Below, in pieces: positions 1-64,000 of a stretch of DNA of 64,000 nt. The DNA comes from Fimbriimonadaceae bacterium. GTDB lineage: Bacteria > Armatimonadota > Fimbriimonadia > Fimbriimonadales > Fimbriimonadaceae. The notes below the pieces were generated by a model, which was not told the DNA's origin, did no database searches, and saw nothing but the letters and a program-made list of their open reading frames with translations. Both the position numbers and the translations under genes were made by a program. Position 1 is the first letter of the stretch, and the number at the start of each line of letters is the position of its first letter. The stretch lies in contig JAIBBE010000220.1 in NCBI GenBank assembly GCA_019694835.1, forward strand, positions 1 through 64,000, read 5' to 3'.

Positions 1-23
1 TCACGCACCTTCTCGCAAGCTCG

Positions 24-1919
24 CTACCGCGTCGGCAGCGGCACCTTGCCCAGGCCATCGATCCGCCACGTTTCACCGTTGTAACCACTCAGATAGAGGT
101 GCTTCTGAGTGCGCGCCATCCGGTATGGCGTCGTGTACTGGCCACCGAAGTTCCACGACTGCCAGGTCTGGCCCCGATTGGTCGAGCGCCGCACGTACGC
201 GCTACCCCCACCTGCCCTCGCACCGCAGACCCAGAGCTCATTGCCATAAGTGAGGACGAAGAGGTTGTGCATGTCGTAAGTGATGGAGCCGACTTGGGTC
301 CAGGTCGCGCCACCGTCCAGTGTCCGGGCGAGATAGCCATGATAGCCGCTTACATAGCCGATGTCGTTGGTGGCGAAGGACACCGCCGCGACCGAGGGAG
401 TTGAGCCGCTGTTGTAGGGCACTTGTGTCGCGGTGAATGAGGCTCCGCCGTTGGTCGAACGCCATTGCACCTGGCCACCGCTTTGAATCCACACACGAGG
501 TCCGCGGACTTCAATGGCGACGCCTGGGAAGTTTCCGTTCGGCACGACTTGCCAACTCATGCCACCGTCGTAAGTGCGCCGGGTCTCTTGGCGCGCACCG
601 GCTGCATAGTCCCAACCAGTCAGCCAGCCGTTCAGAGGGTCGACGAACTTCACGTCGTTAGCATAGAAGTCGAAGTTGACGACCCCGGCCAGGTTCTGCC
701 AGGTGTGACCGCCGTCGAAGGAGCGAGCCATTCCGCCCCAATGACCGACTGCATACAGGAAGTCGCCGACCCCGCTCACAGCCGAATAGGACGTGTCTCG
801 TCCGAAGGTGGGCGGGTCAATGAGCGAGACATCCCAGGGGCCGGTGCGAGGAAGTCGCTGCGCGATTCCGTGATGGCCGACGGTCACCACGACTTCGTCT
901 TTGAGCACGGCAAGGCCGTTGCCTTCCACCGCCGCACCACGACCCACGCGAGCCCATGTCTCGCCACCATCTTGGGTCATGTAGGTTAGTCCCCGGACGC
1001 CAACCACCGTCCCGAGGAGCGGAGAACTAAACTTCACGGACCAGTTTCCAGGCAAATCGCCTTCGCCAATCCACTTCTGCTCCCACGAGAAGCCACCGTC
1101 GGTCGTGCGCCAGATGTCGCCCCGTCCGGAGACCCCAACCACGGTCTGGGAGTCCACTTTTTCAAGGTCGGTGAGACCCGTTGTGACCGAAGTGTTGATC
1201 GTGAGCCATGACTCACCGCCATCACCAGAACGGGCGATTCCGTCCCCAACTTCGGCCAAGAGGATCGTTGGCGAAAGATAGATCACATCGTTCGCGCCGC
1301 CTGGGCGCTTGAGCTGCCAAGTTACGCCACCGTCCGCAGTCTTAAAAATGCCGCTATCACCCGTGGGCAAGCCACCCGCCACAACGCCGGTGTTGACATC
1401 CAAAAAGTCCATGCCGATGATGGAAGGGCAGGTTGGATAGAAAGATCGGAGGCTCCACGAGGCTCCTGCATTGGTCGTTCGCACGAGGGCGCCATTCGAT
1501 CCGATGAACCCGGTGGTCGCGTTGATGTAATCCTGCTCGTACCACGAACCGCCGAGGGGAAAGCCCGGGACGGCGGTCCAGGTGGCACCGCCATTCGTGG
1601 TGCGAAAGATATCGGGCGCGGGCGGGCTGGAATTGCCCGTCACGATGCCCACGTTGGCATCGAGGAATTGCACGCTGTAAAGCGGGACCGACTGGTCGCC
1701 CGGGAGAGAGGCTTTGGTCCAAGTCGTCCCGCCATCCAGCGTTCGGTAAAGGCTCTTCATGTTTCCCACCACGAACCCCTTTTGCGGCGTGAGGAAGTAG
1801 GAGCCCCACAACCCCCACTGACACGGGGTGGGTGCGATCTGCACCACGGTCTGCGCCGAGGCGAACGCGGGTCCGAAGGCGAGGGCGCCGAGCGTCAGCA
1901 CCTTGGCGGCGATATTCAT
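24..1919 (-). CDS. Secreted YCF48/BNR-repeat beta-propeller protein
   Basis: 631 aa with a signal peptide (residues 1-22, cleavage after AFASA). About twelve BNR-type turns of the form TxDGGxTW are spread along the chain (for example near residues 62, 107, 192, 270, 315, 403, 449 and 536), the pattern of sialidase-like and Ycf48-like beta-propellers. Ycf48 itself is a photosystem II assembly factor, but nothing here suggests photosynthesis, so the protein is best described as an exported propeller of unknown ligand. It is the last gene of a leftward run; the next gene upstream (1990-3600) is separated by a hairpin, so it is probably transcribed separately. The large VPS10-like protein at 19763-22663 carries the same kind of repeat. 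Confidence 0.8.
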   Translation of the reverse strand: MNIAAKVLTLGALAFGPAFASAQTVVQIAPTPCQWGLWGSYFLTPQKGFVVGNMKSLYRTLDGGTTWTKASLPGDQSVPLYSVQFLDANVGIVTGNSSPPAPDIFRTTNGGATWTAVPGFPLGGSWYEQDYINATTGFIGSNGALVRTTNAGASWSLRSFYPTCPSIIGMDFLDVNTGVVAGGLPTGDSGIFKTADGGVTWQLKRPGGANDVIYLSPTILLAEVGDGIARSGDGGESWLTINTSVTTGLTDLEKVDSQTVVGVSGRGDIWRTTDGGFSWEQKWIGEGDLPGNWSVKFSSPLLGTVVGVRGLTYMTQDGGETWARVGRGAAVEGNGLAVLKDEVVVTVGHHGIAQRLPRTGPWDVSLIDPPTFGRDTSYSAVSGVGDFLYAVGHWGGMARSFDGGHTWQNLAGVVNFDFYANDVKFVDPLNGWLTGWDYAAGARQETRRTYDGGMSWQVVPNGNFPGVAIEVRGPRVWIQSGGQVQWRSTNGGASFTATQVPYNSGSTPSVAAVSFATNDIGYVSGYHGYLARTLDGGATWTQVGSITYDMHNLFVLTYGNELWVCGARAGGGSAYVRRSTNRGQTWQSWNFGGQYTTPYRMARTQKHLYLSGYNGETWRIDGLGKVPLPTR

Positions 1920-1952
1920 GTCGGTAAGAGGTTACGCCCTCCTCATCTGATA

Positions 1953-1983
1953 CACCCTCGATCCGACGGGCGGATCGAGGGTG
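1953..1983 (-). terminator. Hairpin after the peptide-binding lipoprotein gene
   Basis: A perfect 13-bp stem (CACCCTCGATCCG with its complement) closes a 5-nt loop. It lies 7 bp past the stop of the leftward gene 1990-3600. No T-run follows, so it may be a Rho-assisted terminator or an mRNA 3' end stabiliser. Confidence 0.6.
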
Positions 1984-1989
1984 CCTCGG

Positions 1990-3600
1990 TCAGTTCGCGG
2001 CCAGCCGAACCTTCGTGTGCGGTAGGTGACCGAACAGCGATTCCCGCAGGCCCGATACCCGGGGCGAGATCAACTCGAAGTCACGCTGGAAGTAGATCGG
2101 GACCCACGGGGCGTCTTGCAGCACGATGTCCTCGGCTTTGGCATAGAGGGGTGCTCGCTGATCCCAGTCCATCAGCACGTCGGCTTGCGCACAGAGGTCG
2201 TCGTACTCCTTGTTGCTGTAGCCGATCTTGTTCTCGGGCCCGGTCGTGCTCAACATGTAGCTGAGGAAGTTCTCGGGGTCGAGGTAGTCGGCGGCCCACC
2301 GCATGTGGAAGATCTGGACGTCGCCCTTGTTCCACTTGTCGAGGTAAGCGCCCCACTCCATCATCCGCGTGTTGATCGTGACGCCGAGGTTGGTCTGGAG
2401 CATGCCCTGCACAGCTTCGGCCACAATGCGCACGTCGGGGCGGCCGTCTCGGAAATTCATCTCCATCGGAGGAAGGCCCTTGCCGCCGGGATAACCCGCG
2501 TCAGCGAGCATCTTCTTCGCGCCTTCCGGGTCGAACTTGATGGCATTGGCATCCTCGCGGTGGCCCAGCACTCCCGGGGGCACGATGCTGTTGGCGATGT
2601 TGTTGGCTCCGCCCAAGATGTCGTTGACGATGCGGTCCTTGTCAATCGCCATGGCGAACGCCTGGCGAACACGACGGTCCTTGAAGGGCGCGTACGACTT
2701 CTGGTTGAGTCCGATGTACCAAATCGACGGCCGGTCGAAGGGCTTCAGGTCCTTGGCTAGTTTCTCGTCCTTCTTGATCGCATCGAGGTCTTGGCGCTCG
2801 AGCTGGAGAATGTCGATTTCGCCGCTCTTGTACTTGTTGAGTCGCGTGGCGGGGTCCTTAATGACCGGGCGCTCAATCTTGGCGAGCGAGGGTGCGCCGT
2901 CGTGGTAGTCGGGGTTGGCTTCCATCACGAAAAGCTGGTTGCGCTCGTATTGCTTGGCTTTGAATGGCCCCGTGCCGATCATCTGGCTGACTTCGGTGAT
3001 CGCGCTGTCGGCGGGGACGGATTCCTTGGCAACGACGGCGGAAACGAGGTACGTCAGCTTGCCCAGGAAGTACGGTCGCGGCTTGTCGATCTTGATCACC
3101 ACCGTCGACGGATCGCGGACTTCGATGCCGCTGATGGACTCGGCTTTGCCTTCGTGGTACTCGCGGACGCCGACGATGTCGGCGACATACTGCCAAGTCG
3201 GGGATGCCATCTTGCCGCTCGTGGCCCGTTCGATGGACCATTTCACGTCGTCCGCCGTGACCTCTCGTCCGTTGTGGAACTTCACGCCCTTCTTCAGAGT
3301 GAAGACGTAGGTCTTGCCGCCGTCCTCAATGTCCCACTTCTCGGCCAGACGTCCTTCCGGCTGGTTGTCCGTACTCCACCCGACGAGGCCCTCGAAGACC
3401 TGCTGCAAGGCGTCGATCGTGTCGCCATCCTGGACGATGGCCGGATCGAGCGCGGTCAGGTCATCGGGAATCGGATAGCGCAGAACGTTGTCCTTGCCCG
3501 ATGCCTGGCGGTCCGAGAACCCGCCACCACCACCGCTGCCGCATCCGCCGAGGATCGCAACGAGGGTCAAGACAACCAGAAGAACGGAAAGCCGTTTCAT
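1990..3600 (-). CDS. Peptide/nickel-type ABC transporter substrate-binding lipoprotein (family 5)
   Basis: 536 aa. The N-terminus is a lipoprotein signal ending in LGGC with Cys20 as the lipidation site, followed by a glycine-rich linker. The body follows the SBP_bac_5 (DppA/OppA) pattern: LRYPIPDDLTALDPA at the start of the mature domain, GKTYVFTLKKGVKFHNGREVTADDV typical of the family (here split by me only for recognition), MIGTGPFKAKQY, and the C-terminal region with AADYLDPENFL and PWVPIYFQ. Such proteins capture oligopeptides or similar solutes outside the membrane and deliver them to an ABC permease. No permease or ATPase gene is adjacent, so the partner must be encoded elsewhere. Specificity cannot be read from the sequence. 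Confidence 0.93.
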   Translation of the reverse strand: MKRLSVLLVVLTLVAILGGCGSGGGGGFSDRQASGKDNVLRYPIPDDLTALDPAIVQDGDTIDALQQVFEGLVGWSTDNQPEGRLAEKWDIEDGGKTYVFTLKKGVKFHNGREVTADDVKWSIERATSGKMASPTWQYVADIVGVREYHEGKAESISGIEVRDPSTVVIKIDKPRPYFLGKLTYLVSAVVAKESVPADSAITEVSQMIGTGPFKAKQYERNQLFVMEANPDYHDGAPSLAKIERPVIKDPATRLNKYKSGEIDILQLERQDLDAIKKDEKLAKDLKPFDRPSIWYIGLNQKSYAPFKDRRVRQAFAMAIDKDRIVNDILGGANNIANSIVPPGVLGHREDANAIKFDPEGAKKMLADAGYPGGKGLPPMEMNFRDGRPDVRIVAEAVQGMLQTNLGVTINTRMMEWGAYLDKWNKGDVQIFHMRWAADYLDPENFLSYMLSTTGPENKIGYSNKEYDDLCAQADVLMDWDQRAPLYAKAEDIVLQDAPWVPIYFQRDFELISPRVSGLRESLFGHLPHTKVRLAAN

Positions 3601-3623
3601 GCGCGCAGTGTACCGCCGACCTG

Positions 3624-4301
3624 TTACGGAATCGTGACGACGGTGACGACATTCGAGTATTCGCCGACTGGGGCGTTCTTGGCGTAGCCTTGAACCCGGT
3701 AGTGTCGCTCTTCTGGCTTCTGGTCCTCAAGGGGCGGTCCGTCGTCGATGAACGTCGCGCTGTCCAAAACCCCAATCCGCTCCCAGTTGACTCCGTCTCG
3801 GCTGCGCATGAGCAACACGACCGCATAGCCGCCTTTCTTCACCCGAAGTGCGATCCGCGAGCCGGTGAGGGCGGCTGCCGCTACGCTGGGTGTCGAGAGC
3901 TGAGTCGGCGTGGCGATAATGCCCATATCGACCCCCATCTGCCGGGTGAAAGCCGGGTTGGCCTTGATCTCGGCGACCAGCCGACGAGTCCGCGCCTCGA
4001 TGTTGCCAAGCGTGCCCACGGGCAAAACGATCGCTGCCGGCGGTGTCGGCGCGGGCGGGGTCGGAGTGTTCAGCAAGCCCTCCATCATCTGGTCCTTGAA
4101 GGCCAGCACCTCATTTCGGTAGTTCGTTGCCGCCTCAAACGCGGCGAGGAACAGCGCCACGTTCTGGGCATCGACCTGCGCCTGCGCCACAACGGGGGCC
4201 GGGATCCCGAGCACTCCCGCATAACTGGCCAGCGAAGCCGCGAACTGGGCATGCCATTGGACCCGCTTACTCTGCCTTCTCGGATAGAAGTTGGCGCGCA
4301 T
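3624..4301 (-). CDS. Unknown 225-aa protein with fibronectin-like C-terminus, preceded by a 21-bp repeat array
   Basis: 225 aa, no signal peptide, basic start (MRANFYPRRQSKR). Residues about 15-75 look helical and alanine-rich; a proline-rich linker (TPTPPAPTPPAA) follows; residues about 90-125 are again helical; the last 80 residues are beta-rich and resemble a fibronectin type III fold (DGVNWERIGVLDSATF, then RHYRVQGY and EYSNVVTVVTIP). The start codon is only 11 bp from an array of eleven 21-bp repeats (4313-4543), so the array forms the 5' leader of this gene. No good ribosome binding site is visible. From memory, similar-sized proteins with this helical-Pro-Fn3 layout occur in Verrucomicrobia and Planctomycetes next to similar repeats, but I cannot verify this here. 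Function unknown. Confidence 0.75.
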   Translation of the reverse strand: MRANFYPRRQSKRVQWHAQFAASLASYAGVLGIPAPVVAQAQVDAQNVALFLAAFEAATNYRNEVLAFKDQMMEGLLNTPTPPAPTPPAAIVLPVGTLGNIEARTRRLVAEIKANPAFTRQMGVDMGIIATPTQLSTPSVAAAALTGSRIALRVKKGGYAVVLLMRSRDGVNWERIGVLDSATFIDDGPPLEDQKPEERHYRVQGYAKNAPVGEYSNVVTVVTIP

Positions 4302-4312
4302 ATTCTAGAGAC

Positions 4313-4543
4313 GACGCTGATAGCGGGGCTGTTTCCGACAACAGCGGAGCATGCCCCTCTTATAAGAGATTAGCTTCCCTTATTACCGGCCTGTAACCCG
4401 ACATTACTGGAGAATGCTCCGGTAACACCGGCATCACATCCGATAATATCGGAGCTTATTCCGCTACTACAGGGGCTAACTCCAATAGTGTCGGGGCATG
4501 CCCCGGTGATAGCGGGGCACGCCCCGATAGCATCGGATATACG
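4313..4543. repeat. Array of eleven 21-bp palindromic tandem repeats
   Basis: Eleven consecutive units of exactly 21 bp (starts 4313, 4334, 4355, 4376, 4397, 4418, 4439, 4460, 4481, 4502, 4523). The consensus on the plus strand is YCCGNTANTANCGGRGC followed by four variable bases. Each unit is a small hairpin centred on its position 8; the unit at 4439 is a perfect palindrome (TCCGATA-A-TATCGGA). The variable positions 5 and 11 are complementary in five units (A/T, G/C or C/G), a pattern like covariation. The unit junctions form a second palindrome, for example GGGGCATGCCCC across 4493-4504. Many units carry stop codons in several frames, so the array is not coding. Units differ from each other far more than in recent microsatellites. 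The remaining leader 4544-4686 toward speE holds one imperfect hairpin. Confidence 0.95.
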
Positions 4544-4586
4544 CGCGGTTCGCTCCCGCTACCCCCTGGAAGCCCAGGGCAAGCCG

Positions 4587-4634
4587 AAGGGGAGCCAAGC
4601 CAATCTCGTCAAGCGAGCCTTGGGGGCTGCCCTT
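4587..4634 (+). other. Imperfect hairpin in the speE leader
   Basis: AAGGGGAGCC pairs imperfectly with GGCTGCCCTT, with an inner CTCG/CGAG stem and a TCAA loop. It ends 52 bp before the speE start. It could be a terminator for transcription coming from the repeat array or a leader structure. No ligand-binding riboswitch motif is recognised. Confidence 0.3.
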
Positions 4635-4686
4635 GACGTTCGGTCCGCGCCACGGAGGGGGCGCAAGTGTCAAACTCTCCCCGACC

Positions 4687-5616
4687 ATGTTTTCCCAAAG
4701 CACCGGCATGTTCGTTGCCGAAACCCACACCGACGCCGTCACCTGGTTTTTCACCGTCTCGAAGTTCCTTGTCGAGGGCAAGACCCAGTTTCAGGAATAC
4801 CAAATCGCCGAGGTTCCCCGGTTCGGCAAGACGCTGTTTCTGGACTACAACATCCAGACCTCGCTGATGGACGAGCATGTCTTTCACGAGTGCATGAGCC
4901 AGCCGGCGATGACCCTGCACCCGAACCCCAAGAAGGTCGCGGTCTGCGGCGGCGGCGAAGGCGCGACTCTGCGTGAGGCTCTCAAGCACAACACCGTCGA
5001 GGAAGCCGTGATGATCGACATCGACGAGGAATTGATCGACATGGTCAAGGTCCACATGCCCGAGTGGCATCAAGGCGCGTTCGACGACCCCCGCACCAAG
5101 CTCTATCACACCGACGCCCGCAAGTTCCTCGAAGATAGCAAAGGCGCGAACTTCGATGTGATCCTCAGCGACCTCCCGAACCCCCACGAAGGCGGCCCCG
5201 CGCTCTACCTTTTCACGAAGGAGTACTACCAAATCTGCGCCGACGCGATGAGCGATGACGGCGTCTTCGCGATGCAAGCCGGTTGCGCCAACGCGAACTA
5301 CCCCGAACTCTTCGCCTGCAACATCGCGACGCTGGAAGCGATGCGGGAAGTCTTCCCTTACGTGCGCGGCTATTACGGCATCGTCACGACCTTCATGATG
5401 CCCTGGGGCTTCGTGCTCGCGAGCAAGAAGCACGATCCGCTTGCGCTGGCCGAAGAGGAGATTGCCCGGCGGTTCGCCGCACGCGGCGTGTCGACCAAGT
5501 ACTACACCCCGCGCTACCACCAGAGCGTCTTCACGTTGCCCGACTACCTTCTCGAAGCGGTGAAGAACGAAGGCCGCGTCCTCACCGACGCCGAGCCGTA
5601 CGTCTGGACGGCGTAG
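4687..5616 (+). CDS. speE: Polyamine aminopropyltransferase (spermidine synthase family)
   Basis: 309 aa. Transfers the aminopropyl group of decarboxylated S-adenosylmethionine to a polyamine acceptor in the cytoplasm. The nucleotide-binding motif VCGGGEGATLREALKH (about residues 86-101), the acidic strand MIDIDEELI, the cluster MPEWHQGAFDDPRTKLY and the catalytic-loop region ILSDLPNP are all present. The combination GGGEG, HMPEWHQGAFDDPR and a methionine-rich AMQAG segment resembles the Thermus-type enzyme that acts on agmatine or triamines more than the E. coli putrescine enzyme, so the acceptor is uncertain. An ATG at 4687 was preferred over an upstream in-frame start at 4633 because it begins at the usual beta-hairpin domain. 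No speD or speA homologue is in the window. Confidence 0.93.
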   Translation: MFSQSTGMFVAETHTDAVTWFFTVSKFLVEGKTQFQEYQIAEVPRFGKTLFLDYNIQTSLMDEHVFHECMSQPAMTLHPNPKKVAVCGGGEGATLREALKHNTVEEAVMIDIDEELIDMVKVHMPEWHQGAFDDPRTKLYHTDARKFLEDSKGANFDVILSDLPNPHEGGPALYLFTKEYYQICADAMSDDGVFAMQAGCANANYPELFACNIATLEAMREVFPYVRGYYGIVTTFMMPWGFVLASKKHDPLALAEEEIARRFAARGVSTKYYTPRYHQSVFTLPDYLLEAVKNEGRVLTDAEPYVWTA

Positions 5617-5623
5617 CCAATCT

Positions 5624-5664
5624 CCCCCTCTCCACTCCGGTGGAGAGGGGGCCGGGGGGTGAGG
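5624..5664. repeat. Dispersed palindromic element, CCCCCTCTCC family
   Basis: An 11-bp perfect stem CCCCCTCTCCA/TGGAGAGGGGG with loop CTCCGG, followed by GCCGGGGGGTGAGG. Related elements occur at about 15527, 27890 and 58283. It lies just after the speE stop and may also end its transcript. Confidence 0.8.
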
Positions 5665-5799
5665 TCAGCCGCTCAACGCGGCCTTGATGAACCGAACCTG
5701 AATTCTTCCTGGCCTGGCCCGCCGACTTGTATCAAGATTTGACGGGGTTGCTCATGTGCTCCAGCGGCAAGGCAAGAACTGCCTCCGCGGAGAATTCAT

Positions 5800-7173
5800 A
5801 TGTTCAAATTCCGATTCATCCCCTTGTTGCTGGCCGCTCTGGTCGCCATTCCCCTGCCCGGCCATGCCCAGTCCTCAAGCCTGCGCATCTATGGCTCACT
5901 GAGCAATTTCGATTGCTACAACGACACTCCCGACGACTGTGAGGGTTTCGAGATCGAAATCCAAAACATGCGGAAGGAAGACGTCATCCACACCTGGAAC
6001 TACTCGGCTTTCGGCGGCCCGACCGTCACCACCCTCGGTTCCGGCCTCTCGACCTCGGCGCTCGTCCGGTACTACTCCAGTTCGGCAATTGTCGCCCCAG
6101 GCCACATGACGCACTTCGGCGTGACCCTCACCCGAGTACCTGCAGCTGGATCCATCTCTTATCGATGGCTGCCCAAGGCCTCAACCGCCAATCCCAATCC
6201 TCCCCCCATCCCTGTCGAGTTGCCCCAGCACCAATCCACGCTCGACATCGACGGAATCCATGATTCGATCTCAAACGACACCAGTCACGACATTTGGGTC
6301 CTTCCATTTGGGCATCGAGTAAGCCGCGAGGTTGAGCTCGAAGAACTCATGACCGACAACTCCGTCGTTACCGACGCCATTCCCCTCGGATCAGGCAACG
6401 ACCACCTCAGACCCAGCAAGCTGAGTCCTGGCGAACAGTGGGTCCACGACGATCCGCCCGGCGTCGACGACACCCAGAGCGACGTGCTTTGGTTCAAAGT
6501 CTACGAAGACACCATCGTCTACGACGACCGAGGACGCCCGCGCCACGAACCAGGCCAGCAGATCGCCACGGTGATGAACGCAACGATCAGCGGCGATGTC
6601 GTGCCCCTCGCGCCGAGCGCCCTCTACCTCGCTGACACCCAGTTGACCGGCTCTCAGCTGAACCAAGCGATGGTGCTGCTCAACGGCACGGCTCCCAGCA
6701 GTGGGGCTGAAGTCACCCTGACCTCCAGCAATCCGTTCGCGATCCCTCCAACAACCCTTTTCATCCCCGGTGGCGAGGACTATGCGGTTTTCGACATTGC
6801 GACAACACCGGTCGCCTTCGCAACGCCGATCACGATTACAGCGCGTATCGGTGACAGCACGAAGACGGCTACGTTCACGATCAACCCGCCCACGCTTAAT
6901 CAGGTATGGCTCTCGTACTCGACCGCGACCAGTGGAACAACATTCAGCGGCGCCGTCTACCTCCTCGGCCCTGCTCCAGCGCAAGGAATGACGGTTAAGC
7001 TGCATAGCGAGAACCCCATTCTGACGACCCCCATATTGGTTCAAGTGCCAGCAGGTGCGTCGATGGCGACGTTCGACGTTTCCAGCCAACACATCAAGGT
7101 GCCGGTCATCGTCCGTCTCAATGCCCATCTGAACAAGAAGCAAGTGTCGACGTCGGTTCGGCTCATTCCCTGA
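5800..7173 (+). CDS. Secreted protein with C-terminal Ig-like modules
   Basis: 457 aa with a signal peptide (residues 1-24, ending GHAQ) and a GGAGA ribosome binding site before the ATG. The N-terminal half is unrecognised; it includes a cysteine pair (CYNDTPDDC, about residues 39-47). From about residue 268 there are two consecutive beta-rich modules of about 80 residues, the first starting PSALYLADTQLTG and the second starting LNQVWLSYSTATSG. Each follows the plan of a variable strand, APxxGxxVxLxSxNP, a VPAG or IPGG turn and a final strand. The same module ends the protein at 31301-31960. Likely a cell-surface or extracellular structural or adhesive protein; no enzyme motif is visible. Confidence 0.82.
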   Translation: MFKFRFIPLLLAALVAIPLPGHAQSSSLRIYGSLSNFDCYNDTPDDCEGFEIEIQNMRKEDVIHTWNYSAFGGPTVTTLGSGLSTSALVRYYSSSAIVAPGHMTHFGVTLTRVPAAGSISYRWLPKASTANPNPPPIPVELPQHQSTLDIDGIHDSISNDTSHDIWVLPFGHRVSREVELEELMTDNSVVTDAIPLGSGNDHLRPSKLSPGEQWVHDDPPGVDDTQSDVLWFKVYEDTIVYDDRGRPRHEPGQQIATVMNATISGDVVPLAPSALYLADTQLTGSQLNQAMVLLNGTAPSSGAEVTLTSSNPFAIPPTTLFIPGGEDYAVFDIATTPVAFATPITITARIGDSTKTATFTINPPTLNQVWLSYSTATSGTTFSGAVYLLGPAPAQGMTVKLHSENPILTTPILVQVPAGASMATFDVSSQHIKVPVIVRLNAHLNKKQVSTSVRLIP

Positions 7174-7189
7174 TCCTGCGACCACTTCC

Positions 7190-7212
7190 GGGCGGCCCAA
7201 AACGGGCCGCCC
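7190..7212 (+). terminator. Hairpin after the Ig-like protein gene
   Basis: GGGCGGCCC, loop AAAAC, GGGCCGCCC: a perfect 9-bp stem 16 bp past the stop codon. There is no T-run. The rest of the gap to purF (to 7411) holds a second stem at 7357-7380 (CCTCCGTCCG/CGGATGGAGG, one G-T pair) 31 bp before the purF start, which could be a leader structure. Confidence 0.6.
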
Positions 7213-7411
7213 GCTTGCCGTCCGAGGTCTCTCGACACCGGTTGGCAGACATCACGAGGATCCGATTTCAAATGCACTGGACGGGGGATTCGACGGTGGC
7301 GGGAGCGCAGTTGCCTGACAAGATGATCACGGTCAAGCCTGATCACGCTTCCTTTGCCTCCGTCCGCCCACGGATGGAGGCTCGCGCCCGGACGCATGCC
7401 ATACTTCAGCA

Positions 7412-8884
7412 GTGATCGACTTGGCCCAAGTCGGGGACCGACCGAAGGAGGAATGTGGAGTCGTAGGACTCTACACTCCCAGCGAGGAAGCGGCGCGCGT
7501 GGCGTTTTTCGCCCTCTTCGCGCTTCAACACCGGGGCCAAGAGTCCGCCGGTATCGCGGTCAGCGATGGCAGCCAGGTGCGGATGCATAAGGACATGGGC
7601 CTCGTCGCCCAAGTCTTCAACGAGGAGATTCTGCACACGTTGCCGGGCAACCTGGCCGTCGGGCATACCCGCTACAGCACCACCGGCTCCAGTGTCCTTC
7701 GCAACGCCCAACCGATTTACTGCCAAAGCCTCGTCGGCGAAATTGCGGTCGCCCATAACGGGAACCTGATCAATGCGCGCGAGCTCCGCGCCGAACTCGA
7801 AGCCGAGGGCGAACACTTCGACGGCACCAACGACAGCGAAGTGATCGCCCGGCTCATGGTTCGCAACTTGCACCGTGGACCCGAGCATGCAGTTGCGGCC
7901 GTGATGGAGCGGATCAAGGGCGCTTACAGCGTCATCATCCTGACCCCGCACATGGTCATTGGCTTCCGCGATCCGAACGGGATTCGTCCGCTGGTCGCGG
8001 GTCGGGTTGCCGATGGCTTCATGATGGCGAGCGAGTCGTGTGCGTTCGGGCCGATCGGCGGCGTTGTCGAGCACGAACTCGCGCCCGGGGAAATGGCGAT
8101 TCTTGATCAGGCAGGCATGCGCTTTGCCCAAGGTGCCCCCGCCGCAGGCAACAACATGTGCCTGTTCGAGTTCATCTACTTCGCAAGGCCCGACAGTCGG
8201 ATGTACGCGACGACCTTGTACAGCGCTCGCGAACGAATGGGCGAGAATCTGGCGAAGGAGCATCCGGTCGAAGCCGACGCCGTCGTCCCCGTCCCCGACA
8301 GCGGCATCCCCGCTGCGCTCGGCTACAGCCGGCAGAGCGGGATTCCGTACGTCGAGGGCATGACCAAGAGCCGCTACATCCATCGCACGTTCATCCAGCC
8401 GGACCAGCGGATGCGCGAAATGGGCGTCCGCATGAAGCTCACGCCACTCGTTGAGCATATCGAGGGCAAGCGGATCATTCTGGTGGACGATTCGATCGTC
8501 CGGGCGACGACGACCAAGCAAATCGTGCGCCTGTTGTTCGAGGCTGGGGCGAAGGAAATCCACGTCCGCATTACCGCGCCGCCTATCAAGTACCCGTGCT
8601 TCTATGGCATCGACATGGCGAGCAAGGGCGAACTGGCGGCCGCACGGATGACGATCGACCAGATCCGCGACCATGTCGGCGCGACGACCCTCGGCTACCT
8701 TTCGATCGAAGGTGCAACGTCGGCCGTCGGGCCCGATTCATCGAACTTCTGCCTTGCCTGCTTCAGTGGCAACTATCCGATTGCTGTTCCCGAAGATCTT
8801 TCCAAGATGGCCTTCGAGCAGCCGCCCGATGTAGGCCAAATGGAGACCGTATCGACCGGGCAGATGCGACTCATCGAAGCTTAG
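7412..8884 (+). CDS. purF: Amidophosphoribosyltransferase
   Basis: 490 aa, GTG start. First committed step of purine synthesis: glutamine plus PRPP gives 5-phosphoribosylamine. The N-terminal nucleophile cysteine sits at residue 15 (EECGVVGLY), so a 14-residue propeptide must be removed. The glutaminase domain shows HRGQESAGI, GHTRYSTTG and AHNGNL. The phosphoribosyltransferase domain has the PRPP loop IILVDDSIVRATT (about residue 354). Cysteines in NNMCLF, YPCFYG and NFCLAC match the four iron-sulfur ligands of the Bacillus-type enzyme, so an oxygen-sensitive 4Fe-4S cluster is likely. It stands alone, without other pur genes beside it. Confidence 0.97.
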   Translation: MIDLAQVGDRPKEECGVVGLYTPSEEAARVAFFALFALQHRGQESAGIAVSDGSQVRMHKDMGLVAQVFNEEILHTLPGNLAVGHTRYSTTGSSVLRNAQPIYCQSLVGEIAVAHNGNLINARELRAELEAEGEHFDGTNDSEVIARLMVRNLHRGPEHAVAAVMERIKGAYSVIILTPHMVIGFRDPNGIRPLVAGRVADGFMMASESCAFGPIGGVVEHELAPGEMAILDQAGMRFAQGAPAAGNNMCLFEFIYFARPDSRMYATTLYSARERMGENLAKEHPVEADAVVPVPDSGIPAALGYSRQSGIPYVEGMTKSRYIHRTFIQPDQRMREMGVRMKLTPLVEHIEGKRIILVDDSIVRATTTKQIVRLLFEAGAKEIHVRITAPPIKYPCFYGIDMASKGELAAARMTIDQIRDHVGATTLGYLSIEGATSAVGPDSSNFCLACFSGNYPIAVPEDLSKMAFEQPPDVGQMETVSTGQMRLIEA

Positions 8885-8997
8885 GTCTGATCTTTCTTGC
8901 GCCTTCGCGTGGCCAGCGGACCAAAGGTCCCAATTTCTCATAGCGCCGGAACCAATGCCGCGTCACCTCTCATATACGTTCCCAAGGAGGCGAAGAA

Positions 8998-9189
8998 ATG
9001 AAGACAAGTAGCGGACAAGGGATTAACGAAACGATCGTTTCGTGGACGACCGAAGAGGCAAAGAACTTCTTTGCCTACCTCGACCAAGTGGCCGACCAAA
9101 CAGAAACAACGCGGGGAGATTCTCCTATGGAGAACCCCTCCCGCGCGAGAGTGGTGCGGCGCATTAAGCCGCTTCAGGTATTTGCGTAA
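8998..9189 (+). CDS. Small unknown protein with a strong ribosome binding site
   Basis: 63 aa, acidic first half (TTEEAKNFFAYLDQVADQTETT) and basic C-terminus (RARVVRRIKP). The case for it being real is the AAGGAGG sequence placed 8 bp before the ATG, much better than most genes in this window. A hairpin begins exactly at its stop codon. No known motif and no signal peptide. Its last 26 bp overlap the end of the opposing small ORF 9164-9358, so at most one of these two 3' ends may be correct. Confidence 0.5.
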   Translation: MKTSSGQGINETIVSWTTEEAKNFFAYLDQVADQTETTRGDSPMENPSRARVVRRIKPLQVFA

Positions 9190-9358
9190 GTCCGACCTGG
9201 ACAAGGTCGGACTCCGCAGGTCCCCTTTCAGCTTGCTGCAGCGTCCTCAGCCAGACCAAAAGGCGCTGGCGTGAGGCGTGCAGCGAGGCGACGGAGGTGA
9301 ATTCAGAGCGTTCTTCCGTGACGCCGCCGTTCACGAGCCGTAGATGGGGATGGGTCAT
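9164..9358 (-). CDS. Possible small protein, second gene of a micro-operon
   Basis: 64 aa, no recognised motif; the central part (ASRQRLLVWLRTLQQAE) would form an amphipathic helix. Its ATG follows the stop codon of the 31-aa gene 9362-9457 after three bases, an arrangement suggesting translational coupling. Against it: it contains the hairpin 9189-9213 and overlaps the end of the opposing gene 8998-9189. Confidence 0.3.
   Translation of the reverse strand: MTHPHLRLVNGGVTEERSEFTSVASLHASRQRLLVWLRTLQQAERGPAESDLVQVGLTQIPEAA
9189..9213 (+). terminator. Hairpin at the stop of the 63-aa gene
   Basis: AGTCCGACCT, loop GGACA, AGGTCGGACT: a perfect 10-bp stem starting at the last base of the stop codon. 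No T-run follows. It lies inside the opposing ORF 9164-9358. Confidence 0.5.
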
Positions 9359-9361
9359 AGG

Positions 9362-9457
9362 CTAATTCCAAAGGTCGGTGAGCGAGTCTTTCATCAGACC
9401 CCATGCACCTGCAATCGCCGCGCCCGCCACTGCCAAGGCTATGATGGTAAAGAGCAT
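9362..9457 (-). CDS. 31-aa single-span membrane peptide
   Basis: The reading frame starts MLFTIIALAVAGAAIAGAWG and ends KDSLTDLWN: one hydrophobic span of about 18 residues followed by a short polar tail. AGGAGA lies about 7 bases before the ATG, a good ribosome binding site. It is too short for standard gene callers. Upstream on the same strand are a possible promoter and a palindrome. Possible roles include a toxin-like or regulatory membrane peptide, but the sequence does not decide. Confidence 0.45.
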   Translation of the reverse strand: MLFTIIALAVAGAAIAGAWGLMKDSLTDLWN

Positions 9458-9505
9458 TTTTCTTCTCCTGGGTCTCCAGACCCGACATGCTCATTCCAAC
9501 TTTTC

Positions 9506-9535
9506 TTATCCCATACCCTGGTATCGGATCGTCAA
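9506..9535 (-). promoter_or_regulatory. Possible promoter and palindrome upstream of the 31-aa gene
   Basis: On the minus strand TTGACG (9530-9535) is followed after 18 bp by GGATAA (9506-9511). Between them is the palindrome ATACCCTGGTAT (9513-9524), which could be an operator. The -10 match is weak. Confidence 0.3.
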
Positions 9536-9668
9536 CCTTACGGGGTCTTTGTCGAATACCGAATCGTTGCCGTCAGCACGGTTTCTAGCCTAAAAAGTGC
9601 GGGCCAGTAGGCCTAACATCGGCGACAATGCGAGCCGAAAAACGACGGGGGATGGGTACTCTATCCGC

Positions 9669-11165
9669 GTGGCGACGATCCTCGAAACCCGGCACATCAC
9701 CAAGCGATTTCCCGGGGTAGTCGCGCTAGACGAGGTTTCCGTTCAGGTCGAGACGGGCTCCTGCCATGCGCTGATGGGCGAAAACGGGGCTGGTAAGAGC
9801 ACGCTGGGCAAGATCATCGCCGGGCTGTACCAGCCCGATTCAGGCGAGATTTGGCTCGATGGGTCGCTCGTTCAGTTCGCGAACCCCCTCGCCGCGATGC
9901 GCGTCGGTATCGGCATGGTTCACCAAGAGCTTGTGTTTTGCGAGAACCTCTCGGTCGCGGAAAATCTTTGCCTGGACAGCCTCCCCGCGAGTGGGATCTT
10001 TCTCCAGCGCGGCGAGATGATCCGGCGCGCAACCGAATGGCTGGAAGCCCTCCAGGTTCAAATCGACCCCCAAACGCCGGTTGGCGACCTTCCGATTGCC
10101 AAGCAGCAGCTTATTCAGATTGCCGGTGCCGTGGGCCGGGGAGCCCGCGTGATCATCTTTGATGAGCCGACAAGCAGTCTCTCGCTCTTCGAAACCGAGA
10201 TGCTTTACGGCCTGATCCGGAAGATTCGTGCAGCGGGCGTGACTTGTGTCTATGTGTCGCACCGCATGGACGAGATCTACGAGCTTTGCGATACCGTGAC
10301 CGTGTTGCGGGATGGCTGCCTGGTCGAAACTCGCCCCCTCGCCGAGACCTCGCGCGACGAACTGGTGAAGATGATGGTCGGACGCCAGCTTGAAGCCGTC
10401 GATCACGTTGCATTTTCGCCTCAACTGGGTGACGTAGCCTTGACGGTTGAGGGACTCTCCAGCCCGGATCGATTCGAGAACATCTCGTTATCGCTTCGTC
10501 GCGGCGAGATTCTCGGGCTTGCTGGGCTCGTAGGTGCGGGTCGGACCGAGGTCGTGGAGGCCTTGTTCGGCCTTGATCCCGGGGCTGTTGGCAATGTGAC
10601 CTTGCTCGGAAAGGAAATTTCCCATCCGAGCCCGTCGAAGATGCTCAGTGCGGGGTTCGGATTGGTACCCGAAGACCGCAAGCGGCACGGCTTGGTCCTA
10701 AACATGAATGCACGCGAGAACATCAGCCTTCCGACCCTCGACCGCCTGGCCCAACTCGGTTGGGTTCGGATGGGAGAGGAACGGGACCTCGCTGAGCAAT
10801 ATTTTGAGACCTTGCGCGTAAAAGCCCCGAATGTGGAATCCGGTGCCGTGGGCTTGAGTGGGGGCAACCAGCAGAAACTCGTGATCGCCAAATGGTTAGC
10901 CGCCCACTGTGAGGTCCTGGCCCTCGATGAGCCGACCCGGGGCGTCGATGTCGGGGCGAAGGCAGAGATCCATGAGCTGATTCGGGGCTTGGCGCTCCAG
11001 GGGAAGGCGGTGATTGTCGTGAGCAGCGACCTGCCCGAGCTTCTTGCCCTTTCGACGCGCATCCTCGTACTGCGGAACGGACGTATCGAGGGCGAAGTGA
11101 CCCGCGAACAGGCCACGGAGGAAGCAGTCATGCGCCTCATGACCGGGGTCGGGGCTACTGCATGA
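9669..11165 (+). CDS. Sugar ABC transporter ATPase, RbsA/MglA type (orphan)
   Basis: 498 aa from a GTG start, the normal length for a tandem ATPase of the CUT2 sugar-uptake family; a longer frame upstream to 9597 has no family similarity. First ATPase domain: Walker A GENGAGKSTLGK (about residues 36-47) and Walker B VIIFDEPTSSLS. Second domain: the degenerate Walker A GLVGAGRTEV usual in this family, signature LSGGNQQKLVIAKWL and Walker B VLALDEPTRGVDVGAKAEIH. It should energise uptake of a monosaccharide or nucleoside, but no permease or binding protein lies next to it; the following gene is an L,D-transpeptidase. It may serve a transporter encoded elsewhere. A complete paralogous system is at 41022-45459. 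Confidence 0.9.
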   Translation: MATILETRHITKRFPGVVALDEVSVQVETGSCHALMGENGAGKSTLGKIIAGLYQPDSGEIWLDGSLVQFANPLAAMRVGIGMVHQELVFCENLSVAENLCLDSLPASGIFLQRGEMIRRATEWLEALQVQIDPQTPVGDLPIAKQQLIQIAGAVGRGARVIIFDEPTSSLSLFETEMLYGLIRKIRAAGVTCVYVSHRMDEIYELCDTVTVLRDGCLVETRPLAETSRDELVKMMVGRQLEAVDHVAFSPQLGDVALTVEGLSSPDRFENISLSLRRGEILGLAGLVGAGRTEVVEALFGLDPGAVGNVTLLGKEISHPSPSKMLSAGFGLVPEDRKRHGLVLNMNARENISLPTLDRLAQLGWVRMGEERDLAEQYFETLRVKAPNVESGAVGLSGGNQQKLVIAKWLAAHCEVLALDEPTRGVDVGAKAEIHELIRGLALQGKAVIVVSSDLPELLALSTRILVLRNGRIEGEVTREQATEEAVMRLMTGVGATA

Positions 11166-11851
11166 TCCAGGTTCTTTTGGGTGCGATGATTGCTGACGCG
11201 GACCGGGTCGCGCAGGCCCGGGCAAACAAGGAGCCCGTACTTCGGGAGATGTGTCAGCGCGCCGGGCTGGCGTATCCGCCCAAGGCGATTTTCCTGAGGG
11301 TGTTCAAGAAGGAGCGCGTCCTTGAAGTTTGGGGTGGCGCGAAAGCGGGTGGCGCGATGAGATTGCTGCAAACCTACCCCATCGCAGCGATGTCTGGAGG
11401 ACCCGGACCCAAGCGCAAAGAGGGCGACCGCCAGGTGCCCGAGGGCTGCTATGTCATCGACCGCTTCAACCCGCAGAGTTCCTATCATCTATCGCTGAGA
11501 GTGAGTTATCCCAACGCCAGCGACCGAGTTTTTGCCGACAAGGCCGCGCCGGGTGGTGACATTTACATTCACGGGAACCAAGTCAGTATCGGCTGCCTCG
11601 CGATGACCGACGACAAGATCGAAGAGATCTATGTGTTGGCCTGGAACGTACGCAGGACTACGATCCCCGTTCACATTTTTCCGGCGAAGCGATACGATCA
11701 CCAGATCAAATCCAACCCCAGCGAAGATACGCGAAACCTCTGGTCGGACCTCATTCCCATTCAGCACGCGTTCGACAAGTCGAGGGTCGTGCCGAAAGTG
11801 AAGATCGGCAAGGACGGCCGCCACCGCTTGCAAGAGCCGCGCACGAAGTAA
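11162..11851 (+). CDS. L,D-transpeptidase family protein (YkuD domain)
   Basis: 229 aa. The catalytic motif IYIHGNQVSIGCLAM (about residues 134-148) carries the His and the nucleophilic Cys of YkuD transpeptidases, which form 3-3 peptidoglycan cross-links or attach proteins to peptidoglycan. The layout, with no LysM domain and an early LRVFKKERVLEVW strand, is closest to the YafK-type subfamily. The start ATG overlaps the stop of the ABC ATPase gene (ATGA), so the two are translationally coupled, although their functions are not obviously linked. No clear signal peptide is seen, which is odd for an enzyme acting in the cell wall. The last codons lie in the left arm of a 22-bp inverted repeat. 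Confidence 0.85.
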   Translation: MIQVLLGAMIADADRVAQARANKEPVLREMCQRAGLAYPPKAIFLRVFKKERVLEVWGGAKAGGAMRLLQTYPIAAMSGGPGPKRKEGDRQVPEGCYVIDRFNPQSSYHLSLRVSYPNASDRVFADKAAPGGDIYIHGNQVSIGCLAMTDDKIEEIYVLAWNVRRTTIPVHIFPAKRYDHQIKSNPSEDTRNLWSDLIPIQHAFDKSRVVPKVKIGKDGRHRLQEPRTK

Positions 11852-11897
11852 GCCGATGGTGTAAGGGACTAATCCGCTTACTTCGTGCGCGGCTCTT
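11832..11897. terminator. 22-bp perfect inverted repeat shared by two convergent genes
   Basis: Left arm 11832-11853 begins AAGAGCCGCGCACG, right arm 11876-11897 ends CGTGCGCGGCTCTT, separated by 22 bp. The left arm contains the last six codons and stop of the transpeptidase; the right arm reaches two bases into the stop codon of the opposing CoA-transferase gene. It is probably a bidirectional terminator. The long, perfect arms look like a fresh inverted duplication of the gene end. Confidence 0.85.
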
Positions 11898-13173
11898 AGG
11901 TTGCCGTGCCAAAGCGCGCGTGGGCCGCTTTCTCGAGGGCCTCGCGATGATCCGGGTGGGCGATTTCTATCATCGCTTTGGCGCGCTGGCGAAGGTTCTT
12001 GCCGTACAGATCGGCCACCCCATACTCGGTGACGACGTAGTGCATGTGGGCTCGGGTTGTCACAACCCCCGCGCCAGGCCTCAAATGCTCGACAATGCGG
12101 GTTTCGCCTCTCGACGTCGCACTCGGAAGCGCAATAATCGGCTTGCCTCCAGGCGAGAGAGACGCTCCGCGCATGAAGTCCATTTGTCCTCCAACCCCGG
12201 AATAGACGCGGCAGCCAATCGAGTCGGCACAGACTTGGCCCGTAATGTCGACCTCGATCGCGCTGTTGATGGCGGTGACTTTGGGGTTGCGGCGGATCAC
12301 CGAAGTGTCGTTGACGTATTCGCAGTCCAGCAGGCTAACCTGTGGGTTGTCATCAATGAAGTCATACAGCCGCTGTGTCCCCAACACGAAACTCGCGATG
12401 ATTTTCCCTGGGTGCACACGCTTTTGCCACCCGTCGACGACTCCCTTCTCGACGAGATCGATCAGTCCGTCTGAGAACATCTCCGAGTGAACGCCGAGGT
12501 TGCGATGATGACCGAGCGAGGCGAGGACGGCATTGGGAATCGCGCCGATTCCCATTTGCAGGGTAGCGCCGTCCTCGACCAATTCCGCGCAGAGGGCACC
12601 AATCCGTTCTTCGACGGCGTCCGGTGGCGGAATCGCGATCTCGGGGATCGGTGCCTCGGACTCGACGAACGAGTGGATTTCGTTGATATGAATCAGCCCG
12701 TCGCCATGAACGCGCGGCATCCTTGGGTTGATCTGCGCGATGACGTGCTTGGCCGCGAGCATGCCACCCCGGGTGGCCTCAACCGAGACCCCCATCGAAC
12801 AGAAGCCATGCCGGTCGGGCGGCGAGACCTGGATCATGGCGACGTCGATGGGCATCCGCCCTGTCCGGAAGAGCGCGGGAACTTCGCTGAGGAAGATGGG
12901 GACATAGTCGGCGCGTCCATCGGCAACCGCCTGCCGGATATTGGGCCCGACGAAGAGCGCGTTAACCCGGAAACTTTCGCTTAGCGCCGGATCGGCATAA
13001 GGGGCAAAACCCTCGGTGTGAAGTTGAACGATCTCAACGTTGCGCAGCTCGGGCGCGCGTGCCGCCATCGCCGCCACCAGCGCTTGGGGCGCGGCGGCCA
13101 TACCGTGAATCAGGACTCGGTTGCCCGAGCGAATGACATCGACGGCCGCTTCCGCCGTTACTCCCAACCTCAT
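11896..13173 (-). CDS. Acetyl-CoA hydrolase/CoA-transferase family protein (4-hydroxybutyrate CoA-transferase-like)
   Basis: 425 aa, full length for the Cat1/AbfT family. Signatures include the N-terminal SGNRVLIHGMAAAP, QVSPPDRHGFCSMG, LQMGIGAIPNAVL, and the catalytic glutamate in INSAIEVDITGQV, followed by SGVGGQMDFMRGA and VTEYGVADLYGK. Enzymes of this group move CoA between acetyl-CoA and short acids (acetate, succinate, 4-hydroxybutyrate, butyrate) or hydrolyse acetyl-CoA; the sequence does not settle which. It converges on the transpeptidase gene with a shared inverted repeat and has a palindrome just before its start. Confidence 0.9.
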   Translation of the reverse strand: MRLGVTAEAAVDVIRSGNRVLIHGMAAAPQALVAAMAARAPELRNVEIVQLHTEGFAPYADPALSESFRVNALFVGPNIRQAVADGRADYVPIFLSEVPALFRTGRMPIDVAMIQVSPPDRHGFCSMGVSVEATRGGMLAAKHVIAQINPRMPRVHGDGLIHINEIHSFVESEAPIPEIAIPPPDAVEERIGALCAELVEDGATLQMGIGAIPNAVLASLGHHRNLGVHSEMFSDGLIDLVEKGVVDGWQKRVHPGKIIASFVLGTQRLYDFIDDNPQVSLLDCEYVNDTSVIRRNPKVTAINSAIEVDITGQVCADSIGCRVYSGVGGQMDFMRGASLSPGGKPIIALPSATSRGETRIVEHLRPGAGVVTTRAHMHYVVTEYGVADLYGKNLRQRAKAMIEIAHPDHREALEKAAHARFGTAT

Positions 13174-13180
13174 GGCCTAA

Positions 13181-13190
13181 TGTTGCAACA
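13181..13190. promoter_or_regulatory. Palindrome before the CoA-transferase start
   Basis: TGTTGCAACA is a perfect 10-bp palindrome 7 bp upstream of the start codon of the leftward gene 11896-13173. Its position would suit an operator or translational site, but no known regulator site is recognised. Confidence 0.3.
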
Positions 13191-13328
13191 ATGCGGGCGC
13201 TCGTTGCTTCCAACGCACCCCTATCTAAGGTGAGGGACGAGCCCGACTGGGGTTAGAAGGCGCACGTGGCGGCGTCGAAGGGGGGACGTCCAAACCCAGA
13301 GGGCTGGCCGCGCGTAATAATCCATGGT

Positions 13329-13988
13329 ATGAAACCGCAACGTTGGCTCGGCATCGCATCAATCGCTCTCTTTAGCACCTCTGCTTTCTCTCAGATTTCG
13401 CCCTCAGGGGGGATGTATTCGTTCAAAATGAAGCTGACTAAGGGGCAGAAAATCTCTTATGTGAGCAAAACGACCATCGCCACCGGCGGTATGAAGCCGA
13501 TCGAAATGCCGTTGACGATGCAATGCACCGACGTCAAGGGTGACGTCTACACGGTCAAATACTCCGTCGGGGCGATCATGGGGCAGAAGCCTCAAGACAT
13601 CACGATGAAGATCAACTCGAAGGGCGAGATTGTCGAAGGCAAGGGGGCGGCTTCTCAGATGACGGGCATGGGCGCGACCAGCTTGCCGAAGAAACCGATC
13701 AAAATCGGCCAATCCTGGACCGCAACCGTCGACAGCCCATCGATGGGCGGCACCATGAAGGTCACCAGCACCTACACCTTCAAAAGTGTCAAGAACGTGG
13801 GCGGGCGACAGGTCGCCGAAATCGGGCTGAAGATGACGGGTTCTGGGGCGAACGGGATGAAAGTGTCTGGGACCGGCAATCTGCTGCTCTCGATAGCGGA
13901 TGCCAGCATGGCCGGCATGAACCTGGACATGAAGACAGGTGTTGGCGGTCAATCCTTCGACATGAAGATGGTTGTCACTCGAAAGTGA
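13329..13988 (+). CDS. Exported protein, beta-rich, unknown function
   Basis: 219 aa from the ATG at 13329, which begins a signal peptide (MKPQRWLGIASIALFSTSAFSQ, cleaved near residue 22). The mature part alternates short strands with glycine and methionine-rich turns (GMKPIEMPLTM, ASQMTGMGATSLP) and contains KPIKIGQSW near its middle. This resembles the DUF6263-like exported proteins in which IKxGxxW follows a pair of beta sheets, but the match is from memory. The following gene starts inside its stop codon (GTGA), so the two are likely co-transcribed. Confidence 0.7.
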   Translation: MKPQRWLGIASIALFSTSAFSQISPSGGMYSFKMKLTKGQKISYVSKTTIATGGMKPIEMPLTMQCTDVKGDVYTVKYSVGAIMGQKPQDITMKINSKGEIVEGKGAASQMTGMGATSLPKKPIKIGQSWTATVDSPSMGGTMKVTSTYTFKSVKNVGGRQVAEIGLKMTGSGANGMKVSGTGNLLLSIADASMAGMNLDMKTGVGGQSFDMKMVVTRK

Positions 13989-14818
13989 AGCTGAGGGTCG
14001 AATCCCCGGGCGATCCGGCGCTTCTGGCCATCCTGCAGCGTCACCCGAATGTAGAACTCTGCCCAAGCCCCCGTACCGCTGGCAACCTGTCGGCAACTGG
14101 ACTTTCGAGGAAAGACTCTGCTTCGACAGACGGAGGGTTGGCGTCATGCCGGCAGGATGCCAGCGGTACTTTCCGGAGCCGGCAGGATGCCAGCGGTACG
14201 CTGGTCTTTCACCAGGGTGATTGGCGACGGGAAGTCCGCGTCGCGGACCCTACCTGCGAAGTCCGGGGTCTCGTCGAACTCATGGACAACAACCCGATGG
14301 TCTGTGCCGATGTCGTGTCGGTGCCCTCTCCGGGGGCTACCCTTGCGCTCATCGCACTCGGTCCTCTAGCCAAGGCAGGGCTGCTCCTCGAGCCGCCGAC
14401 CCTTCTTGCCAACACGCCCTTGGACGAACAGGACATCGCGAACTACCTCGCTACCGAAGGTTGGGAGGCTGGTGCGGTGGGCAGCGCCCAAGCCGAGGAC
14501 TTGGACGGCATTCTCGCGATGACCGCCATCGCCGCCGTTCGGCTCCCGCCAAATCCTGAAGACCTCGCAGGCATCTACGATGAGTGTTTCGGGCGGTCGT
14601 TCTTCGTGCACCACGATGCCGCGTCGATCTGGCATGTGAACCTTGTCAAAGGCACACCCAACGCGGTCTATCGCCTGAGCCTCAATCGTGAGGACAGCGT
14701 TGGCTTGCTCACGATCAAGGTCATGGCAGATGCGGACGGCAAGTGTGGTGCGGCCCAGGTGGTTCATGCCATGAACGTCATGGCTGGACTCGAAGAAAGC
14801 CTTGGTTTAGGGCTTTGA
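13985..14818 (+). CDS. ArgC-like protein lacking the catalytic cysteine, with palindromic elements in its frame
   Basis: 277 aa, GTG start overlapping the preceding stop. The C-terminal half follows N-acetyl-gamma-glutamyl-phosphate reductase (ArgC): LALIALGPLAKAGLL, then HVNLVKGTPNAVY and the closing helix KCGAAQVVHAMNVMAGLEES. Residues 10-27 (PALLAILQRHPNVEL) match the first ArgC helix. Two essentials are missing: the GxxGYTG NADP loop at the N-terminus and the GCYPT active-site cysteine, which aligns with SPGAT. Between residues about 30 and 72 the frame is filled by three copies of a dispersed palindromic repeat (14073-14199), translated twice as RQDASGT. It is probably a decaying gene or a pseudoenzyme; it cannot be a normal arginine-pathway reductase. 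Confidence 0.55.
   Translation: MKLRVESPGDPALLAILQRHPNVELCPSPRTAGNLSATGLSRKDSASTDGGLASCRQDASGTFRSRQDASGTLVFHQGDWRREVRVADPTCEVRGLVELMDNNPMVCADVVSVPSPGATLALIALGPLAKAGLLLEPPTLLANTPLDEQDIANYLATEGWEAGAVGSAQAEDLDGILAMTAIAAVRLPPNPEDLAGIYDECFGRSFFVHHDAASIWHVNLVKGTPNAVYRLSLNREDSVGLLTIKVMADADGKCGAAQVVHAMNVMAGLEESLGLGL
14073..14199. repeat. Three dispersed palindromic elements, GTACCGCTGG family
   Basis: One copy in plus orientation (14073-14095, GTACCGCTGGCAACC...) and two in the opposite orientation (14147-14169 and 14178-14199, ...GATGCCAGCGGTAC). Opposed pairs of this kind resemble REP doublets (REPINs). Other copies: 15425-15477, 16914-17039, 26788-26957 and 31060-31082. Confidence 0.85.
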
Positions 14819-15403
14819 CTTCGCCCAGGCGATCAGTTCGTCTTTGAGTCTTTCGCTGTAGAGCAGATTCCCGAGCAGCGTTGCCTTTTCGCGCGGCTCG
14901 ATCAGCAGCCGGACCGGTGTTCCGGCGGCTTCACCTTCGATACTGATCCAGCGACCGAGGAAGACCCAGGTATGGGGATTGGCGCGCGTGCGAATCCGGC
15001 GGATGTCCTTCTTCTCGAAGTTGACTTGGACGGTCTCCCCCAGGAACTCCAATCGATCCGGCTTGATCAGCAGGAACCCGACATCCTCATGCGGATCGAG
15101 TGAACTGCGAAAGCGGGGGCGAGCCACCCCGACGAACTGTGTTGGCGGACCAGCCTTGGAGCCAAAGAGCCCAAGTCTGCGCATCAGCTCTCGCTTCATG
15201 AAGCTGTTTTGATAGAACCCCAAGAAGTTCAGCGAAATCCAGCCGACGATCGGGAAGGCAATGAAGAACCAGATCGCAGGGCTGTCCAGTGGACGGTCTG
15301 GCTTGAACGTGATAAGTCCAAGGACGAGAAGCGGCAGGCAGAGTATTGCTGGCAAGAGGTTGCCCATCACTTTGCGCGACTTCGACCAGACCTTCTCCGC
15401 CAC
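14807..15403 (-). CDS. Two-span membrane protein of unknown function
   Basis: 198 aa. Two hydrophobic spans near residues 14-33 (LLPAILCLPLLVLGLI) and 43-62 (AIWFFIAFPIVGWISLNFLG) are followed by a basic stretch (KRELMRRLG) and a beta-rich cytoplasmic domain of about 110 residues (FLLIKPDRLEFLGETVQVNFEKKDIRRI), a plan resembling bacterial PH-like membrane proteins. The gene at 26966-27592 has a similar layout. Its 3' end overlaps the opposing ArgC-like gene by 12 bp. Confidence 0.7.
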   Translation of the reverse strand: MAEKVWSKSRKVMGNLLPAILCLPLLVLGLITFKPDRPLDSPAIWFFIAFPIVGWISLNFLGFYQNSFMKRELMRRLGLFGSKAGPPTQFVGVARPRFRSSLDPHEDVGFLLIKPDRLEFLGETVQVNFEKKDIRRIRTRANPHTWVFLGRWISIEGEAAGTPVRLLIEPREKATLLGNLLYSERLKDELIAWAKSKP

Positions 15404-15424
15404 GCCCCGATGTTACCTACCCCC

Positions 15425-15477
15425 GTAACGCTGGCATCCTGCTGGCATTCCTCCGTACGACTGGCGTCCTGCCGGCA
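15425..15477. repeat. Two direct copies of the GTACCGCTGG-family element
   Basis: 15425-15447 (GTAACGCTGGCATCC...) and 15455-15477 (GTACGACTGGCGTCC...) in the same orientation. Both have drifted slightly from the copies at 16914 and 26788. Confidence 0.7.
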
Positions 15478-15526
15478 AGCGCTTTACCTCTTGCTGCCCT
15501 TTCGTGATCGAGTTGCTCCGGCTGAA

Positions 15527-15626
15527 CCTCTCCCCCAACCCCTCTCCTCCGCCACCTCATCTTCCGATCGCCCTATTCCTCGGGCGCAGGAGAGGGGAGC
15601 CCGGGACCCCGGGACCCCGGGACCCC
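15527..15626. repeat. CCCCCTCTCC-family element followed by an 8-bp triplet repeat
   Basis: CCCCTCTCCTCCGC (15538 onward) pairs with GCGCAGGAGAGGGG about 50 bp later, the same pyrimidine/purine arms seen at 5624 and 58283. Directly after it GGGACCCC is repeated three times (15603-15626). The stretch 15404-15688 contains no other recognisable feature before the permease start. Confidence 0.7.
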
Positions 15627-15688
15627 GTACCGCCCGTATCCACCGACCCTCGCCAACGAATGCCAGGCTGATTGCGTTGAGTAATGAG

Positions 15689-16900
15689 GTGAAACGGATC
15701 ATCGCGAACTTAGGGGCCGCCATGCGCAGTCTGGGTGAGCAGCGGACGCGGGCCGCTCTTAGCGCCCTCGGCGTCATGGTCGGTGCTATCGCGATCATCC
15801 TGCTCGTCAGCATCGCGAAGGGGGTGCAGAAGGACCTCACCGATCAGGTGAACGATCTCGGGGTCAACGTCCTCGTGGTTCTCCCCTTCCGCGTTGAAGA
15901 AGGCTCGATGTTCATGCCCAATGCGGCAGGGCTGAGCTACCTGCGTGTCGAAGATGTGGAGCGTGTGCGGGAGGTGCCTGGCGTTCGGCGAGTCGCCCCC
16001 ATCGTTTTCGCGGGCGGTGCCATTCGGCGGGGCGAAAAGACGAGCCCAACCACGCTGATCCTCTCCGCAGGCGGCGACTGGTTCAAGATTCGGCCGGTCA
16101 AGCTCCAGGAAGGCACCCTCTACACCTCCGAAACGGAGACTCGGCCAGTTTGCGTGATCGGGTCGGTGGCCAAGGAGAACCTCTTCGGTTCCGAGTCCGC
16201 GGTCGGCAAACCCGTCGACATCAACGGGACGACATACACGGTGATCGGGGTTACCGAGGACAAAAAGCAAGAGGACAGCATGATGGCGATGGGCAGCTTC
16301 GAGAACATCGCCTACATTCCCTACGGTTGGTTCCGGGGCACCAACGACGAGCCTCAACTGCACCGCATCATGGTTCAGGTGGAGCCTGATCGAGAGCCCA
16401 AGTCGCTCAAGGCGAGCGTCGAGGCCGTGCTCGGACAGCGATTGGATCGCGCCCAATACTCCGTCCAGACGCTGGGCGACCTTCTAAAGCTCGTTTACAA
16501 ACTGATGGGGATCCTCACCTGGCTGCTGACCGGTCTGACTTCCATCGCCCTTTTCGTTGGCGGCGTTGGGATCATGACGGTCATGCTCATGTCGGTCAAC
16601 GAACGTGCCAAGGAGATCGGCGTGCGCAAGACCGTCGGTGCCCGCCGCGGCGATATCTTCTGGCAGTTCTTGATCGAGGCGATTGTCCTTGCCCTGGTGG
16701 GAGGATTGGTCGGTCTCGGCGTGAGCGTTGGTGTATGCTGGGGGCTGGCCACGTACACGCCGATCAAGCCGCTTATTACGTGGGACACCATCGCCCTTTG
16801 TTTCGGGGTGAGCGTCGGGGTGGGTGGCTTCTTTGGCCTCTTGCCTGCCGTGAATGCGGCCCGGAAGGACCCGGTTACGGCGCTGCGGATGGAGTCTTAG
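15689..16900 (+). CDS. MacB/FtsX-type ABC transporter permease
   Basis: 403 aa from a GTG start; an upstream TTG at 15677 and an ATG at 15722 are alternatives. Four membrane spans in the MacB order: one after residue 20 (LGVMVGAIAIILLVSIAKGV), a periplasmic MacB_PCD domain of about 230 residues, then three at the C-terminus (LTWLLTGLTSIALFVGGVGIM, AIVLALVGGLVGLGVSVGV and the last near LCFGVSVGVGGFFGLLPA). The typical motifs ERAKEIGVRKTVGAR and PAVNAARKDPVTALR are present. Such permeases couple ATP hydrolysis to periplasmic work or export of lipoproteins, peptides or antibiotics. No ATPase or membrane-fusion gene is adjacent. The gene follows a region of dispersed repeats. Confidence 0.88.
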   Translation: MKRIIANLGAAMRSLGEQRTRAALSALGVMVGAIAIILLVSIAKGVQKDLTDQVNDLGVNVLVVLPFRVEEGSMFMPNAAGLSYLRVEDVERVREVPGVRRVAPIVFAGGAIRRGEKTSPTTLILSAGGDWFKIRPVKLQEGTLYTSETETRPVCVIGSVAKENLFGSESAVGKPVDINGTTYTVIGVTEDKKQEDSMMAMGSFENIAYIPYGWFRGTNDEPQLHRIMVQVEPDREPKSLKASVEAVLGQRLDRAQYSVQTLGDLLKLVYKLMGILTWLLTGLTSIALFVGGVGIMTVMLMSVNERAKEIGVRKTVGARRGDIFWQFLIEAIVLALVGGLVGLGVSVGVCWGLATYTPIKPLITWDTIALCFGVSVGVGGFFGLLPAVNAARKDPVTALRMES

Positions 16901-16913
16901 GTTTCGGAAAGTC

Positions 16914-17039
16914 GTACCGCTGGAATCCTGCCGGCACCGCTCACGGAGAAACGGCATCGGGAGGCGGTAGGTGCGGTACGGGTCTTCTTCTTTGGTTTCG
17001 GGTCCTCCGTGAGCGGTGCCGGCAGGATTCCAGCGGTAC
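16914..17039. repeat. REP doublet with perfect 35-bp arms
   Basis: Left arm 16914-16948 (begins GTACCGCTGGAATCC) and right arm 17005-17039 (ends GGATTCCAGCGGTAC) are exact reverse complements over 35 bp, separated by 56 bp. It fills the space between the convergent permease and glycosyltransferase genes and could act as a bidirectional terminator. The arms are longer than the 23-bp core of the family. Confidence 0.9.
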
Positions 17040-17083
17040 AGCCCGACTCGCTTTCTTGCCCTTGTTGCGACACTCCAGTACGT

Positions 17084-18289
17084 TCATCGACAGACCTCGT
17101 GCAAGACGGCCTCGGTTTTGTCGAGGATGGCGTCGATGGTGAACTCGCGCTGTACACGGTCAATGCCCGCCCGGGCTAGCCGTATCCGTAGGTCTGAGTC
17201 GCCCAAAACTCGTTCCAGCCGCTGAGTCAGTGCCTCGACATCCTCCTTTGGATAGATCAGCGCGCTTTCCTCGTCAATCGCGATTTCACGGATTGCGCCG
17301 GAGTCGCTGTTGATCAGCGGTGCCCCGCATGCCATCGCCTCGATCGAAGTCCGCCCAAACGGCTCGTTCCAGATGGGCGGATTGATGAACGCTAGGGCCG
17401 AACGCATCTTAGCTACAACCTCCGCGTGAGGGCGTTTGCCAAGGAAGACGACGCGCTCACCGAGCCCAAGGTCTTGGGCAAGCTGACGGACCTCGGTGCG
17501 ATAAGGCTCTGGTCCGTCGCCGAGGATCCGAAGGGTGATATCGGTCTCGGACAGTCGGCTGAACGCCTCGATCGCGATATGAATGCCCTTGTGCCGCTCG
17601 AGTTGACAGGCGATGAGGAACTGTCGGGGTCGGGGCTGGTCAAGTTCTGCCAATTCGATGACGGGGAAGTCGATGCCCCGGTGCACGACAAACGAGCGTT
17701 TCATTGGGAATCCGCCCTTTCGGTACTCGGATTCAAGGAAGTGGGAATTGAACGAGACGTTATCGTATCGAATCGACCGAAAGAGTTGGTACCACCGCCG
17801 TGAAAACAAACTGAGATTGAGCTGGGCCAAGCGACTGGTCGCCTCGACCTTCTGCTGTTCCAGCATGAAGTAGTCGCCCATGTTCCAGACGACAGGGATG
17901 CCCTTGGCATCGACGGGGTGAAACAGGGCAGGCCCGATGTTGTGCATGCCGAAGAACATCGCGACATCGTAGTTTCGCCCGTTCAGGAACTCACGGATGA
18001 TTGGGAGATTTGGCTTGACTGCTCGTAGCCGCAAGTACAGAGGCCACCAGCCGTGCATCCGAACATGCTTTTGGCGGAGTTCCTCGTCCGAAATCTCGGG
18101 AGTGAACGTGAGCACTCGGTACGTGTCGACTTCATCCCCATGGATGGCGATGCCGGGGGGAGCCTTTCGCGTGACGACATCAACCTGGTGTCCACGCTCA
18201 CGAAGGCCGATGACCGTTTTCTGCGCGCTCAACTCCAGTCCCCCGATGTAGTCGGGCGGAAACAAGTTGCTGACGACGAGGACCTTCAT
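17084..18289 (-). CDS. Glycosyltransferase, GT4-type (GT-B fold)
   Basis: 401 aa. The ATG at 18289 was chosen because MKVLVVSNLFPPDYIGGLE is the standard first strand and glycine-rich loop of GT4 enzymes; the frame continues upstream into a GGGTAGT repeat with no homology. The acceptor domain is followed by the donor domain with LIACQLERHKGIHIAIEAF, LRILGDGPEPY and the nucleotide-sugar motif NPPIWNEPFGRTSIEAMACGAPLI containing the conserved E-x7-E. Likely a cytoplasmic enzyme adding a sugar to a surface polysaccharide or glycolipid. No polysaccharide gene cluster surrounds it, so the acceptor is unknown. Confidence 0.9.
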   Translation of the reverse strand: MKVLVVSNLFPPDYIGGLELSAQKTVIGLRERGHQVDVVTRKAPPGIAIHGDEVDTYRVLTFTPEISDEELRQKHVRMHGWWPLYLRLRAVKPNLPIIREFLNGRNYDVAMFFGMHNIGPALFHPVDAKGIPVVWNMGDYFMLEQQKVEATSRLAQLNLSLFSRRWYQLFRSIRYDNVSFNSHFLESEYRKGGFPMKRSFVVHRGIDFPVIELAELDQPRPRQFLIACQLERHKGIHIAIEAFSRLSETDITLRILGDGPEPYRTEVRQLAQDLGLGERVVFLGKRPHAEVVAKMRSALAFINPPIWNEPFGRTSIEAMACGAPLINSDSGAIREIAIDEESALIYPKEDVEALTQRLERVLGDSDLRIRLARAGIDRVQREFTIDAILDKTEAVLHEVCR

Positions 18290-18310
18290 TCGGCTGAGAG
18301 GGTACCGCGT

Positions 18311-18360
18311 GGGTAGTGGGTAGTGGGTAGTGGGTAGTGGGTAGTGGGTAGTGGGTAGTG
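18311..18360. repeat. GGGTAGT tandem repeat, seven copies
   Basis: Seven uninterrupted copies of GGGTAGT 22 bp upstream of the glycosyltransferase start. The regular runs of three G on the plus strand could form G-quadruplexes, and such repeats change copy number by slippage. A related but degenerate GGGTAGC tract is at 29988-30028. Confidence 0.95.
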
Positions 18361-18422
18361 GGGAGTTGTGCGTAGCCGGTTGGGTCGTGCGGCCAAAATC
18401 AGACCCCTGATTCATACAGAAA

Positions 18423-18446
18423 GGCCCACCGAGTTACCGGTGGGCC
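18423..18446 (-). terminator. Terminator of the PEP-CTERM gene
   Basis: GGCCCACCG/CGGTGGGCC, a perfect 9-bp stem with a 6-nt loop, followed on the minus strand by TTTCTG. It lies 26 bp after the stop of the leftward gene. Confidence 0.8.
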
Positions 18447-18471
18447 CTCCATTTCAAGCAAGAGGAAAGAC

Positions 18472-19494
18472 TTACTTGCTGTTTCGGCGTCGGCGGATGA
18501 GGGCCAGGGCGCCAAGTCCGAGAGCAGCCATCGTGCCGGGCTCGGGAACCGCGTTGGTGCGGAAGTTGACATTGACGTTTCCGGTTGTGTTGGTCGACGT
18601 CGTGGTGGCGTTGAATCCGCCGGCAAACGTGGTATTGAAGCCACCAACGGCCAGGTAATAGACGCCGGCCGCGAGCGTACCGTCGCGGCCATTGCCGCCA
18701 ACGGAGGTGCCAAGCGTTCGCGTCGGAGCGGTGAGGCCCCAGGTCAGCTGGCTGGTCGAGCCTGATCCGTCATCGTCGTCGTTGGCGATGAGGTTGCCCA
18801 GCGCATCGTAAAGGCCGATTTCGGTGTCAAAGCCCGACCCTTCGGTGTCGATGTCAAGGAAGGTACCCGCACCGTTCGAAGCGCCGGCATGCGAAAACTT
18901 GTACCACTTGATCGCGCCGCCGGTGTGGCTGGCCGAAACATCCGGCGTTGTGTAGACAGGCGTAAGATCGTTGATGAGGCCAAGTTCCGTGCTAGGCGGA
19001 GGAGTCGGGGGCACAAAAACGGTGCTGGAGAACTTCAGGTTCGACCAGACGGCGTCGGCCAAACCAGCGCCGCTATCGTCGAAGCTTTCGTAGAACTCGA
19101 GGTCGAAGGTATCACCGGCATTGACAGCCGAGCCCACGATGTTGCCGGTAAGCCCGAAAGCGTTGCCAGCGGCCAAATTGGTCGATCCGGTGAAGTCACC
19201 GAGGCTGGTGAACTGGATCAGACCGGTCTTGCCCGTGTTGTTGTTCGTGATCTGAACGCGGGCTTCGCTCGCGAAGGTGCCCACATTGACTTCGGTCAGC
19301 GTGCCGCTGATGATGCTGATGGTGCTGCCGAAGAGGTACGAGGCACCGGCACCAACCGAACGATGCTCGTTACCGGCGGCGTCGAGCGCGTCATTGGAAT
19401 TGATGTTCTCCGACGTAAAGTCGAATGTAGTCTGGGCGAAGGCCGACGATGCGACCGTTGCGAGCGCCAGAACGAAAAGACGTTGCATTTTCAT
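18472..19494 (-). CDS. PEP-CTERM surface protein with a pre-peptidase C-terminal-like domain
   Basis: 340 aa. Signal peptide at residues 1-21 (ending SAFAQ) and a C-terminal sorting tail with VPEPGTMAALGLGALALIRRRR, the PEP-CTERM signal recognised by an exosortase, which cleaves and anchors exported proteins. Residues about 170-285 resemble the PPC/DVUA0089 fold: GGAIKWYKFSHAG, FDTEIGLYDALGNLIANDDDDGSG, then GVYYLAVGGF. GAGGAG precedes the ATG by about 11 bases and a TATAAT sequence lies 52 bp upstream. Exosortase (XrtX) is not in this window. A second PEP-CTERM protein is at 29220-29993. Confidence 0.88.
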   Translation of the reverse strand: MKMQRLFVLALATVASSAFAQTTFDFTSENINSNDALDAAGNEHRSVGAGASYLFGSTISIISGTLTEVNVGTFASEARVQITNNNTGKTGLIQFTSLGDFTGSTNLAAGNAFGLTGNIVGSAVNAGDTFDLEFYESFDDSGAGLADAVWSNLKFSSTVFVPPTPPPSTELGLINDLTPVYTTPDVSASHTGGAIKWYKFSHAGASNGAGTFLDIDTEGSGFDTEIGLYDALGNLIANDDDDGSGSTSQLTWGLTAPTRTLGTSVGGNGRDGTLAAGVYYLAVGGFNTTFAGGFNATTTSTNTTGNVNVNFRTNAVPEPGTMAALGLGALALIRRRRNSK

Positions 19495-19545
19495 AGAAAG
19501 ACAGAGCTCCTCTCAAAAGATGATGGATGCCAGTTAGCAGTGTCT

Positions 19546-19551
19546 ATTATA
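19546..19551 (-). promoter_or_regulatory. Possible -10 box of the PEP-CTERM gene
   Basis: A perfect TATAAT on the minus strand 52 bp upstream of the start codon. No good -35 box is found 16-18 bp further upstream, so it may be activator-dependent or fortuitous. Confidence 0.4.
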
Positions 19552-19665
19552 GATGGTTCGGTCCCACCTGGTTTGGCAATTCCACCAGGGTGAGCGAAGA
19601 ACTCGTATTGTTGCGAGTGTGTAACTTGCAAGACTAGACTTATCTTTAACACGAAGACCTACCTC

Positions 19666-19726
19666 AGCCCGGACCATTTCCGGGCTTATGGTTGACTTCT
19701 CCCAATACGGCGTTGAAGAACGCCGT
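19666..19726 (-). terminator. Two hairpins after the VPS10-like gene
   Basis: AGCCCGGA/TCCGGGCT (19666-19686) and ACGGCGTT/AACGCCGT with loop GAAG (19707-19726) lie 37-97 bp downstream of the leftward gene 19763-22663. Neither has a T-run. The remaining gap 19495-19762 otherwise holds only the TATAAT box. Confidence 0.45.
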
Positions 19727-19762
19727 TCTCGTCCCCGAACTGCACTCCAATGCGCCCGACAC

Positions 19763-22663
19763 TTAAGGAGCATTCAGCTTCCACACCTGACTGGCGACCT
19801 TGTCGCCGACCTTGATCTCCAGCGTGTACTCGCCTGCGGCGATGTAAGTCGGGCGCTCGGCTTCGTAGGGGTCTTTGAGCTTGTCGGCGGCGGTCTTCGG
19901 GTCCCATTTCTTCACGTCAATCGTGTTCGGCTTGCTTGGCGTGAGTTCGAGGTCAACCGAGATGAAGTTGAAGCCGGGGACGGCGTCGATGGCGACTTCT
20001 TTGACGACCTTGCCGGTCGCCTTCTCCTTGAGACTCACGGTGCCCTTGCCGCCCGCTTTCGCGAAGAACCGCCCGTTCAGCAGTTGCTTTCGATCCGGGT
20101 CGCCGCTCCAAGCCTGACGACGGTCGAAGCCCCAGCGTGCGCCTCGGGTCATGTCGTCGACGGTCCAGAGGTAGATGTCGGGCTTGGTGACTTCGTCGGT
20201 GATGTCGTCGAACGGCTTGAGGCTGAGCACCCAGCACGACCGAGCGTGGGTGGCGATGACGAGGTCGCGCTCGCGTTGCTGTATCTGGAGATCGTGCACC
20301 GGCAGGTTCGAAAGCCCACCTGCGAGTGCCTCCCAAGTGTTGCCGAGGTCGAATGAGACGTAAACGCCCATGTCGGTGCCGACATACAGCATCTCCTTGT
20401 GCTCGGGGTCCTCGCGGATGACGTTGATCGGCTCGTCGGGCAGGTTGCCGACGATGGATTTCCACGTCTTGCCGTAGTCGTCGCTTCGCCAGAGATAAGC
20501 CTTGAAGTCGTCTTCGCGGTAGCCATTCTGAGCGACGTAGACTCGCGCTCGGTCGTACTTGCTAGCGACCACGCGACTGACCCATTTGTCGGGAGCGGGG
20601 GTCGAGATGTCGGTCCAGGTGCCGCCGTGATCCTGCGTGATCTTGACGGTGCCGTCGTCGCAGCCGATGACGACTTGGCCGAACTTGAACGGGCTTTCGC
20701 TGATGTCCTTCAGCGTCGAGAACGGGACGTCGCCGTTGGGCAGGTTCTTGGTGAGGTCGCCGCTCAGGTCCTCCCACGTTCGACCTCGGTCGAGCGAGCG
20801 GCTGAGTTTCTCGCTGCCCACATAGATGATATCGGCGTGGTGGGGTGAAACGATGATTGGGGCGATCCAGTTGTAGCGCTTGGTTCGAGGCGGGCTGACG
20901 TTCCAGCGCTCATTCGTCTTCTGATCCCAGGCGTTGAATGACCCGAACTGGCTGCTCGAATAGATCAGATCGCCGTCGCCACGTGGGTCGACGGCAATCG
21001 CGCTGCCGTCGCCTCCGTTAATGTCCTTCCACGCGCTGAGGTCCGAGAATCCGGGCCGATAGGTGCTCGGGCCCAGCATCGTTCCGTTGTCCTGGAGGCC
21101 GGTGATGATGTTGTAAGGTCGCTTGTTGTCGAGGGCGAGGGTGGTGGTTTGGCCGACGGCGAGGTTGTTCAGGTGCCGCCAGGACTTCCCACCGTCTTCG
21201 CTGAGGTAAGGGCCGCCATCGTTGCCGTTGACCATACGCTTAGGGTTCTGGGGATCCCAATACATCGCGTGGTGGTCGGCGTGGTTGCGGTTGGCGATGA
21301 CCGAGAACGTCTTGCCGCCATCGCGGCTGCGGTAAACCTGCAACCCCAGCGCGACGAGGTCGTTGGGATCTTTCGGGTTCACCGCGATTTTTCCGAAGTA
21401 GTACCCGTAGTCGATTTCGATGCCGCCGCGATGGGTTTTGCGCCAGGTCTTGCCCGCGTCGTCGGTGCGCCAGAGTTCGACGTACACGCTGTCCATCGCG
21501 AACACATTTGGACTTCGCCGCTCCATGAGCGCGCGAACATCGGCGAGCGTTTTCTTCTTGTCCTTGATCTCGGCCACGAGGTCCTCGATCTTCGTGCCCC
21601 GCGGCAGATAGGCATCACCGAACCTCTCGAGGACGCCTTTGTCGAGCCCGACGAACTCATCCTCGGTCAAACGGATGAACCGCATCGGAGTCAAGGTGCC
21701 CGAGGGCGCGAATTCGTTCTTGAACTTCGTATCGGGATCACCGCCTTGGAAGTCAATAAGAGCGTAGGCGACTTTGGGGTCGGACGGCGCGAAGGCAAGG
21801 CCGGTACGCCCAACGAACTCGCCGCTAGGCAGCGCGGTCACTTTGGACCAAGACTTGCCGCCATTTTCGCTACGATACACCGCGCTTCCCGGGCCCGACT
21901 CTTTGAAGTTCCATGCGCGCCGGTCGTTGTCCCACATCGAGGCGAGGAGGACGTCGGGGTTCTTGGGGTTCATCGCGAGGTCGATCGCGCCGGTGCGGTC
22001 GTCGACCTTGAGGACGTGATTCCAGGTTTTGCCGCCGTCTTCGGTCTTGAAGACGCCCCGCTCGGGGTTGGCTGAGTACAGATGGCCCATGGCGGCCACG
22101 TAAACCGTATCCGGCTTGCGCGGGTCGACCAAGATCTTCCCGATATGGTGGCTCTCGGGGAGGCCCATATGGGTCCAGGTTGCCCCTGCGTCGGTACTCT
22201 TAAAGACCCCCGTGCCCGAGTAGACCGTGCGTTGGCTGTTCGATTCTCCGCTGCCCAGCCAGATCGTCTTTCCATCGCGGCTTACGGCGATGTTTCCAAT
22301 TCCGAACGCGCTCTGATTCTCGAAAAGGGACGTCCAGGTGATGCCGTCGTCCTCGGTGCGCCAGAGCCCACCGGTCGCGAAGGCGACGAGAAGCTGCTCA
22401 GGATGATCGGCCGGTGATTCGATATCGATGACGCGTCCGCTTTGATTCTCTGGCCCCACGCTCCGCCACTTGAGTTGACTGAACCGCGACTGCTTGAGGA
22501 GTTCCAGTCGCGTGTCGTAAGCCTGCGCCCGCTCGGCGGCAGTCGTACCGCGGTATTGCTTTGAATGGAAGGTTTTCTGCTCCTCCAGCTTGGAGGGCGG
22601 CGGCTTGAGCTGATCTTGGGTCTGGCTGACGAGCAACGGGAGAATCAGGGAGAGCAGACGCAT
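19763..22663 (-). CDS. Large exported VPS10/sortilin-like beta-propeller protein
   Basis: 966 aa with a short hydrophobic N-terminus that should act as a signal peptide (MRLLSLILPLLVSQTQ). Residues about 60-800 contain many BNR/Asp-box turns (TEDDGITW, STDAGATW, TEDGGKTWNH, SENGGKSW, SRDGGKTF, SEDGGKSW, SLDRGRTW, SFDLGNTW) arranged as one or two large propellers, as in sortilin-type VPS10 domains and in many planctomycete and Armatimonadota secreted proteins annotated as glycosyl hydrolases. No catalytic residues of a specific hydrolase family are visible. The last 150 residues form a separate beta domain (TLEIKVGDKVASQVWKL). It runs divergently from ku. Confidence 0.85.
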   Translation of the reverse strand: MRLLSLILPLLVSQTQDQLKPPPSKLEEQKTFHSKQYRGTTAAERAQAYDTRLELLKQSRFSQLKWRSVGPENQSGRVIDIESPADHPEQLLVAFATGGLWRTEDDGITWTSLFENQSAFGIGNIAVSRDGKTIWLGSGESNSQRTVYSGTGVFKSTDAGATWTHMGLPESHHIGKILVDPRKPDTVYVAAMGHLYSANPERGVFKTEDGGKTWNHVLKVDDRTGAIDLAMNPKNPDVLLASMWDNDRRAWNFKESGPGSAVYRSENGGKSWSKVTALPSGEFVGRTGLAFAPSDPKVAYALIDFQGGDPDTKFKNEFAPSGTLTPMRFIRLTEDEFVGLDKGVLERFGDAYLPRGTKIEDLVAEIKDKKKTLADVRALMERRSPNVFAMDSVYVELWRTDDAGKTWRKTHRGGIEIDYGYYFGKIAVNPKDPNDLVALGLQVYRSRDGGKTFSVIANRNHADHHAMYWDPQNPKRMVNGNDGGPYLSEDGGKSWRHLNNLAVGQTTTLALDNKRPYNIITGLQDNGTMLGPSTYRPGFSDLSAWKDINGGDGSAIAVDPRGDGDLIYSSSQFGSFNAWDQKTNERWNVSPPRTKRYNWIAPIIVSPHHADIIYVGSEKLSRSLDRGRTWEDLSGDLTKNLPNGDVPFSTLKDISESPFKFGQVVIGCDDGTVKITQDHGGTWTDISTPAPDKWVSRVVASKYDRARVYVAQNGYREDDFKAYLWRSDDYGKTWKSIVGNLPDEPINVIREDPEHKEMLYVGTDMGVYVSFDLGNTWEALAGGLSNLPVHDLQIQQRERDLVIATHARSCWVLSLKPFDDITDEVTKPDIYLWTVDDMTRGARWGFDRRQAWSGDPDRKQLLNGRFFAKAGGKGTVSLKEKATGKVVKEVAIDAVPGFNFISVDLELTPSKPNTIDVKKWDPKTAADKLKDPYEAERPTYIAAGEYTLEIKVGDKVASQVWKLNAP

Positions 22664-22704
22664 GAGGGCGTAGGATTACCCGTTTTTTGCCGTACAATGG
22701 TGGA

Positions 22705-23490
22705 ATGCTCTCCGCTTCGCGACCGATTTGGAAGGGAATGATCAGTTTCGGGATGGTGAGCATCCCGATCAAGCTGTTCACCGCCACCAGCAGCAAGGAC
22801 GTGGCCTTCAACGAGCTTTTCAAAGAAGACCACAGTCGCTTGAAGCGCATTCGCTGGCACCCGACCCTTCAGCGCGAGGTCGGTTCGGACGAGGTGGTTA
22901 AGGGCTACGAGTACGCGAAGGGGCAGTACGTCGAACTCACCGACGAGGACTTCGAGAAGCTCCCGATCGCCAGCAAGCACACCATCCAAATCGTGCAATT
23001 CGTGCACGAAGACGAAATCGACCCCGTCTACTTCGACCAAGCGTATGCGATCGAGCCTGAGGAAATGGGCCTCAAACCCTTCGCGTTGTTCATGCACGCC
23101 GTCTCGAAGAAGGGCCTCGTCGCGATCGGAAAAATCGCGATTCGCAAGAAAGAACAGCTTTGCGTGCTGCGCGCCTCGGGCGGCAACTTGCTGATGAGCA
23201 CGCTGTACTATCCCGACGAGATCCGCGTCGACACGTCGAAACCCCTCCCAACCGTCGAACTCTCTGAAGCAGAAGAGAAGATGGCGAGCGCACTGGTCGA
23301 CCTGCTCACCGGCAAGTTCGAGCCGGAGGACTTCAAGGACGAGTACCGGGAGCAGCTCATGGGCATGATCCAAGCCAAGCTCGACGGCAAGGAAGTCGTT
23401 ACCGCGCCGGAATCCGCGCCGCAAGTCATGGATCTCATGGAAGCCCTTCGCGCGAGCTTGGCCCAAGCCGAAAAAGCAAAGGCAGGCTAA
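22705..23490 (+). CDS. ku: Ku homologue, non-homologous end joining
   Basis: 261 aa from the ATG at 22705; a TTG at 22687 would add six residues. Bacterial Ku forms a ring homodimer on double-strand break ends and recruits LigD. The core motif ISFGMVSIPIKLFTATSS (about residues 12-29) and FNELFKEDHSRLKRIRW, KGYEYAKGQYVELTDEDFEKL, FDQAYAIEPE and the C-terminal LVDLLTGKFEPEDFKDEYREQL are diagnostic. It has a short C-terminal tail (APQVMDLMEALRASL) resembling the LigD-binding tail. LigD is not in the window. Its stop overlaps that of the convergent DprA-like gene by 4 bp. Confidence 0.97.
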   Translation: MLSASRPIWKGMISFGMVSIPIKLFTATSSKDVAFNELFKEDHSRLKRIRWHPTLQREVGSDEVVKGYEYAKGQYVELTDEDFEKLPIASKHTIQIVQFVHEDEIDPVYFDQAYAIEPEEMGLKPFALFMHAVSKKGLVAIGKIAIRKKEQLCVLRASGGNLLMSTLYYPDEIRVDTSKPLPTVELSEAEEKMASALVDLLTGKFEPEDFKDEYREQLMGMIQAKLDGKEVVTAPESAPQVMDLMEALRASLAQAEKAKAG

Positions 23491-24362
23491 TCGGGCAGCA
23501 GCGTCGCCCCGGACTGGATCAGCGCACGGTAGTTCACCGACAGATCGCTGATCCGGACCGGCCGACCCGCTTTGAGAGCCATCCCGGCAAGCTTCTCCAT
23601 ATTCCCGCCCGGATTGGCGAGGACGATGTCCAGGCGTCCAGCCAGCGAGGCCACGATTCGGTCGCGAGTTCGGTTGCCTTCCTTTTGGTAGTCGAGGTCG
23701 GGTGCGGTGGCGGAGATGGCGAGGTCGGTGAAGGAGTCGAACTGGTATCGCCAAAGGCGGGCAGTCCGGAATGGCTCGTCTTTGAGTTCTTCGCCGAGGG
23801 CGGCAAACAGACCTCGATCCAACACCAAGATGCGCGGCGCTCCCCATCTGAGCGGTACGACGGCTGCGCGCTGGTATTCCAGCGTATCGTGTCCAGCCAC
23901 GAGGATCTCGCCATTCAGAACGCCTTCTTCGGCGAGCCTTTCGACTCGGTCGAGAGCTGCGGGGGGCGACGACCTGGAAGACAGCACCGCGAACGATCGC
24001 GCCTCGAGGAGTTTGGTGTTTCCATAGAGAAACAGCATCCCGGGCGGGTCGGGGTCCATGGCCTCGATCATGGCGGGATAATGAGCGTCAGCTGCCGTCA
24101 CGAGGGTGACGCCAAATCGGTCCAGGCGGTCTTCGACGCTGCGTGCCTCGTCGACCTTTGCCGCTTTCACCGTGGACCATCGATGGACTTTCGAGGCGGC
24201 CAGACGATACTCTTCGCCAAGCGACTCCGGACTGAGTTTGAGGAAATCCTTGACCGACCGCCCGAGCAGGTCGTTGCGCGCGAGGACGCGGCAAATCGTC
24301 TTGCCGCCGATCCCGGGGGTCAGGGCCAGCGCCAAAGCGAGAGTTCGGCGACCTGTGTCCAT
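23487..24362 (-). CDS. Diverged DprA/Smf-family protein
   Basis: 291 aa. The N-terminus (LALALALTPGIGGKTICRVLAR) is a helix-hairpin-helix start, and HYPAMIEAMDPDPPGMLFLYGNTKLLEARSFAVLSSR matches the DprA entry strand, where true DprA reads AIVGSRxAT. The later strand DYQKEGNRTRDRIVASLAGRLDIVLA corresponds to RNRIIAGLSDAVVVVEA. DprA loads RecA on incoming single-stranded DNA during transformation. Here the GSR motif is altered to LSSRSS and the GxARGIDxxAH segment is missing, so ssDNA binding may be lost or changed. Convergent overlap with ku and a 36-bp divergent gap to selD suggest a compact locus, not proof of joint function. Confidence 0.7.
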   Translation of the reverse strand: MDTGRRTLALALALTPGIGGKTICRVLARNDLLGRSVKDFLKLSPESLGEEYRLAASKVHRWSTVKAAKVDEARSVEDRLDRFGVTLVTAADAHYPAMIEAMDPDPPGMLFLYGNTKLLEARSFAVLSSRSSPPAALDRVERLAEEGVLNGEILVAGHDTLEYQRAAVVPLRWGAPRILVLDRGLFAALGEELKDEPFRTARLWRYQFDSFTDLAISATAPDLDYQKEGNRTRDRIVASLAGRLDIVLANPGGNMEKLAGMALKAGRPVRISDLSVNYRALIQSGATLLPD

Positions 24363-24398
24363 TGGGCTGAATTGTACGCTACGCGGTACCCTTGGTCC

Positions 24399-25388
24399 AT
24401 GCGACTGACGCACCTGGTCTGCTGCGCGGGTTGAGCGAGTAAATTGGGCCCGGCCCAACTTTCGGAGGTTCTCCGAAAACTCCCTCGAAGCGCGAATCCC
24501 AACCTCCTCGTCGGATTTGAAAGCAGCGACGACGCGGGGGTGTTTCGGCTGTCCGAAGATCAGGCCCTGGTGCAGACCCTTGACTTCTTTACACCCGTCG
24601 TCGATGATCCGTATGCCTACGGTCAGATCGCGGCGGCGAATGCGCTGAGCGATGTTTACGCCATGGGTGGGCGACCGCTCACGGTCATGAACATCTGCTG
24701 TTTCAACCCGACCTTGGCTCCCCCCGAAGTTTGGGCGGCAGTTCTTCTCGGCGGCTACGACAAGACCACCGAGGCGGGAGCGGTCGTCGTGGGTGGGCAC
24801 AGCGTGGAGGATCGGGAGCCGAAATTTGGGCTCAGTGTAACCGGCGTCGTGAACCCGCAGCACATGTTCGCCAACGACCGCGCCCGACCTGGCGACCGGA
24901 TTTGGCTATCGAAGCCCCTCGGTACTGGCATCGTCACAACGGCGGCCAAGTACGACTCATGCACATCCGAAGAACTCGATGCGGCGGTGCGTTCCATGAG
25001 CACACTGAATCGGGAGGCGTGCGAGTCAGGACTTGCGGTCGGCGCTCGCTGTGCCACCGACATCACCGGGTTTGGCTTGGCTGGTCACCTCTTCAATGTT
25101 GCCCGAGCGTCAGGCGTTACCCTCGAGCTCTCCTCAGCAGCGCTCCCACTGCTTCCAGGTGTCGAGCGGATGGTCGCGGAGGGGCACACGACGGGTGGGG
25201 GCACCCGAAACCGTGAGCACCTCGGCGACGCGCTCACCTTTGGTCCCGGAGTCCCAGAATGGCTGCAACTGGTCATCGTCGACCCACAGACGAGCGGTGG
25301 CCTGGCGGTATTTTCTCCCGAACCGGTCGCGGGGTCGGTTGAAATCGGGCGTGCCGTCGAGGGGCCCGCAAAAATCATGGTTACGTGA
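24399..25388 (+). CDS. selD: Selenide, water dikinase with an in-frame UGA read as selenocysteine
   Basis: 329 aa if UGA at 24432-24434 is read as selenocysteine. SelD makes selenophosphate from selenide and ATP for selenocysteine and selenouridine synthesis. Reading from the ATG at 24399 gives MRLTHLVCCAG-Sec-ASKLGPAQLSEVL; the residue aligns with the catalytic Cys17 of E. coli SelD (GAGCGCKISP), and KLGPAQL is the family continuation. After that the frame is normal: SSDDAGVFRL, TLDFFTPVVDDPYAYGQIAAANALSDVYAMGG, ATDITGFGLAGHL and DPQTSGGLA. Conventional calling would start at the TTG at 24444 and lose the active site. A hairpin with apical loop GTT 25-43 nt after the UGA fits a bacterial SECIS element. 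selA, selB and tRNA-Sec are not in the window. Confidence 0.9.
24460..24478 (+). promoter_or_regulatory. Candidate bacterial SECIS hairpin in selD
   Basis: TTTCGGAG, loop GTT, CTCCGAAA: a perfect 8-bp stem inside the selD coding sequence. The first loop base is a G, 33 bases after the last base of the UGA codon, within the spacing known for bacterial SECIS elements. A second stem (TTGGGCC/GGCCCAA, 24444-24458) lies between it and the UGA. SelB would bind this hairpin to insert selenocysteine. Confidence 0.75.
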
Positions 25389-25693
25389 GCCGAATCTCCA
25401 AGAGGATGTCGCTTCGAGCCACGAGTTCGCGTCGTAAAGAAGACGAGCCGGTGGCCGGGTGATGAATTCTTGCTCACCGGAGCCCTCCCCCGTTGCGCTC
25501 CTTTGCGTCCGTGGCGTGAGTCTCCGGAAAGGTCTCACGCGGAGGTCGCCACGGTTCGCAACGACGGATGAGCTCGACTGATGCACAAATCCAACACATT
25601 CGGCCGTTCGGCATCGGTTTGCCTGCGTGAGCACGCGGGCCTGCCGAAGTTTGGCGGGAAACCTTCAATGACGCGACCCGATATACTCGCAGC
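25389..25693 (+). other. Structured intergenic region between selD and gcvT
   Basis: Contains a hairpin-forming pair CCGGGTGA/TCACCGG (about 25456-25482), possibly the selD terminator, and a nested structure at 25509-25554 with outer stem CCGTGGC/GCCACGG and inner stem GTGAG/CTCAC. No glycine-riboswitch core and no tRNA were recognised, and no coding frame is convincing. Confidence 0.4.
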
Positions 25694-26776
25694 ATGACCG
25701 AGACCATCTTACGAACCCCCCTTTACGATGCCCACGTCGCCGCCGGAGGGAAGATGGTGCCGTTCGCGGGTTACGACATGCCCGTCCAGTACGCAGGGAT
25801 TATCGCCGAGTCGCAGGCGGTTCGCGAGGGCGCGGGCATGTTCGATGTCAGCCACATGGCGAGGCTGAAGTTCACGGGCGATCGGGTCATCGAGTTCCTC
25901 GAGTGGGTGACCGCGAACGATGTCAGCAAACTCGGCGACGGGGAAGGGCAGTACTCCTTGCTTCCGAATTTCGAGGGCGGCTGCGTCGACGACATCATCG
26001 TCTACCGGATCTCGCTGACCGAGTGCCGGATGGTCGTCAACGCTGCGAATCACGCGAAAGATGTCGCCTGGCTGAAGGAGCAGAACACGTTCGGGGTGGA
26101 GATAGAAGACTACACCGGCGCCACCGCCATGATCGCGGTTCAAGGGCCGAATGCGGTCGCCACTCTCCAAGCCATGAGCGACAAGGCAGCCGAACTTGAT
26201 GCGGCTCCCGCGTTTGGGGTCGTGAATACGACGATCGGGGGCGTGATGTGCTTCGCGGCAAGGTCAGGATACACGGGAGAAGACGGCTTCGAGTTGATTT
26301 GTGCCGCAAGTGATGCCCAGAAGCTCTGGGCTGCGCTCTTGGCAGCGGGCGTCGTGCCGTGCGGTTTGGGTTCTCGCGACGTGTTGCGCGTCGAGGCTGG
26401 GCTTCCTCTTTACGGGCATGAACTCGGCGACGACCTCAGCCCGATCGCGGCGGGCTTGGGATGGGTCATTTCGAAGACGAAGTCGTTCATCGGCAGCGAG
26501 ATCATCAACAAGGCGCGTGCAGAAGGAACTCCCAAGAAGCTGCAAGGCATTCGGCTCGACTCGAAACGCCTGCCCACGCCCGGAATGAGCGTGTTGGTCG
26601 GCGATCAGGTCGTAGGCGAGGTTTGCAGCGGGATCTATTCGCCGACATTGGGTGTCGGCGCAGCGTTCGCGTTCGTTGATGCGGACATCAAGCAAGGGGC
26701 ATCGTGCGCACTCGACATTCGGGGCAGGGCGGAGCCAGGGACGGTGGTCAACAAGCGCTTCTTCCGGCGCGCGTAG
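25694..26776 (+). CDS. gcvT: Aminomethyltransferase, glycine cleavage T protein
   Basis: 360 aa, usual length. Transfers the aminomethyl carbon from the H-protein lipoyl arm to tetrahydrofolate, releasing ammonia. Family motifs: RTPLYDAHVAAGGKMVPFAGYDMPVQY at the N-terminus, AGMFDVSHMARLKFTG, a folate-site aspartate region in YSLLPNFEGGCVDDIIVYR, VQGPNA, GYTGEDGFEL and RDVLRVEAGLPLYGHEL, then VGEVCSGIYSPTLGVGAAFAFV near the end. The genes for H and P proteins are not adjacent, so the system is dispersed. A palindromic element follows the stop after 11 bp. Confidence 0.97.
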   Translation: MTETILRTPLYDAHVAAGGKMVPFAGYDMPVQYAGIIAESQAVREGAGMFDVSHMARLKFTGDRVIEFLEWVTANDVSKLGDGEGQYSLLPNFEGGCVDDIIVYRISLTECRMVVNAANHAKDVAWLKEQNTFGVEIEDYTGATAMIAVQGPNAVATLQAMSDKAAELDAAPAFGVVNTTIGGVMCFAARSGYTGEDGFELICAASDAQKLWAALLAAGVVPCGLGSRDVLRVEAGLPLYGHELGDDLSPIAAGLGWVISKTKSFIGSEIINKARAEGTPKKLQGIRLDSKRLPTPGMSVLVGDQVVGEVCSGIYSPTLGVGAAFAFVDADIKQGASCALDIRGRAEPGTVVNKRFFRRA

Positions 26777-26787
26777 GTTTCCGGCAA

Positions 26788-26957
26788 GTACCGCTGGCGT
26801 CCCGCCGGCAACCGCATGCGGGAGCTCCGATCTAGGGGTGAACTTGCAAGAGTCTCCCGTTATGACCTCTCAATCAGCCCCAAACCAAGTCCGTGTAAGG
26901 GGAGCCTTATCGCCCACCTGGCAGGCTTCCGAGATGCCGGCGGGACGCCAGCGGTAC
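26788..26957. repeat. REP doublet with perfect 23-bp arms
   Basis: 26788-26810 (GTACCGCTGGCGTCC...) and 26935-26957 (...GACGCCAGCGGTAC) are exact reverse complements. They sit between gcvT and the convergent membrane-protein gene. The 124 bp between the arms show no coding frame. Confidence 0.9.
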
Positions 26958-26965
26958 ACCGGAAC

Positions 26966-27592
26966 TCAAGCGACCGGAATCGGGCATGGCGAGGGGAAGT
27001 GGGAGTTGTCGAAGAACTTCACTCCCAGGGCAGCCGCAAACCGCAGGCCGTCCTGCTGAAGTCGCCCTGCTTGGCTACCAAGCGGCGCCGACGTGGGAAC
27101 GTTGTGAGACTCGCGAGCGAGGATGAGCAAGGGTTGGCGGGCAGCCTTCCAGTGCAATACGAGGCGGTAGATCACGGGACGAGTGACGCCAGCGGAAAAG
27201 GGCAGCACCTCGGTCAGGAGCACGATCGCGTCGAACTCGTCCAAGCTCCCACGCGTCACGCGCTTTCGCAGACCCTGTCCCTCAAGCCGCGCATAGGTGT
27301 GAGCCGTGAGGTCGCAGACGAGTCGTTCGTTCGAGAGCGCACCCCACAGCCCGGCTCCGCCGACGGCCAGTCCAATCGGCCAAGCCAAACTCCCCCACGA
27401 GGGCAGCATAAGGAAAATCAGCACCGGCCACACGACGAGGCAGATGATCACGAGCGCCTCATACCAGGCGGGCGGGGCGAAGATAAGGCGTCGATTCTCC
27501 CGTCCGAACCGACCGACCAGAGGCGTTTCGAGCCCAACTTTTCGACGTGGCGGACCGGCTGAGCGGCCCGGATGAGAGCCTGGCGCCTCCAT
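26966..27592 (-). CDS. Membrane protein of unknown function, last gene of a three-gene operon
   Basis: 208 aa. The first 40 residues are polar and basic; two hydrophobic spans follow (ALVIICLVVWPVLIFLMLP and SLAWPIGLAVGGAGLWGAL), then a beta-rich C-terminal domain (LVCDLTAHTYARLEG, IYRLVLHWKAARQPLLILARE) that resembles bacterial PH-like domains. Its ATG follows directly after the TAG of the upstream hydrolase gene with no gap, implying translational coupling. The layout matches the protein at 14807-15403. Function not recognised. Confidence 0.65.
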   Translation of the reverse strand: MEAPGSHPGRSAGPPRRKVGLETPLVGRFGRENRRLIFAPPAWYEALVIICLVVWPVLIFLMLPSWGSLAWPIGLAVGGAGLWGALSNERLVCDLTAHTYARLEGQGLRKRVTRGSLDEFDAIVLLTEVLPFSAGVTRPVIYRLVLHWKAARQPLLILARESHNVPTSAPLGSQAGRLQQDGLRFAAALGVKFFDNSHFPSPCPIPVA

Positions 27593-28315
27593 CTACAGCC
27601 CTTCTGCCCATGACACGACCTTCGCCGCGATTTGTGCGCGCGTCTCCCGGTCGGACCGTCCGAACGCCTTTGGCGCGTGAAGCGAGTGGTCAGCACCGTC
27701 GAACCAGATCAGCTCGAAATGGGGCAAGTCCTTGGTGGCCGAGACCAGGATATCGGGGGTGCAGAAAGGGTCACGGGTGCCTTCGAAACAGAGCGTTGGG
27801 ACCTGGATTCGAGGCAGGTGTTCGACGCGAAGCTTCTCGGGCTTGTCGGGCGGGTGGAGCGGGTATGAAAGAAGGACGAGCCCGTAGATCCCCCTCCCCG
27901 GCCCTCCCCCGCAAGCGGGAGAGGGGGAACCAGTCAAGCTCCCTCCCCCGCAAGCGGGAAAGGGGGAACCAGTCAAGCTCCCTCTCCCGCTTGCGCGGGA
28001 GGGCTGGGGAGGGGGATCGGCCGCGAGCATCGATGCGACCCGGCCACCCATCGAATGGCCTCCGATCAGGAGCTTCTCTGGAGACAATTCCCGTTGGATA
28101 CTCTCGACCACTGCCTGATACTCGGAAATCAGCTTCGGCATGGGCGATGGGATGCTCTTACCGGCGTCGCGATAGGCGAAATTGAACCGAACCACGCCGA
28201 GACCGACTTCCACGAATGCTTGAGCCAATGCGGCGATGTGCTCGGAGTTCATGTTTCCGCCTGCACCGTGGGCGAGAATGAGCCAGATGTCGCGAGTCCC
28301 GGGCTGGATGATCAT
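27593..28315 (-). CDS. Alpha/beta hydrolase (TEX30/KANL3-like) with an in-frame repeat insertion
   Basis: 240 aa. Serine hydrolase fold: oxyanion region LILAHGAGGNMNSEH, nucleophile in GGHSMGGRVASML (about residues 86-98), acid in FEGTRDPFC and histidine in DGADHSLHAPK. The strand LVLLSYPLHPPDKPEKLR is characteristic of the TEX30/KANL3 group of small hydrolases. Between ASMLAADP and GIYGLVLLSYP, where the group normally has a short connection, about 40 residues rich in Gly, Ser and Pro are encoded by palindromic repeat DNA (27889-28016), including two 13-residue repeats starting GSLTGSP. The insertion stays in frame and lies next to the nucleophile elbow on the following loop. Start overlaps the stop of the preceding gene (ATGA). 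Confidence 0.8.
   Translation of the reverse strand: MIIQPGTRDIWLILAHGAGGNMNSEHIAALAQAFVEVGLGVVRFNFAYRDAGKSIPSPMPKLISEYQAVVESIQRELSPEKLLIGGHSMGGRVASMLAADPPPQPSRASGRGSLTGSPFPACGGGSLTGSPSPACGGGPGRGIYGLVLLSYPLHPPDKPEKLRVEHLPRIQVPTLCFEGTRDPFCTPDILVSATKDLPHFELIWFDGADHSLHAPKAFGRSDRETRAQIAAKVVSWAEGL
27889..28016. repeat. Palindromic element with two 39-bp units inside a hydrolase gene
   Basis: Two adjacent 39-bp units (27902-27940 and 27941-27979, one difference) each contain CCCTCCCCCGC/GCGGGAGAGGG arms; a third, partly inverted copy runs to about 28016. It belongs to the CCCCCTCTCC family seen at 5624 and 58283. Since 39 is a multiple of three, the hydrolase frame stays open. Confidence 0.85.
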
Positions 28316-28629
28316 GGTTTGACTTCCTCAGCGAAGACTTGAGTAGGCCCGGCTCCGGCCAACGCGAGCCCTGCGACAAAGCAGCCTCCTGGGACATTCC
28401 CCACAATGAACTCACGACGGCCGCCCTCGATAAAGGCGAGATGGAGTTCTTTCTTCGCCCATGTGTTGTCGAACTTCACGTGCCTCTCGCCCGGCTGGAC
28501 GTCAAACGACTTGGTTTCGCCATAGCCAATTCGGCCCTCCATCTTGCCATCGATGTAGACGTCCACGTTCCGCATCTTCACGTCTCGCGCCGAATCCCGC
28601 CGAACCACCAAAGTTGCCATCTGGGCCAT
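28312..28629 (-). CDS. Small PEGA-like protein, first gene of a three-gene operon
   Basis: 105 aa; ATG at 28629 or 28620. The first half carries a PEGA-like pattern (LVVRRDSARDVKMRNVDVYIDGK, GYGETKSFDVQPGERHVKF), in which a carbohydrate- or surface-associated beta fold is expected. The C-terminal FIVGNVPGGCFVAGLALAGAG is moderately hydrophobic. No signal peptide is seen. The stop overlaps the hydrolase start, so the three genes 28629-26966 form one operon. Confidence 0.65.
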   Translation of the reverse strand: MAQMATLVVRRDSARDVKMRNVDVYIDGKMEGRIGYGETKSFDVQPGERHVKFDNTWAKKELHLAFIEGGRREFIVGNVPGGCFVAGLALAGAGPTQVFAEEVKP

Positions 28630-28740
28630 CAACCTGAGTATGAAGCCTGTGGGGTACCATCTTTGGGCCGAGAGGTTGGGGTGCGGTTGCCACTGCGCCT
28701 GTGATTCGCGGCTATTTCAAACTGAGGTTATCAAAGGCAC

Positions 28741-29040
28741 ATGCGAGTACGAATTCGCCTTCGGGCATATGATCATCGCTTGATTGATCAGTCGGCAGAG
28801 AAGATTGTCGACACCGCGCGCCGCACTGGCGCGCGAATCAGCGGTCCGATTCCGCTTCCGACCAACATCCGCAAGTTCTGCGTGATCCGTGGGCCGCACA
28901 TCGACAAGGAGTCGATGGAGCACTTCGAGTTGCGCACGCACAACCGGCTCATCGACATCCACGAGCCAACCAACAAGACGATCGACGCGCTCATGCGCCT
29001 TGACCTGCCCAGCGGCGTCGACATCCAGATCAAGACCTAA
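28741..29040 (+). CDS. rpsJ: 30S ribosomal protein S10
   Basis: 99 aa, full length. Motifs [36 protein letters not shown] and [13 protein letters not shown] are those of S10, which sits in the 30S head and also acts as NusE in antitermination. Usually rpsJ opens the S10 operon, followed by rplC. Here a terminator follows at 29064 and the next gene is a PEP-CTERM protein, so rpsJ is isolated from the ribosomal clusters. Confidence 0.97.
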
Positions 29041-29063
29041 GCGCGAACTCGCGGCAGGCGAAT

Positions 29064-29097
29064 GGGTCGGTCACGAGTTGACCGGCCCCTTTTCGTT
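29064..29097 (+). terminator. rpsJ terminator
   Basis: GGGTCGGTCA, loop CGAGT, TGACCGGCCC (one G-T pair), followed by CTTTTCGTT. It lies 24 bp past the stop. Confidence 0.85.
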
Positions 29098-29134
29098 GTC
29101 CCCAACATCCGCGACAATTCTCTTCGCGAAATCC

Positions 29135-29163
29135 TTAACATCTGGCGAAAATACGTGTACACT
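29135..29163 (+). promoter_or_regulatory. Promoter of the second PEP-CTERM gene
   Basis: TTAACA (29135-29140), a 17-bp spacer, then TACACT (29158-29163): five and four matches to sigma-70 boxes with ideal spacing, 56 bp upstream of the start codon. Confidence 0.55.
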
Positions 29164-29219
29164 AGCAATAGTCTGTGCTCATTCAGAAGGGCTCCTTTGT
29201 GTGTAAGGAGAAGGAAGTC

Positions 29220-29993
29220 ATGAAGAAGATATTCGCTTTGATCGGACTGACGTTGCTAGTTGGCAGTGCCAACGCCGTGACGTTCACCCTCACCGACGGC
29301 AACGCTCTCGTCAACGGCGATGACGTCGACCTCCTGTACAACTGGTTCACCGACGGTGTCGATGACCTGTTCAACGAAGACTACTATTTCCGCATCGGGC
29401 AGAACCCGGAAGATCAGGTCTCGAGCCTGGGCGGAGCGGTGGTCACTCAATTCGCGGCCAATATCGCCAACGTTCGATTTCAGAACGCCGTTGTGGCCTT
29501 CGACATCACTTACACGCTCGCTGGTGGTGCACCTGGCAGCGGGACCTCGGACATTCTCGAAGTCGTGCGAGTGCAGAACAAGACCGATCAGGCCTTGGAC
29601 TTCCACCTGTTCGAGTACGACGACTTCGACCTCAACGCGACGGCAGGCGGAGACAATGCCAGGCTGGTCAACAGCTCGACCATCGAGCAATGGGAAGCGA
29701 ACACGACCGCTCTGGTCGGCTCGGTGCCTCCGTTTGATCGATGGGAGATCGCCGCGTTCCCGACCATCTTCAACAAACTCAACGACGGTGTGGCCGACAA
29801 CCTCAGCAATGCCACGACGCCCATCGGTCCCGGCGATCTGTCGTTCGCCATGCAGTGGGATCGCACGATTGCCGCTCGCGGCACGTTCATCATGTCGAAG
29901 AACAAGAGGATCGAGGTCGTGCCTGAGCCAGCAACGCTGGCCGCGCTCGGACTGGGTGCGCTTGCCCTCTTTCGACGGCGAAGGAGCGGGTGA
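29220..29993 (+). CDS. PEP-CTERM surface protein
   Basis: 257 aa from the ATG at 29220, which has AAGGAGAAGG in the ribosome-binding position. Signal peptide 1-19 (MKKIFALIGLTLLVGSANA). The mature part is beta-rich and acidic (YNWFTDGVDDLFNEDYYFRIG) with no recognised enzyme motif. The sorting tail VVPEPATLAALGLGALALFRRRR is a canonical PEP-CTERM signal, nearly identical to that of 18472-19494, so both are probably handled by the same exosortase. Confidence 0.9.
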   Translation: MKKIFALIGLTLLVGSANAVTFTLTDGNALVNGDDVDLLYNWFTDGVDDLFNEDYYFRIGQNPEDQVSSLGGAVVTQFAANIANVRFQNAVVAFDITYTLAGGAPGSGTSDILEVVRVQNKTDQALDFHLFEYDDFDLNATAGGDNARLVNSSTIEQWEANTTALVGSVPPFDRWEIAAFPTIFNKLNDGVADNLSNATTPIGPGDLSFAMQWDRTIAARGTFIMSKNKRIEVVPEPATLAALGLGALALFRRRRSG

Positions 29994-30028
29994 CGGGGGA
30001 CGGGTAGCGGGTGGCGGGTAGCGGGGAC
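29988..30028. repeat. G-rich degenerate GGGTAGC tract
   Basis: Irregular repeats of GGGTAGC and GGGTGGC follow the PEP-CTERM gene, with at least five runs of three or more G, a possible G-quadruplex. Related in pattern to the GGGTAGT array at 18311. Confidence 0.6.
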
Positions 30029-30029
30029 G

Positions 30030-30049
30030 GAATGAAAGTACTTTCATTC
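30030..30049. terminator. 20-bp perfect palindrome over the ilvC stop
   Basis: GAATGAAAGTACTTTCATTC reads the same on both strands and covers the ilvC stop codon (30044-30046) between two convergent genes. It could act as a cruciform or a protein site; as an RNA hairpin it has almost no loop. Confidence 0.5.
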
Positions 30050-31030
30050 TGCCCACGCTACCCGGAGCTTCGCCCCGACTTCTTCCGCCGGGTGACCTCG
30101 CTCAGCGTTGCGGAGTGCCTGCATTCTCGGTAGGCCTTCCTTGTTCTCTTCGATCCACTTTCGCGTGAACTCTCCACTCTGAATCTCGGCCAGAATCTCG
30201 CGCATGGCCTGACGGCTGGCCTCCGTTACGACCCGCGGGCCAGCGTTGTACCCGCCCCATTCGGCCGTATCACTGATGGCCTCGCGCATCCCGGTAAGAC
30301 CCCGTGCATACAGCAGATCGACGATCAGTTTGACCTCGTGCAGGCACTCGAAATAGGCCGTTTCAGGTTGGTAGCCTGCGGCGACGAGGGTGTCGAACCC
30401 GGCTTTGATCAGTTCGGGCACTCCTCCACACAGCACCGCTTGCTCGCCGAAAAGATCGGTTTCGGTTTCTTCCTTGAAGGTCGTCTGGAGGACGCCGATT
30501 CGGGCGCACCCAATGGCCCACGCATAACCGAGTGCCCGTTGATGGGCTCGCCCCGTCGCGTCTTGATGCACCGCGATCATAGCGGCTAAGCCTCGTCCCG
30601 CCAGGAACTCCGTTCGGAGTAGGTGTCCGGGGCCTTTCGGGGAGACCAAGGCGACATCGACCCAGGCGGGCGGCTCGATAAGCCCAAAGTGGATGTTGAA
30701 TCCGTGAGCAAAGAGCACCATCTGACCCTCGCGCAGATGAGGCTCGACCGAGGTTCGGTAGATCTCCGCCATCGGCACGTCGGGCGTGCAGAACATGACG
30801 ATGTCCGCCCATCGGGTCGCCTCGGGCAGGTCCATCGCCGTAAGGTTGCTCTGCAACACGGCCTGACGATGCGGACTTCCCGGTCGCAGGCCGACGGCAA
30901 CTTGCAGCCCTTGATCGCGGGCGTTGAGGGCGTGAGCATGGCCTTGATTGCCGAATCCGAGCACCGCAATCTTTTCGCCGAGAATGGCAGGCTGGTCAAC
31001 GTCGGATTCGTAATAGAGGGTCGCAGGCAT
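30044..31030 (-). CDS. ilvC: Ketol-acid reductoisomerase
   Basis: 328 aa from the ATG at 31030, the family's normal length for class I; a longer frame to 31150 runs through a palindromic element and was rejected. The enzyme isomerises and reduces acetolactate or acetohydroxybutyrate in valine and isoleucine synthesis. NADPH loop: VLGFGNQGHAHALNARDQG (about residues 20-38), followed by VAVGLRPGS. Catalytic region: VSPKGPGHLLRTEF, the metal ligands in FKEETETDLFGEQAVLCGG and ECLHEVKLIVDLLYARGL. ilvB, ilvH and ilvD are not adjacent. A dispersed GTACCGCTGG element (31060-31082) lies in the leader. Confidence 0.96.
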   Translation of the reverse strand: MPATLYYESDVDQPAILGEKIAVLGFGNQGHAHALNARDQGLQVAVGLRPGSPHRQAVLQSNLTAMDLPEATRWADIVMFCTPDVPMAEIYRTSVEPHLREGQMVLFAHGFNIHFGLIEPPAWVDVALVSPKGPGHLLRTEFLAGRGLAAMIAVHQDATGRAHQRALGYAWAIGCARIGVLQTTFKEETETDLFGEQAVLCGGVPELIKAGFDTLVAAGYQPETAYFECLHEVKLIVDLLYARGLTGMREAISDTAEWGGYNAGPRVVTEASRQAMREILAEIQSGEFTRKWIEENKEGLPRMQALRNAERGHPAEEVGAKLRVAWAE

Positions 31031-31059
31031 CTGGATCGAGTGTGGCACTGCCCCCCACC

Positions 31060-31082
31060 GTACCGCTGGCAGCCTGTCGTCG
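31060..31082. repeat. Single degenerate GTACCGCTGG-family element
   Basis: GTACCGCTGGCAGCCTGTCG, one copy 30 bp upstream of the ilvC start. Confidence 0.6.
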
Positions 31083-31161
31083 AATCCGTGCGTCCTTCCT
31101 CCGCCACTAGGAAGATTGGCCCGCATTTTTACTTGATTCAGAGCATTCACCTGGGATATGC

Positions 31162-31190
31162 TTGGGAATCTGGGTATTTCGCCCTATAAT
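31162..31190 (+). promoter_or_regulatory. Promoter of the Ig-module protein gene
   Basis: TTGGGA (31162-31167), a 17-bp spacer and a perfect TATAAT (31185-31190), 110 bp upstream of the TTG start at 31301. Confidence 0.65.
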
Positions 31191-31300
31191 CCTATAAGGC
31201 AAGTCAGGTGAGGCCACGCATTCGTGCGGGGTCTGGCGGTTGGTCAATTTGGTCGTTCCGGTGTGCGGCCCACGTCATAATCCATTCAGGAGGCATCCTT

Positions 31301-31960
31301 TTGAAGCGCTTGCTTTTTGCTTTTATCACTCTGACTGCACTCGTGTCGAGTGCCTTGGCCCAGAGCTACGACAACTCGTCGGTTATCGTGATCTACACGG
31401 AAAACCAGACCTTGGCTCAGAACCTCGCGTCCCTGAACCAGTTCATCGACGAGAATATCGAGCCGCAGCTCGAATATGAGGTCACAGCGGAATCCGATCC
31501 GTTCTTCGACTTCCTCTTCGGCTATCGCATGGTGCGATTCCGCGCGTTCGCCAACGGCAGCGAAACCCTGATCATGCCGGACGACTATCGCTTGCTCGAT
31601 GGTCTCCAGCCGTTCTGGGCTCAGGAAATCCCGCTGAACATCACGCAAGTCTTCACGAACGACTTCGGTTCGTTCGATCAAGATGACTTCGATGTCGCGG
31701 CAATGAACCTGGTTCAGAATCAGACCACGGTCGGTACGATTCTGCTCGGACGAGCGGCGCCCGCCGGTGGCTTAACGGTCACGATCCGCGCATCGAATGG
31801 TGCGGTCAAGGTTCCGACGAGCGTTCGCATTCCCGCCGGTCAGCGCCGAGCGACCTTCACGGTCAAAGCGAATCGTGTGACACGGACCACGGCGGTCACG
31901 GTCACGGTTCGAGTTCGAGGCGTGAACTACACCGATCAGGTTGCGGTTCGTCCTCGCTAG
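31301..31960 (+). CDS. Secreted protein with an Ig-like module, TTG start
   Basis: 219 aa. The TTG at 31301 is supported by CAGGAGGCA 6 bases upstream and by the signal peptide it opens (KRLLFAFITLTALVSSALAQ). Residues about 22-140 are unrecognised and acidic. The last 75 residues (TVGTILLGRAAPAGGLTV to VAVRPR) repeat the Ig-like module of 5800-7173, including the VRIPAGQRRATFTV turn. Likely extracellular. Confidence 0.82.
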   Translation: MKRLLFAFITLTALVSSALAQSYDNSSVIVIYTENQTLAQNLASLNQFIDENIEPQLEYEVTAESDPFFDFLFGYRMVRFRAFANGSETLIMPDDYRLLDGLQPFWAQEIPLNITQVFTNDFGSFDQDDFDVAAMNLVQNQTTVGTILLGRAAPAGGLTVTIRASNGAVKVPTSVRIPAGQRRATFTVKANRVTRTTAVTVTVRVRGVNYTDQVAVRPR

Positions 31961-31982
31961 CTTCAAATCACCACCCCATCGA

Positions 31983-32012
31983 ACGGCCCCGGCACTGCCG
32001 GGGCCGTTTTCA
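31983..32012 (+). terminator. Rho-independent terminator
   Basis: ACGGCCCCGGC, loop ACT, GCCGGGGCCGT, then TTTCATTT: an 11-bp perfect stem and T-rich tail, 22 bp past the stop and touching the end of the convergent pepF gene. Confidence 0.92.
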
Positions 32013-33824
32013 TTTCTCCGTGTAGCGGGACCACAGGGATTCGAACTGGCTGATCATGTTCTCGATGGCATCGAACCCGCCCTGCCAGAACTCGCGCGAA
32101 CCAAGATCGACGCCGACGGTCGCCATCAGCTCGGCGGGTGTTCTTGAACCTCCGAGGCGAAGGAGCGCGACGTACTTGTCGGCAAACCCCGGACCTTCCT
32201 GCTTCGCGCGATCATACAGCGACAGCGTGAGCAACTCACCGAAGGCGTAGGCGTACACGTAGAACGGCGAGCCGAAGAAGTGGCCCACGTAGGTCCACCA
32301 TTTGGCATGTTGGTCGCCGAGTTTGATGCTGTCTTGGAACATCGACTGCATCTCCTCCTGCCACAGCGCATCGAGGACCTCGATCGGAATCTCGCCTTCT
32401 TCTCGACGCTTGGTGTGGACCTTCTGCTCGAATCGGAACATCGAGGCCTGGCGGAAGACCGTCGCAAAGGTGCCTTCGATCTTGTCAGCAAGCAACGCCA
32501 GTTGGTCGCGAAGGTCGGCATCGGCAACCAACTTCTCGAATACCAGTTGTTCACCAAAGATAGACGCCAACTCAGCGAGGGGCAAGGTGCCGTGGAAGTT
32601 CACGTACGTCTGATCCCGACTGAGTGAGGCATGAACGCCGTGGCCAAGCTCATGGGCGAGGGTGCTGACGTCCTTGAGGTTGCCGAGATAGCTCAGCAGG
32701 ATGACCGGATGCGTGTCTGGCGTATTGTAAGCGCAGAACGCTCCACCCGACTTGCCGGGGCGAGGTCCGGCGTCGATCCAGTTCTTGGTGAAGAACTCCT
32801 CGCATCGTGTCTTGAGTTCGGGGCTGAATCCACCGAAGGCTTCCAGGATGATCCCCCTGGCCTTCTCAAACTCAATGGTGCTCTCCGCCTCGAAAAGCGG
32901 CGCGTATCGGTCGATGTGGGTCAGTTCGGGCAGCTTCAGGATGTCGCGCTTCACCCGGTAGTAGCGGGCGACGAGGTCGTGGCGCTCGGCGCACATCGAG
33001 GTCACGAGGTCGACCGTCTGCTTGTCGAGTTCATTGCTCAGGTGGCGGCTGTGCTCGGGGTACGGGTGCTTGCGCAGTCGGTCGTCGACGCGCTTGTCCT
33101 GGACAAGGTTGTTGTAGATGAACGCGATCGTTTTCTGAATCTCGCTCAGACCTTCGGTGAAGGCATCCGCTGCGGCTTGACGCAAGGCTCGATCTGGATC
33201 ACGAAGGAGCGTCAGGACTTCTTCCTGGGAGAGTTCTTCGACCTCGGCTTTGCCCGGTCGAGTGAGCTTGAACGTCTGGTTTGCCGTGATCTCGTCGAAC
33301 AGTCGATTCCAGGCCCGCGAGCCTGTGTTGGCGAGTTCTTCCATTAGCACTTCTTCGGCCTCGCTCAACTTATGCGGGCTGAATGCGCGCGAGGTCTGGA
33401 TGAAGTGTCGGTAGTTCTCAAGAACCGAATCGTTGAGTAGCCGTTGGATCGTCGATTCGGGTGCCGACTGCAGTTCGAGTTCGAAGAACATCAGCTTGAC
33501 CCGGACTTCCGAACTCCGCTCCATCTGTGCCTGCAAAAACGCGCCGTTCTTGGGGTTCGAGGTGTCGGCTTGGAACAGCAGGTTGGCATACCAAATCGGC
33601 TTGTCCATGAGCGTGCAGATCGCTTCGAGGTCGCGGATCGCTTGGAAGAGCGTTTGGGCCTGCAAGTCTTCCGTCTCGATCTTGCCACGGAACGCATTCT
33701 CGAAGGCATCCGCCATCTCGTGGGCGACCTTCCAGGAGTGCTCGATCTTGGAGTCGTCGGGGGAGGCGAAGAGGGCGGAAAGGTCCCAACGCGCGTTGGG
33801 CATCTCGGTGGCAGGTGCGCTCAT
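32010..33824 (-). CDS. pepF: Oligoendopeptidase F family metallopeptidase (M3)
   Basis: 604 aa from the ATG at 33824; the frame extends 190 codons further upstream but that part is antisense to another gene. M3 peptidases cleave oligopeptides in the cytoplasm. Zinc motif HELGHGVHASLS (about residues 383-394, HExxH) with the third ligand in the downstream LAELASIFGEQLVFEKL. The N-terminal domain begins RWDLSALFASPDDSKIE, and FFGSPFYVYAYAFGELLTLSLY is the usual C-terminal signature. Divergently placed from a second peptidase gene with a 37-bp gap. Confidence 0.95.
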   Translation of the reverse strand: MSAPATEMPNARWDLSALFASPDDSKIEHSWKVAHEMADAFENAFRGKIETEDLQAQTLFQAIRDLEAICTLMDKPIWYANLLFQADTSNPKNGAFLQAQMERSSEVRVKLMFFELELQSAPESTIQRLLNDSVLENYRHFIQTSRAFSPHKLSEAEEVLMEELANTGSRAWNRLFDEITANQTFKLTRPGKAEVEELSQEEVLTLLRDPDRALRQAAADAFTEGLSEIQKTIAFIYNNLVQDKRVDDRLRKHPYPEHSRHLSNELDKQTVDLVTSMCAERHDLVARYYRVKRDILKLPELTHIDRYAPLFEAESTIEFEKARGIILEAFGGFSPELKTRCEEFFTKNWIDAGPRPGKSGGAFCAYNTPDTHPVILLSYLGNLKDVSTLAHELGHGVHASLSRDQTYVNFHGTLPLAELASIFGEQLVFEKLVADADLRDQLALLADKIEGTFATVFRQASMFRFEQKVHTKRREEGEIPIEVLDALWQEEMQSMFQDSIKLGDQHAKWWTYVGHFFGSPFYVYAYAFGELLTLSLYDRAKQEGPGFADKYVALLRLGGSRTPAELMATVGVDLGSREFWQGGFDAIENMISQFESLWSRYTEK

Positions 33825-33861
33825 GGTTCGATTATGAAGCAAGCCCGGTAGACTCCGACCC

Positions 33862-35550
33862 ATGACCGCCCTCGTTCTGGTCGCCACGGTCGTTAGCGGC
33901 CTGGCGCGGCCCTCCACCACCATGTTCGACACTCCCCAACTCCCTAACCTCATTCGCGAATACGTTGCCGACAAAGAAGCCCTTGAGCGGCTCCACAACA
34001 TCGAAGGCTCCAAGACCCGAAATGACCGTCTCGTGAAGCTGGAACAAGATTGGGAGCGGCGTCTTGATGCGCTCGATGCCAAGAAGCTCGACTTCGATGA
34101 CTCGATCGATGCGTTTCTCTTTCGCAACCACTTGCGCAAGCAGGTCCGAAAGCTTGAGCTGGAGGCCAAGAAATGGCAGGAAATCGAGCCGCTTTTGCCG
34201 TTCGCCACCACGATCATCGAGTTCCAAGAGGCTCGGCGGCGGTTCGAGCGCGTTGATCCGGAAGCGGCTGCGGCCAAGTTGACGGTGTTGAAGAAGCATG
34301 CCGACGAGTTGCGGAAGAAGGTCGAAAGCGAGGAGTTGAAGTCGACCAAACCTATCGCCAACCGGGCCGCGAAGAAAACGCTCGACCTGGCCACCGATCT
34401 GGGACGCTGGGCAAAATTCCATCGAGGCTACGATCCGCTCTTCACCTGGTGGGTCGACAAGCCGCTCGAAGAAGCCGACAAGGCACTGAAAGCCTATGCG
34501 AAGGCGCTTCTGGAGAAGATCGTCGGCATCAAGGAAGACGATCGGCAGGCAATCGTTGGGCTGCCCGTCGGCAGGGAAGCGCTCCTCGCCGACCTGGCCT
34601 TCGAGATGATTCCGTACTCGCCGGAAGAACTCATCGCGATGGGCGACAAGGAGTTTGCCTGGTGCGAGGCGGAAATGAAGAAGGCCTCTCGTGAGCTTGG
34701 ATTCGGCGACGACTGGAAGAAGGCCCTCGAGCACGTGAAGGACCTACACGTCGAGCCCGGCAAGCAACCCGAACTCGTGCGCGAACTCGCCCTCGAAGCG
34801 GTCGAGTTCCTGAAAGCTAAAGACCTCGTCACGATCCCGCCGCTGGCAGAAGAGACTTGGCGCATGGAGATGATGCCCGCCGAGGCTCAGAAGACCAATC
34901 CGTTCTTCCTGGGAGGCGAAACGATCATCGTCTCGTTCCCGACCAACGAGATGACCCACGACGAGAAGCGCATGAGCCTGAGGGGCAACAATCGGCACTT
35001 CGCTCGTGCCACCGTCCAGCACGAGCTCATTCCGGGTCACCACCTCCAGTTCTTCATGACTTCGCGCTACCGCCCCTATCGCGAGCCGTTCGAGACGCCG
35101 TTCTGGACGGAAGGCTGGGCGCTTTATTGGGAGATGCTGCTCTGGGACCAGGGGTTCGCCAAGTCTCCCGAGGACCGCATCGGCATGCTGTTCTGGCGGA
35201 TGCACCGCTGCGCGCGGATCGTGTTCTCACTGAAGTTCCACCTTGGCGAGATGTCGCCCGAGGAGTGCATCAAGTTTCTGGTCGAGAAGGTGGGTCACGA
35301 ACCCGCGAATGCCGAAGGCGAAGTCCGGCGTTCGTTCAGCGGCGACTACCCACCCCTTTACCAAATCGCCTACATGATCGGCGGCCTCCAATTCCGTGCC
35401 CTGCATCGCGAGTTGGTGGAGTCGGGCAAGATGACCAACCGTGCCTTCCACGATGCGATTCTGCGTGAGGCCAACATCCCGGTCGCCGCCTTGCGGGCGA
35501 TTCTGAGGAAGGAACTTCCGGACGGCAAGCCCTGGAAGTTCGGCTCTTAG
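33862..35550 (+). CDS. DUF885 family metallopeptidase-like protein
   Basis: 562 aa. The N-terminus may be a weak signal peptide (MTALVLVATVVSGLA). The mostly helical body ends in the DUF885 zinc motif HELIPGHHLQFF (about residues 391-402) and the following FWTEGWALYWEMLLWDQGF, where the glutamate is the likely third ligand. The family is related to M3/M2-like gluzincins, but substrates are poorly defined. It shares a short divergent promoter region with pepF. Confidence 0.9.
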   Translation: MTALVLVATVVSGLARPSTTMFDTPQLPNLIREYVADKEALERLHNIEGSKTRNDRLVKLEQDWERRLDALDAKKLDFDDSIDAFLFRNHLRKQVRKLELEAKKWQEIEPLLPFATTIIEFQEARRRFERVDPEAAAAKLTVLKKHADELRKKVESEELKSTKPIANRAAKKTLDLATDLGRWAKFHRGYDPLFTWWVDKPLEEADKALKAYAKALLEKIVGIKEDDRQAIVGLPVGREALLADLAFEMIPYSPEELIAMGDKEFAWCEAEMKKASRELGFGDDWKKALEHVKDLHVEPGKQPELVRELALEAVEFLKAKDLVTIPPLAEETWRMEMMPAEAQKTNPFFLGGETIIVSFPTNEMTHDEKRMSLRGNNRHFARATVQHELIPGHHLQFFMTSRYRPYREPFETPFWTEGWALYWEMLLWDQGFAKSPEDRIGMLFWRMHRCARIVFSLKFHLGEMSPEECIKFLVEKVGHEPANAEGEVRRSFSGDYPPLYQIAYMIGGLQFRALHRELVESGKMTNRAFHDAILREANIPVAALRAILRKELPDGKPWKFGS

Positions 35551-35597
35551 ATCCATGGGCTGGGCGCTGTACCGAGGGGTTGGGGTACACCGAATCC

Positions 35598-37106
35598 ATG
35601 CCTTCCCACCAAGACCTGCTCGCGCGCCTGATCCCGGATCTTGCCGCGTTCACCGGCGACGACCTCGCCGTGTTCTCTCCGATCGACGGCACCGAACTCG
35701 CGCGTTTGCGGGTGGATACTCCGGCTGAAGTCGAATCGAAGATCGCCCGGTCGGTGGTGGCGTTCGACAAATGGCGCGAGGTTCCGGCACCGCGACGTGG
35801 TGAACTGGTGCGCCGGCTCGGTGAGAAGCTCCGTGAGCATAAGGAAGAACTCGCACGGCTGGTCACGATCGAGTGCGGGAAAATCCTGGAGGAAGGGCGG
35901 GGTGAGGTCCAGGAGATGATCGACATCTGCGACTTCGCGGTCGGCTTGTCGCGGCAGCTCTATGGATTGACCATTGCCAGTGAGCGGCCCAACCACGTCA
36001 TGCAGGAAAACTGGCTCCCCCTCGGCCCCGTTGGCATAATCAGTGCCTTCAACTTTCCCGTTGCCGTGTGGTCCTGGAATTCGGCTCTGGCGCTCGTCTG
36101 CGGTGATTCGTGCCTCTGGAAACCCAGTGAGAAGACGCCTCTCACTGCGCTCGCTTGCCAGGCCATTTTTGACCAAGTGGCCAAGGAGTTTCCGGAAGCG
36201 CCCGACGACCTGAGCCAAGTCATCCTCGGCGCGTTCGAGCAGGGAGCGCGGTTGGTCGAGGACCGACGTGTGCCCCTGATCAGTGCTACCGGCTCGACGC
36301 GTATGGGCAAGGCGGTGGGTCCGAAGGTTGCGGAGCGTTTTGGTCGTTCGCTACTCGAACTCGGCGGCAACAACGCGATCATCGTCACGCCGTCCGCGGA
36401 TCTGGGCGTCGCGATCCCGAGTATCTTGTTCGGGTCTGTCGGAACCGCTGGTCAGCGGTGCACGTCGACTCGGCGGGTCATCGCTCACCGAAGCCTGATC
36501 GACAAACTCTACGAAACCCTCTCTACCGCTTACGCGCAAATCGGCGAAAGCAAGGTCGGCGATCCGCTTGCGGCGTCAACCCTCGTCGGCCCGCTGATCG
36601 ATAAAATGGCGTTCGACGGAATGCAGGCAGCTCTAGGCCGAATTCGGGATGAGGCAGTCGCGATCATCGGTGGCGAACGAACACTCGAGGACCAGTATCC
36701 TAATGCGTACTACGTCCGACCCGCGCTCGTCAAACTCGCGGCCAACTCAAGAGTCATCGATGACGAGACCTTTGCCCCGATCACCTATTTGATCCCTTAC
36801 GAGTCGCTGGAAGAGGCACTTCAGATCCACAATGCGGTGCCTCAAGGCCTCAGCAGCGCCATCATGACCACCGATCTGCGTGAGGCCGAGTACTTCAAAC
36901 GCCACAGCGACTGCGGCATTGCCAACGTGAACATCGGTACTAGCGGAGCCGAGATCGGGGGCGCTTTTGGCGGCGAAAAAGAGACCGGGGGCGGGCGCGA
37001 GTCCGGTTCGGATTCCTGGAAGGCCTACATGCGCCGGCAGACGAGCACGACTTTCTTCGGTCGAGAGCGTCCGGCGCTGGCCCAGGGCATCACGTTCGAC
37101 GTGTAG
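35598..37106 (+). CDS. Aldehyde dehydrogenase, ALDH7/antiquitin type
   Basis: 502 aa from the ATG at 35598. NAD-dependent oxidation of a semialdehyde; ALDH7 enzymes act on alpha-aminoadipate semialdehyde in lysine breakdown or on betaine aldehyde. Seen: NAD-binding NWLPLGPVGIISAFNFP, SATGSTRMGKAV, glutamate base in LLELGGNNAIIV, catalytic Cys in GTAGQRCTSTRR (about residue 293) and the family-specific ending NVNIGTSGAEIGGAFGGEKETGGGRESGSDSWKAYMRR in pieces. No lysine-degradation genes adjoin, so the pathway is inferred only from the family. Confidence 0.9.
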   Translation: MPSHQDLLARLIPDLAAFTGDDLAVFSPIDGTELARLRVDTPAEVESKIARSVVAFDKWREVPAPRRGELVRRLGEKLREHKEELARLVTIECGKILEEGRGEVQEMIDICDFAVGLSRQLYGLTIASERPNHVMQENWLPLGPVGIISAFNFPVAVWSWNSALALVCGDSCLWKPSEKTPLTALACQAIFDQVAKEFPEAPDDLSQVILGAFEQGARLVEDRRVPLISATGSTRMGKAVGPKVAERFGRSLLELGGNNAIIVTPSADLGVAIPSILFGSVGTAGQRCTSTRRVIAHRSLIDKLYETLSTAYAQIGESKVGDPLAASTLVGPLIDKMAFDGMQAALGRIRDEAVAIIGGERTLEDQYPNAYYVRPALVKLAANSRVIDDETFAPITYLIPYESLEEALQIHNAVPQGLSSAIMTTDLREAEYFKRHSDCGIANVNIGTSGAEIGGAFGGEKETGGGRESGSDSWKAYMRRQTSTTFFGRERPALAQGITFDV

Positions 37107-37112
37107 CGGAGG

Positions 37113-37931
37113 TCACTGGATGCCGATCTTGAATAAGGGGCAGGGCAGACCTTCGGTGGTCGTGAACAGGTTCTTCGAGTCCAAGCCGTAGCAGATCGCC
37201 TCGCCGCCACGTGACTTGGCCATGGGCACGGGCCTGGGTTTGGACTTCGTCCAGTCAGGTCGGTTCTTGGGAACGTCGAATTCAAGGCCTCCGGTATACG
37301 TCCGGATCACCAGTCGCTTGCCATCCAGCGAAAAAGCACCGCCGGTCGTGAGTTTGCCGCCATCGCCGCCGGTGTCGATCTTGAGGGTGTCAACCTGCTT
37401 GAGCGACCTTGCATAACCCGTTCGGGTCAGCTGCGCCCGAAACACCTGACACTCGCCGGACTCGACCTTGGTCACGATCCACAGGTCTCCCGTTTTCGGG
37501 TCAACCATCAGCGTCTCCGCGTTGTGCGCCCGGTCGGGATACTTGAATTCGAATCGCTCGAAGGACTTGAAGTCGCTGACGCCGCCAAGGGTGGGCTCCT
37601 TGAGCCGGTACACGGAGATCGTCGCCCGAATCCGAGCGTTATCGCCGATGTCCCCGATGAAGACCCATGATGTGGATCCCTGGTTCCAAACGGCCATGTC
37701 TTCCCAATCGAAGTTAACGGCACCCTCAAGGCGAACCTCAGCCGTAATCTGCCCGCGCTTGTCGAATCGAAACAGCGAGGCAGGATTGCCGCTATCGTTG
37801 ATGGTGAGGAACGAACCCGGGACGGCCAAGCTCGGTGCCAAGCCTGAACTCTCGGGCAACCGGTCGTCTTTGATCTCGGCGATACGGATGGGTGTCAGGA
37901 AGGTGCGCGCGAGGAGAAGCGTTGCGATCAT
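37113..37931 (-). CDS. Exported beta-propeller-like protein of unknown function
   Basis: 272 aa, hydrophobic start (MIATLLLARTFLTPIRIAEI). Recognisable strands include DDRLPESSGLAPS, FDWEDMAVWNQG, YPDRAHNAETLMVDPKTGDLWIVTK and GEAICYGLDSKNLFTTTEG, the pattern of esterase-like phytase or YjiK-like propellers with an HNAETLxVDP strand. The start overlaps the stop of the epimerase gene by ATGA, so they are co-translated, although a shared function is not evident. Confidence 0.75.
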   Translation of the reverse strand: MIATLLLARTFLTPIRIAEIKDDRLPESSGLAPSLAVPGSFLTINDSGNPASLFRFDKRGQITAEVRLEGAVNFDWEDMAVWNQGSTSWVFIGDIGDNARIRATISVYRLKEPTLGGVSDFKSFERFEFKYPDRAHNAETLMVDPKTGDLWIVTKVESGECQVFRAQLTRTGYARSLKQVDTLKIDTGGDGGKLTTGGAFSLDGKRLVIRTYTGGLEFDVPKNRPDWTKSKPRPVPMAKSRGGEAICYGLDSKNLFTTTEGLPCPLFKIGIQ

Positions 37932-38947
37932 GCCGTCTGGTCTACCCGATAATAGGCCTTGTACCAGTCCACGAATTTCTGGAGACCGTCGGCTAGGGGG
38001 GTGCTGGGTGCGAATCCCACGTCTCGACGTAAGGCATCGGTATCGGCATAGGTGCATACGACATCGCCCGGCTGCATGGGCAGCATGTTGAACGTCGCCT
38101 TCTTGCCGAGGCAATCCTCGAGCGTCTTGATGAAGTCCAGCAGGCCGACGGGTTCGTGATTGCCGATGTTGTAAATACGATACGGTGCGGAAGACGTGCT
38201 GGGATCGGAATGATCCCAGTGTGGATTGGGCAGAGGCACACGCTCCATCGTCCTCACGATGCCTTCGACGATGTCATCGATGTAGGTGAAGTCACGCTGC
38301 ATCTGTCCGTGATTGTAAACATCGATTGGCCGTCCGGCGAGAATGGCTTCGGTGAACTTGAAGGTCGCCATGTCGGGTCGACCCCAGGGCCCGTATACGG
38401 TGAAAAAACGAAGCCCCGTGGTTGGAATACCGAAAAGGTGGCTGTAGGTGTGCGCCATCAATTCGTTCGCTTTTTTGGTTGCTGCATACAGGCTTATCGG
38501 ATGGTCGACATTGTCCTCGACCGAGAACGGCACCTTCGTGTTAAGACCGTAGACGCTGCTGGACGACGCGTACACCAAATGGTCAACCGCTCCATTCCGA
38601 CAGCACTCAAGCAGGTTAAGGAAACCGACCAGATTGGATTCCGCATAGGCACGCGGCTGGTCCAGCGAGTACCGAACTCCGGCTTGAGCGGCGAGGTTGA
38701 CTACCGTGCGCGGTTGGTGCTCGGCAAAGACCTCCTCCAGCGTGGACAGATCTGCAAGATCGGCCCGGTGGAAGCTGAATCCGAGTTGCCCCAGGAGAAG
38801 ATCAAGCCTGGCCTGCTTCAGTGAGGGGTCGTAGTAGTCGTTGAGATTATCAATCCCGACCACCGTTCGCCCGTCCCGAAGTAGGCGTTGTGCAAGGTGA
38901 AACCCGATGAACCCGGCCGCCCCCGTGACCAAAACGACCTCGCTCAT
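37928..38947 (-). CDS. NAD-dependent UDP-sugar epimerase (UDP-glucuronate 4-epimerase type)
   Basis: 339 aa, extended SDR. NAD loop VLVTGAAGFIGFHLAQRL (about residues 5-22), GIDNLNDYYDPSLKQARL typical of UDP-glucuronate epimerases, catalytic SSSSVYG and YAATKKANE (Tyr and Lys), and RFFTVYGPWGRPDMA plus FTYIDDIVEGI of the substrate domain. Converts UDP-glucuronate to UDP-galacturonate for surface polysaccharide. The neighbour 37113-37931 is coupled downstream. Confidence 0.9.
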   Translation of the reverse strand: MSEVVLVTGAAGFIGFHLAQRLLRDGRTVVGIDNLNDYYDPSLKQARLDLLLGQLGFSFHRADLADLSTLEEVFAEHQPRTVVNLAAQAGVRYSLDQPRAYAESNLVGFLNLLECCRNGAVDHLVYASSSSVYGLNTKVPFSVEDNVDHPISLYAATKKANELMAHTYSHLFGIPTTGLRFFTVYGPWGRPDMATFKFTEAILAGRPIDVYNHGQMQRDFTYIDDIVEGIVRTMERVPLPNPHWDHSDPSTSSAPYRIYNIGNHEPVGLLDFIKTLEDCLGKKATFNMLPMQPGDVVCTYADTDALRRDVGFAPSTPLADGLQKFVDWYKAYYRVDQTA

Positions 38948-38983
38948 GGCCGGATTATGGCCTCGTTACGATAGAATGGATTG

Positions 38984-39775
38984 GTGAGCACGAACGACTT
39001 CAAAGCGGATTACGATCGAGATGGCTTTCTCCTCGTTCGAAGCCTCTTTGGACCTGATGATGTCCAGGCGATTCGCGCGCGCTTCGAAGCGATCTGGAAT
39101 GATGGTGTCCCAGGGTTTTTCGAGCGACAGGGAGAATCCTACATCAATCACGTCGACAGCATGAGCTACCCGCGTATCATCCATCCCCACCGCTTCGATG
39201 CTCTGAGCCGCCGGATCCTTATCGAACCACGGTTGGCGGCCATTCTCACCGATCTCCTCGACGACGAACCCATTGCGGCGCAAACGATGTACTACTGGAA
39301 GCCGCCCGGAACCAAGGGCCAAGCGCTTCACCAGGACAACCTGTATCTCCAAGGCAACGATGGCCACGGATGCATTGCGGCTTGGATAGCCATCGATACG
39401 TGCGACGAGGAGAATGGATGTTTGACAGTCGTACCCGGTTCACATCGGCTCGATCTGCAGTGCCCCGAGGCGGCAAATACCGAGGAGAGCTTCACAGGTC
39501 ACTTCGTTCCGCCTCCAGGAGGCTTTGAGTCGACTCCGGTTCTCATGAATCCGGGCGATTGCCTCTTTTTTGGCGGACACACGATCCATGGCAGCGGGCC
39601 GAACCGAAGCGCGGACCGGTGTCGCCGTTCGTTCATCTGCCACTATATCGGGTCGCGCTCCACCGAATCCGCCGGCTTCTACAATCCGTTGATCCGGATG
39701 AACGGCAAGGAATTCCATAACGCGGCGGCCTCGATGGGCAGTCCGTGCGGAGTGGAGTTTAGCGGTCCTCACTAA
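38984..39775 (+). CDS. Phytanoyl-CoA dioxygenase family protein
   Basis: 263 aa, GTG start (a TTG one codon upstream is also possible). Fe(II)/2-oxoglutarate-dependent hydroxylase fold: iron ligands in ALHQDNLY (His and Asp) and GGHTIHGSGPN (His), and an arginine for 2-oxoglutarate in DRCRRSFICHYIG. CDEENGCLTVVPGSHRL is the family strand. Substrate unknown; bacterial members act on many small molecules. The stop overlaps the start of the SRAP gene by one base (TAATG). Confidence 0.88.
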   Translation: MSTNDFKADYDRDGFLLVRSLFGPDDVQAIRARFEAIWNDGVPGFFERQGESYINHVDSMSYPRIIHPHRFDALSRRILIEPRLAAILTDLLDDEPIAAQTMYYWKPPGTKGQALHQDNLYLQGNDGHGCIAAWIAIDTCDEENGCLTVVPGSHRLDLQCPEAANTEESFTGHFVPPPGGFESTPVLMNPGDCLFFGGHTIHGSGPNRSADRCRRSFICHYIGSRSTESAGFYNPLIRMNGKEFHNAAASMGSPCGVEFSGPH

Positions 39776-40461
39776 TGTGCGCCCGCTTTAGCCTGTTCAC
39801 CGGAAGTCCCGTGCTGGAAGACCTTTTTGACCTTGAGGAACCCGTCCTTTGGGAGCCCCATTACAACATCGCGCCTTCTGAGGACGCACCCGCTGTCCTT
39901 CTGAACAAAGAAGGACACCGGACCTTTCTTCCGCTGACATGGGGACTTGTTCCGCATTGGGCCAAGGACCCAGGCGGTGGGGCTCGGATGATCAACGCCC
40001 GTTCGGAGACGGTTCGAGAGAAACCGGCTTTTCGAGACGCGTTCGCCCGCCGTCGCTGCCTGATTCCCGCCGACGGGTTCTTCGAATGGCGCGACGAGAA
40101 TGGGAAGAAGGCACCGTACTTTATCACCCGCCTCGATCATCGGCCCTTTGCGATGGCAGGGATTTGGGATCGGTGGAAGGACGATTCGACCACCCTGAGA
40201 ACGTGCTCGATCCTCACCACCGAACCGAACCGCAAAGTCGCCGAACTCCACAACCGGATGCCCGTCATCCTACACGAGCGGGACTTCGATCTCTGGCTCG
40301 ATCCCGAGGCTCCCGTCCCAGCGCTAGAGTCGCTCTTCGTGCCCTATGAGGAAGAGCAAACCCTCCTGACACCAGTCACTCCGCGAATGGGCAACCCTCG
40401 CTACAAAGAACCTGACTGCGTGCTGCCGGTCGTGCCGGATCAGGGCGACCTCTTCGGGTAG
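39775..40461 (+). CDS. SRAP/HMCES-family protein (YedK type)
   Basis: 228 aa. Starts MCAR, so Cys2 becomes N-terminal and can form a thiazolidine link with abasic sites in single-stranded DNA, the known HMCES/YedK activity. Active-site elements: HYNIAPSEDAP, INARSETVREKPAFRDAF, RRCLIPADGFFEW and the His in ELHNRMPVIL. Translationally coupled to the PhyH gene upstream. No SOS box was identified. Together with ku and recN it is one of several DNA-damage genes in the window. Confidence 0.94.
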   Translation: MCARFSLFTGSPVLEDLFDLEEPVLWEPHYNIAPSEDAPAVLLNKEGHRTFLPLTWGLVPHWAKDPGGGARMINARSETVREKPAFRDAFARRRCLIPADGFFEWRDENGKKAPYFITRLDHRPFAMAGIWDRWKDDSTTLRTCSILTTEPNRKVAELHNRMPVILHERDFDLWLDPEAPVPALESLFVPYEEEQTLLTPVTPRMGNPRYKEPDCVLPVVPDQGDLFG

Positions 40462-40497
40462 GCGTGCTGTGCGGCCACCTCGCCGGTCACGGTGCCT

Positions 40498-40920
40498 CTA
40501 GTCTGGAGGCCGCGAACCGACCTCAGTCGCCGAAAGCATCACCTCGGAAACCCAGATCAGCGTCTTGTCGCATGAGGAAGCCATTTCAGGTGTCCACTCA
40601 TCGCCAAGGACTTTCCGAAGTGCCTCGAGCATGGCCGTTCGCATGGCACCGTAATGGCTCGGAAGGATGCCGTAGCCTTGATGTCGAAACCCAAGATTAC
40701 GGAGACCCTCGGCGAGTGCTTCTCGATCTTGAAGCTGCAGCGTGAGGAGAGTCAACGTATCGACCATCTTGATCAGCTGGTCCGACATGTCCTTTGGGAA
40801 GAGCGGACGCAATTCCGGGTGGTTATGAAAGAGCTGCTTGTAAAAGGTACCGATGAAACGGTCGCGGTGAAGCAGTGCTTTTGAAAAGGCTATCCGGGCA
40901 AGAACGGTTTCTAAGCTCAT
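40498..40920 (-). CDS. Single-domain globin
   Basis: 140 aa from the ATG at 40920. Resembles the globin domain of flavohaemoglobins without the reductase part: FYKQLFHNHPELRPLFP on helices B-C, and LGFRHQGYGILPSHYGAMRTAM around helix F, with the RH histidine as proximal haem ligand. The last helix GDEWTPEMASSCDKTLIWVSEVM matches the G-H region. Probably binds O2 or NO in the cytoplasm, or acts as a redox sensor. Confidence 0.85.
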   Translation of the reverse strand: MSLETVLARIAFSKALLHRDRFIGTFYKQLFHNHPELRPLFPKDMSDQLIKMVDTLTLLTLQLQDREALAEGLRNLGFRHQGYGILPSHYGAMRTAMLEALRKVLGDEWTPEMASSCDKTLIWVSEVMLSATEVGSRPPD

Positions 40921-41021
40921 GGCGACGCTGCCAATCGAAGAGTCGTACTGACACCATTCTGATTCAAACGTGTGCGCTCGGCGCAACTTTTTTCTGAGTC
41001 CGCGTTATGTAGACTAGGCGG

Positions 41022-43478
41022 ATGCCGCTGATCGAGGCGCGGGGGGTGGTGAAGGCGTACGGAGGCGTGCGGGCGCTCTCGGGGGTGGACATCGAACTTC
41101 TCGGGGGCGAGGTCCACGCCCTGTGCGGCGAAAACGGGGCGGGGAAGTCGACCCTGAACCGGATCCTTTGCGGCGCGGTCCGGCCGAACGCGGGCGAAAT
41201 CCTGCTCGATGGACTGCCGGTCCAGTTTGCGAGCGTGGCGGAGGCGGAGGCGGCGGGGATCGCGATTGTCCACCAAGAGCCGACGACTTTCCCCGACCTC
41301 GACGCGGTTGACAATATCGGTCTGATGCGCGAGATGACCCTGACAGGGGGCTTGTGGCTCGACCGGGCTTCGATGCAGGCCAATACGATCTCCCTGCTCG
41401 CCGAACTCGGCGAGTCCTTTGACCCGTCCGTGCCCCTCGAAACCCTAAGCCCGGCCCAGCGCCAAATGGTCTCGATCGCCCGTGCGACCAGTGGCCAATG
41501 CAGGCTGCTGATTCTGGACGAACCGACGAGTTCGCTGTCGGGACCGGAGTCCGAAGCCCTGTTTCGAGTCATTGCGAAGCTTAAGAACGATGGCGTCGCG
41601 ATCCTCTATGTCAGCCATCGACTGGAGGAGATTGCGTTGCTCGCTGATCGGGTTACCGTTCTGCGGGATGGACTGACCGTTTGGTCAAAACCCATCGCAG
41701 AAGCCGGGCGCGACGAGATCGTGCGGGCGATGGTCGGGCGCGAGGTACTGACTCCCGATAAGGGCGAGTCTGCGCCTGGCAAGGTGCTCTTGGAAGTCCG
41801 CGGCCTCTCGCAATCCGGCGCATTCCAGGATGTCTCGTTTCAGGTGCGTGCGGGCGAGATTGTCGGACTGGCTGGCCTGGTGGGAGCAGGGCGGTCGGAG
41901 GTGGCGCGAGCGCTGTTCGGCATCACGACTCCCGATGCGGGAGAGGTGTTAGTCGACGGCAAACCGCTGCTGAAAGGCAAACCATCTTCGGCGATCAGCG
42001 CGGCAATCGCCATGGTCCCCGAAGACCGCCAGCAGGAAGGATTGCACCTGGCCCTACCGATTCGCGAGAACCTCTCGATGGCAATTCTTCCCCGGCTGGC
42101 GAGTGCGGGATGGGTCAAGCGGAGCGAAGAGGCCAGCAATTCACAGACTGCCATCGCCGAACTTTCAGTCAAGACCAGCGAGGACCTGAATCCCGCCAAC
42201 TCGCTCTCGGGCGGCAATCAGCAAAAGGTGCTCATCGGCAAGTGGCTAGCGACCCAACCACGCATCCTGATCCTGGACGAACCGACGCGGGGCGTCGACG
42301 TTGGGTCAAAGGCGGAGATTCACCGTTTGGTCAGGAAACTTGCCGACGAAGGCGTCGCCGTCCTCGTGATCTCTTCCGAACTACCCGAGATTCTCGCCCT
42401 GTCGGATCGAACCTTGGTGATGCGACAGGGCAGTGTTTCCGGTGAACTCACCGGCGAGGCGATGACCCAAGATGCGATCCTGCAACTCGCCCTCCCCCTC
42501 CCAGAAGCCGCGCACTCACAACAGAAACCAACCCGGACGGTCCGACGCGAACTGTACGTCGCCGCGTTTCTGGCCCTGCTGGTCGTCGGTGTCGGAATCG
42601 CCAACCCCAGCTTCCTCGCCGCTTCGAATGCTCGCGATGTGCTCATCAAGATCGCGCCGTCGGCGATCATCGCGTGCGGCATGACGCTCGTGATCCTCGC
42701 CCGCGAGATCGATGTATCTGTCGGATCGTCGATGGGGCTTGCCGCCGCTGTGCTCGGTATCGCCTGCTCCGCAGACCGTCTTGGGTTGCCGCCGCCGGTC
42801 AGTGCAGGATTGTGCATCGGTGTCGCAACCCTGGTCGGTGCGATCAACGGCGTCCTGATCGCCAAGGCAAAGATCTCGTCGATCATCGTCACGCTCGGCA
42901 TGATGACGCTCCTCCAGGGGCTGACCGAAGTTGCGATGGGGGGCAAGTGGATCGAGAAGATGCCGCCGTCATTACGCGAACTCGGGACCGGCTCCGCGCT
43001 CGGCGTGCCGTACATCGTCTTAGCGGCGACGGCGGCGGTCCTTATGACGGCCTGGATCACCCTGCGAACGCCGTTTGGGCGCAGAGTGGTCGCCCTCGGA
43101 AGCAATCCACATGCGGCGGCGACGCTCGGCGTTCCGAACGCCAAGCTCCAGATTGCGGTCTTCGCCTTGACCGGGTTCTTCGTCGGCATCGCCACCCTCT
43201 TTAGCGCGACCCAGTTGCAGGTGATTGAGGCCGGATTCGGGCGGGGGATGGAGCTGACGGTCATCGCGGCCGTCGTCGTCGGCGGCACGTCGATCCGGGG
43301 CGGACGAGGGAGCGTTATCGGCTCGGTCCTCGGCGCGGTCTTGCTGGGCATCATCGGCACGGCTCTCATCTTCTTGCGCCTCGGTCCGTCGTCGGTCTAT
43401 TGGGAGCGGGCGATCCAGGGGCTGGTGATCCTGGTCGCGGTGGTCGCTGATGCAATGAGCCGGCGGAGGAAGGCATGA
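41022..43478 (+). CDS. Sugar ABC transporter: ATPase fused to permease (rhamnose/AI-2 type)
   Basis: 818 aa. Residues 1-500 are a tandem CUT2 ATPase: Walker A GENGAGKSTLN, Walker B LLILDEPTSSL, second-domain GLVGAGRSEV, LSGGNQQKVLIGKWL and ILILDEPTRGVDVG. Residues about 515-818 are a complete RbsC-like permease with eight or more hydrophobic spans (ELYVAAFLALLVVGVGIA, then REIDVSVGSSMGLAAAVLGIA and GGTSIRGGRGSVIGSVLGAVLLG). The two are normally separate genes. The continuous frame has no break at the junction (about 42520). It opens an operon with overlaps into the second permease and the binding protein, which together make a full transporter: heterodimeric permease, ATPase and receptor. Confidence 0.94.
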   Translation: MPLIEARGVVKAYGGVRALSGVDIELLGGEVHALCGENGAGKSTLNRILCGAVRPNAGEILLDGLPVQFASVAEAEAAGIAIVHQEPTTFPDLDAVDNIGLMREMTLTGGLWLDRASMQANTISLLAELGESFDPSVPLETLSPAQRQMVSIARATSGQCRLLILDEPTSSLSGPESEALFRVIAKLKNDGVAILYVSHRLEEIALLADRVTVLRDGLTVWSKPIAEAGRDEIVRAMVGREVLTPDKGESAPGKVLLEVRGLSQSGAFQDVSFQVRAGEIVGLAGLVGAGRSEVARALFGITTPDAGEVLVDGKPLLKGKPSSAISAAIAMVPEDRQQEGLHLALPIRENLSMAILPRLASAGWVKRSEEASNSQTAIAELSVKTSEDLNPANSLSGGNQQKVLIGKWLATQPRILILDEPTRGVDVGSKAEIHRLVRKLADEGVAVLVISSELPEILALSDRTLVMRQGSVSGELTGEAMTQDAILQLALPLPEAAHSQQKPTRTVRRELYVAAFLALLVVGVGIANPSFLAASNARDVLIKIAPSAIIACGMTLVILAREIDVSVGSSMGLAAAVLGIACSADRLGLPPPVSAGLCIGVATLVGAINGVLIAKAKISSIIVTLGMMTLLQGLTEVAMGGKWIEKMPPSLRELGTGSALGVPYIVLAATAAVLMTAWITLRTPFGRRVVALGSNPHAAATLGVPNAKLQIAVFALTGFFVGIATLFSATQLQVIEAGFGRGMELTVIAAVVVGGTSIRGGRGSVIGSVLGAVLLGIIGTALIFLRLGPSSVYWERAIQGLVILVAVVADAMSRRRKA

Positions 43479-44416
43479 GGGCGCGCGAGATCACGCTTGG
43501 CGTCCTGCTCGGTGCGCTGCTTATCTACGCGTGGCGGGTCGATCCGTCGTTCGTTACGATGCGGGCCCAAGTTCTGCTTTCCTCGCACCTCTGGGAACTC
43601 GCGATTATCGCGTTGCCGATGTTGCTCATCATCATTGCGGCGGGCATTGACCTGTCGGTCGGCTCGATGTTCGCGCTCTGCGCTGTGACGATGGGCTTGC
43701 TCTTCGAACGCGGGGTGCCCGTGACGTGGGCCGCGCTCGCCGCGATCGGGGCAGGGGGAATTCAGGGGGCGACGAACGGTTGGTTCGTATCGCGGCTCAA
43801 GGTCCATCCGCTCCTGATCACGCTCGCGACGATGGCGGCTTTTCGGGGCATCGCCGAGGGAATCAGCACCGCGCGACCGCTGTCCGGCTATCCGGAAGCA
43901 TTCCTCGAACTCGCCAATCGCAAAGTCCTCGGTTTGCCCTTGCCCGGCTGGCTGTTCGTACTGTTGGCGGTCGCTACGGCGGTTATGCTGGGCCGGACGG
44001 TCTTCGGTCGCTGGGTGATCGCGTTGGGGAACAGCGAGCGGACGACGCTCTTTTCGGGCATCCCGGTGGCCCGCGTCCAGCTCATTTTGTTCACGCTTTC
44101 GGGCTTGGCTTGCGGGCTGGCGGCGGTGCTCTCGGTCGCACGGAACAACACGGCGAAGGCCGACATGGGCATGGGTTTGACCCTGGAAGCCATCACCGCC
44201 GTCATGCTCGGCGGGGCCAAGATCGAAGGCGGGGCGAGTTCGGTATTGGGGCTGGTGCTCGGCCTCGTCCTGATCCACGAGACACGCGAGTTCGTGAGTT
44301 GGCACTGGAAGGCGAACGAACTCAATCTGATCGTTCTCGGCTCGCTGTTGATCCTCTCCGTGCTCATCCAGAAGATCATCGAAGCGCGAAATCGGGTAGC
44401 TTCGCGACCTGCATGA
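43475..44416 (+). CDS. Sugar ABC transporter permease (rhamnose/AI-2 type)
   Basis: 313 aa, about eight to ten membrane spans. The RbsC-type signature IIAAGIDLSVGSMFALCAVTMG and the cytoplasmic coupling loop ALGNSERTTLFSGI are present. Start overlaps the fused ATPase-permease gene and its own stop overlaps the binding-protein start, both as ATGA. It should pair with the permease half of the fused protein, as RhaP pairs with RhaQ or LsrC with LsrD. Confidence 0.93.
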   Translation: MRAREITLGVLLGALLIYAWRVDPSFVTMRAQVLLSSHLWELAIIALPMLLIIIAAGIDLSVGSMFALCAVTMGLLFERGVPVTWAALAAIGAGGIQGATNGWFVSRLKVHPLLITLATMAAFRGIAEGISTARPLSGYPEAFLELANRKVLGLPLPGWLFVLLAVATAVMLGRTVFGRWVIALGNSERTTLFSGIPVARVQLILFTLSGLACGLAAVLSVARNNTAKADMGMGLTLEAITAVMLGGAKIEGGASSVLGLVLGLVLIHETREFVSWHWKANELNLIVLGSLLILSVLIQKIIEARNRVASRPA

Positions 44417-45459
44417 GGTTCAAAATGAAGTTCGCTCCCCTATTCGCGCTCGTCGTTGGTCTGGTCGTGATCGGCTGCTCGTCAGGCGGCTCGGAATCGA
44501 AGTCTGAAAGTACGACGCCCGAGAAGTCGGCTGAGACTGGAAAGTCGATCAAGGTCGCCATGCTGCCCAAGAAGAAGGGCGTTCCGTACTTCACAAGCTG
44601 CTCCGAAGGCGCAATGGAAGCGGCCAAGGAACTGGGCAACGTCGAACTCATCTACGACGGCCCCACGAGCGGCGAAGCCTCGGAAGCGGTCGCCCTCGTG
44701 GACCAATGGACCGCGCAAGGCGTCGATGTGATCGCCGTTTCCCCCAACGACCCCGCCGTCCTCGGCCCAGCCATGAAGAAGGCGCGGGATGCCGGAATCA
44801 AGGTCATCACGTGGGATGCCGACGCCGACCCCGCGTCGCGCGAATTCATGGTCAACCAAGCGACCGCCCAGGACATTGGCTTTGCGCTCGTTGACACGAT
44901 GGCGAAGGACCTGGGCGGCGATGCCGCGACCGGCGATGTCGCGATTGTCACGGCTTCGCTGACCGCCGCGAACCAGAACGAGTGGATCAAGTTCATCAAG
45001 GAGCGCCTCGCCAAATACCCCGGCCTCAAGCTCGTCGCGACCCAGCCCTCGAACGAGGATCAGAAGCTCGCCTTCTCGGTGACCCAGGACCTGATGAAGG
45101 CGTATCCGAATCTAAAGGGAGTCTTCGCGATCAGCTCCGTCGCCTTCCCCGGCGCGGCCGAGGCGATCAAGCAAGCGGGCAAGTCCGGCCAAGTCCTCGT
45201 CACCGGCCTCTCGACGCCGAACGACATGAAGACCTACGTGAAGGACGGCGTCGTCAATTCGGTGATCCTCTGGAACACCAAAGACCTCGGCTACCTGACG
45301 GTCATGGCCGCGCGGGCCTTGGCCGATGGCAAGCTGAAAGCAGGCGACACGACGTTCACGGCGGGTCGCCTGGGTGAGAAGAAGATCGAAGGCGACAACA
45401 TCCTGCTCGGCGGGATTCTGGTGTTCACGAAAGAGAACATCGACCAGTTCGACTTCTGA
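44413..45459 (+). CDS. Sugar-binding lipoprotein (RhaS/LsrB-like)
   Basis: 348 aa with a lipoprotein signal (VVGLVVIGCSS, Cys about residue 22). Family 1 periplasmic binding fold: VAMLPKKKGVPYFTSCSEGA, DVIAVSPNDPAVLGPAMKKARDAGIKVITWDADADP, ANQNEWIKFI, VTGLSTPNDMKTYVKDGVV and the closing TKENIDQFDF shared with LsrB. LsrB ligand Asp166 (TDQNQW) is replaced here by Asn (ANQNEW), a change also expected in rhamnose receptors (RhaS), so rhamnose or a related deoxyhexose is at least as likely as AI-2. Last gene of the transporter operon. Confidence 0.92.
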   Translation: MRFKMKFAPLFALVVGLVVIGCSSGGSESKSESTTPEKSAETGKSIKVAMLPKKKGVPYFTSCSEGAMEAAKELGNVELIYDGPTSGEASEAVALVDQWTAQGVDVIAVSPNDPAVLGPAMKKARDAGIKVITWDADADPASREFMVNQATAQDIGFALVDTMAKDLGGDAATGDVAIVTASLTAANQNEWIKFIKERLAKYPGLKLVATQPSNEDQKLAFSVTQDLMKAYPNLKGVFAISSVAFPGAAEAIKQAGKSGQVLVTGLSTPNDMKTYVKDGVVNSVILWNTKDLGYLTVMAARALADGKLKAGDTTFTAGRLGEKKIEGDNILLGGILVFTKENIDQFDF

Positions 45460-45602
45460 TCGGCTCAGATCTAGCCGCCGGGCGAAGTAGGAATAGTGTA
45501 GATCCCCAAGCACTATTATCGCATCCTTAGACTCAAATAGCACAAGAAATAACTCTCGCTCCTCTTGCGCCTTCCTCTTGGGGGGTGGGGGTAACATGGG
45601 CC

Positions 45603-46109
45603 ATGGAAGTTTTGTGCATATTCATTGCCTTAGGCCATTTCTTTTCACAAGACCAGGATTGTCAGTGCCTGGGGAACTGGGTTCAAGTGCAAGATGGGGC
45701 ACCATTTTCCTATGACCGGGAGCCACATTTCTTGCATTCAGAACAAACGGTCCTGTGCGATCTGAAAACCGTGGCGTCGCATGGACATGATCGGTGGAAA
45801 CTAGCAGCCTGCCTTGAGTCGGGAGGCTCGTGCTCAACGCTTAGCTGGATTACCGAACTTCAAGAGTTCTTTCAAGATTCGCACACCATCACAATTCAAG
45901 TCCCTTCCTACACCATCGCAGGCGGGTACGAATCCAGGGAAGAACTTACATACTTAACCGGTACTCGAACGCAGGCGTTTGAGTGTCGCGTCAATGGCGT
46001 TGCGCAGAAGAAGTTGCAGCGCACCCGCCAGATTGACTACGGCCACGAGATCAGCGTGACTTTCATCAAGATCAGGGAGTGTCCGATAGCAAAACCCCCC
46101 GCGGGCTAG
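45603..46109 (+). CDS. Small exported protein, unknown, cysteine-rich
   Basis: 168 aa. Hydrophobic start (MEVLCIFIALGHFFS), probably a signal peptide, then cysteines in DCQCLGNW, VLCDLK and SCSTLSW. No family recognised. The region 45460-47160 is noticeably richer in A and T than its surroundings, which suggests later acquisition together with the next gene, whose alternative start overlaps this one. Confidence 0.6.
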   Translation: MEVLCIFIALGHFFSQDQDCQCLGNWVQVQDGAPFSYDREPHFLHSEQTVLCDLKTVASHGHDRWKLAACLESGGSCSTLSWITELQEFFQDSHTITIQVPSYTIAGGYESREELTYLTGTRTQAFECRVNGVAQKKLQRTRQIDYGHEISVTFIKIRECPIAKPPAG

Positions 46110-46126
46110 AGCTAAGGAGTTTCCAA

Positions 46127-47161
46127 ATGCATCTCATAACAACTTGTCTACTTCTGTTCAGCTCTTCCTTCTCCCAGGCTGTCCAAAAGCAAGTTCCTCC
46201 GGTTCGCTATTGGGCCCTGGTGCATGCGTGCGACGAGGTGGCTCGTGCTAAGGTTATGGGCCAGAAGACGGTGTCCGAAGCCATTCGAGTTGCTGAAACT
46301 TTGGGATACGAAGCGGTACTCGATGAGAACATCTACTATCTCTATCCCATACCCGCATGGTCGCTTGACGCCAACACGGCCCTGCTTGATTTGTTCGCAG
46401 ACAAAGGCTTGAACTCAGGTCGGCCACGGCCAATCTCCGAGCTTCCAAAGCACCAGGCAGATCACTTGCAGGGGATGCTAGAGCACAACCAAGTTGGTGG
46501 CGGATTGGGAGAGCTTATGCGTGCTACGAAGGCCGGCAAAGTCAATCTTGTAAAATCCGTAGACGTCAAGATCAATCTAGCTGGGAAGGACTACGTGGTG
46601 CCATTCAAGGATCAGCGGCTAACACGACTGTTCTTCGTTTCCCCGCGAGAGGCCCAGGCTCAAGTGAGAGATAACCGGAGCTACCCGACTCGACAAGCCC
46701 TCTTCGGTCTTATGAAGAGTAACTTCGCTGTCAGTCCTTCATTCACCACTTCTCCAAAGTCTTTCAATCATGTGGTAAACCGGGCGACCCAACTCTTGCG
46801 AGAAAAGCAGGATGCATCACGCAAAAAGCTCTTGGAGCAGCTGGACATTACCTCGGCGTCGGGCGTGAGCGAATTGATTCGGCAGCTTCAAGGGGGTGCG
46901 GGCGTACCATATTCTTCTTTGCCTCGCGACGTTCAATTGGCACTAGGAGAGGCCCTTGCTATGAGTCCGGAAACGTTTGGACTGCCTGGTGGAGTTGTGC
47001 CGGATCACGCTTTGAGCTCGGCCGTTATCAGCGTCCCAAGCGAAGGCGTTCGGGTGATCCTTGAGTTCTTACTTGATGGAACCCTTTCGGCATCAGATGG
47101 CTCGCCGGTGAAGTATCGGGTCGGTTGGGAGCTAAAGGATCTCGCATCTGGGGGTTCATAG
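46127..47161 (+). CDS. Exported protein of unknown function
   Basis: 344 aa from the ATG at 46127, which has AAGGAG 9 bases upstream and begins a signal peptide (MHLITTCLLLFSSSFSQA). A longer frame from a GTG at 46079 is possible. The sequence is mainly helical (VVNRATQLLREKQDASRKKLLEQLD) with no recognised domain. It follows the cysteine-rich gene by 17 bp, so they are likely co-transcribed. GC is lower than the window average. Confidence 0.6.
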   Translation: MHLITTCLLLFSSSFSQAVQKQVPPVRYWALVHACDEVARAKVMGQKTVSEAIRVAETLGYEAVLDENIYYLYPIPAWSLDANTALLDLFADKGLNSGRPRPISELPKHQADHLQGMLEHNQVGGGLGELMRATKAGKVNLVKSVDVKINLAGKDYVVPFKDQRLTRLFFVSPREAQAQVRDNRSYPTRQALFGLMKSNFAVSPSFTTSPKSFNHVVNRATQLLREKQDASRKKLLEQLDITSASGVSELIRQLQGGAGVPYSSLPRDVQLALGEALAMSPETFGLPGGVVPDHALSSAVISVPSEGVRVILEFLLDGTLSASDGSPVKYRVGWELKDLASGGS

Positions 47162-47614
47162 TCTCTTCCAATGCCTTCGTAGCTATCCTCGCCGCGCTAA
47201 CGCCCAGCCGCAAGTCAAGCTGCTGACGGCCCTCCTTCCGCTCTCGCCGCCCGCGTTCGGCCAAGGTAGACGCGCGGGTGCGGGTGTGCGCCTCAGTAGC
47301 CTATCCAGCGGCCAGCGCAAGCGAGAAAAGGACAGCTACATGGCACGCCAAGCTGCTTCTTATCCCTCAATCCCCTCCCCCAGGGATGGAGGGTGTCGCC
47401 GTCCGCTTTCAAGTGCCGCAGGCATCGACCAAAGGTGCCTACTCGCGCCGGATGGCGGCAAGCTGACCGCTCAATGGCACGAATTTGGCCCGCGGCGAAA
47501 TCCTAACGCCGGGAGAGATCCAGCATGTTCAGATGGGTGCCGACGACACATCGGGTCGGTTGGGACCCGCTAAACGCAACTGCATGGAAGTGCGTGCCCA
47601 TCCAGAAAGAACTC
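47162..47614. other. Non-coding stretch before the tRNA genes
   Basis: 453 bp. Short frames exist but none has a good start, domain or codon pattern. No repeat of the two dispersed families and no RNA gene was recognised; it may hold a decayed gene. Confidence 0.4.
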
Positions 47615-47689
47615 TGGAGCCCTCGACGAGAATTGAACCCGTGACCTCTTCTTTACCAAAGAAGTGCTCTACCTCTGAGCTACGAGGGC
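47615..47689 (-). tRNA. tRNA-Thr (GGT anticodon)
   Basis: Minus strand starts GCCCTCGTAGCTCAG and ends CGAGGGCTCCA. The 7-bp acceptor stem pairs fully, the anticodon loop reads TTGGTAA (anticodon GGT), the T loop is GGTTCAATTC and CCA is encoded. 75 nt. Eight bp from tRNA-Tyr and probably co-transcribed after it. Confidence 0.95.
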
Positions 47690-47697
47690 AAATTGTA

Positions 47698-47783
47698 TGG
47701 TGGGGAGTGTAGGATTCGAACCTACGAAGGCATCCGCCGACAGATTTACAGTCTGTTCCCATTGGCCACTCGGGCAACTCCCC
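47698..47783 (-). tRNA. tRNA-Tyr (GTA anticodon)
   Basis: Minus strand starts GGGGAGTTGCCCGAGTGGCC and ends ACTCCCCACCA with encoded CCA. Anticodon loop CTGTAAA within CAGA/TCTG gives GTA. A long variable arm (class II) is present, as expected for bacterial tRNA-Tyr. 86 nt. Confidence 0.95.
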
Positions 47784-47853
47784 GGGAGCGATTAGGATAC
47801 CCGCTTTGGATTCGTCAAGTGGACCTCTGGGCCTACCGCAGTAAAATGCGGGC

Positions 47854-49845
47854 ATGAAGCAGTTTGGCCTCGTTGCCTTGGCATGTGCTATCGCCTCCCC
47901 CGTCGTCGCCCAGGTCTCGGTCGAGACTCTCTTGCCTCAGATGGTCGACCTCGGGAGGCTGGCCCGGCGTCCGTCGCCCCACTTCCTCACCGCTCAGGCC
48001 AGCAGCTATGACCGGGCGAGCAAGAACCCGCAGACGGATTGGTTTGCCAACGCGGATTGGGGCAAGTACATCGGGGTCGAACAGCGGGAGGGCCGACGAG
48101 AATATGTCATGGCGGACCTGCGAGGGCCGGGTGCCGTCGTCCGAATCTGGTCAGCCAACCCCGTCGGTACTTTGCGGTTCTATTTCGACGGTGAGTCGAC
48201 GCCGCGGTTCTTTGCCAAAACAGCGGACTTGCTGACCGGAAAGGTCGCCCCGTTCGGCGATCCGTTTGCCTACATGAGCGCGCGCGGTACCAACCTGTAT
48301 TTCCCCTTCCCCTACCAGAAGTCGCTCAAGATAACGGTCGACGACACCGACAACAACCGGGCCGCGAACATGTACTACCACGTCGGATACCGCGCCTACG
48401 ACCCGGGGACGATGGTCAAGTCGTTCCGAATGAGCCATCTGGAAGGCCTCCAGCCGCTGATGGCGAAGGTCAAGACCCGGCTGCTCAACCCGTCGCAGGC
48501 CGTCGAAGGCGAGTTGCAGCCCGCCACGAAAGCGGGTCTCTTTACGGGCAAGACCGCCGAAATCGTCCATCTCCACGGTCCGTCCGAAATCACCGAGATC
48601 ACGATGGATCTCGCCCCATGGAACCCGCTCGAAAAGAACAGCCTCGACGAATGGCGTCTTCTGCGCTCGGTCATCCTCGAAGGCTGGTTCGATGGCGAGA
48701 AGTGCATTTCGGTGCCGCTCGGCGACTTCTTCGGCACTGCACCGGGCTTGAACGACTATCTGACCGTTTTCACCGAAGTCAAGGGAAACAGACTGGTCGC
48801 CCGGTTCGTGATGCCCTTCGCCCACCACGCGACCTTCCGGGTGACGAATATTGGCCCGGTCGCGGCGACGCTTACGACCCAACTCCGAACGAGGCCGATT
48901 GTGTTCGACGCGAACACCTATCACTTCAAGACCCAATTTGGGGGTGAGAAGGGAAGGACGCGGCCAATGCGCGACATGAACTTCCTCACCACGACGGGTG
49001 AGGGCGCATGGGTCGGCTCGAATCTCTTCGTCTGGAACCCCGTGCCCGGCTGGTGGGGCGAAGGGGACGAGAAGATTTGGGTCGACAACGACACGTTCCC
49101 GAGCACGTTCGGAACTGGCACCGAGGACTACTATGGCTACGCCTGGTCGAACTTCGAGCCGTATATGAAGCCCTACCACGCCCAGCCCCGATGCGATGGA
49201 TTGGCCGCCAAGAACAACAGCGGCATGTCGGTGGTCGAGCGCTGGCACGTCATCGACGTCATGCCGTTCGACAAGCGATTCCAGTTCGACATGGAGATGT
49301 GGCACTGGATCGACACCGAGGCCGTCTTCCTCCACACCGCGTACTGGTATGCGCGTCCGGGTGGACCCGCTCCGAAGCCGATTCCCTACGACATTCTCCT
49401 ACCGCGACCGATAACCGGGCCAGAGCCCATCAAGGGCGCGATCGAGGGTGAGAAGCTCGTCATTGCCAGCAAGACCGGTGGCACCACCGAGATTCAGGAT
49501 TTCGGCGGCCTCTCCTCCGGACAGCAGCTTTGGTGGCGCGACGCGAATCCGGGCGAAAAGCTGTCTTTGAAGGTCCGGGTCCCCAAGGCCGGCAAGTTCG
49601 CCGTTAGCGGCAACTTCTGCCATGCCCGTGATTACGGCATTCACAAACTCACCCTCAACGGCCAGACCCTCGGCGATGCGATCGACTTTTATGTGACGGG
49701 CTTGGAGTGGAAGAAGAGGGAACTGGGGGTCGTCGATCTGCCCGCAGGCGAGGCGACTTTGGAAGTGGAAGTCGTCGGTGCCAATTCAGCCGCGGAGAAG
49801 CGCCATATGTTCGGTCTCGACTACTTGCTTCTTGAGCCGAGGTAA
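47854..49845 (+). CDS. Exported DUF2961 / glycoside hydrolase family 172 protein
   Basis: 663 aa with a signal peptide (residues 1-19, ending VVAQ). The jelly-roll hydrolase core shows ADLRGPGAVVRIWSANPVG, the repeated second jelly roll and the motif TFGTGTEDYYGYAWSNFEPY typical of the family, in which a glutamate pair acts on fructose or arabinofuranose linkages. C-terminal 150 residues form a carbohydrate-binding-like beta domain. Likely extracellular or periplasmic polysaccharide degradation. Unrelated to the neighbouring tRNA genes. Confidence 0.92.
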   Translation: MKQFGLVALACAIASPVVAQVSVETLLPQMVDLGRLARRPSPHFLTAQASSYDRASKNPQTDWFANADWGKYIGVEQREGRREYVMADLRGPGAVVRIWSANPVGTLRFYFDGESTPRFFAKTADLLTGKVAPFGDPFAYMSARGTNLYFPFPYQKSLKITVDDTDNNRAANMYYHVGYRAYDPGTMVKSFRMSHLEGLQPLMAKVKTRLLNPSQAVEGELQPATKAGLFTGKTAEIVHLHGPSEITEITMDLAPWNPLEKNSLDEWRLLRSVILEGWFDGEKCISVPLGDFFGTAPGLNDYLTVFTEVKGNRLVARFVMPFAHHATFRVTNIGPVAATLTTQLRTRPIVFDANTYHFKTQFGGEKGRTRPMRDMNFLTTTGEGAWVGSNLFVWNPVPGWWGEGDEKIWVDNDTFPSTFGTGTEDYYGYAWSNFEPYMKPYHAQPRCDGLAAKNNSGMSVVERWHVIDVMPFDKRFQFDMEMWHWIDTEAVFLHTAYWYARPGGPAPKPIPYDILLPRPITGPEPIKGAIEGEKLVIASKTGGTTEIQDFGGLSSGQQLWWRDANPGEKLSLKVRVPKAGKFAVSGNFCHARDYGIHKLTLNGQTLGDAIDFYVTGLEWKKRELGVVDLPAGEATLEVEVVGANSAAEKRHMFGLDYLLLEPR

Positions 49846-49908
49846 CGCTCCTGTGTTCTGCGGATGAGACATCGGTGACGGCCTAGCCAGGGGGGATACA
49901 ATCTCCCT

Positions 49909-51549
49909 ATGGCAACCGCAACCGTCGTGCGCGCTCCGCGAGGGACGCAGATTTCTTGCCGAGGCTGGCAGCAGGAAGCCGCCTTGCGCATGCTCATGAA
50001 CAACCTCGATCCCGAGGTGGCCGAGCGTCCAGACGACCTGATCGTCTATGGCGGAACCGGCAAGGCGGCTCGGAATTGGGACTGCTTTCATGCAATCGTC
50101 CGCAGCCTCCAGAGCCTCGCGAACGACGAGACGCTGTTGATTCAGAGCGGCAAACCCGTCGGCATCTTCCGAACCCACGAAGAAGCCCCTCGCGTGCTCA
50201 TCGCGAACTCGAATCTCGTCGGCAAGTGGTCGAATTGGGAGCACTTCGGTGAGCTTGAGCGCAAGGGGCTCATGATGTACGGCCAGATGACGGCCGGCTC
50301 TTGGATCTACATTGGCAGCCAAGGCATCGTCCAAGGCACCTTCGAGACCTTCGCGGCCTGCGCGGATCGGCATTTTGGTGGCTCACTGGCGGGCAAGCTC
50401 GTTGTCAGCGGTGGAATGGGCGGTATGGGTGGCGCCCAGCCATTGGCGGCGACGATGAACGGGGCCAACTTCCTGGGCATCGATGTCGACCCGAGTCGCA
50501 TCGAGAAGCGGCTCAAGACCGGCTACTGCGACCACATCGCTTACAGTCTTGACGAAGCGCTTAGGCTTTTCGAGGGGCAGGAAGGCGTCAGCGTCGGCCT
50601 CGTCGGCAACTGTGCGGACGTATTGCCCGAGATGGTACGGCGCGGCATCGTGCCCGACGTCCTCACCGACCAGACCAGTGCCCACGACCCGCTCGACGGC
50701 TACGTCCCCAACGGAATGAGCCTTGCCGAGTCCGTTCGCCTGCGGACCGAGGACCCCGACCGTTATGTTCGGCTTTCGATTGAGGCGATGGGTGTGCACG
50801 TTCAGGCGATGCTCGATCTTCAGAAGGCGGGATCGATCACGTTCGACTACGGCAACAACATTCGCGCGTATGCCGTCGAGGCCGGTGTCGAGCGAGCGTT
50901 CGATATTCCGGGCTTCGTGCCGGAGTACATTCGCCCTCTTTTCTGCGAGGGCAAGGGGCCTTTCCGCTGGGCGGCTTTGAGCGGTGACCCGGCGGACATC
51001 GCACGCACCGACGCCGCCGTCCTCGAGCTGTTCCCCGACAATGCCAAGCTCCATCGTTGGATGACCAAAGCCCAAGCCAAGATCAAGTTCCAAGGCCTTC
51101 CCGCCCGCATCTGCTGGCTCGGCTATGGCGAACGGGCCGAGGCAGGGCTTCGGTTCAACGAACTCGTCCGAAAGGGCGAGGTCAGCGCGCCGATCGTCAT
51201 TGGCCGCGATCACCTCGACTGTGGCTCCGTCGCTTCACCCAATCGCGAGACCGAGGCGATGCTCGATGGCAGCGACGCAGTTGCCGACTGGGCCTTGCTC
51301 AACGCCATGCTCAACACGGCGGCCGGTGCGTCCTGGGTGTCGCTGCATAACGGCGGCGGCGTTGGCATCGGCTACTCGCAGCATGCGGGCATGGTCGTGG
51401 TCGCCGATGGCACCGAAATGATGGAAAGGCGCCTTGAACGGGTCTTGACGACAGATCCGGGCATGGGCGTCATTCGCCATGTCGATGCCGGATATTCGGC
51501 GGCGAAGACGTTCGCCCAAGAACACGGCGTACGCATCCCCATGGACTAA
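49909..51549 (+). CDS. hutU: Urocanate hydratase
   Basis: 546 aa, full length. Converts urocanate to imidazolone propionate in histidine breakdown with tightly bound NAD+. NAD loop [16 protein letters not shown] (about residues 165-180), family motifs [27 protein letters not shown] and the C-terminal signature [29 protein letters not shown]. hutH, hutI and hutG are not adjacent, so the pathway is dispersed or partial here. Confidence 0.97.
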
Positions 51550-51550
51550 A

Positions 51551-51572
51551 AAGAGGCCCCACGAATGGGGCC
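51551..51572. terminator. Bidirectional terminator between hutU and the TPR gene
   Basis: GGCCCCA/TGGGGCC, 7-bp stem with loop CGAA. On the minus strand it is followed by TCTTTTT, a strong Rho-independent signal for the leftward TPR gene; on the plus strand it ends hutU with a weaker AATT tail. Confidence 0.85.
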
Positions 51573-51670
51573 AATTCCCTGTGAGATGCCCTGGCGCATG
51601 CAACTCTGGCGGTTGCTGGGCAACCAGATGGGAATAGTCTGACGGGCGATTGTTAAGGGGCGGTTGAGGG

Positions 51671-52582
51671 CTATCGGCGCAGAATTTCGGCTTGGGCGAC
51701 CAAGTTGTGGGGATCGAGTGCGAGCGCCTGATCGAAGCACTCCTTGGCTTCATCGGCCCGTTTGAGGCGTCGCAGCGAGATTCCCAAATAGGCCCAAGCG
51801 GCGGCATACCTGGGGTTGATTTCGAGTGCTTGCCGAAACTCGTGTTCTGCCGCACTCACCAGGTCGAGTTCGAGCATGACTTCACCCAGTCGACATCTTA
51901 AGTCGGCATAGCGTGGCGCGATCTCCAGTGCGCGGCCATACTCCTGCGCGGCCTCTTGAAACAAGCCCTGTTTCACGAACGAAGCGGCGACTCGGGCGTG
52001 GGCGTTCGCGTCCTGAGAGTCACTGCTGCTCATTGCAAGGAAATTGGCCAGCGCCCGGGCCGTGTCGCCGCGCTGGTGGCACTCGACGGCAAAGGCGTAA
52101 CGTTCCCCGTTTAGGCCCGGCTCGATCTCGATCGCGCGCTGTATCTCGGCAAGCGCCTCGTCGTAGGCGGCTTCCTCATATAGGAATATGCCACGGCTGA
52201 GAATCGCTTCGGCGTAGTTGGGGTTGATCTGCAAGGCGCGGGCGAGCGCGGCCTGTTGCTTCTCTCGATCACCCAGCCCCTTATATGCGGAGGCGAGTTT
52301 AAGGTGCAGGTCTGGGTAGTGGGGGTGCAGATCGATGGCTTTGAGAAAAGCCGTGTGGGCATTCGCGAATTCTTCCGAGGTCAGGGCCGCCATTCCCAGC
52401 TTCGCGTAGCTTTCGGAAAGGTAGTAGCGTGCGAGACGTGCCGTGCTCGGGTCAGAGGCGCCCTCGGCGACGGGCAGCAGTTCCTGAATGGCTTCCTCGA
52501 CGTTGCCCGCTTCGTACGCGCGGACCCCGCGATCATATCGCTCATCTCGACCAAATCCGAACCATTTGCTGACAAAGGACAT
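51671..52582 (-). CDS. TPR-repeat protein
   Basis: 303 aa from the ATG at 52582. At least seven tetratricopeptide repeats (for example SEEFANAHTAFLKAIDLHP, YDEALAEIQRAIEIEPG, FQEAAQEYGRALEIAPRYAD, DEAKECFDQALALDPHN) and no signal peptide or other domain. A cytoplasmic scaffold for protein contacts; partner unknown. It ends in a strong terminator shared with hutU. Confidence 0.88.
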   Translation of the reverse strand: MSFVSKWFGFGRDERYDRGVRAYEAGNVEEAIQELLPVAEGASDPSTARLARYYLSESYAKLGMAALTSEEFANAHTAFLKAIDLHPHYPDLHLKLASAYKGLGDREKQQAALARALQINPNYAEAILSRGIFLYEEAAYDEALAEIQRAIEIEPGLNGERYAFAVECHQRGDTARALANFLAMSSSDSQDANAHARVAASFVKQGLFQEAAQEYGRALEIAPRYADLRCRLGEVMLELDLVSAAEHEFRQALEINPRYAAAWAYLGISLRRLKRADEAKECFDQALALDPHNLVAQAEILRR

Positions 52583-52712
52583 AGGCTGGCACTTTGATTG
52601 TCGGTGAATTTGCGCCGCAACGCGAGGCACCCGGTTCATTGTGCCCGATCATTCGTCCGGACCTGTCAAAAGAACCGGCGCCATCGGATGCTCAGGATCG
52701 GTAGTCTTAGGC

Positions 52713-54599
52713 ATGTCGTCTTCCATGCGTCTTTGCGCCCTTGCGTTTGCGTTCTTCGTCGCCCCCTTCGGTCGGGCCCAATGGACCCATTCGTCCGCTT
52801 CTCCCAACGTGCTCGCTGCCGTGCCAGGTGATCAGAATCAGGCCAAGGTCCGTCCGACCCAAGATGGAGGCTGCTACGTCTCCTGGTTCGACAATCGCAC
52901 GGGTGGATACGACGTTTACCTACAGCGCCTGGATTGGAAGGGAACGCCTCAATGGGCGACGAATGGTCTCCTTATTGCCGATCGTGGGTTCTCTTCAACC
53001 GTCGACTATGACCTGACGGTCGATGCAGCGGGTAACGCGCTGATCACGTTCAACGACGATCGCCCTGGAAGCAATCAGATCACCGTCAACAAGGTCGACC
53101 CGGCTGGCAATATGCTCTTCGGGGCTCTTGGCGTCGTGGTGACCAGTGGTACCGGCAGCAAGAACAATCCGAAGGTCGCCGCGCTCTCAGACGGCAACAT
53201 CATGGTCGGGTGGAGCGAGAGTCCGGGCTTCAAGCTCCAAAAGCTCGACCCGAACGGTCTCCCCCTGGGAGCGGTTCTCACCGTGAGCGAAGCGGGTCGC
53301 ACTGTCACGCTGAGCGACATGAAGGCCAGCGATGGTGGCAGCGTGATCTGCTTGTGGATTCGCCCGTTCAACACCAACTTCCTGAGTTCCAAATACCTGT
53401 ATGCCCAGAAGTACGATGCAACGCTAACCGCTCAATGGCCGGTGACTCCGGGATCGGCGGCGGTCGTGATCTACGGGCCCACCGGCGCGCCTTATGGTTC
53501 GCAAGGTGGCTCGGTCCAGAACGGATACTTCCCCACGTTAGTCTCGGATGACCATGGCGGGGCCGTGTTCGGGTGGTATGAGAATGCAGGCCCGCGCAAT
53601 GCCTACATTCAGCACGTACTCGCCGACGGTCGCCAGAAATTCGCCTTGAACGGCGTTCCCAACACGTCGGGAGGCGGACCGCGGATGCGCCTCAGTGGGG
53701 CGCTCGCCTACAACCGCTGGCGAGGTGAGTACTTCCTGGCATCGACCGACGCCAATGCGAGCCCCGAAGGCAACTATGGCGTAATCGTCCAGAAATACGA
53801 CAATGCGGGTGTGCGACAGTGGGGACCGAACGGTACCTCCATCGTCAATCCGGCTCCCACCGGCCAGCCTTCGTTTGTCGGATGTGAACTGAATGGTGAC
53901 GGCTGCAGCGTGATCGGTCAGCTCATTACCGGGACCACCGGGATCATTCTAGGGGCGGGGGTCGATAACGCCGGGACTGTTCTTTGGGGCAATCCGTCAA
54001 CGGTGTACTTGGACAGCGTCGTGGATGGCAAGGCTCGTCTCGCAACGTCGAGGTCGTTTGCCGGATATCACATGGGAGCATGGGCCAGCGGTCCGAGTGG
54101 CAATGGTGACATGTGGTCGAATCGCCTCAACTTGGACGGTTCGATGGGCAACGGAGCCAACCAAGTCACGGGACAGATCGCGCTCGATGACTGGCTGGCA
54201 CCCTTGCTCGGCGTGCCGGTGACGCTGGAAATCGTATCCGGTACGACGACCGTCGAGACCAAGCACGTCCAGTTGGCGAATACGGGTTCGTTTACGTTCG
54301 ACACCGATCTGGTCGGTCCCCATTTTATCTTTGCAAGAGGTCCGCACTGGCTGCGCAAGAATCTCGGTTCCGTCGTGCTCGGCGGAGTCACGTCGGGGGT
54401 CAACGGAACACTGACGAATGGGGACATCGACGTCGATAACGAGGTCGGCATCGGCGACTATGCCATTTTGTCCGCCGCCTACGGCAGCACACCCATCGAC
54501 CTGGCGTGGGTTGAGAATGCCGACCTCAACGGAGACGAGTCGGTCGACATCGCCGACTATGCCATTCTCTCCATCAACTACGGTCTGACCGGTGACTAG
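52713..54599 (+). CDS. Exported protein with C-terminal dockerin-like EF repeats
   Basis: 628 aa; ATG at 52713 (MSSSMRLCALAF) or 52725, opening a signal peptide ending GRAQ. Residues about 30-480 are beta-propeller-like repeats (GGCYVSWFDNRTGGYDVYLQRL, ALITFNDDRPGSNQI, NIMVGWSES). A beta domain follows, and the last 60 residues contain two EF-hand-like calcium loops DIDVDNEVGIGDYAIL and DLNGDESVDIADYAIL, as in type I dockerins. Such ends are frequent in planctomycete-type secreted proteins and do not by themselves imply a cellulosome. Stop overlaps the convergent S41 gene. Confidence 0.85.
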   Translation: MSSSMRLCALAFAFFVAPFGRAQWTHSSASPNVLAAVPGDQNQAKVRPTQDGGCYVSWFDNRTGGYDVYLQRLDWKGTPQWATNGLLIADRGFSSTVDYDLTVDAAGNALITFNDDRPGSNQITVNKVDPAGNMLFGALGVVVTSGTGSKNNPKVAALSDGNIMVGWSESPGFKLQKLDPNGLPLGAVLTVSEAGRTVTLSDMKASDGGSVICLWIRPFNTNFLSSKYLYAQKYDATLTAQWPVTPGSAAVVIYGPTGAPYGSQGGSVQNGYFPTLVSDDHGGAVFGWYENAGPRNAYIQHVLADGRQKFALNGVPNTSGGGPRMRLSGALAYNRWRGEYFLASTDANASPEGNYGVIVQKYDNAGVRQWGPNGTSIVNPAPTGQPSFVGCELNGDGCSVIGQLITGTTGIILGAGVDNAGTVLWGNPSTVYLDSVVDGKARLATSRSFAGYHMGAWASGPSGNGDMWSNRLNLDGSMGNGANQVTGQIALDDWLAPLLGVPVTLEIVSGTTTVETKHVQLANTGSFTFDTDLVGPHFIFARGPHWLRKNLGSVVLGGVTSGVNGTLTNGDIDVDNEVGIGDYAILSAAYGSTPIDLAWVENADLNGDESVDIADYAILSINYGLTGD

Positions 54600-55762
54600 A
54601 GTGAAGCCGTCGAGGTGAGTTGCCGAAGCGCTTCCTGAAGCACCCGATCGGTGCCGTCGGGAGCGAATTCGGGATTCACCTCGATGTCCGGCTTGACGCC
54701 GCTGCCTTCGATTCGGGTTCCATCGACCTTGACGTCGACCATAGGAATCTCCAAATAGGCCCAGTCGGCAATGCGCTGGGGGAAGGTCCCGAGCACATGG
54801 CCAGCCGTCGTTTGCCCAATCAGCTTGCCACGACCGCTTTTCTTGATGATCGCGCTGAAGACCTCCTTTGCTGATCGTGAGCCGCCGTTGATCAAGACGA
54901 CCAAAGGGCGACCGTAGCCAAAGAGCTGCTTCATGTTCATTCCTCCGGCACCGTACTCCCAATCGAGGCGCACATCGGGCCGGAAGAAGGGGTCGCCGAA
55001 GCCTTCGGGGCGCCCGCCGAAGCCGTCGCGAATATCGAGGATCATCGCATCGGTGTCCTTTAGCTTGCCGTAAACCTGACCATGCAGAGCATTGCGGAAG
55101 TCGTCGTTGGCCATCGTCCAAAGGTGGATGTAGCCGATCTTCTTGCCCTTGTGCTCGATGATGCGTGAAGAATTCTTGGTGCCGTCCAGAAACATGTCGA
55201 GGCCGGGTTGGGCGACCACTTTGACTTTCGCCACGAGGGGTTTGCCGTCTCGAAGTCCCTGAATCTGAGCCTCTTTGTCGACCCAGTTCTTCAGGGATGC
55301 GATCGGTGTGAACGGGGCACCTTCAATCGACTTGATCACATCGCCCTTGCGCAGGCCAGCTTCGGCAGCGGGCAGTCCCTCAAGCACCATGGTCACGGTG
55401 TATCCGTCCTTGGCGGGCGCGAACCATGCGCCGATGTTGGGCATGTCGGTCTTCTTGCCTGTGAGCTGGTCGAAAACGTAGTAGCCCTGCGAGTCGTCGG
55501 GGAGGAAGTCGAAGTGCGAGTCCTTGAACTCATCGATCATGTCGTTGACGGCTTGGCTGAACTCGGCGCGGTTCTTCGCCGACTTCGCCTTGGGAGCGTA
55601 TTTGGCGAGCAACTTCTCCATCTCGTCTTTGCGGGTCGAGCGAGCGTAATACTGGTTCGAGATCGCTTTGGAGGAAGCATCCCAAAGCTTGGCAAAATCG
55701 TCCTGAGCGGGCGTTAGGAAGAGGGAAAAGCCGAGAAGACTCGCAAACGTCATACGAGCCAT
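54596..55762 (-). CDS. S41 family C-terminal processing-type protease
   Basis: 388 aa with a hydrophobic start (MARMTFASLLGFSLFLTPA). A PDZ domain (residues about 100-190: VTMVLEGLPAAEAGLRKGDVIKSIEG) precedes the catalytic domain: DAMILDIRDGFGG, and the nucleophile serine in VLINGGSRSAKEVFSAIIKKSG with the lysine of the Ser-Lys dyad. Expected to cleave proteins in the periplasm or outside the cell. Confidence 0.9.
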   Translation of the reverse strand: MARMTFASLLGFSLFLTPAQDDFAKLWDASSKAISNQYYARSTRKDEMEKLLAKYAPKAKSAKNRAEFSQAVNDMIDEFKDSHFDFLPDDSQGYYVFDQLTGKKTDMPNIGAWFAPAKDGYTVTMVLEGLPAAEAGLRKGDVIKSIEGAPFTPIASLKNWVDKEAQIQGLRDGKPLVAKVKVVAQPGLDMFLDGTKNSSRIIEHKGKKIGYIHLWTMANDDFRNALHGQVYGKLKDTDAMILDIRDGFGGRPEGFGDPFFRPDVRLDWEYGAGGMNMKQLFGYGRPLVVLINGGSRSAKEVFSAIIKKSGRGKLIGQTTAGHVLGTFPQRIADWAYLEIPMVDVKVDGTRIEGSGVKPDIEVNPEFAPDGTDRVLQEALRQLTSTASL

Positions 55763-55821
55763 TACGGTGATCCGGTCGCGATTCGTTTCCTTCGAATCTT
55801 TTCTGGACTTCTGCTTGGAGG

Positions 55822-56532
55822 CTAACGTCGTGCGGCGACCAGGTTCTTTCGATAATAAGGAGTCGTGAGACTGTCCGTGCCCACTGCGCCGCGCGAGGTG
55901 CTGCTGTGGCAGAAGTAGCCACCACCCAAGTAGATGCCGGTGTGCCCGATTTTATTTCGCTTCGCCGACCAGAAATAGAGGCGATCACCCGGGCGGAGGT
56001 CTTCGAGCCGGTAGATCGGCTCACCCACCAGCGCTTGCTCCGCCGCCGTGCGCGGAAGACTGACGCCGATCTTGCCGTAAAGGGCTTTCACGAAGCCCGA
56101 GCAGTCGACGCCGTTGTTGATGTCGTTGCCGCCCCAGACGTACTTCGTGCCGACGAAGTTCAGGGAGTAGCCAGCGAGCGATTCGCGTGAGCCCCCTGCC
56201 CGTGAGGTCGTGTTTGGAGTCGGTCGCGTCTGATCTTGGGTCACATCGTACGGTAGACGCGCCACTTTTTCCGCCGAAATGTAGCCGAACTTGCCGTTCT
56301 GCAGCAGCACGCGAAGCCACTGCTCTTGCTTCGCGTTCTGAATGATCAGGTACTCGTAGGCCCGAACCTTGTAGTACACCCGGGCCGAGGAACTTGGGCT
56401 CGCGTGGATGCTCGCGCCCTCCAAGGCTTGGCCGAGCTTTCCGAGCGTGATCTTCTTCTGCGCCTGGGCCCCGAGGGCGGCAAGCAGAAACACGATGAAT
56501 ACAAGTGGGCGGGCGAGTCGCATGGCTCTCAT
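55822..56532 (-). CDS. NlpC/P60 family cell-wall hydrolase with SH3 domain
   Basis: 236 aa from the ATG at 56532. Signal peptide (residues about 1-25, ending GAQAQ), an SH3-like domain (ASPSSSARVYYKVRAYEYLIIQNAKQEQWLRVLL) and the NlpC/P60 catalytic domain with Cys in NNGVDCSGFVKALY and His in NKIGHTGIYLGGGYF. Cleaves peptidoglycan stem peptides, likely between D-Glu and the diamino acid. Stands alone. Confidence 0.93.
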   Translation of the reverse strand: MRAMRLARPLVFIVFLLAALGAQAQKKITLGKLGQALEGASIHASPSSSARVYYKVRAYEYLIIQNAKQEQWLRVLLQNGKFGYISAEKVARLPYDVTQDQTRPTPNTTSRAGGSRESLAGYSLNFVGTKYVWGGNDINNGVDCSGFVKALYGKIGVSLPRTAAEQALVGEPIYRLEDLRPGDRLYFWSAKRNKIGHTGIYLGGGYFCHSSTSRGAVGTDSLTTPYYRKNLVAARR

Positions 56533-56695
56533 AAAGTTTGACACACGAAGGCGGGGTTAATCCAATTCTCGGTGCGAGACGGCTTCGTCCTTAGATCTAC
56601 GTCGGTGGACCTCCAGAGGATTCCCCCTGCCCACTGTTGTGCGAAATGACTACACTCACGCGAAGTTGCCATCAGCTAGACTGATTCAGTATCCC

Positions 56696-57068
56696 ATGAA
56701 GAGAGCGCTGCTTGCGTTAGTGGGGTTGACCGCCGCCGTTGGCTTTGGCGCGTGGTGGTTTACCCAGAAGCCCAAAAAGCTCCCCGTCGTCGAGGTCGCC
56801 AAAGTCGTTCGAGAGAACATCTCGGCATCCTTCACCGCCGATGGCCTTGTTCGGGGCAAACGGTACGAGATCCAGGTCACGGACCCGATGCGTGTGCAGG
56901 CGGTCAACGTCAAAGAAGGGCAATCGGTCAAGAAAGGGCAAGTGCTGCTTGTCTTGGACAACGAGTCCGCTGAAGCTGCGATTCGCGAAGCGACCGGAGG
57001 CGTGGATGGGGCGCGGGCAGACGTTGTCCGAGCCAATCGAGCTGTCCAATGGGCGCGGCAGCAAACCG
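56696..57068 (+). pseudogene. Truncated membrane-fusion protein (MacA/HlyD type)
   Basis: N-terminal part of a membrane-fusion protein: MKRALLALVGLTAAVGFGAWWF anchors it, and VVEVAKVVRENISASFTADGLVRGKRYEIQV with VNVKEGQSVKKGQVLLVLDNE is the first half of the lipoyl-like domain. After the start of the coiled-coil hairpin (about ANRAVQWARQQ) the protein stops making sense; from about 57069 a permease begins in another frame (+1). It has thus lost the rest of the adaptor. The frame stays open to 57331 with meaningless sequence. Confidence 0.75.
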
Positions 57069-59174
57069 GGGCTGGAGAGCAGCTTTGCACGCTACCACGA
57101 CCTTCACCCGGGCGATCCGATTGTGGGCACCCAGGGCAGCGCTCGCGTCCGGTTCACGATCGCGGGCATCGTTCGCAGCCCGGAGTACATCTACGTGGTG
57201 CGGAGCAAGCAGGACCTCTTTCCGCTCCCGGACGTGTACGGGATCATGTATGTCAAGGACTCGGTGTTAGGCCCGCTCCTCGGCAAAGGCGGGATGATCA
57301 ACGAGGTCAAGGTCAGGGTGGACGGACCTGAGCACCTGCAGACGGCGATGCGGGAGGCGAAATCACGGCTCAATGTCTACCGTGCCGACGAGCCAGTCCC
57401 TCGCGCCGACTTGCCGAGCCACCAGCTTCTCCAGCAGGATATCGAGGGGTTCAAGTCCTATTCGATCCTGTTCCCGGCGCTCTTTCTGAGCGTGGCCGGG
57501 CTGACCTTCTACACCCTGTTGGTTCGAAGCGTATCTCAACAGCGCTCGATCATCGGCCTCCTGCGGGCGATGGGTTTCGGACGGGGGCAGGTCGTACGCC
57601 ATTACATGGCGGCAGGCCTTGCGGTGGGAGTTCTGAGCAGCGCGATCGGGACGATCCTTGGCTGGTTCCTCGGAGTGTGGGCGACCGGAGCCTACGTTTC
57701 GTACGGGCTGCTCGCGATTCCGTATGTCGTGTACGAACCCGAATCAGTGACGATGGCGCTCGGCTTTGGGCTTGGCGTGGCCGTGTGCCTCGTTGCCTCA
57801 GCCGCGCCCGCGCGGTCGGCCGCGTCTGTCGGTCCCGCCGAAGCGCTTCGTGGGCAAAAGCCAGCGGGGGGACGGACGCTGCGCCTCGATCGTTTCCTGC
57901 CCGGACTTCGGCTGCTGTGGCGGGTGCCCCTGCGGAACGTCTTCCGGCAGCCAAGAAGGACCTTGACCACGCTCTTTGGCATCGTCGCTGGCATGACCCT
58001 CGTCCTCACGGCCCAGGGTCTCCTCGATTCGACCTCGGCCCTCATCGACTCGATGCTGACCGGCATGTTCCAAGATGACCTGAGAGTAGCGTTCACCAAG
58101 CCAGCCGATCAGACCGAGGTAGCGCAGGTTCGAGGTTGGCCGGGCGTTGTGTGGGCAGAAGGACAGCTTGACGTCCCGCTCGAATTCCACCGGGGAGGCA
58201 AGTCGTATTCCGCCCTTCTCAGCGGGATTCCGGAAGGTTCGCGGTTTCGACGGCTGGTTGACGAGAACAAGAGGCCCATTTTCCCCCTCTCCCCGAGCGA
58301 CTTGCACGGGACTAATCGAGTGGAAAATGGATTTGGCACGCGGTCGTCGTCCCATGCCACGCAGCCATTCGGGGAGAGGGGGTTAGGGGGTGAGGGGCTT
58401 CCGGGTGCCATCTTCGGGCCAACCTTGCGCAAGCGCTTGAACCTGGAAGTCGGCGATATGGTCGAACTGCGATTGCCCAAGGAGGCCACGGACCTTGAGT
58501 CCTCGCCAAAACTCGTCAAGGTCGCTGGCTTCAACGAGGAATCCGTCGGCACCGTGGCCTACCTCCCTGAACGCGAGGTTTGGCGGTTGTTCCACCGCGA
58601 GTTCCGCTGGCAGCCTCAAGCGGTGGCGGGCATCGCCGTCAAGGTTCGACCGCAAGACGAGCCTGAAATTCGTCGACGCCTCCTGGCCTTGCCTGCGGCC
58701 GCCGCGGTGACGTCGATTACCGACTTGCGCACGATGGTCAACAGCTTGGTCGAACTCACGAGGCAGTTCGTGCTCGTCATGCTCGCCTTTGGAGCCGCGT
58801 TGGCGTTTTCGATTGTGTACAGCATGGTGTCCGTCAACGTAATCGAGCGCACCGCCGAGGTCGCGACGCTGCGAACGCTGGGCTTTTCCAAGCTCGAAAT
58901 CACAGCGATGGTGACGCTCGAGAACGTGATCCTCGCTCTCCTCGGCATTGCGATCGGGCTTCCGGCTGGTCGGGCGATGACGGAGGCGTTCTTGGTGGTC
59001 GGCCAGTCGGCCGAACAGATGGACCTCTTCAAGATGAGTGTCACGATCAACCCATCCACCTACCTCTTGGCCGCCGGGCTGATTTTTGGTGTCGTCCTGC
59101 TCGCCCAGATTCCCGCCCTATGGTCGCTGAACCGGATCGATTTGGCGCGGGCCGCCAAGGAGCAGTCGACTTAG
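57069..59174 (+). pseudogene. FtsX-type ABC permease lacking its N-terminus
   Basis: About 700 codons. From FARYHDLHPGDPI onward a two-module FtsX permease is intact: spans at ILFPALFLSVAGLTFYTLLV, MAAGLAVGVLSSAIGTILGW, MALGFGLGVAVCLVASAAPA, LFGIVAGMTLVLTAQGLL, LVMLAFGAALAFSIVYSM, ENVILALLGIAIGLPAGRAM and LLAAGLIFGVVLLAQIPALW, with ERTAEVATLRTLGFSKLEI. The first span and about 100-130 residues of the first periplasmic domain are absent; the 5' end is joined to a membrane-fusion gene in a different frame. A missing ATPase gene would normally lie between the two. No start codon with a ribosome binding site fits the remaining part. A palindromic element is inserted at 58283-58397. Confidence 0.7.
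58283..58397. repeat. CCCCCTCTCC-family element inside the permease
   Basis: CCCCCTCTCCCCGA (58283-58296) and TCGGGGAGAGGGGG (58369-58382) are perfect 14-bp inverted arms, followed by TTAGGGGGTGAGGGG. The 115-bp insertion keeps the permease frame open, adding about 38 residues to a periplasmic domain. Confidence 0.88.
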
Positions 59175-59947
59175 CCCAAGCCCTTCGTCAGCCCACCGTC
59201 AACGAGCAGATTGGTGCCCGTGATGTACGACGCCTGTTGCGAGCACAGGAAAACGACCGCAGCCGCGATTTCGGGAGGCTCGGCGAGCCGCTTCATCGGG
59301 ACTTCGTTAGCCTGGAGTTGCAGCGCCTGCTCGACATCGATCCCCTTTTGGTCAGCGCGAATCCGGGCGAGGTGGAGTTGGCGGTCGGTCAGCGTGTGGC
59401 CGGGCAGCACCGAGTTGACGGTTACGCCGTGCGGAGCGAGTTCGGTGGCTTGGACTCGGGTGAGGGCCATGAGGCCCGCGCGCAGAGTGCTGGAGATTGG
59501 CAAGAGCAGGCTCGGCTCCTTTGCGACGAGGCTCGTGATGTGGACGATCCGCCCCCACTCTTGTGCGGCCATCATTGGGCCGACTTGACGCGTGAGCCTG
59601 ACGACGTTCATGAGAGTGGCGTCGACGCCGAGCTGCCACTCGTCGTCGGTCTTTTGGTTAAGGATGCCTGCGGGAGGGCCGCCGGTGTTGGTGACGAGGA
59701 TCGAGGGAGTACCAAACGCATCCAATGTCGCGTCCACCCATCGCTCGAGGTCCTCGGCCTTGGTGACGTCACAGGAAATGGCGTGTACGTCATCGAGCCC
59801 GCCGAAAACCTCTTCCAAGGTCTCTGCGGTCCGTCCACAAACGGACACTTTGCAGCCCTCTTCGAGCAGCATCTCCGCTACCGCTCGCCCAATCCCCTTG
59901 CTCCCCGCCGCCACCATCGCGACCTTGCCCTCAAGCCCGAAATCCAT
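59171..59947 (-). CDS. Short-chain dehydrogenase family protein with altered active site
   Basis: 258 aa from the ATG at 59947. Rossmann fold SDR: MVAAGSKGIGRAVAEMLLEEG (about residues 10-30), CDVTKAEDLERW, VTNTGGP, and the catalytic-serine strand IVHITSLVA. The expected YxxxK is replaced: the aligned segment reads SSTLRAGLMALTRV, with Ser for Tyr and Arg for Lys. The C-terminal VLPGHTLTDRQ and NLLVDGGLTKG are normal. A subgroup of SDRs shares this kind of change, so it may be a non-oxidoreductase or unusual member. Its stop overlaps the convergent permease stop. Confidence 0.85.
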   Translation of the reverse strand: MDFGLEGKVAMVAAGSKGIGRAVAEMLLEEGCKVSVCGRTAETLEEVFGGLDDVHAISCDVTKAEDLERWVDATLDAFGTPSILVTNTGGPPAGILNQKTDDEWQLGVDATLMNVVRLTRQVGPMMAAQEWGRIVHITSLVAKEPSLLLPISSTLRAGLMALTRVQATELAPHGVTVNSVLPGHTLTDRQLHLARIRADQKGIDVEQALQLQANEVPMKRLAEPPEIAAAVVFLCSQQASYITGTNLLVDGGLTKGLG

Positions 59948-60054
59948 GCGATCGATGTTAGCCGAAAGCCGGCGCATCACTCTCACTTCAGATACCGATT
60001 CACCGTTGAGCCGCAAGGGAGAGGCAGAATCGCGGGAACCGGTAGACTCGCGTG

Positions 60055-62553
60055 ATGCTGCTGGCGATTGCGCTCGGACTCACGCTCCAAACGAAGCCCT
60101 TCGACTTTCTCGGTTTCGGACCCTACATCTCGGGAGTTCCAAACCCAGCCCAAGTCCTCGGATACGGGCCAGGCGAAAGGCATACACCCTACCACGATCA
60201 GGAGCGATTTCTGGCCGCGCTCGAGGCCAAGGGAAGCGAGCGTCTGCGCATCATCCCCTACGGAAAGAGTACCGAGGGGCGGCGGCTGCGCATCGCGGTC
60301 ATCGGAAGCCCGAGCAATCTCGCCCGACTCGACGAAATCAAGGCCAATCTCGGAACCATCGCCACCGCTGATCCGACCAAGAACCTCGATGAGCTGATCG
60401 CAAAGACCCCGGTGGTCGTGTGGATCAACGAGAACATCCACGGCGACGAGTCAGCGTCGTTCGAGTCGGGAATGTGGCTCATCTACACCCTCGTCGCCAG
60501 CCAGAACCCAGCGGTGACCAAAGCGCTGGACGAGGCGCTCGTCATCGTCAATCCCTGTTACAACCCTGATGGTCACGAGCGATTCGTTGTTTGGTACAAC
60601 TCCATCGCCATCGGCAGCAGCAATCCCGACGCCTTCGAGCAACGGCAGCCTGACATCATGGGCGGTCGCACGAATCACTACCGATTCGATATGAATCGCG
60701 ACCGGATCTCGTTCTCGCAGGCCGAGAGCCGTCAGGAGGCAGCCGCCGTCCTGCAGTGGCGGCCCCAGGTCTACGCCGACCAGCATGGTGAGGTCGACGG
60801 CTATTTCTTCCCCCCCTGCCCCATGTCGATCAACGAGAACGTCGGGCGCGAACGCTATGCGAAGTGGACACGCGTGTTCGGCAAGGCGAATGCGGATGCC
60901 TTCGACAAGAACGGTTGGCTTTACTTCATCGGCAAGGAATACGACCTCTACTACGCGGGCTACCTCGACAGCTTCAATGCCCTCACCGGCGCGATCGGAA
61001 TGACTCACGAGACGAATGGCGGTTCGCGCCTGGCCATCGATAATTCGGCCGGCGGGGTCGTCACCCTTCGCGACGGCATGATGAAGCACTTTACGACCGC
61101 CCTCACACTTATCCAATCTTCCGCGGCAAACCGGAAGGAACTGCTGACCGAATACGCCGCCTTTAAGCGTGACGCCATGGCGGGCAAGTCGGCGGGAGAT
61201 TTCCAGCGGGTTGTCGTGTCCGGCGACCCGAGAGCCCTCAAACGATTTGGGCAGCAGTTGGCTTTTGGGGGCGTGAAGTCGACCGTAGTCGGCAAGGCCT
61301 TCCGTCAGCGCGGCACCGATTACTGGACGGGTAAGGCCGAGGATCGCGAGATTCCGGCAGGTTCCGTGGTCGTCGATATGGACCAAGAGCAAGGTGCCTA
61401 CGCCAAAGCTCTCCTCGAACCCGGTTCGAACTTCGAACCCGAGTTCATCAAGCGCCAGCAGGATCTGCAAAAAGCCCGGCAAGACAAAGAGCGCTACCCA
61501 GGGCGTCCCGGACCCGAGTTCTATGACATGACGGGCTGGAGCGCGGTCTATGGGCACGGACTCGATGCGATGTACTGCAAGGACAAGACTGCCTTCGAGG
61601 CCGGAATCGATCCGGTTGAGCGTCGTGTTGGCAGCTATGGAAAGGTTGGGGCATGGTGGTCCTACACGGACCAGTCCGACATCCTAACGGCCTATGATCT
61701 GTTGGACGAGGGCGTCCGCGTTGATCTATCCACCGAACCCCTTAAACTTGGCGGTGAGACCATCCCGAAGGGCAGCTTCCTTGTCTTGCGTGAGCACCAA
61801 GAGGTCGAGGAGGTCGAGGCCAAGCTGGTGGCGGCGGCGGGCGAAAGAGGCTCGTACATACACCCTCTCGATACAGGATTCCCCGATACCGGCGCGGCCG
61901 GACCTCTGGAAAGCACCTCGATCGAGGCGCCCAAAATCAAGGTCGTCTTCGGTTCGGGCGGCGATACCACCGGCTTTGGTGGGATGTGGTACGCGATGGA
62001 GCAAACCTTCCGCTTGCCATTCACACCGGTCTTTGGCGATGCCCTGGACGACCCGGGCGACGCCACGTGCATTGTTTGCCCGCCGGGCGGCTACGGTCCG
62101 CCGAGCGAGAAACTGAAGTCCTGGGTTCGTGAGGGTGGGCGCCTCGTCATTCTGGAGGGTGGAAGCTGGGCGCTCGGTGAAAAGGGCTTCGCGACGTTTG
62201 AAACCAAGCGCGCGACCAACCTTCCCGGTTCGCTCTTTCTCGCCAACCTCAACCCGCGCTCGATCTACGGGTCGGGCTATGATCCCGCCAAACCGATCTC
62301 GGTGCCCGTTGCTGGCGGCAGCTTTCCGAAGGTCAAGCCGGAGGGAGGTGCGGTGGTGTCCTTTGGCGAAAAGCCCAGACTGCTCAGCGGGTGGGCCTGG
62401 GATGACACGGAAGCAGCGCTGGGCGGAACCGTTTGGTTCCATGACCAGCCTTACGGCCGCGGCCACGTCTTGTTCTTTGCCCAAGACCCGACCGAGCGCG
62501 CCCTTTGGCCCGGTTTGGCGAGGCTTCTTCTCAACGCGATGCTGCTCGGTTAG
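60055..62553 (+). CDS. Exported M14 family zinc carboxypeptidase
   Basis: 832 aa; a GTG one codon upstream is an alternative start. Weak signal peptide (MLLAIALGLTLQTKP). The M14 domain covers residues about 50-350: zinc ligands in NENIHGDESAS (His, Glu) and VYADQHGEVDG (His), substrate-binding CYNPDGHERF and FDMNRDR, and the catalytic glutamate in MTHETNGG. The C-terminal half (residues 400-832) is a second domain with a glutamine-amidotransferase-like fold pattern (CIVCPPGGYG, FVREGGRLVILEGGSW), typical of long bacterial M14 proteins. Confidence 0.92.
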   Translation: MLLAIALGLTLQTKPFDFLGFGPYISGVPNPAQVLGYGPGERHTPYHDQERFLAALEAKGSERLRIIPYGKSTEGRRLRIAVIGSPSNLARLDEIKANLGTIATADPTKNLDELIAKTPVVVWINENIHGDESASFESGMWLIYTLVASQNPAVTKALDEALVIVNPCYNPDGHERFVVWYNSIAIGSSNPDAFEQRQPDIMGGRTNHYRFDMNRDRISFSQAESRQEAAAVLQWRPQVYADQHGEVDGYFFPPCPMSINENVGRERYAKWTRVFGKANADAFDKNGWLYFIGKEYDLYYAGYLDSFNALTGAIGMTHETNGGSRLAIDNSAGGVVTLRDGMMKHFTTALTLIQSSAANRKELLTEYAAFKRDAMAGKSAGDFQRVVVSGDPRALKRFGQQLAFGGVKSTVVGKAFRQRGTDYWTGKAEDREIPAGSVVVDMDQEQGAYAKALLEPGSNFEPEFIKRQQDLQKARQDKERYPGRPGPEFYDMTGWSAVYGHGLDAMYCKDKTAFEAGIDPVERRVGSYGKVGAWWSYTDQSDILTAYDLLDEGVRVDLSTEPLKLGGETIPKGSFLVLREHQEVEEVEAKLVAAAGERGSYIHPLDTGFPDTGAAGPLESTSIEAPKIKVVFGSGGDTTGFGGMWYAMEQTFRLPFTPVFGDALDDPGDATCIVCPPGGYGPPSEKLKSWVREGGRLVILEGGSWALGEKGFATFETKRATNLPGSLFLANLNPRSIYGSGYDPAKPISVPVAGGSFPKVKPEGGAVVSFGEKPRLLSGWAWDDTEAALGGTVWFHDQPYGRGHVLFFAQDPTERALWPGLARLLLNAMLLG

Positions 62554-62582
62554 TAACGGGTCAAGATTCCCTGTACAATGGA

Positions 62583-63560
62583 ATGATGGCGGTGCGCGAC
62601 ATCGGAACTCCCGACCTGGGAAGAAACTCGGGAACGACCCTCGACCTCGACTGGGTCGAAGAGGTCCGCGCGAACAAGAGCGCGATCGACCGGCGAGCGG
62701 CGACCTTGGTTACGCGGCGAACCGTCAAGAAGCAATGGCAAGCTGCTTGGCTCCTTCGCGCAATCTCGCTGATGGACCTCACGACCCTCGGCGGCGACGA
62801 CACGCCGGGCAACGTCCTCCGGCTCTGCGCCAAGGCCCGACGACCGGTTCGAGATGACTTGCTTGAAGCCCTCGGCTTCACCACCGGCTTGCGGGTGGCT
62901 GCGGTTTGTGTGTACCACTCGCGGGTCGCGGATGCGGTCAAGGCGTTGCAGGGGACTGGGATTCCGGTTGCGGCGGTTGCGGCGGGATTTCCGCATGGGC
63001 TCAGCCCGCTAAGCCAGAGAATCGCGGAGATCAAGGCGAGTGTGGAGGCGGGGGCGGCGGAGATTGACATCGTCATCGACCGCTCGCATGTCCTTCGCGG
63101 CGAGTGGAACGCGCTCTACGACGAGGTCGCTGCGTTCCGCGAGGCGTGCGGTGAAGCCCATCTCAAGGCGATCCTCGCGACGGGAGAACTCGGCACCCTC
63201 CGCAATGTGGGCCGGGCGAGCATGGTCGCGATGATGGCGGGGGCGGATTTCATCAAAACGTCGACAGGAAAAGAAGCGACCAACGCCACGCTGCCGGTCG
63301 GGCTCGTCATGGTGCGCGCGATTCGCGAGTATCGCGACCGCACCGGATTCCGGGTCGGCTACAAACCGGCGGGCGGCATCCGGACCGCCAAGCAATCGCT
63401 CGATTGGCTTATTCTGATGAAGGAAGAGCTCGGCGACGCTTGGCTGCGGCCCGAGTTGTTTCGGCTTGGCGCGAGCACCCTGCTGACCGACATCGAGCGC
63501 CAACTGGAGCACTTCGTGACCGGACGCTACTCGGCCGCACATCGCCATCCAATGCCCTAG
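62583..63560 (+). CDS. deoC: Deoxyribose-phosphate aldolase
   Basis: 325 aa from the ATG at 62583, longer than E. coli DeoC (about 260) and like the animal-type enzyme. Catalyses reversible cleavage of 2-deoxyribose-5-phosphate in nucleoside salvage. SLMDLTTLGGDDTPGNVLRLC, VCVYHSRVADAVKAL, GAAEIDIVIDRS, KAILATGELGT (Schiff-base region) and FIKTSTGKEATNATLP, GYKPAGGIRTA match; the lysine in FIKTSTGK forms the Schiff base and the Lys in GYKPAGG activates it. Follows the M14 gene by 29 bp. Confidence 0.94.
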   Translation: MMAVRDIGTPDLGRNSGTTLDLDWVEEVRANKSAIDRRAATLVTRRTVKKQWQAAWLLRAISLMDLTTLGGDDTPGNVLRLCAKARRPVRDDLLEALGFTTGLRVAAVCVYHSRVADAVKALQGTGIPVAAVAAGFPHGLSPLSQRIAEIKASVEAGAAEIDIVIDRSHVLRGEWNALYDEVAAFREACGEAHLKAILATGELGTLRNVGRASMVAMMAGADFIKTSTGKEATNATLPVGLVMVRAIREYRDRTGFRVGYKPAGGIRTAKQSLDWLILMKEELGDAWLRPELFRLGASTLLTDIERQLEHFVTGRYSAAHRHPMP

Positions 63561-63578
63561 CCCAAACGTCTTCAAGTT

Positions 63579-64000
63579 GTGATTCTCGAACTCACGGTAG
63601 AGAATATCGCGATCATCGACCGGTCTCAGATCGCTCTGGGGCCGGGTTTCACGGCGCTGACCGGGGAAACCGGAGCGGGCAAGTCGCTGCTGGTCGATGC
63701 CATTGACTTGGCGCTCGGAGGCCGGGCAGATTCCGACCTGGTTCGGACGGGCGCCGCCCGGGGACAGGTTCGTCTCGTCGCTGATTTGTCCGCGAATCCA
63801 GCCGCCGCCGCAAAGTGCGCGGAACTGGGTGTCGAACTCGAAGACGGCCAGCTTTTCGTCCACAGAGAACTCTCGGCCGAGGGGCGCTCAACTTGCCGGA
63901 TCGGCGGAAAGCTCTCGCCGGTCGGGGCGCTGAAGCAGATTGGTGCTTTGATGGTCGACCTCCACGGTCAGCACGATCACCAAAGCCTCCTCGACCCGGC
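63579..64000 (+). CDS. recN: DNA repair protein RecN, N-terminal fragment (cut by the window end)
   Basis: 140 codons visible from the GTG at 63579. The SMC-like ATPase head starts VILELTVENIAIIDRSQI, the Walker A is GETGAGKSLLVDAIDLALGG (about residues 30-49), and DLHGQHDHQSLLDP near the edge is the RecN signature before the coiled coil. RecN acts in double-strand break repair with RecA. The gene continues beyond the window. Confidence 0.95.
   Translation, partial: MILELTVENIAIIDRSQIALGPGFTALTGETGAGKSLLVDAIDLALGGRADSDLVRTGAARGQVRLVADLSANPAAAAKCAELGVELEDGQLFVHRELSAEGRSTCRIGGKLSPVGALKQIGALMVDLHGQHDHQSLLDP

Follow-up and report, generated by a model that had tools for sequence, protein, structure and literature searches.

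The window analyzed here is a 64,000-nucleotide stretch of a Fimbriimonadaceae contig (GenBank assembly GCA_019694835.1, contig JAIBBE010000220.1, positions 1 to 64,000). It carries a gene for a 225-aa protein that is preceded by a tandem array of 21-bp units, with the following features (window coordinates).

3624..4301, minus strand: 225-aa gene of an array-associated family (open reading frame [ORF] list and protein search)
3627..3908, minus strand: C-terminal Fn3-like domain, residues 132 to 225 (model and search)
3924..4277, minus strand: N-terminal helical domain, residues 9 to 126 (AlphaFold2 models)
4302..4312, minus strand: 11-bp gap from array to start codon
4313..4543, no strand assigned: dyad-symmetric tandem array upstream of the 225-aa gene, eleven units of 21 bp (lag identity)

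A solute-binding protein gene lies 3' of the 225-aa gene on the same (minus) strand, and a divergent spermidine synthase gene lies on the other side of the array. The eleven gap-free units reported by the first-pass annotation are present, with a lag-21 identity of 101/210 (0.48) versus 0.32 for the second-best lag among lags 15 to 31, and the array ends 11 bp from the ATG at position 4301, as had been described. When the 450 bp upstream of the gene were scanned for their best 105-bp stretch, identity was 0.57 at lag 21 and 0.60 at lag 42 (lag 20, 0.35; lag 22, 0.41); detection at lag 42 delimited a segment from 4307 to 4597. TRF, run on the window, did not list the 21-bp array, presumably because the copies are too diverged. 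The hexamer TAGAAT (4302 to 4307, minus strand) abuts the ATG and could be a -10 element, although its spacing would be unusual. Elsewhere, the window contains short tandem repeats unrelated to 21-bp arrays (GTGGGTA, 8.3 copies, 18309 to 18366; GGGACCCC, 4.1 copies, 15595 to 15627) and 2.3 copies of a 39-bp unit that includes CCCTCCCCCGCAAGCGGG (27902 to 27990; lag-39 signal over 27824 to 28068).

Regarding the protein, structure models and searches bore out the helical N terminus and Fn3-like C terminus that had been proposed. The AlphaFold2 models (pLDDT 92.8 each) place N-terminal helices at residues 10 to 31, 35 to 74, 98/101 to 114, and 120 to 126, and the C-terminal domain has an Fn3 fold by both model and search. 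No match up to an E value of 0.1 was found in Pfam, NCBIfam, PHROG, or PADLOC; the Pfam fn3 model, which reached this value in 3 of 26 family members, did not reach it for the window protein. The helical domain, folded alone, had no significant Foldseek match (best E value, 2.1). A search with the 225-aa protein returned 16 proteins, itself included, and its nearest named relatives came from a Fimbriimonadaceae metagenome-assembled genome (MAG; phylum Armatimonadota). A profile of 84 other members matched the window protein at 1.1e-26, placing it among the full-length members of the family.

The family is large. A search with six members matched 1,010 proteins; among the 120 of these that were listed, the named sources were Armatimonadetes, Planctomycetes, and Pyrinomonadaceae MAGs and one labeled Aurantimonas, and the annotation was "hypothetical protein" or absent. 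Pyrinomonadaceae belong to the Acidobacteriota, and the family may resemble proteins of Bacteroidota and spirochaetes as well. A profile of 26 diverse members had matches at E values of 1e-6 or below in 93 of 291 Armatimonadota genomes, the weakest of them partial and perhaps other Fn3 proteins, with only ten candidates scored in most genomes. Some Armatimonadota genomes carry ten or so copies (e.g., ten listed places in genome G034).

We then asked how often family members have an adjacent array. Eighty regions were fetched from the listed places of the family, selected by match strength and flank and not by array; they provided 85 full-length members (84 with 450 bp of upstream sequence), some of which had already been seen with arrays before selection. 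The array score was the identity at a given lag in a 105-bp stretch within 450 bp upstream (threshold, 0.5), and 547 other ORFs of at least 200 aa in the same regions served as controls. The threshold was reached at lag 21 by 45 of 84 members and 6 of 547 control ORFs (Fisher test, 1e-38) and at lag 42 by 47 and 6, respectively, while every other lag from 12 to 45 reached it in at most 2 of the 84 members. The best period was 21 or 42 in 68/84 members, versus 90/547 control ORFs. Lags 20 and 22 were slightly raised, so the arrays do contain an occasional 1-bp insertion or deletion. When 450 bp on both sides of the gene were considered, the array was upstream in 51 of 80 cases and downstream in 2. 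Both protein types were represented (218 to 232 aa, 14/18; 200 to 217 aa, 39/65). We delimited 71 arrays among the 85 members, window included, with a median length of 238 bp that varied among loci and a median gap of 62 bp from array end to start codon.

These counts support the earlier view that the 21-bp period is linked to the gene and is not a random microsatellite, and the suspicion that a protein-repeat module occurs more widely was borne out. The association is incomplete: lag 21 or 42 reached at least 0.5 in 53 of the 84 homologs and at least 0.46 in 61, but 11 fell below 0.40, as did three phage members. Arrays away from the gene are fewer than those beside it, but some exist. Judged by the refuting conditions set at first pass, the balance therefore lies largely on the side of the module. 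Segments with a lag-21 identity of at least 0.55 in 1.37 Mb of fetched sequence comprised 40 just upstream of members, 2 overlapping members, and 16 elsewhere; the last group consisted of three N runs, four segments in the repeat-rich locus L108, one apparently coding segment, and eight array-like segments without a recognized member (L036:14917-15230, L037:6452-6725, L038:10773-10971, L061:844-1165, L065:7794-8070, L075:5853-6096, L084:6003-6265, and L097:11620-11992). Across 1.2 Mb of genome G040, ten arrays were found (six upstream of members, three inside long ORFs, and one orphan), and three of its nine members had no strong array. We conclude that the 225-aa gene and its upstream array almost certainly form one small genetic module.

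The module also occurs in phages. Five IMG/VR contigs (L187, which is the same contig as L114, and L188 to L191) carry a member with an upstream array (lag-21 identity, 0.55 to 0.63 in all five), and proteins checked from four of the phage contigs included capsid-protease, helicase, portal, terminase, and tape-measure proteins. The module follows a capsid gene in L187 and L188 and a helicase gene in L189 and L190. Between these two pairs, homology around the module covers only the array and the gene up to its stop codon, with other homologous stretches elsewhere. Array and gene thus sit as one unit at two different places in the phage contigs. In L191, the gene has 72 to 75% DNA identity and the array units differ (similarity, 0.38, versus 0.53 to 0.58 among the other four). 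A second family member of these phages had no array in the three contigs checked (L114:6001-6660, just before the tape-measure gene; L189:9111-9767; and L191:8271-8927).

The sequence of the array unit turns over fast while the 21-bp (or alternating 42-bp) period stays fixed. Among 2,481 pairs of arrays whose proteins were less than 0.9 identical, mean unit-profile similarity was 0.31 to 0.35 in every identity bin (i.e., near background), with single pairs reaching 0.42; four pairs above 0.9 protein identity had a mean of 0.48. L111 and L095, for example, encode proteins that are 85% identical downstream of unrelated arrays, and homology begins 53 bp upstream of the start codon used; in ten related pairs, the alignment covering the gene starts at most 53 bp upstream. 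Orthologous arrays of sister species can be aligned, but by eye they have diverged faster than the sequences on either side. A single shared recognition sequence is not supported, since units differ between loci.

A row of binding sites may nevertheless be renewed at each locus. In the main rival reading, the array is a series of sequence-specific dyad sites for one DNA-binding protein, either the encoded protein or a host regulator, with its specificity renewed per locus. Many units do resemble pairs of operator half-sites (CCGATA-TATCGG in the window, TTGTAC-GTACAA in L100, and ACCATC-GATGGT in L096), the dyad axes lie at the unit centre and the junction, same-face spacing is typical of cooperative operators, and units show some likeness in a few pairs of moderate relatedness (0.37 to 0.42 at 54 to 72% protein identity). 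Against this, mean unit similarity stays near background (0.32 to 0.35) in each protein identity bin from 40 to 90%, domain searches gave no convincing DNA-binding domain in any of 26 members, and no Pfam family occurred in more than 4 of the 130 neighboring proteins scanned (of 162). We regard private operators of this kind as rather unlikely. The same neighbors included restriction-modification proteins (N6_N4_Mtase, 3; EcoRI methylase, 2; and Mrr_N, Mrr_cat, HSDR_N, and Vsr, 1 each), which perhaps mark variable regions.

The window array is symmetric as a whole (z = 4.9 against column permutation within units; none of 60 permutations as good). Dyad symmetry reached a P value of 0.05 or below in 25 of 64 arrays, the window's included, where about 3 were expected, and was not significant in the other 39. 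For the window, complementarity of unit positions 5 and 11 in five of the eleven units had been noted; the count holds (three A/T, one G/C, and one C/G), but at a one-in-four chance its P value of 0.11 is not significant alone. By covariation excess, the symmetric axis of the window array ranked only second of 21 axes. Among the 35 arrays with a clear axis, the excess was 7.7 on the axis versus 0.07 off it, and the symmetric axis ranked first in only 10 (20 of 71 overall), in a comparison that is not a clean test because the units of one array are related by descent.

Symmetric units could also act at the RNA level, either as hairpins transcribed in tandem to which the protein binds, much as in a type III toxin-antitoxin system, or as a structured leader. 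The array does lie directly upstream of a gene for a protein of about 220 aa, and RNA of either strand of the window array folds well (sense, z = -6.0; antisense, z = -4.4). However, stem mismatches read in the gene sense in 32 clear-axis arrays comprised 173 G-T versus 223 A-C, a deviation in the wrong direction for sense RNA (P = 0.014, with cells that are not independent). The sense strand folded better in only 23 of 64 arrays, with no difference in fold energy between strands; permuting unit order changed folding little, and permuting columns within units weakened both strands alike. Given the lack of strand bias and the equal effect of column permutation on both strands, the symmetry seems to belong to the duplex. 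In a third of members, moreover, a promoter-like site lies where the array ends on the gene side or still closer to the gene, and this position, like the modeled protein of helices plus Fn3, argues against an RNA role. The covariation reading was rejected because the symmetric axis came first in few arrays, units are kin by descent, and strand bias was lacking; the RNA hairpin leader suggested at first pass is not supported, and an RNA array in general appears improbable.

As 21 bp equal seven codons, a translated heptad-repeat peptide was also considered. A reading frame does run open through some arrays (e.g., L005 and L022), and stop codons in six frames are fewer than base composition predicts (866 versus 1,316). 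Yet in 23 of 71 arrays none of the six frames stays open over the full length, and translated units share no peptide between loci, so this explanation is largely refuted and we give it almost no credence.

Helical phase left a signal of its own. The 10.5-bp harmonic was the strongest component of AT content in 18 of 64 arrays, versus about 6 expected. In a wedge model, period 21 gave random tandem arrays their greatest curvature out of 13 periods compared, and mean curvature was 0.10 for the real arrays, 0.055 after column permutation, and 0.036 after base shuffling. Against a stricter null that keeps three-column blocks (mean, 0.078), the real arrays were only slightly more curved: medians were 0.079 and 0.076, and 34 of 61 arrays lay above their block-permuted mean (Wilcoxon P = 0.03). 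A one-base shift of the period lowered curvature in 44 to 48 of the 61 arrays. The phase of the bend relative to the -35 box was not significant (n = 17; P of about 0.13). The modeled values are compatible with coherent curvature of the arrays.

Such signals bear on the possibility that slippage or insertion in steps of 21 bp near the gene has left the arrays behind as minisatellites without a function. Quick turnover of unit sequence, variable array length, and the arrays without a recognized gene would all be expected of a by-product. Still, the period is kept without the sequence at many loci, arrays lie upstream and rarely downstream, and the dyad and 10.5-bp AT signals exceed their nulls; we therefore consider a by-product to have little probability.

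Between array and gene, many members have a sigma-28-like site, CCTAAAGA-N15/16-CCGATAR. In a matrix built from 21 seed sites, 29 of 84 members had a site of at least 14 bits, versus 5 of 581 controls; among the 63 non-seed members, 9 reached 14 bits and 15 reached 12 bits (controls, 5 and 11 of 581). The site is found in 27 of 65 short-type members and 2 of 18 long-type (218 to 232 aa) members. The window gene has no such site in its 420 upstream bp (best, 1.2 bits). In 13 of the 24 members with both array and site, the -35 box started beyond the detected end of the array, and in the other 11 it started within the final 50 bp, a stretch in which detection overshoots (median, 21 bp past). To our knowledge, known sigma-28 promoters do not include a 21-bp array on their upstream side. 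The member sites are similar to the E. coli sigma-28 (FliA) consensus, which PMC2859248 gives as TAAAGTTT-n11-GCCGATAA; relative to that version, the spacer is one base longer in 17 of the 21 seeds. FliA/WhiG-family matches occurred in all 24 member-bearing genomes tested (22 above the cutoff), and flagellin occurred in 22 of 24. In the relatives G001 C18, G034 C1, G040 C2, G035 C6, G039 C6, G041 C80, and G045 C12, no more than about 3 kb separates a spermidine synthase gene from a gene for a FliA/WhiG-type sigma factor. The best of the 581 controls was a sigma-28-like site (CCTAAAGTTTCTTCGATTTTTGCCGACAA) before a prepilin-like gene (FTLIELLVVIAIIAILAA) in L083.

We infer, with about an even chance of being right, that the array is a duplex-DNA element upstream of the promoter that acts through helical phase, by phased sites or coherent bends. 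Because 21 bp make two helical turns, each unit would show the same face or bend the same way, and the array could offer a bound protein a phased platform or form a segment with coherent curvature. What matters for its effect would be helical phase and symmetry, with sequence counting for little. The array might in this way set the expression of the gene or switch it, with expression in one branch starting from the sigma-28-like promoter. The Fn3 protein itself would be a weak candidate for the array reader because the median net charge of the family is -1 (window protein, +5). More tentatively, and with somewhat less than an even chance, the gene family may carry its own satellite DNA or provoke it wherever a copy arrives, with selection on the helical period and dyad symmetry of that DNA and not on its sequence; the DNA would be a sequence-agnostic, phase-reading element in bacteria and phages that controls or mobilizes the gene.

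The module recalls several known systems. Iteron arrays are direct repeats of about two helical turns, with partial dyads, beside a Rep gene on plasmids, and Rep is a winged-helix protein. The present arrays likewise have repeats of about two helical turns that adjoin a gene and form partial dyads. They differ in that an iteron sequence is shared with its Rep, whereas here the units are private and the protein has an Fn3 domain; one member used as a query (L106) had no relative in 72,556 plasmid records, nor in the phage record collection searched. The window protein has no Pfam match up to an E value of 0.1. In type III toxin-antitoxin systems, the ToxI repeats upstream of toxN have a longer unit and act as RNA, and the toxin is an endoribonuclease. 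A tandem array directly upstream of a small gene, with a repeat that varies by locus, is common to both, but the window protein has no PADLOC match up to an E value of 0.1 and is modeled as helices plus Fn3. A CRISPR array was rejected since units abut without spacers in the window and in the other arrays printed.

Phage morons are defined by their own promoter and terminator. As with morons and gene cassettes, array and gene turn up together in more than one position among the phage genes, but a tandem array is not part of the moron definition and most copies here lie in genome contigs. Borg elements carry rapidly evolving tandem repeats of independent origins; the arrays share this fast, independent evolution, but Borg repeats are perfect and vary in unit length, and their description mentions no link to a single gene family (PMC9879509). 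Our search of the open literature outside preprints, on the text available, found no earlier description of a 21-bp array plus Fn3 gene module. A repeat length fixed at two helical turns, with a sequence largely free to change, suggests a control or mobile element of a kind not yet described, one that would act by spacing and not by sequence. Cis-regulatory DNA is normally recognized through sequence conservation. In this large family, array spacing persists, as does dyad symmetry in a good share of cases, whereas the sequence is exchanged from one relative to the next. If this reading is correct, the family offers a natural case of DNA shape or phase as a selected trait, together with a handle on about a thousand unannotated proteins and their phage copies.
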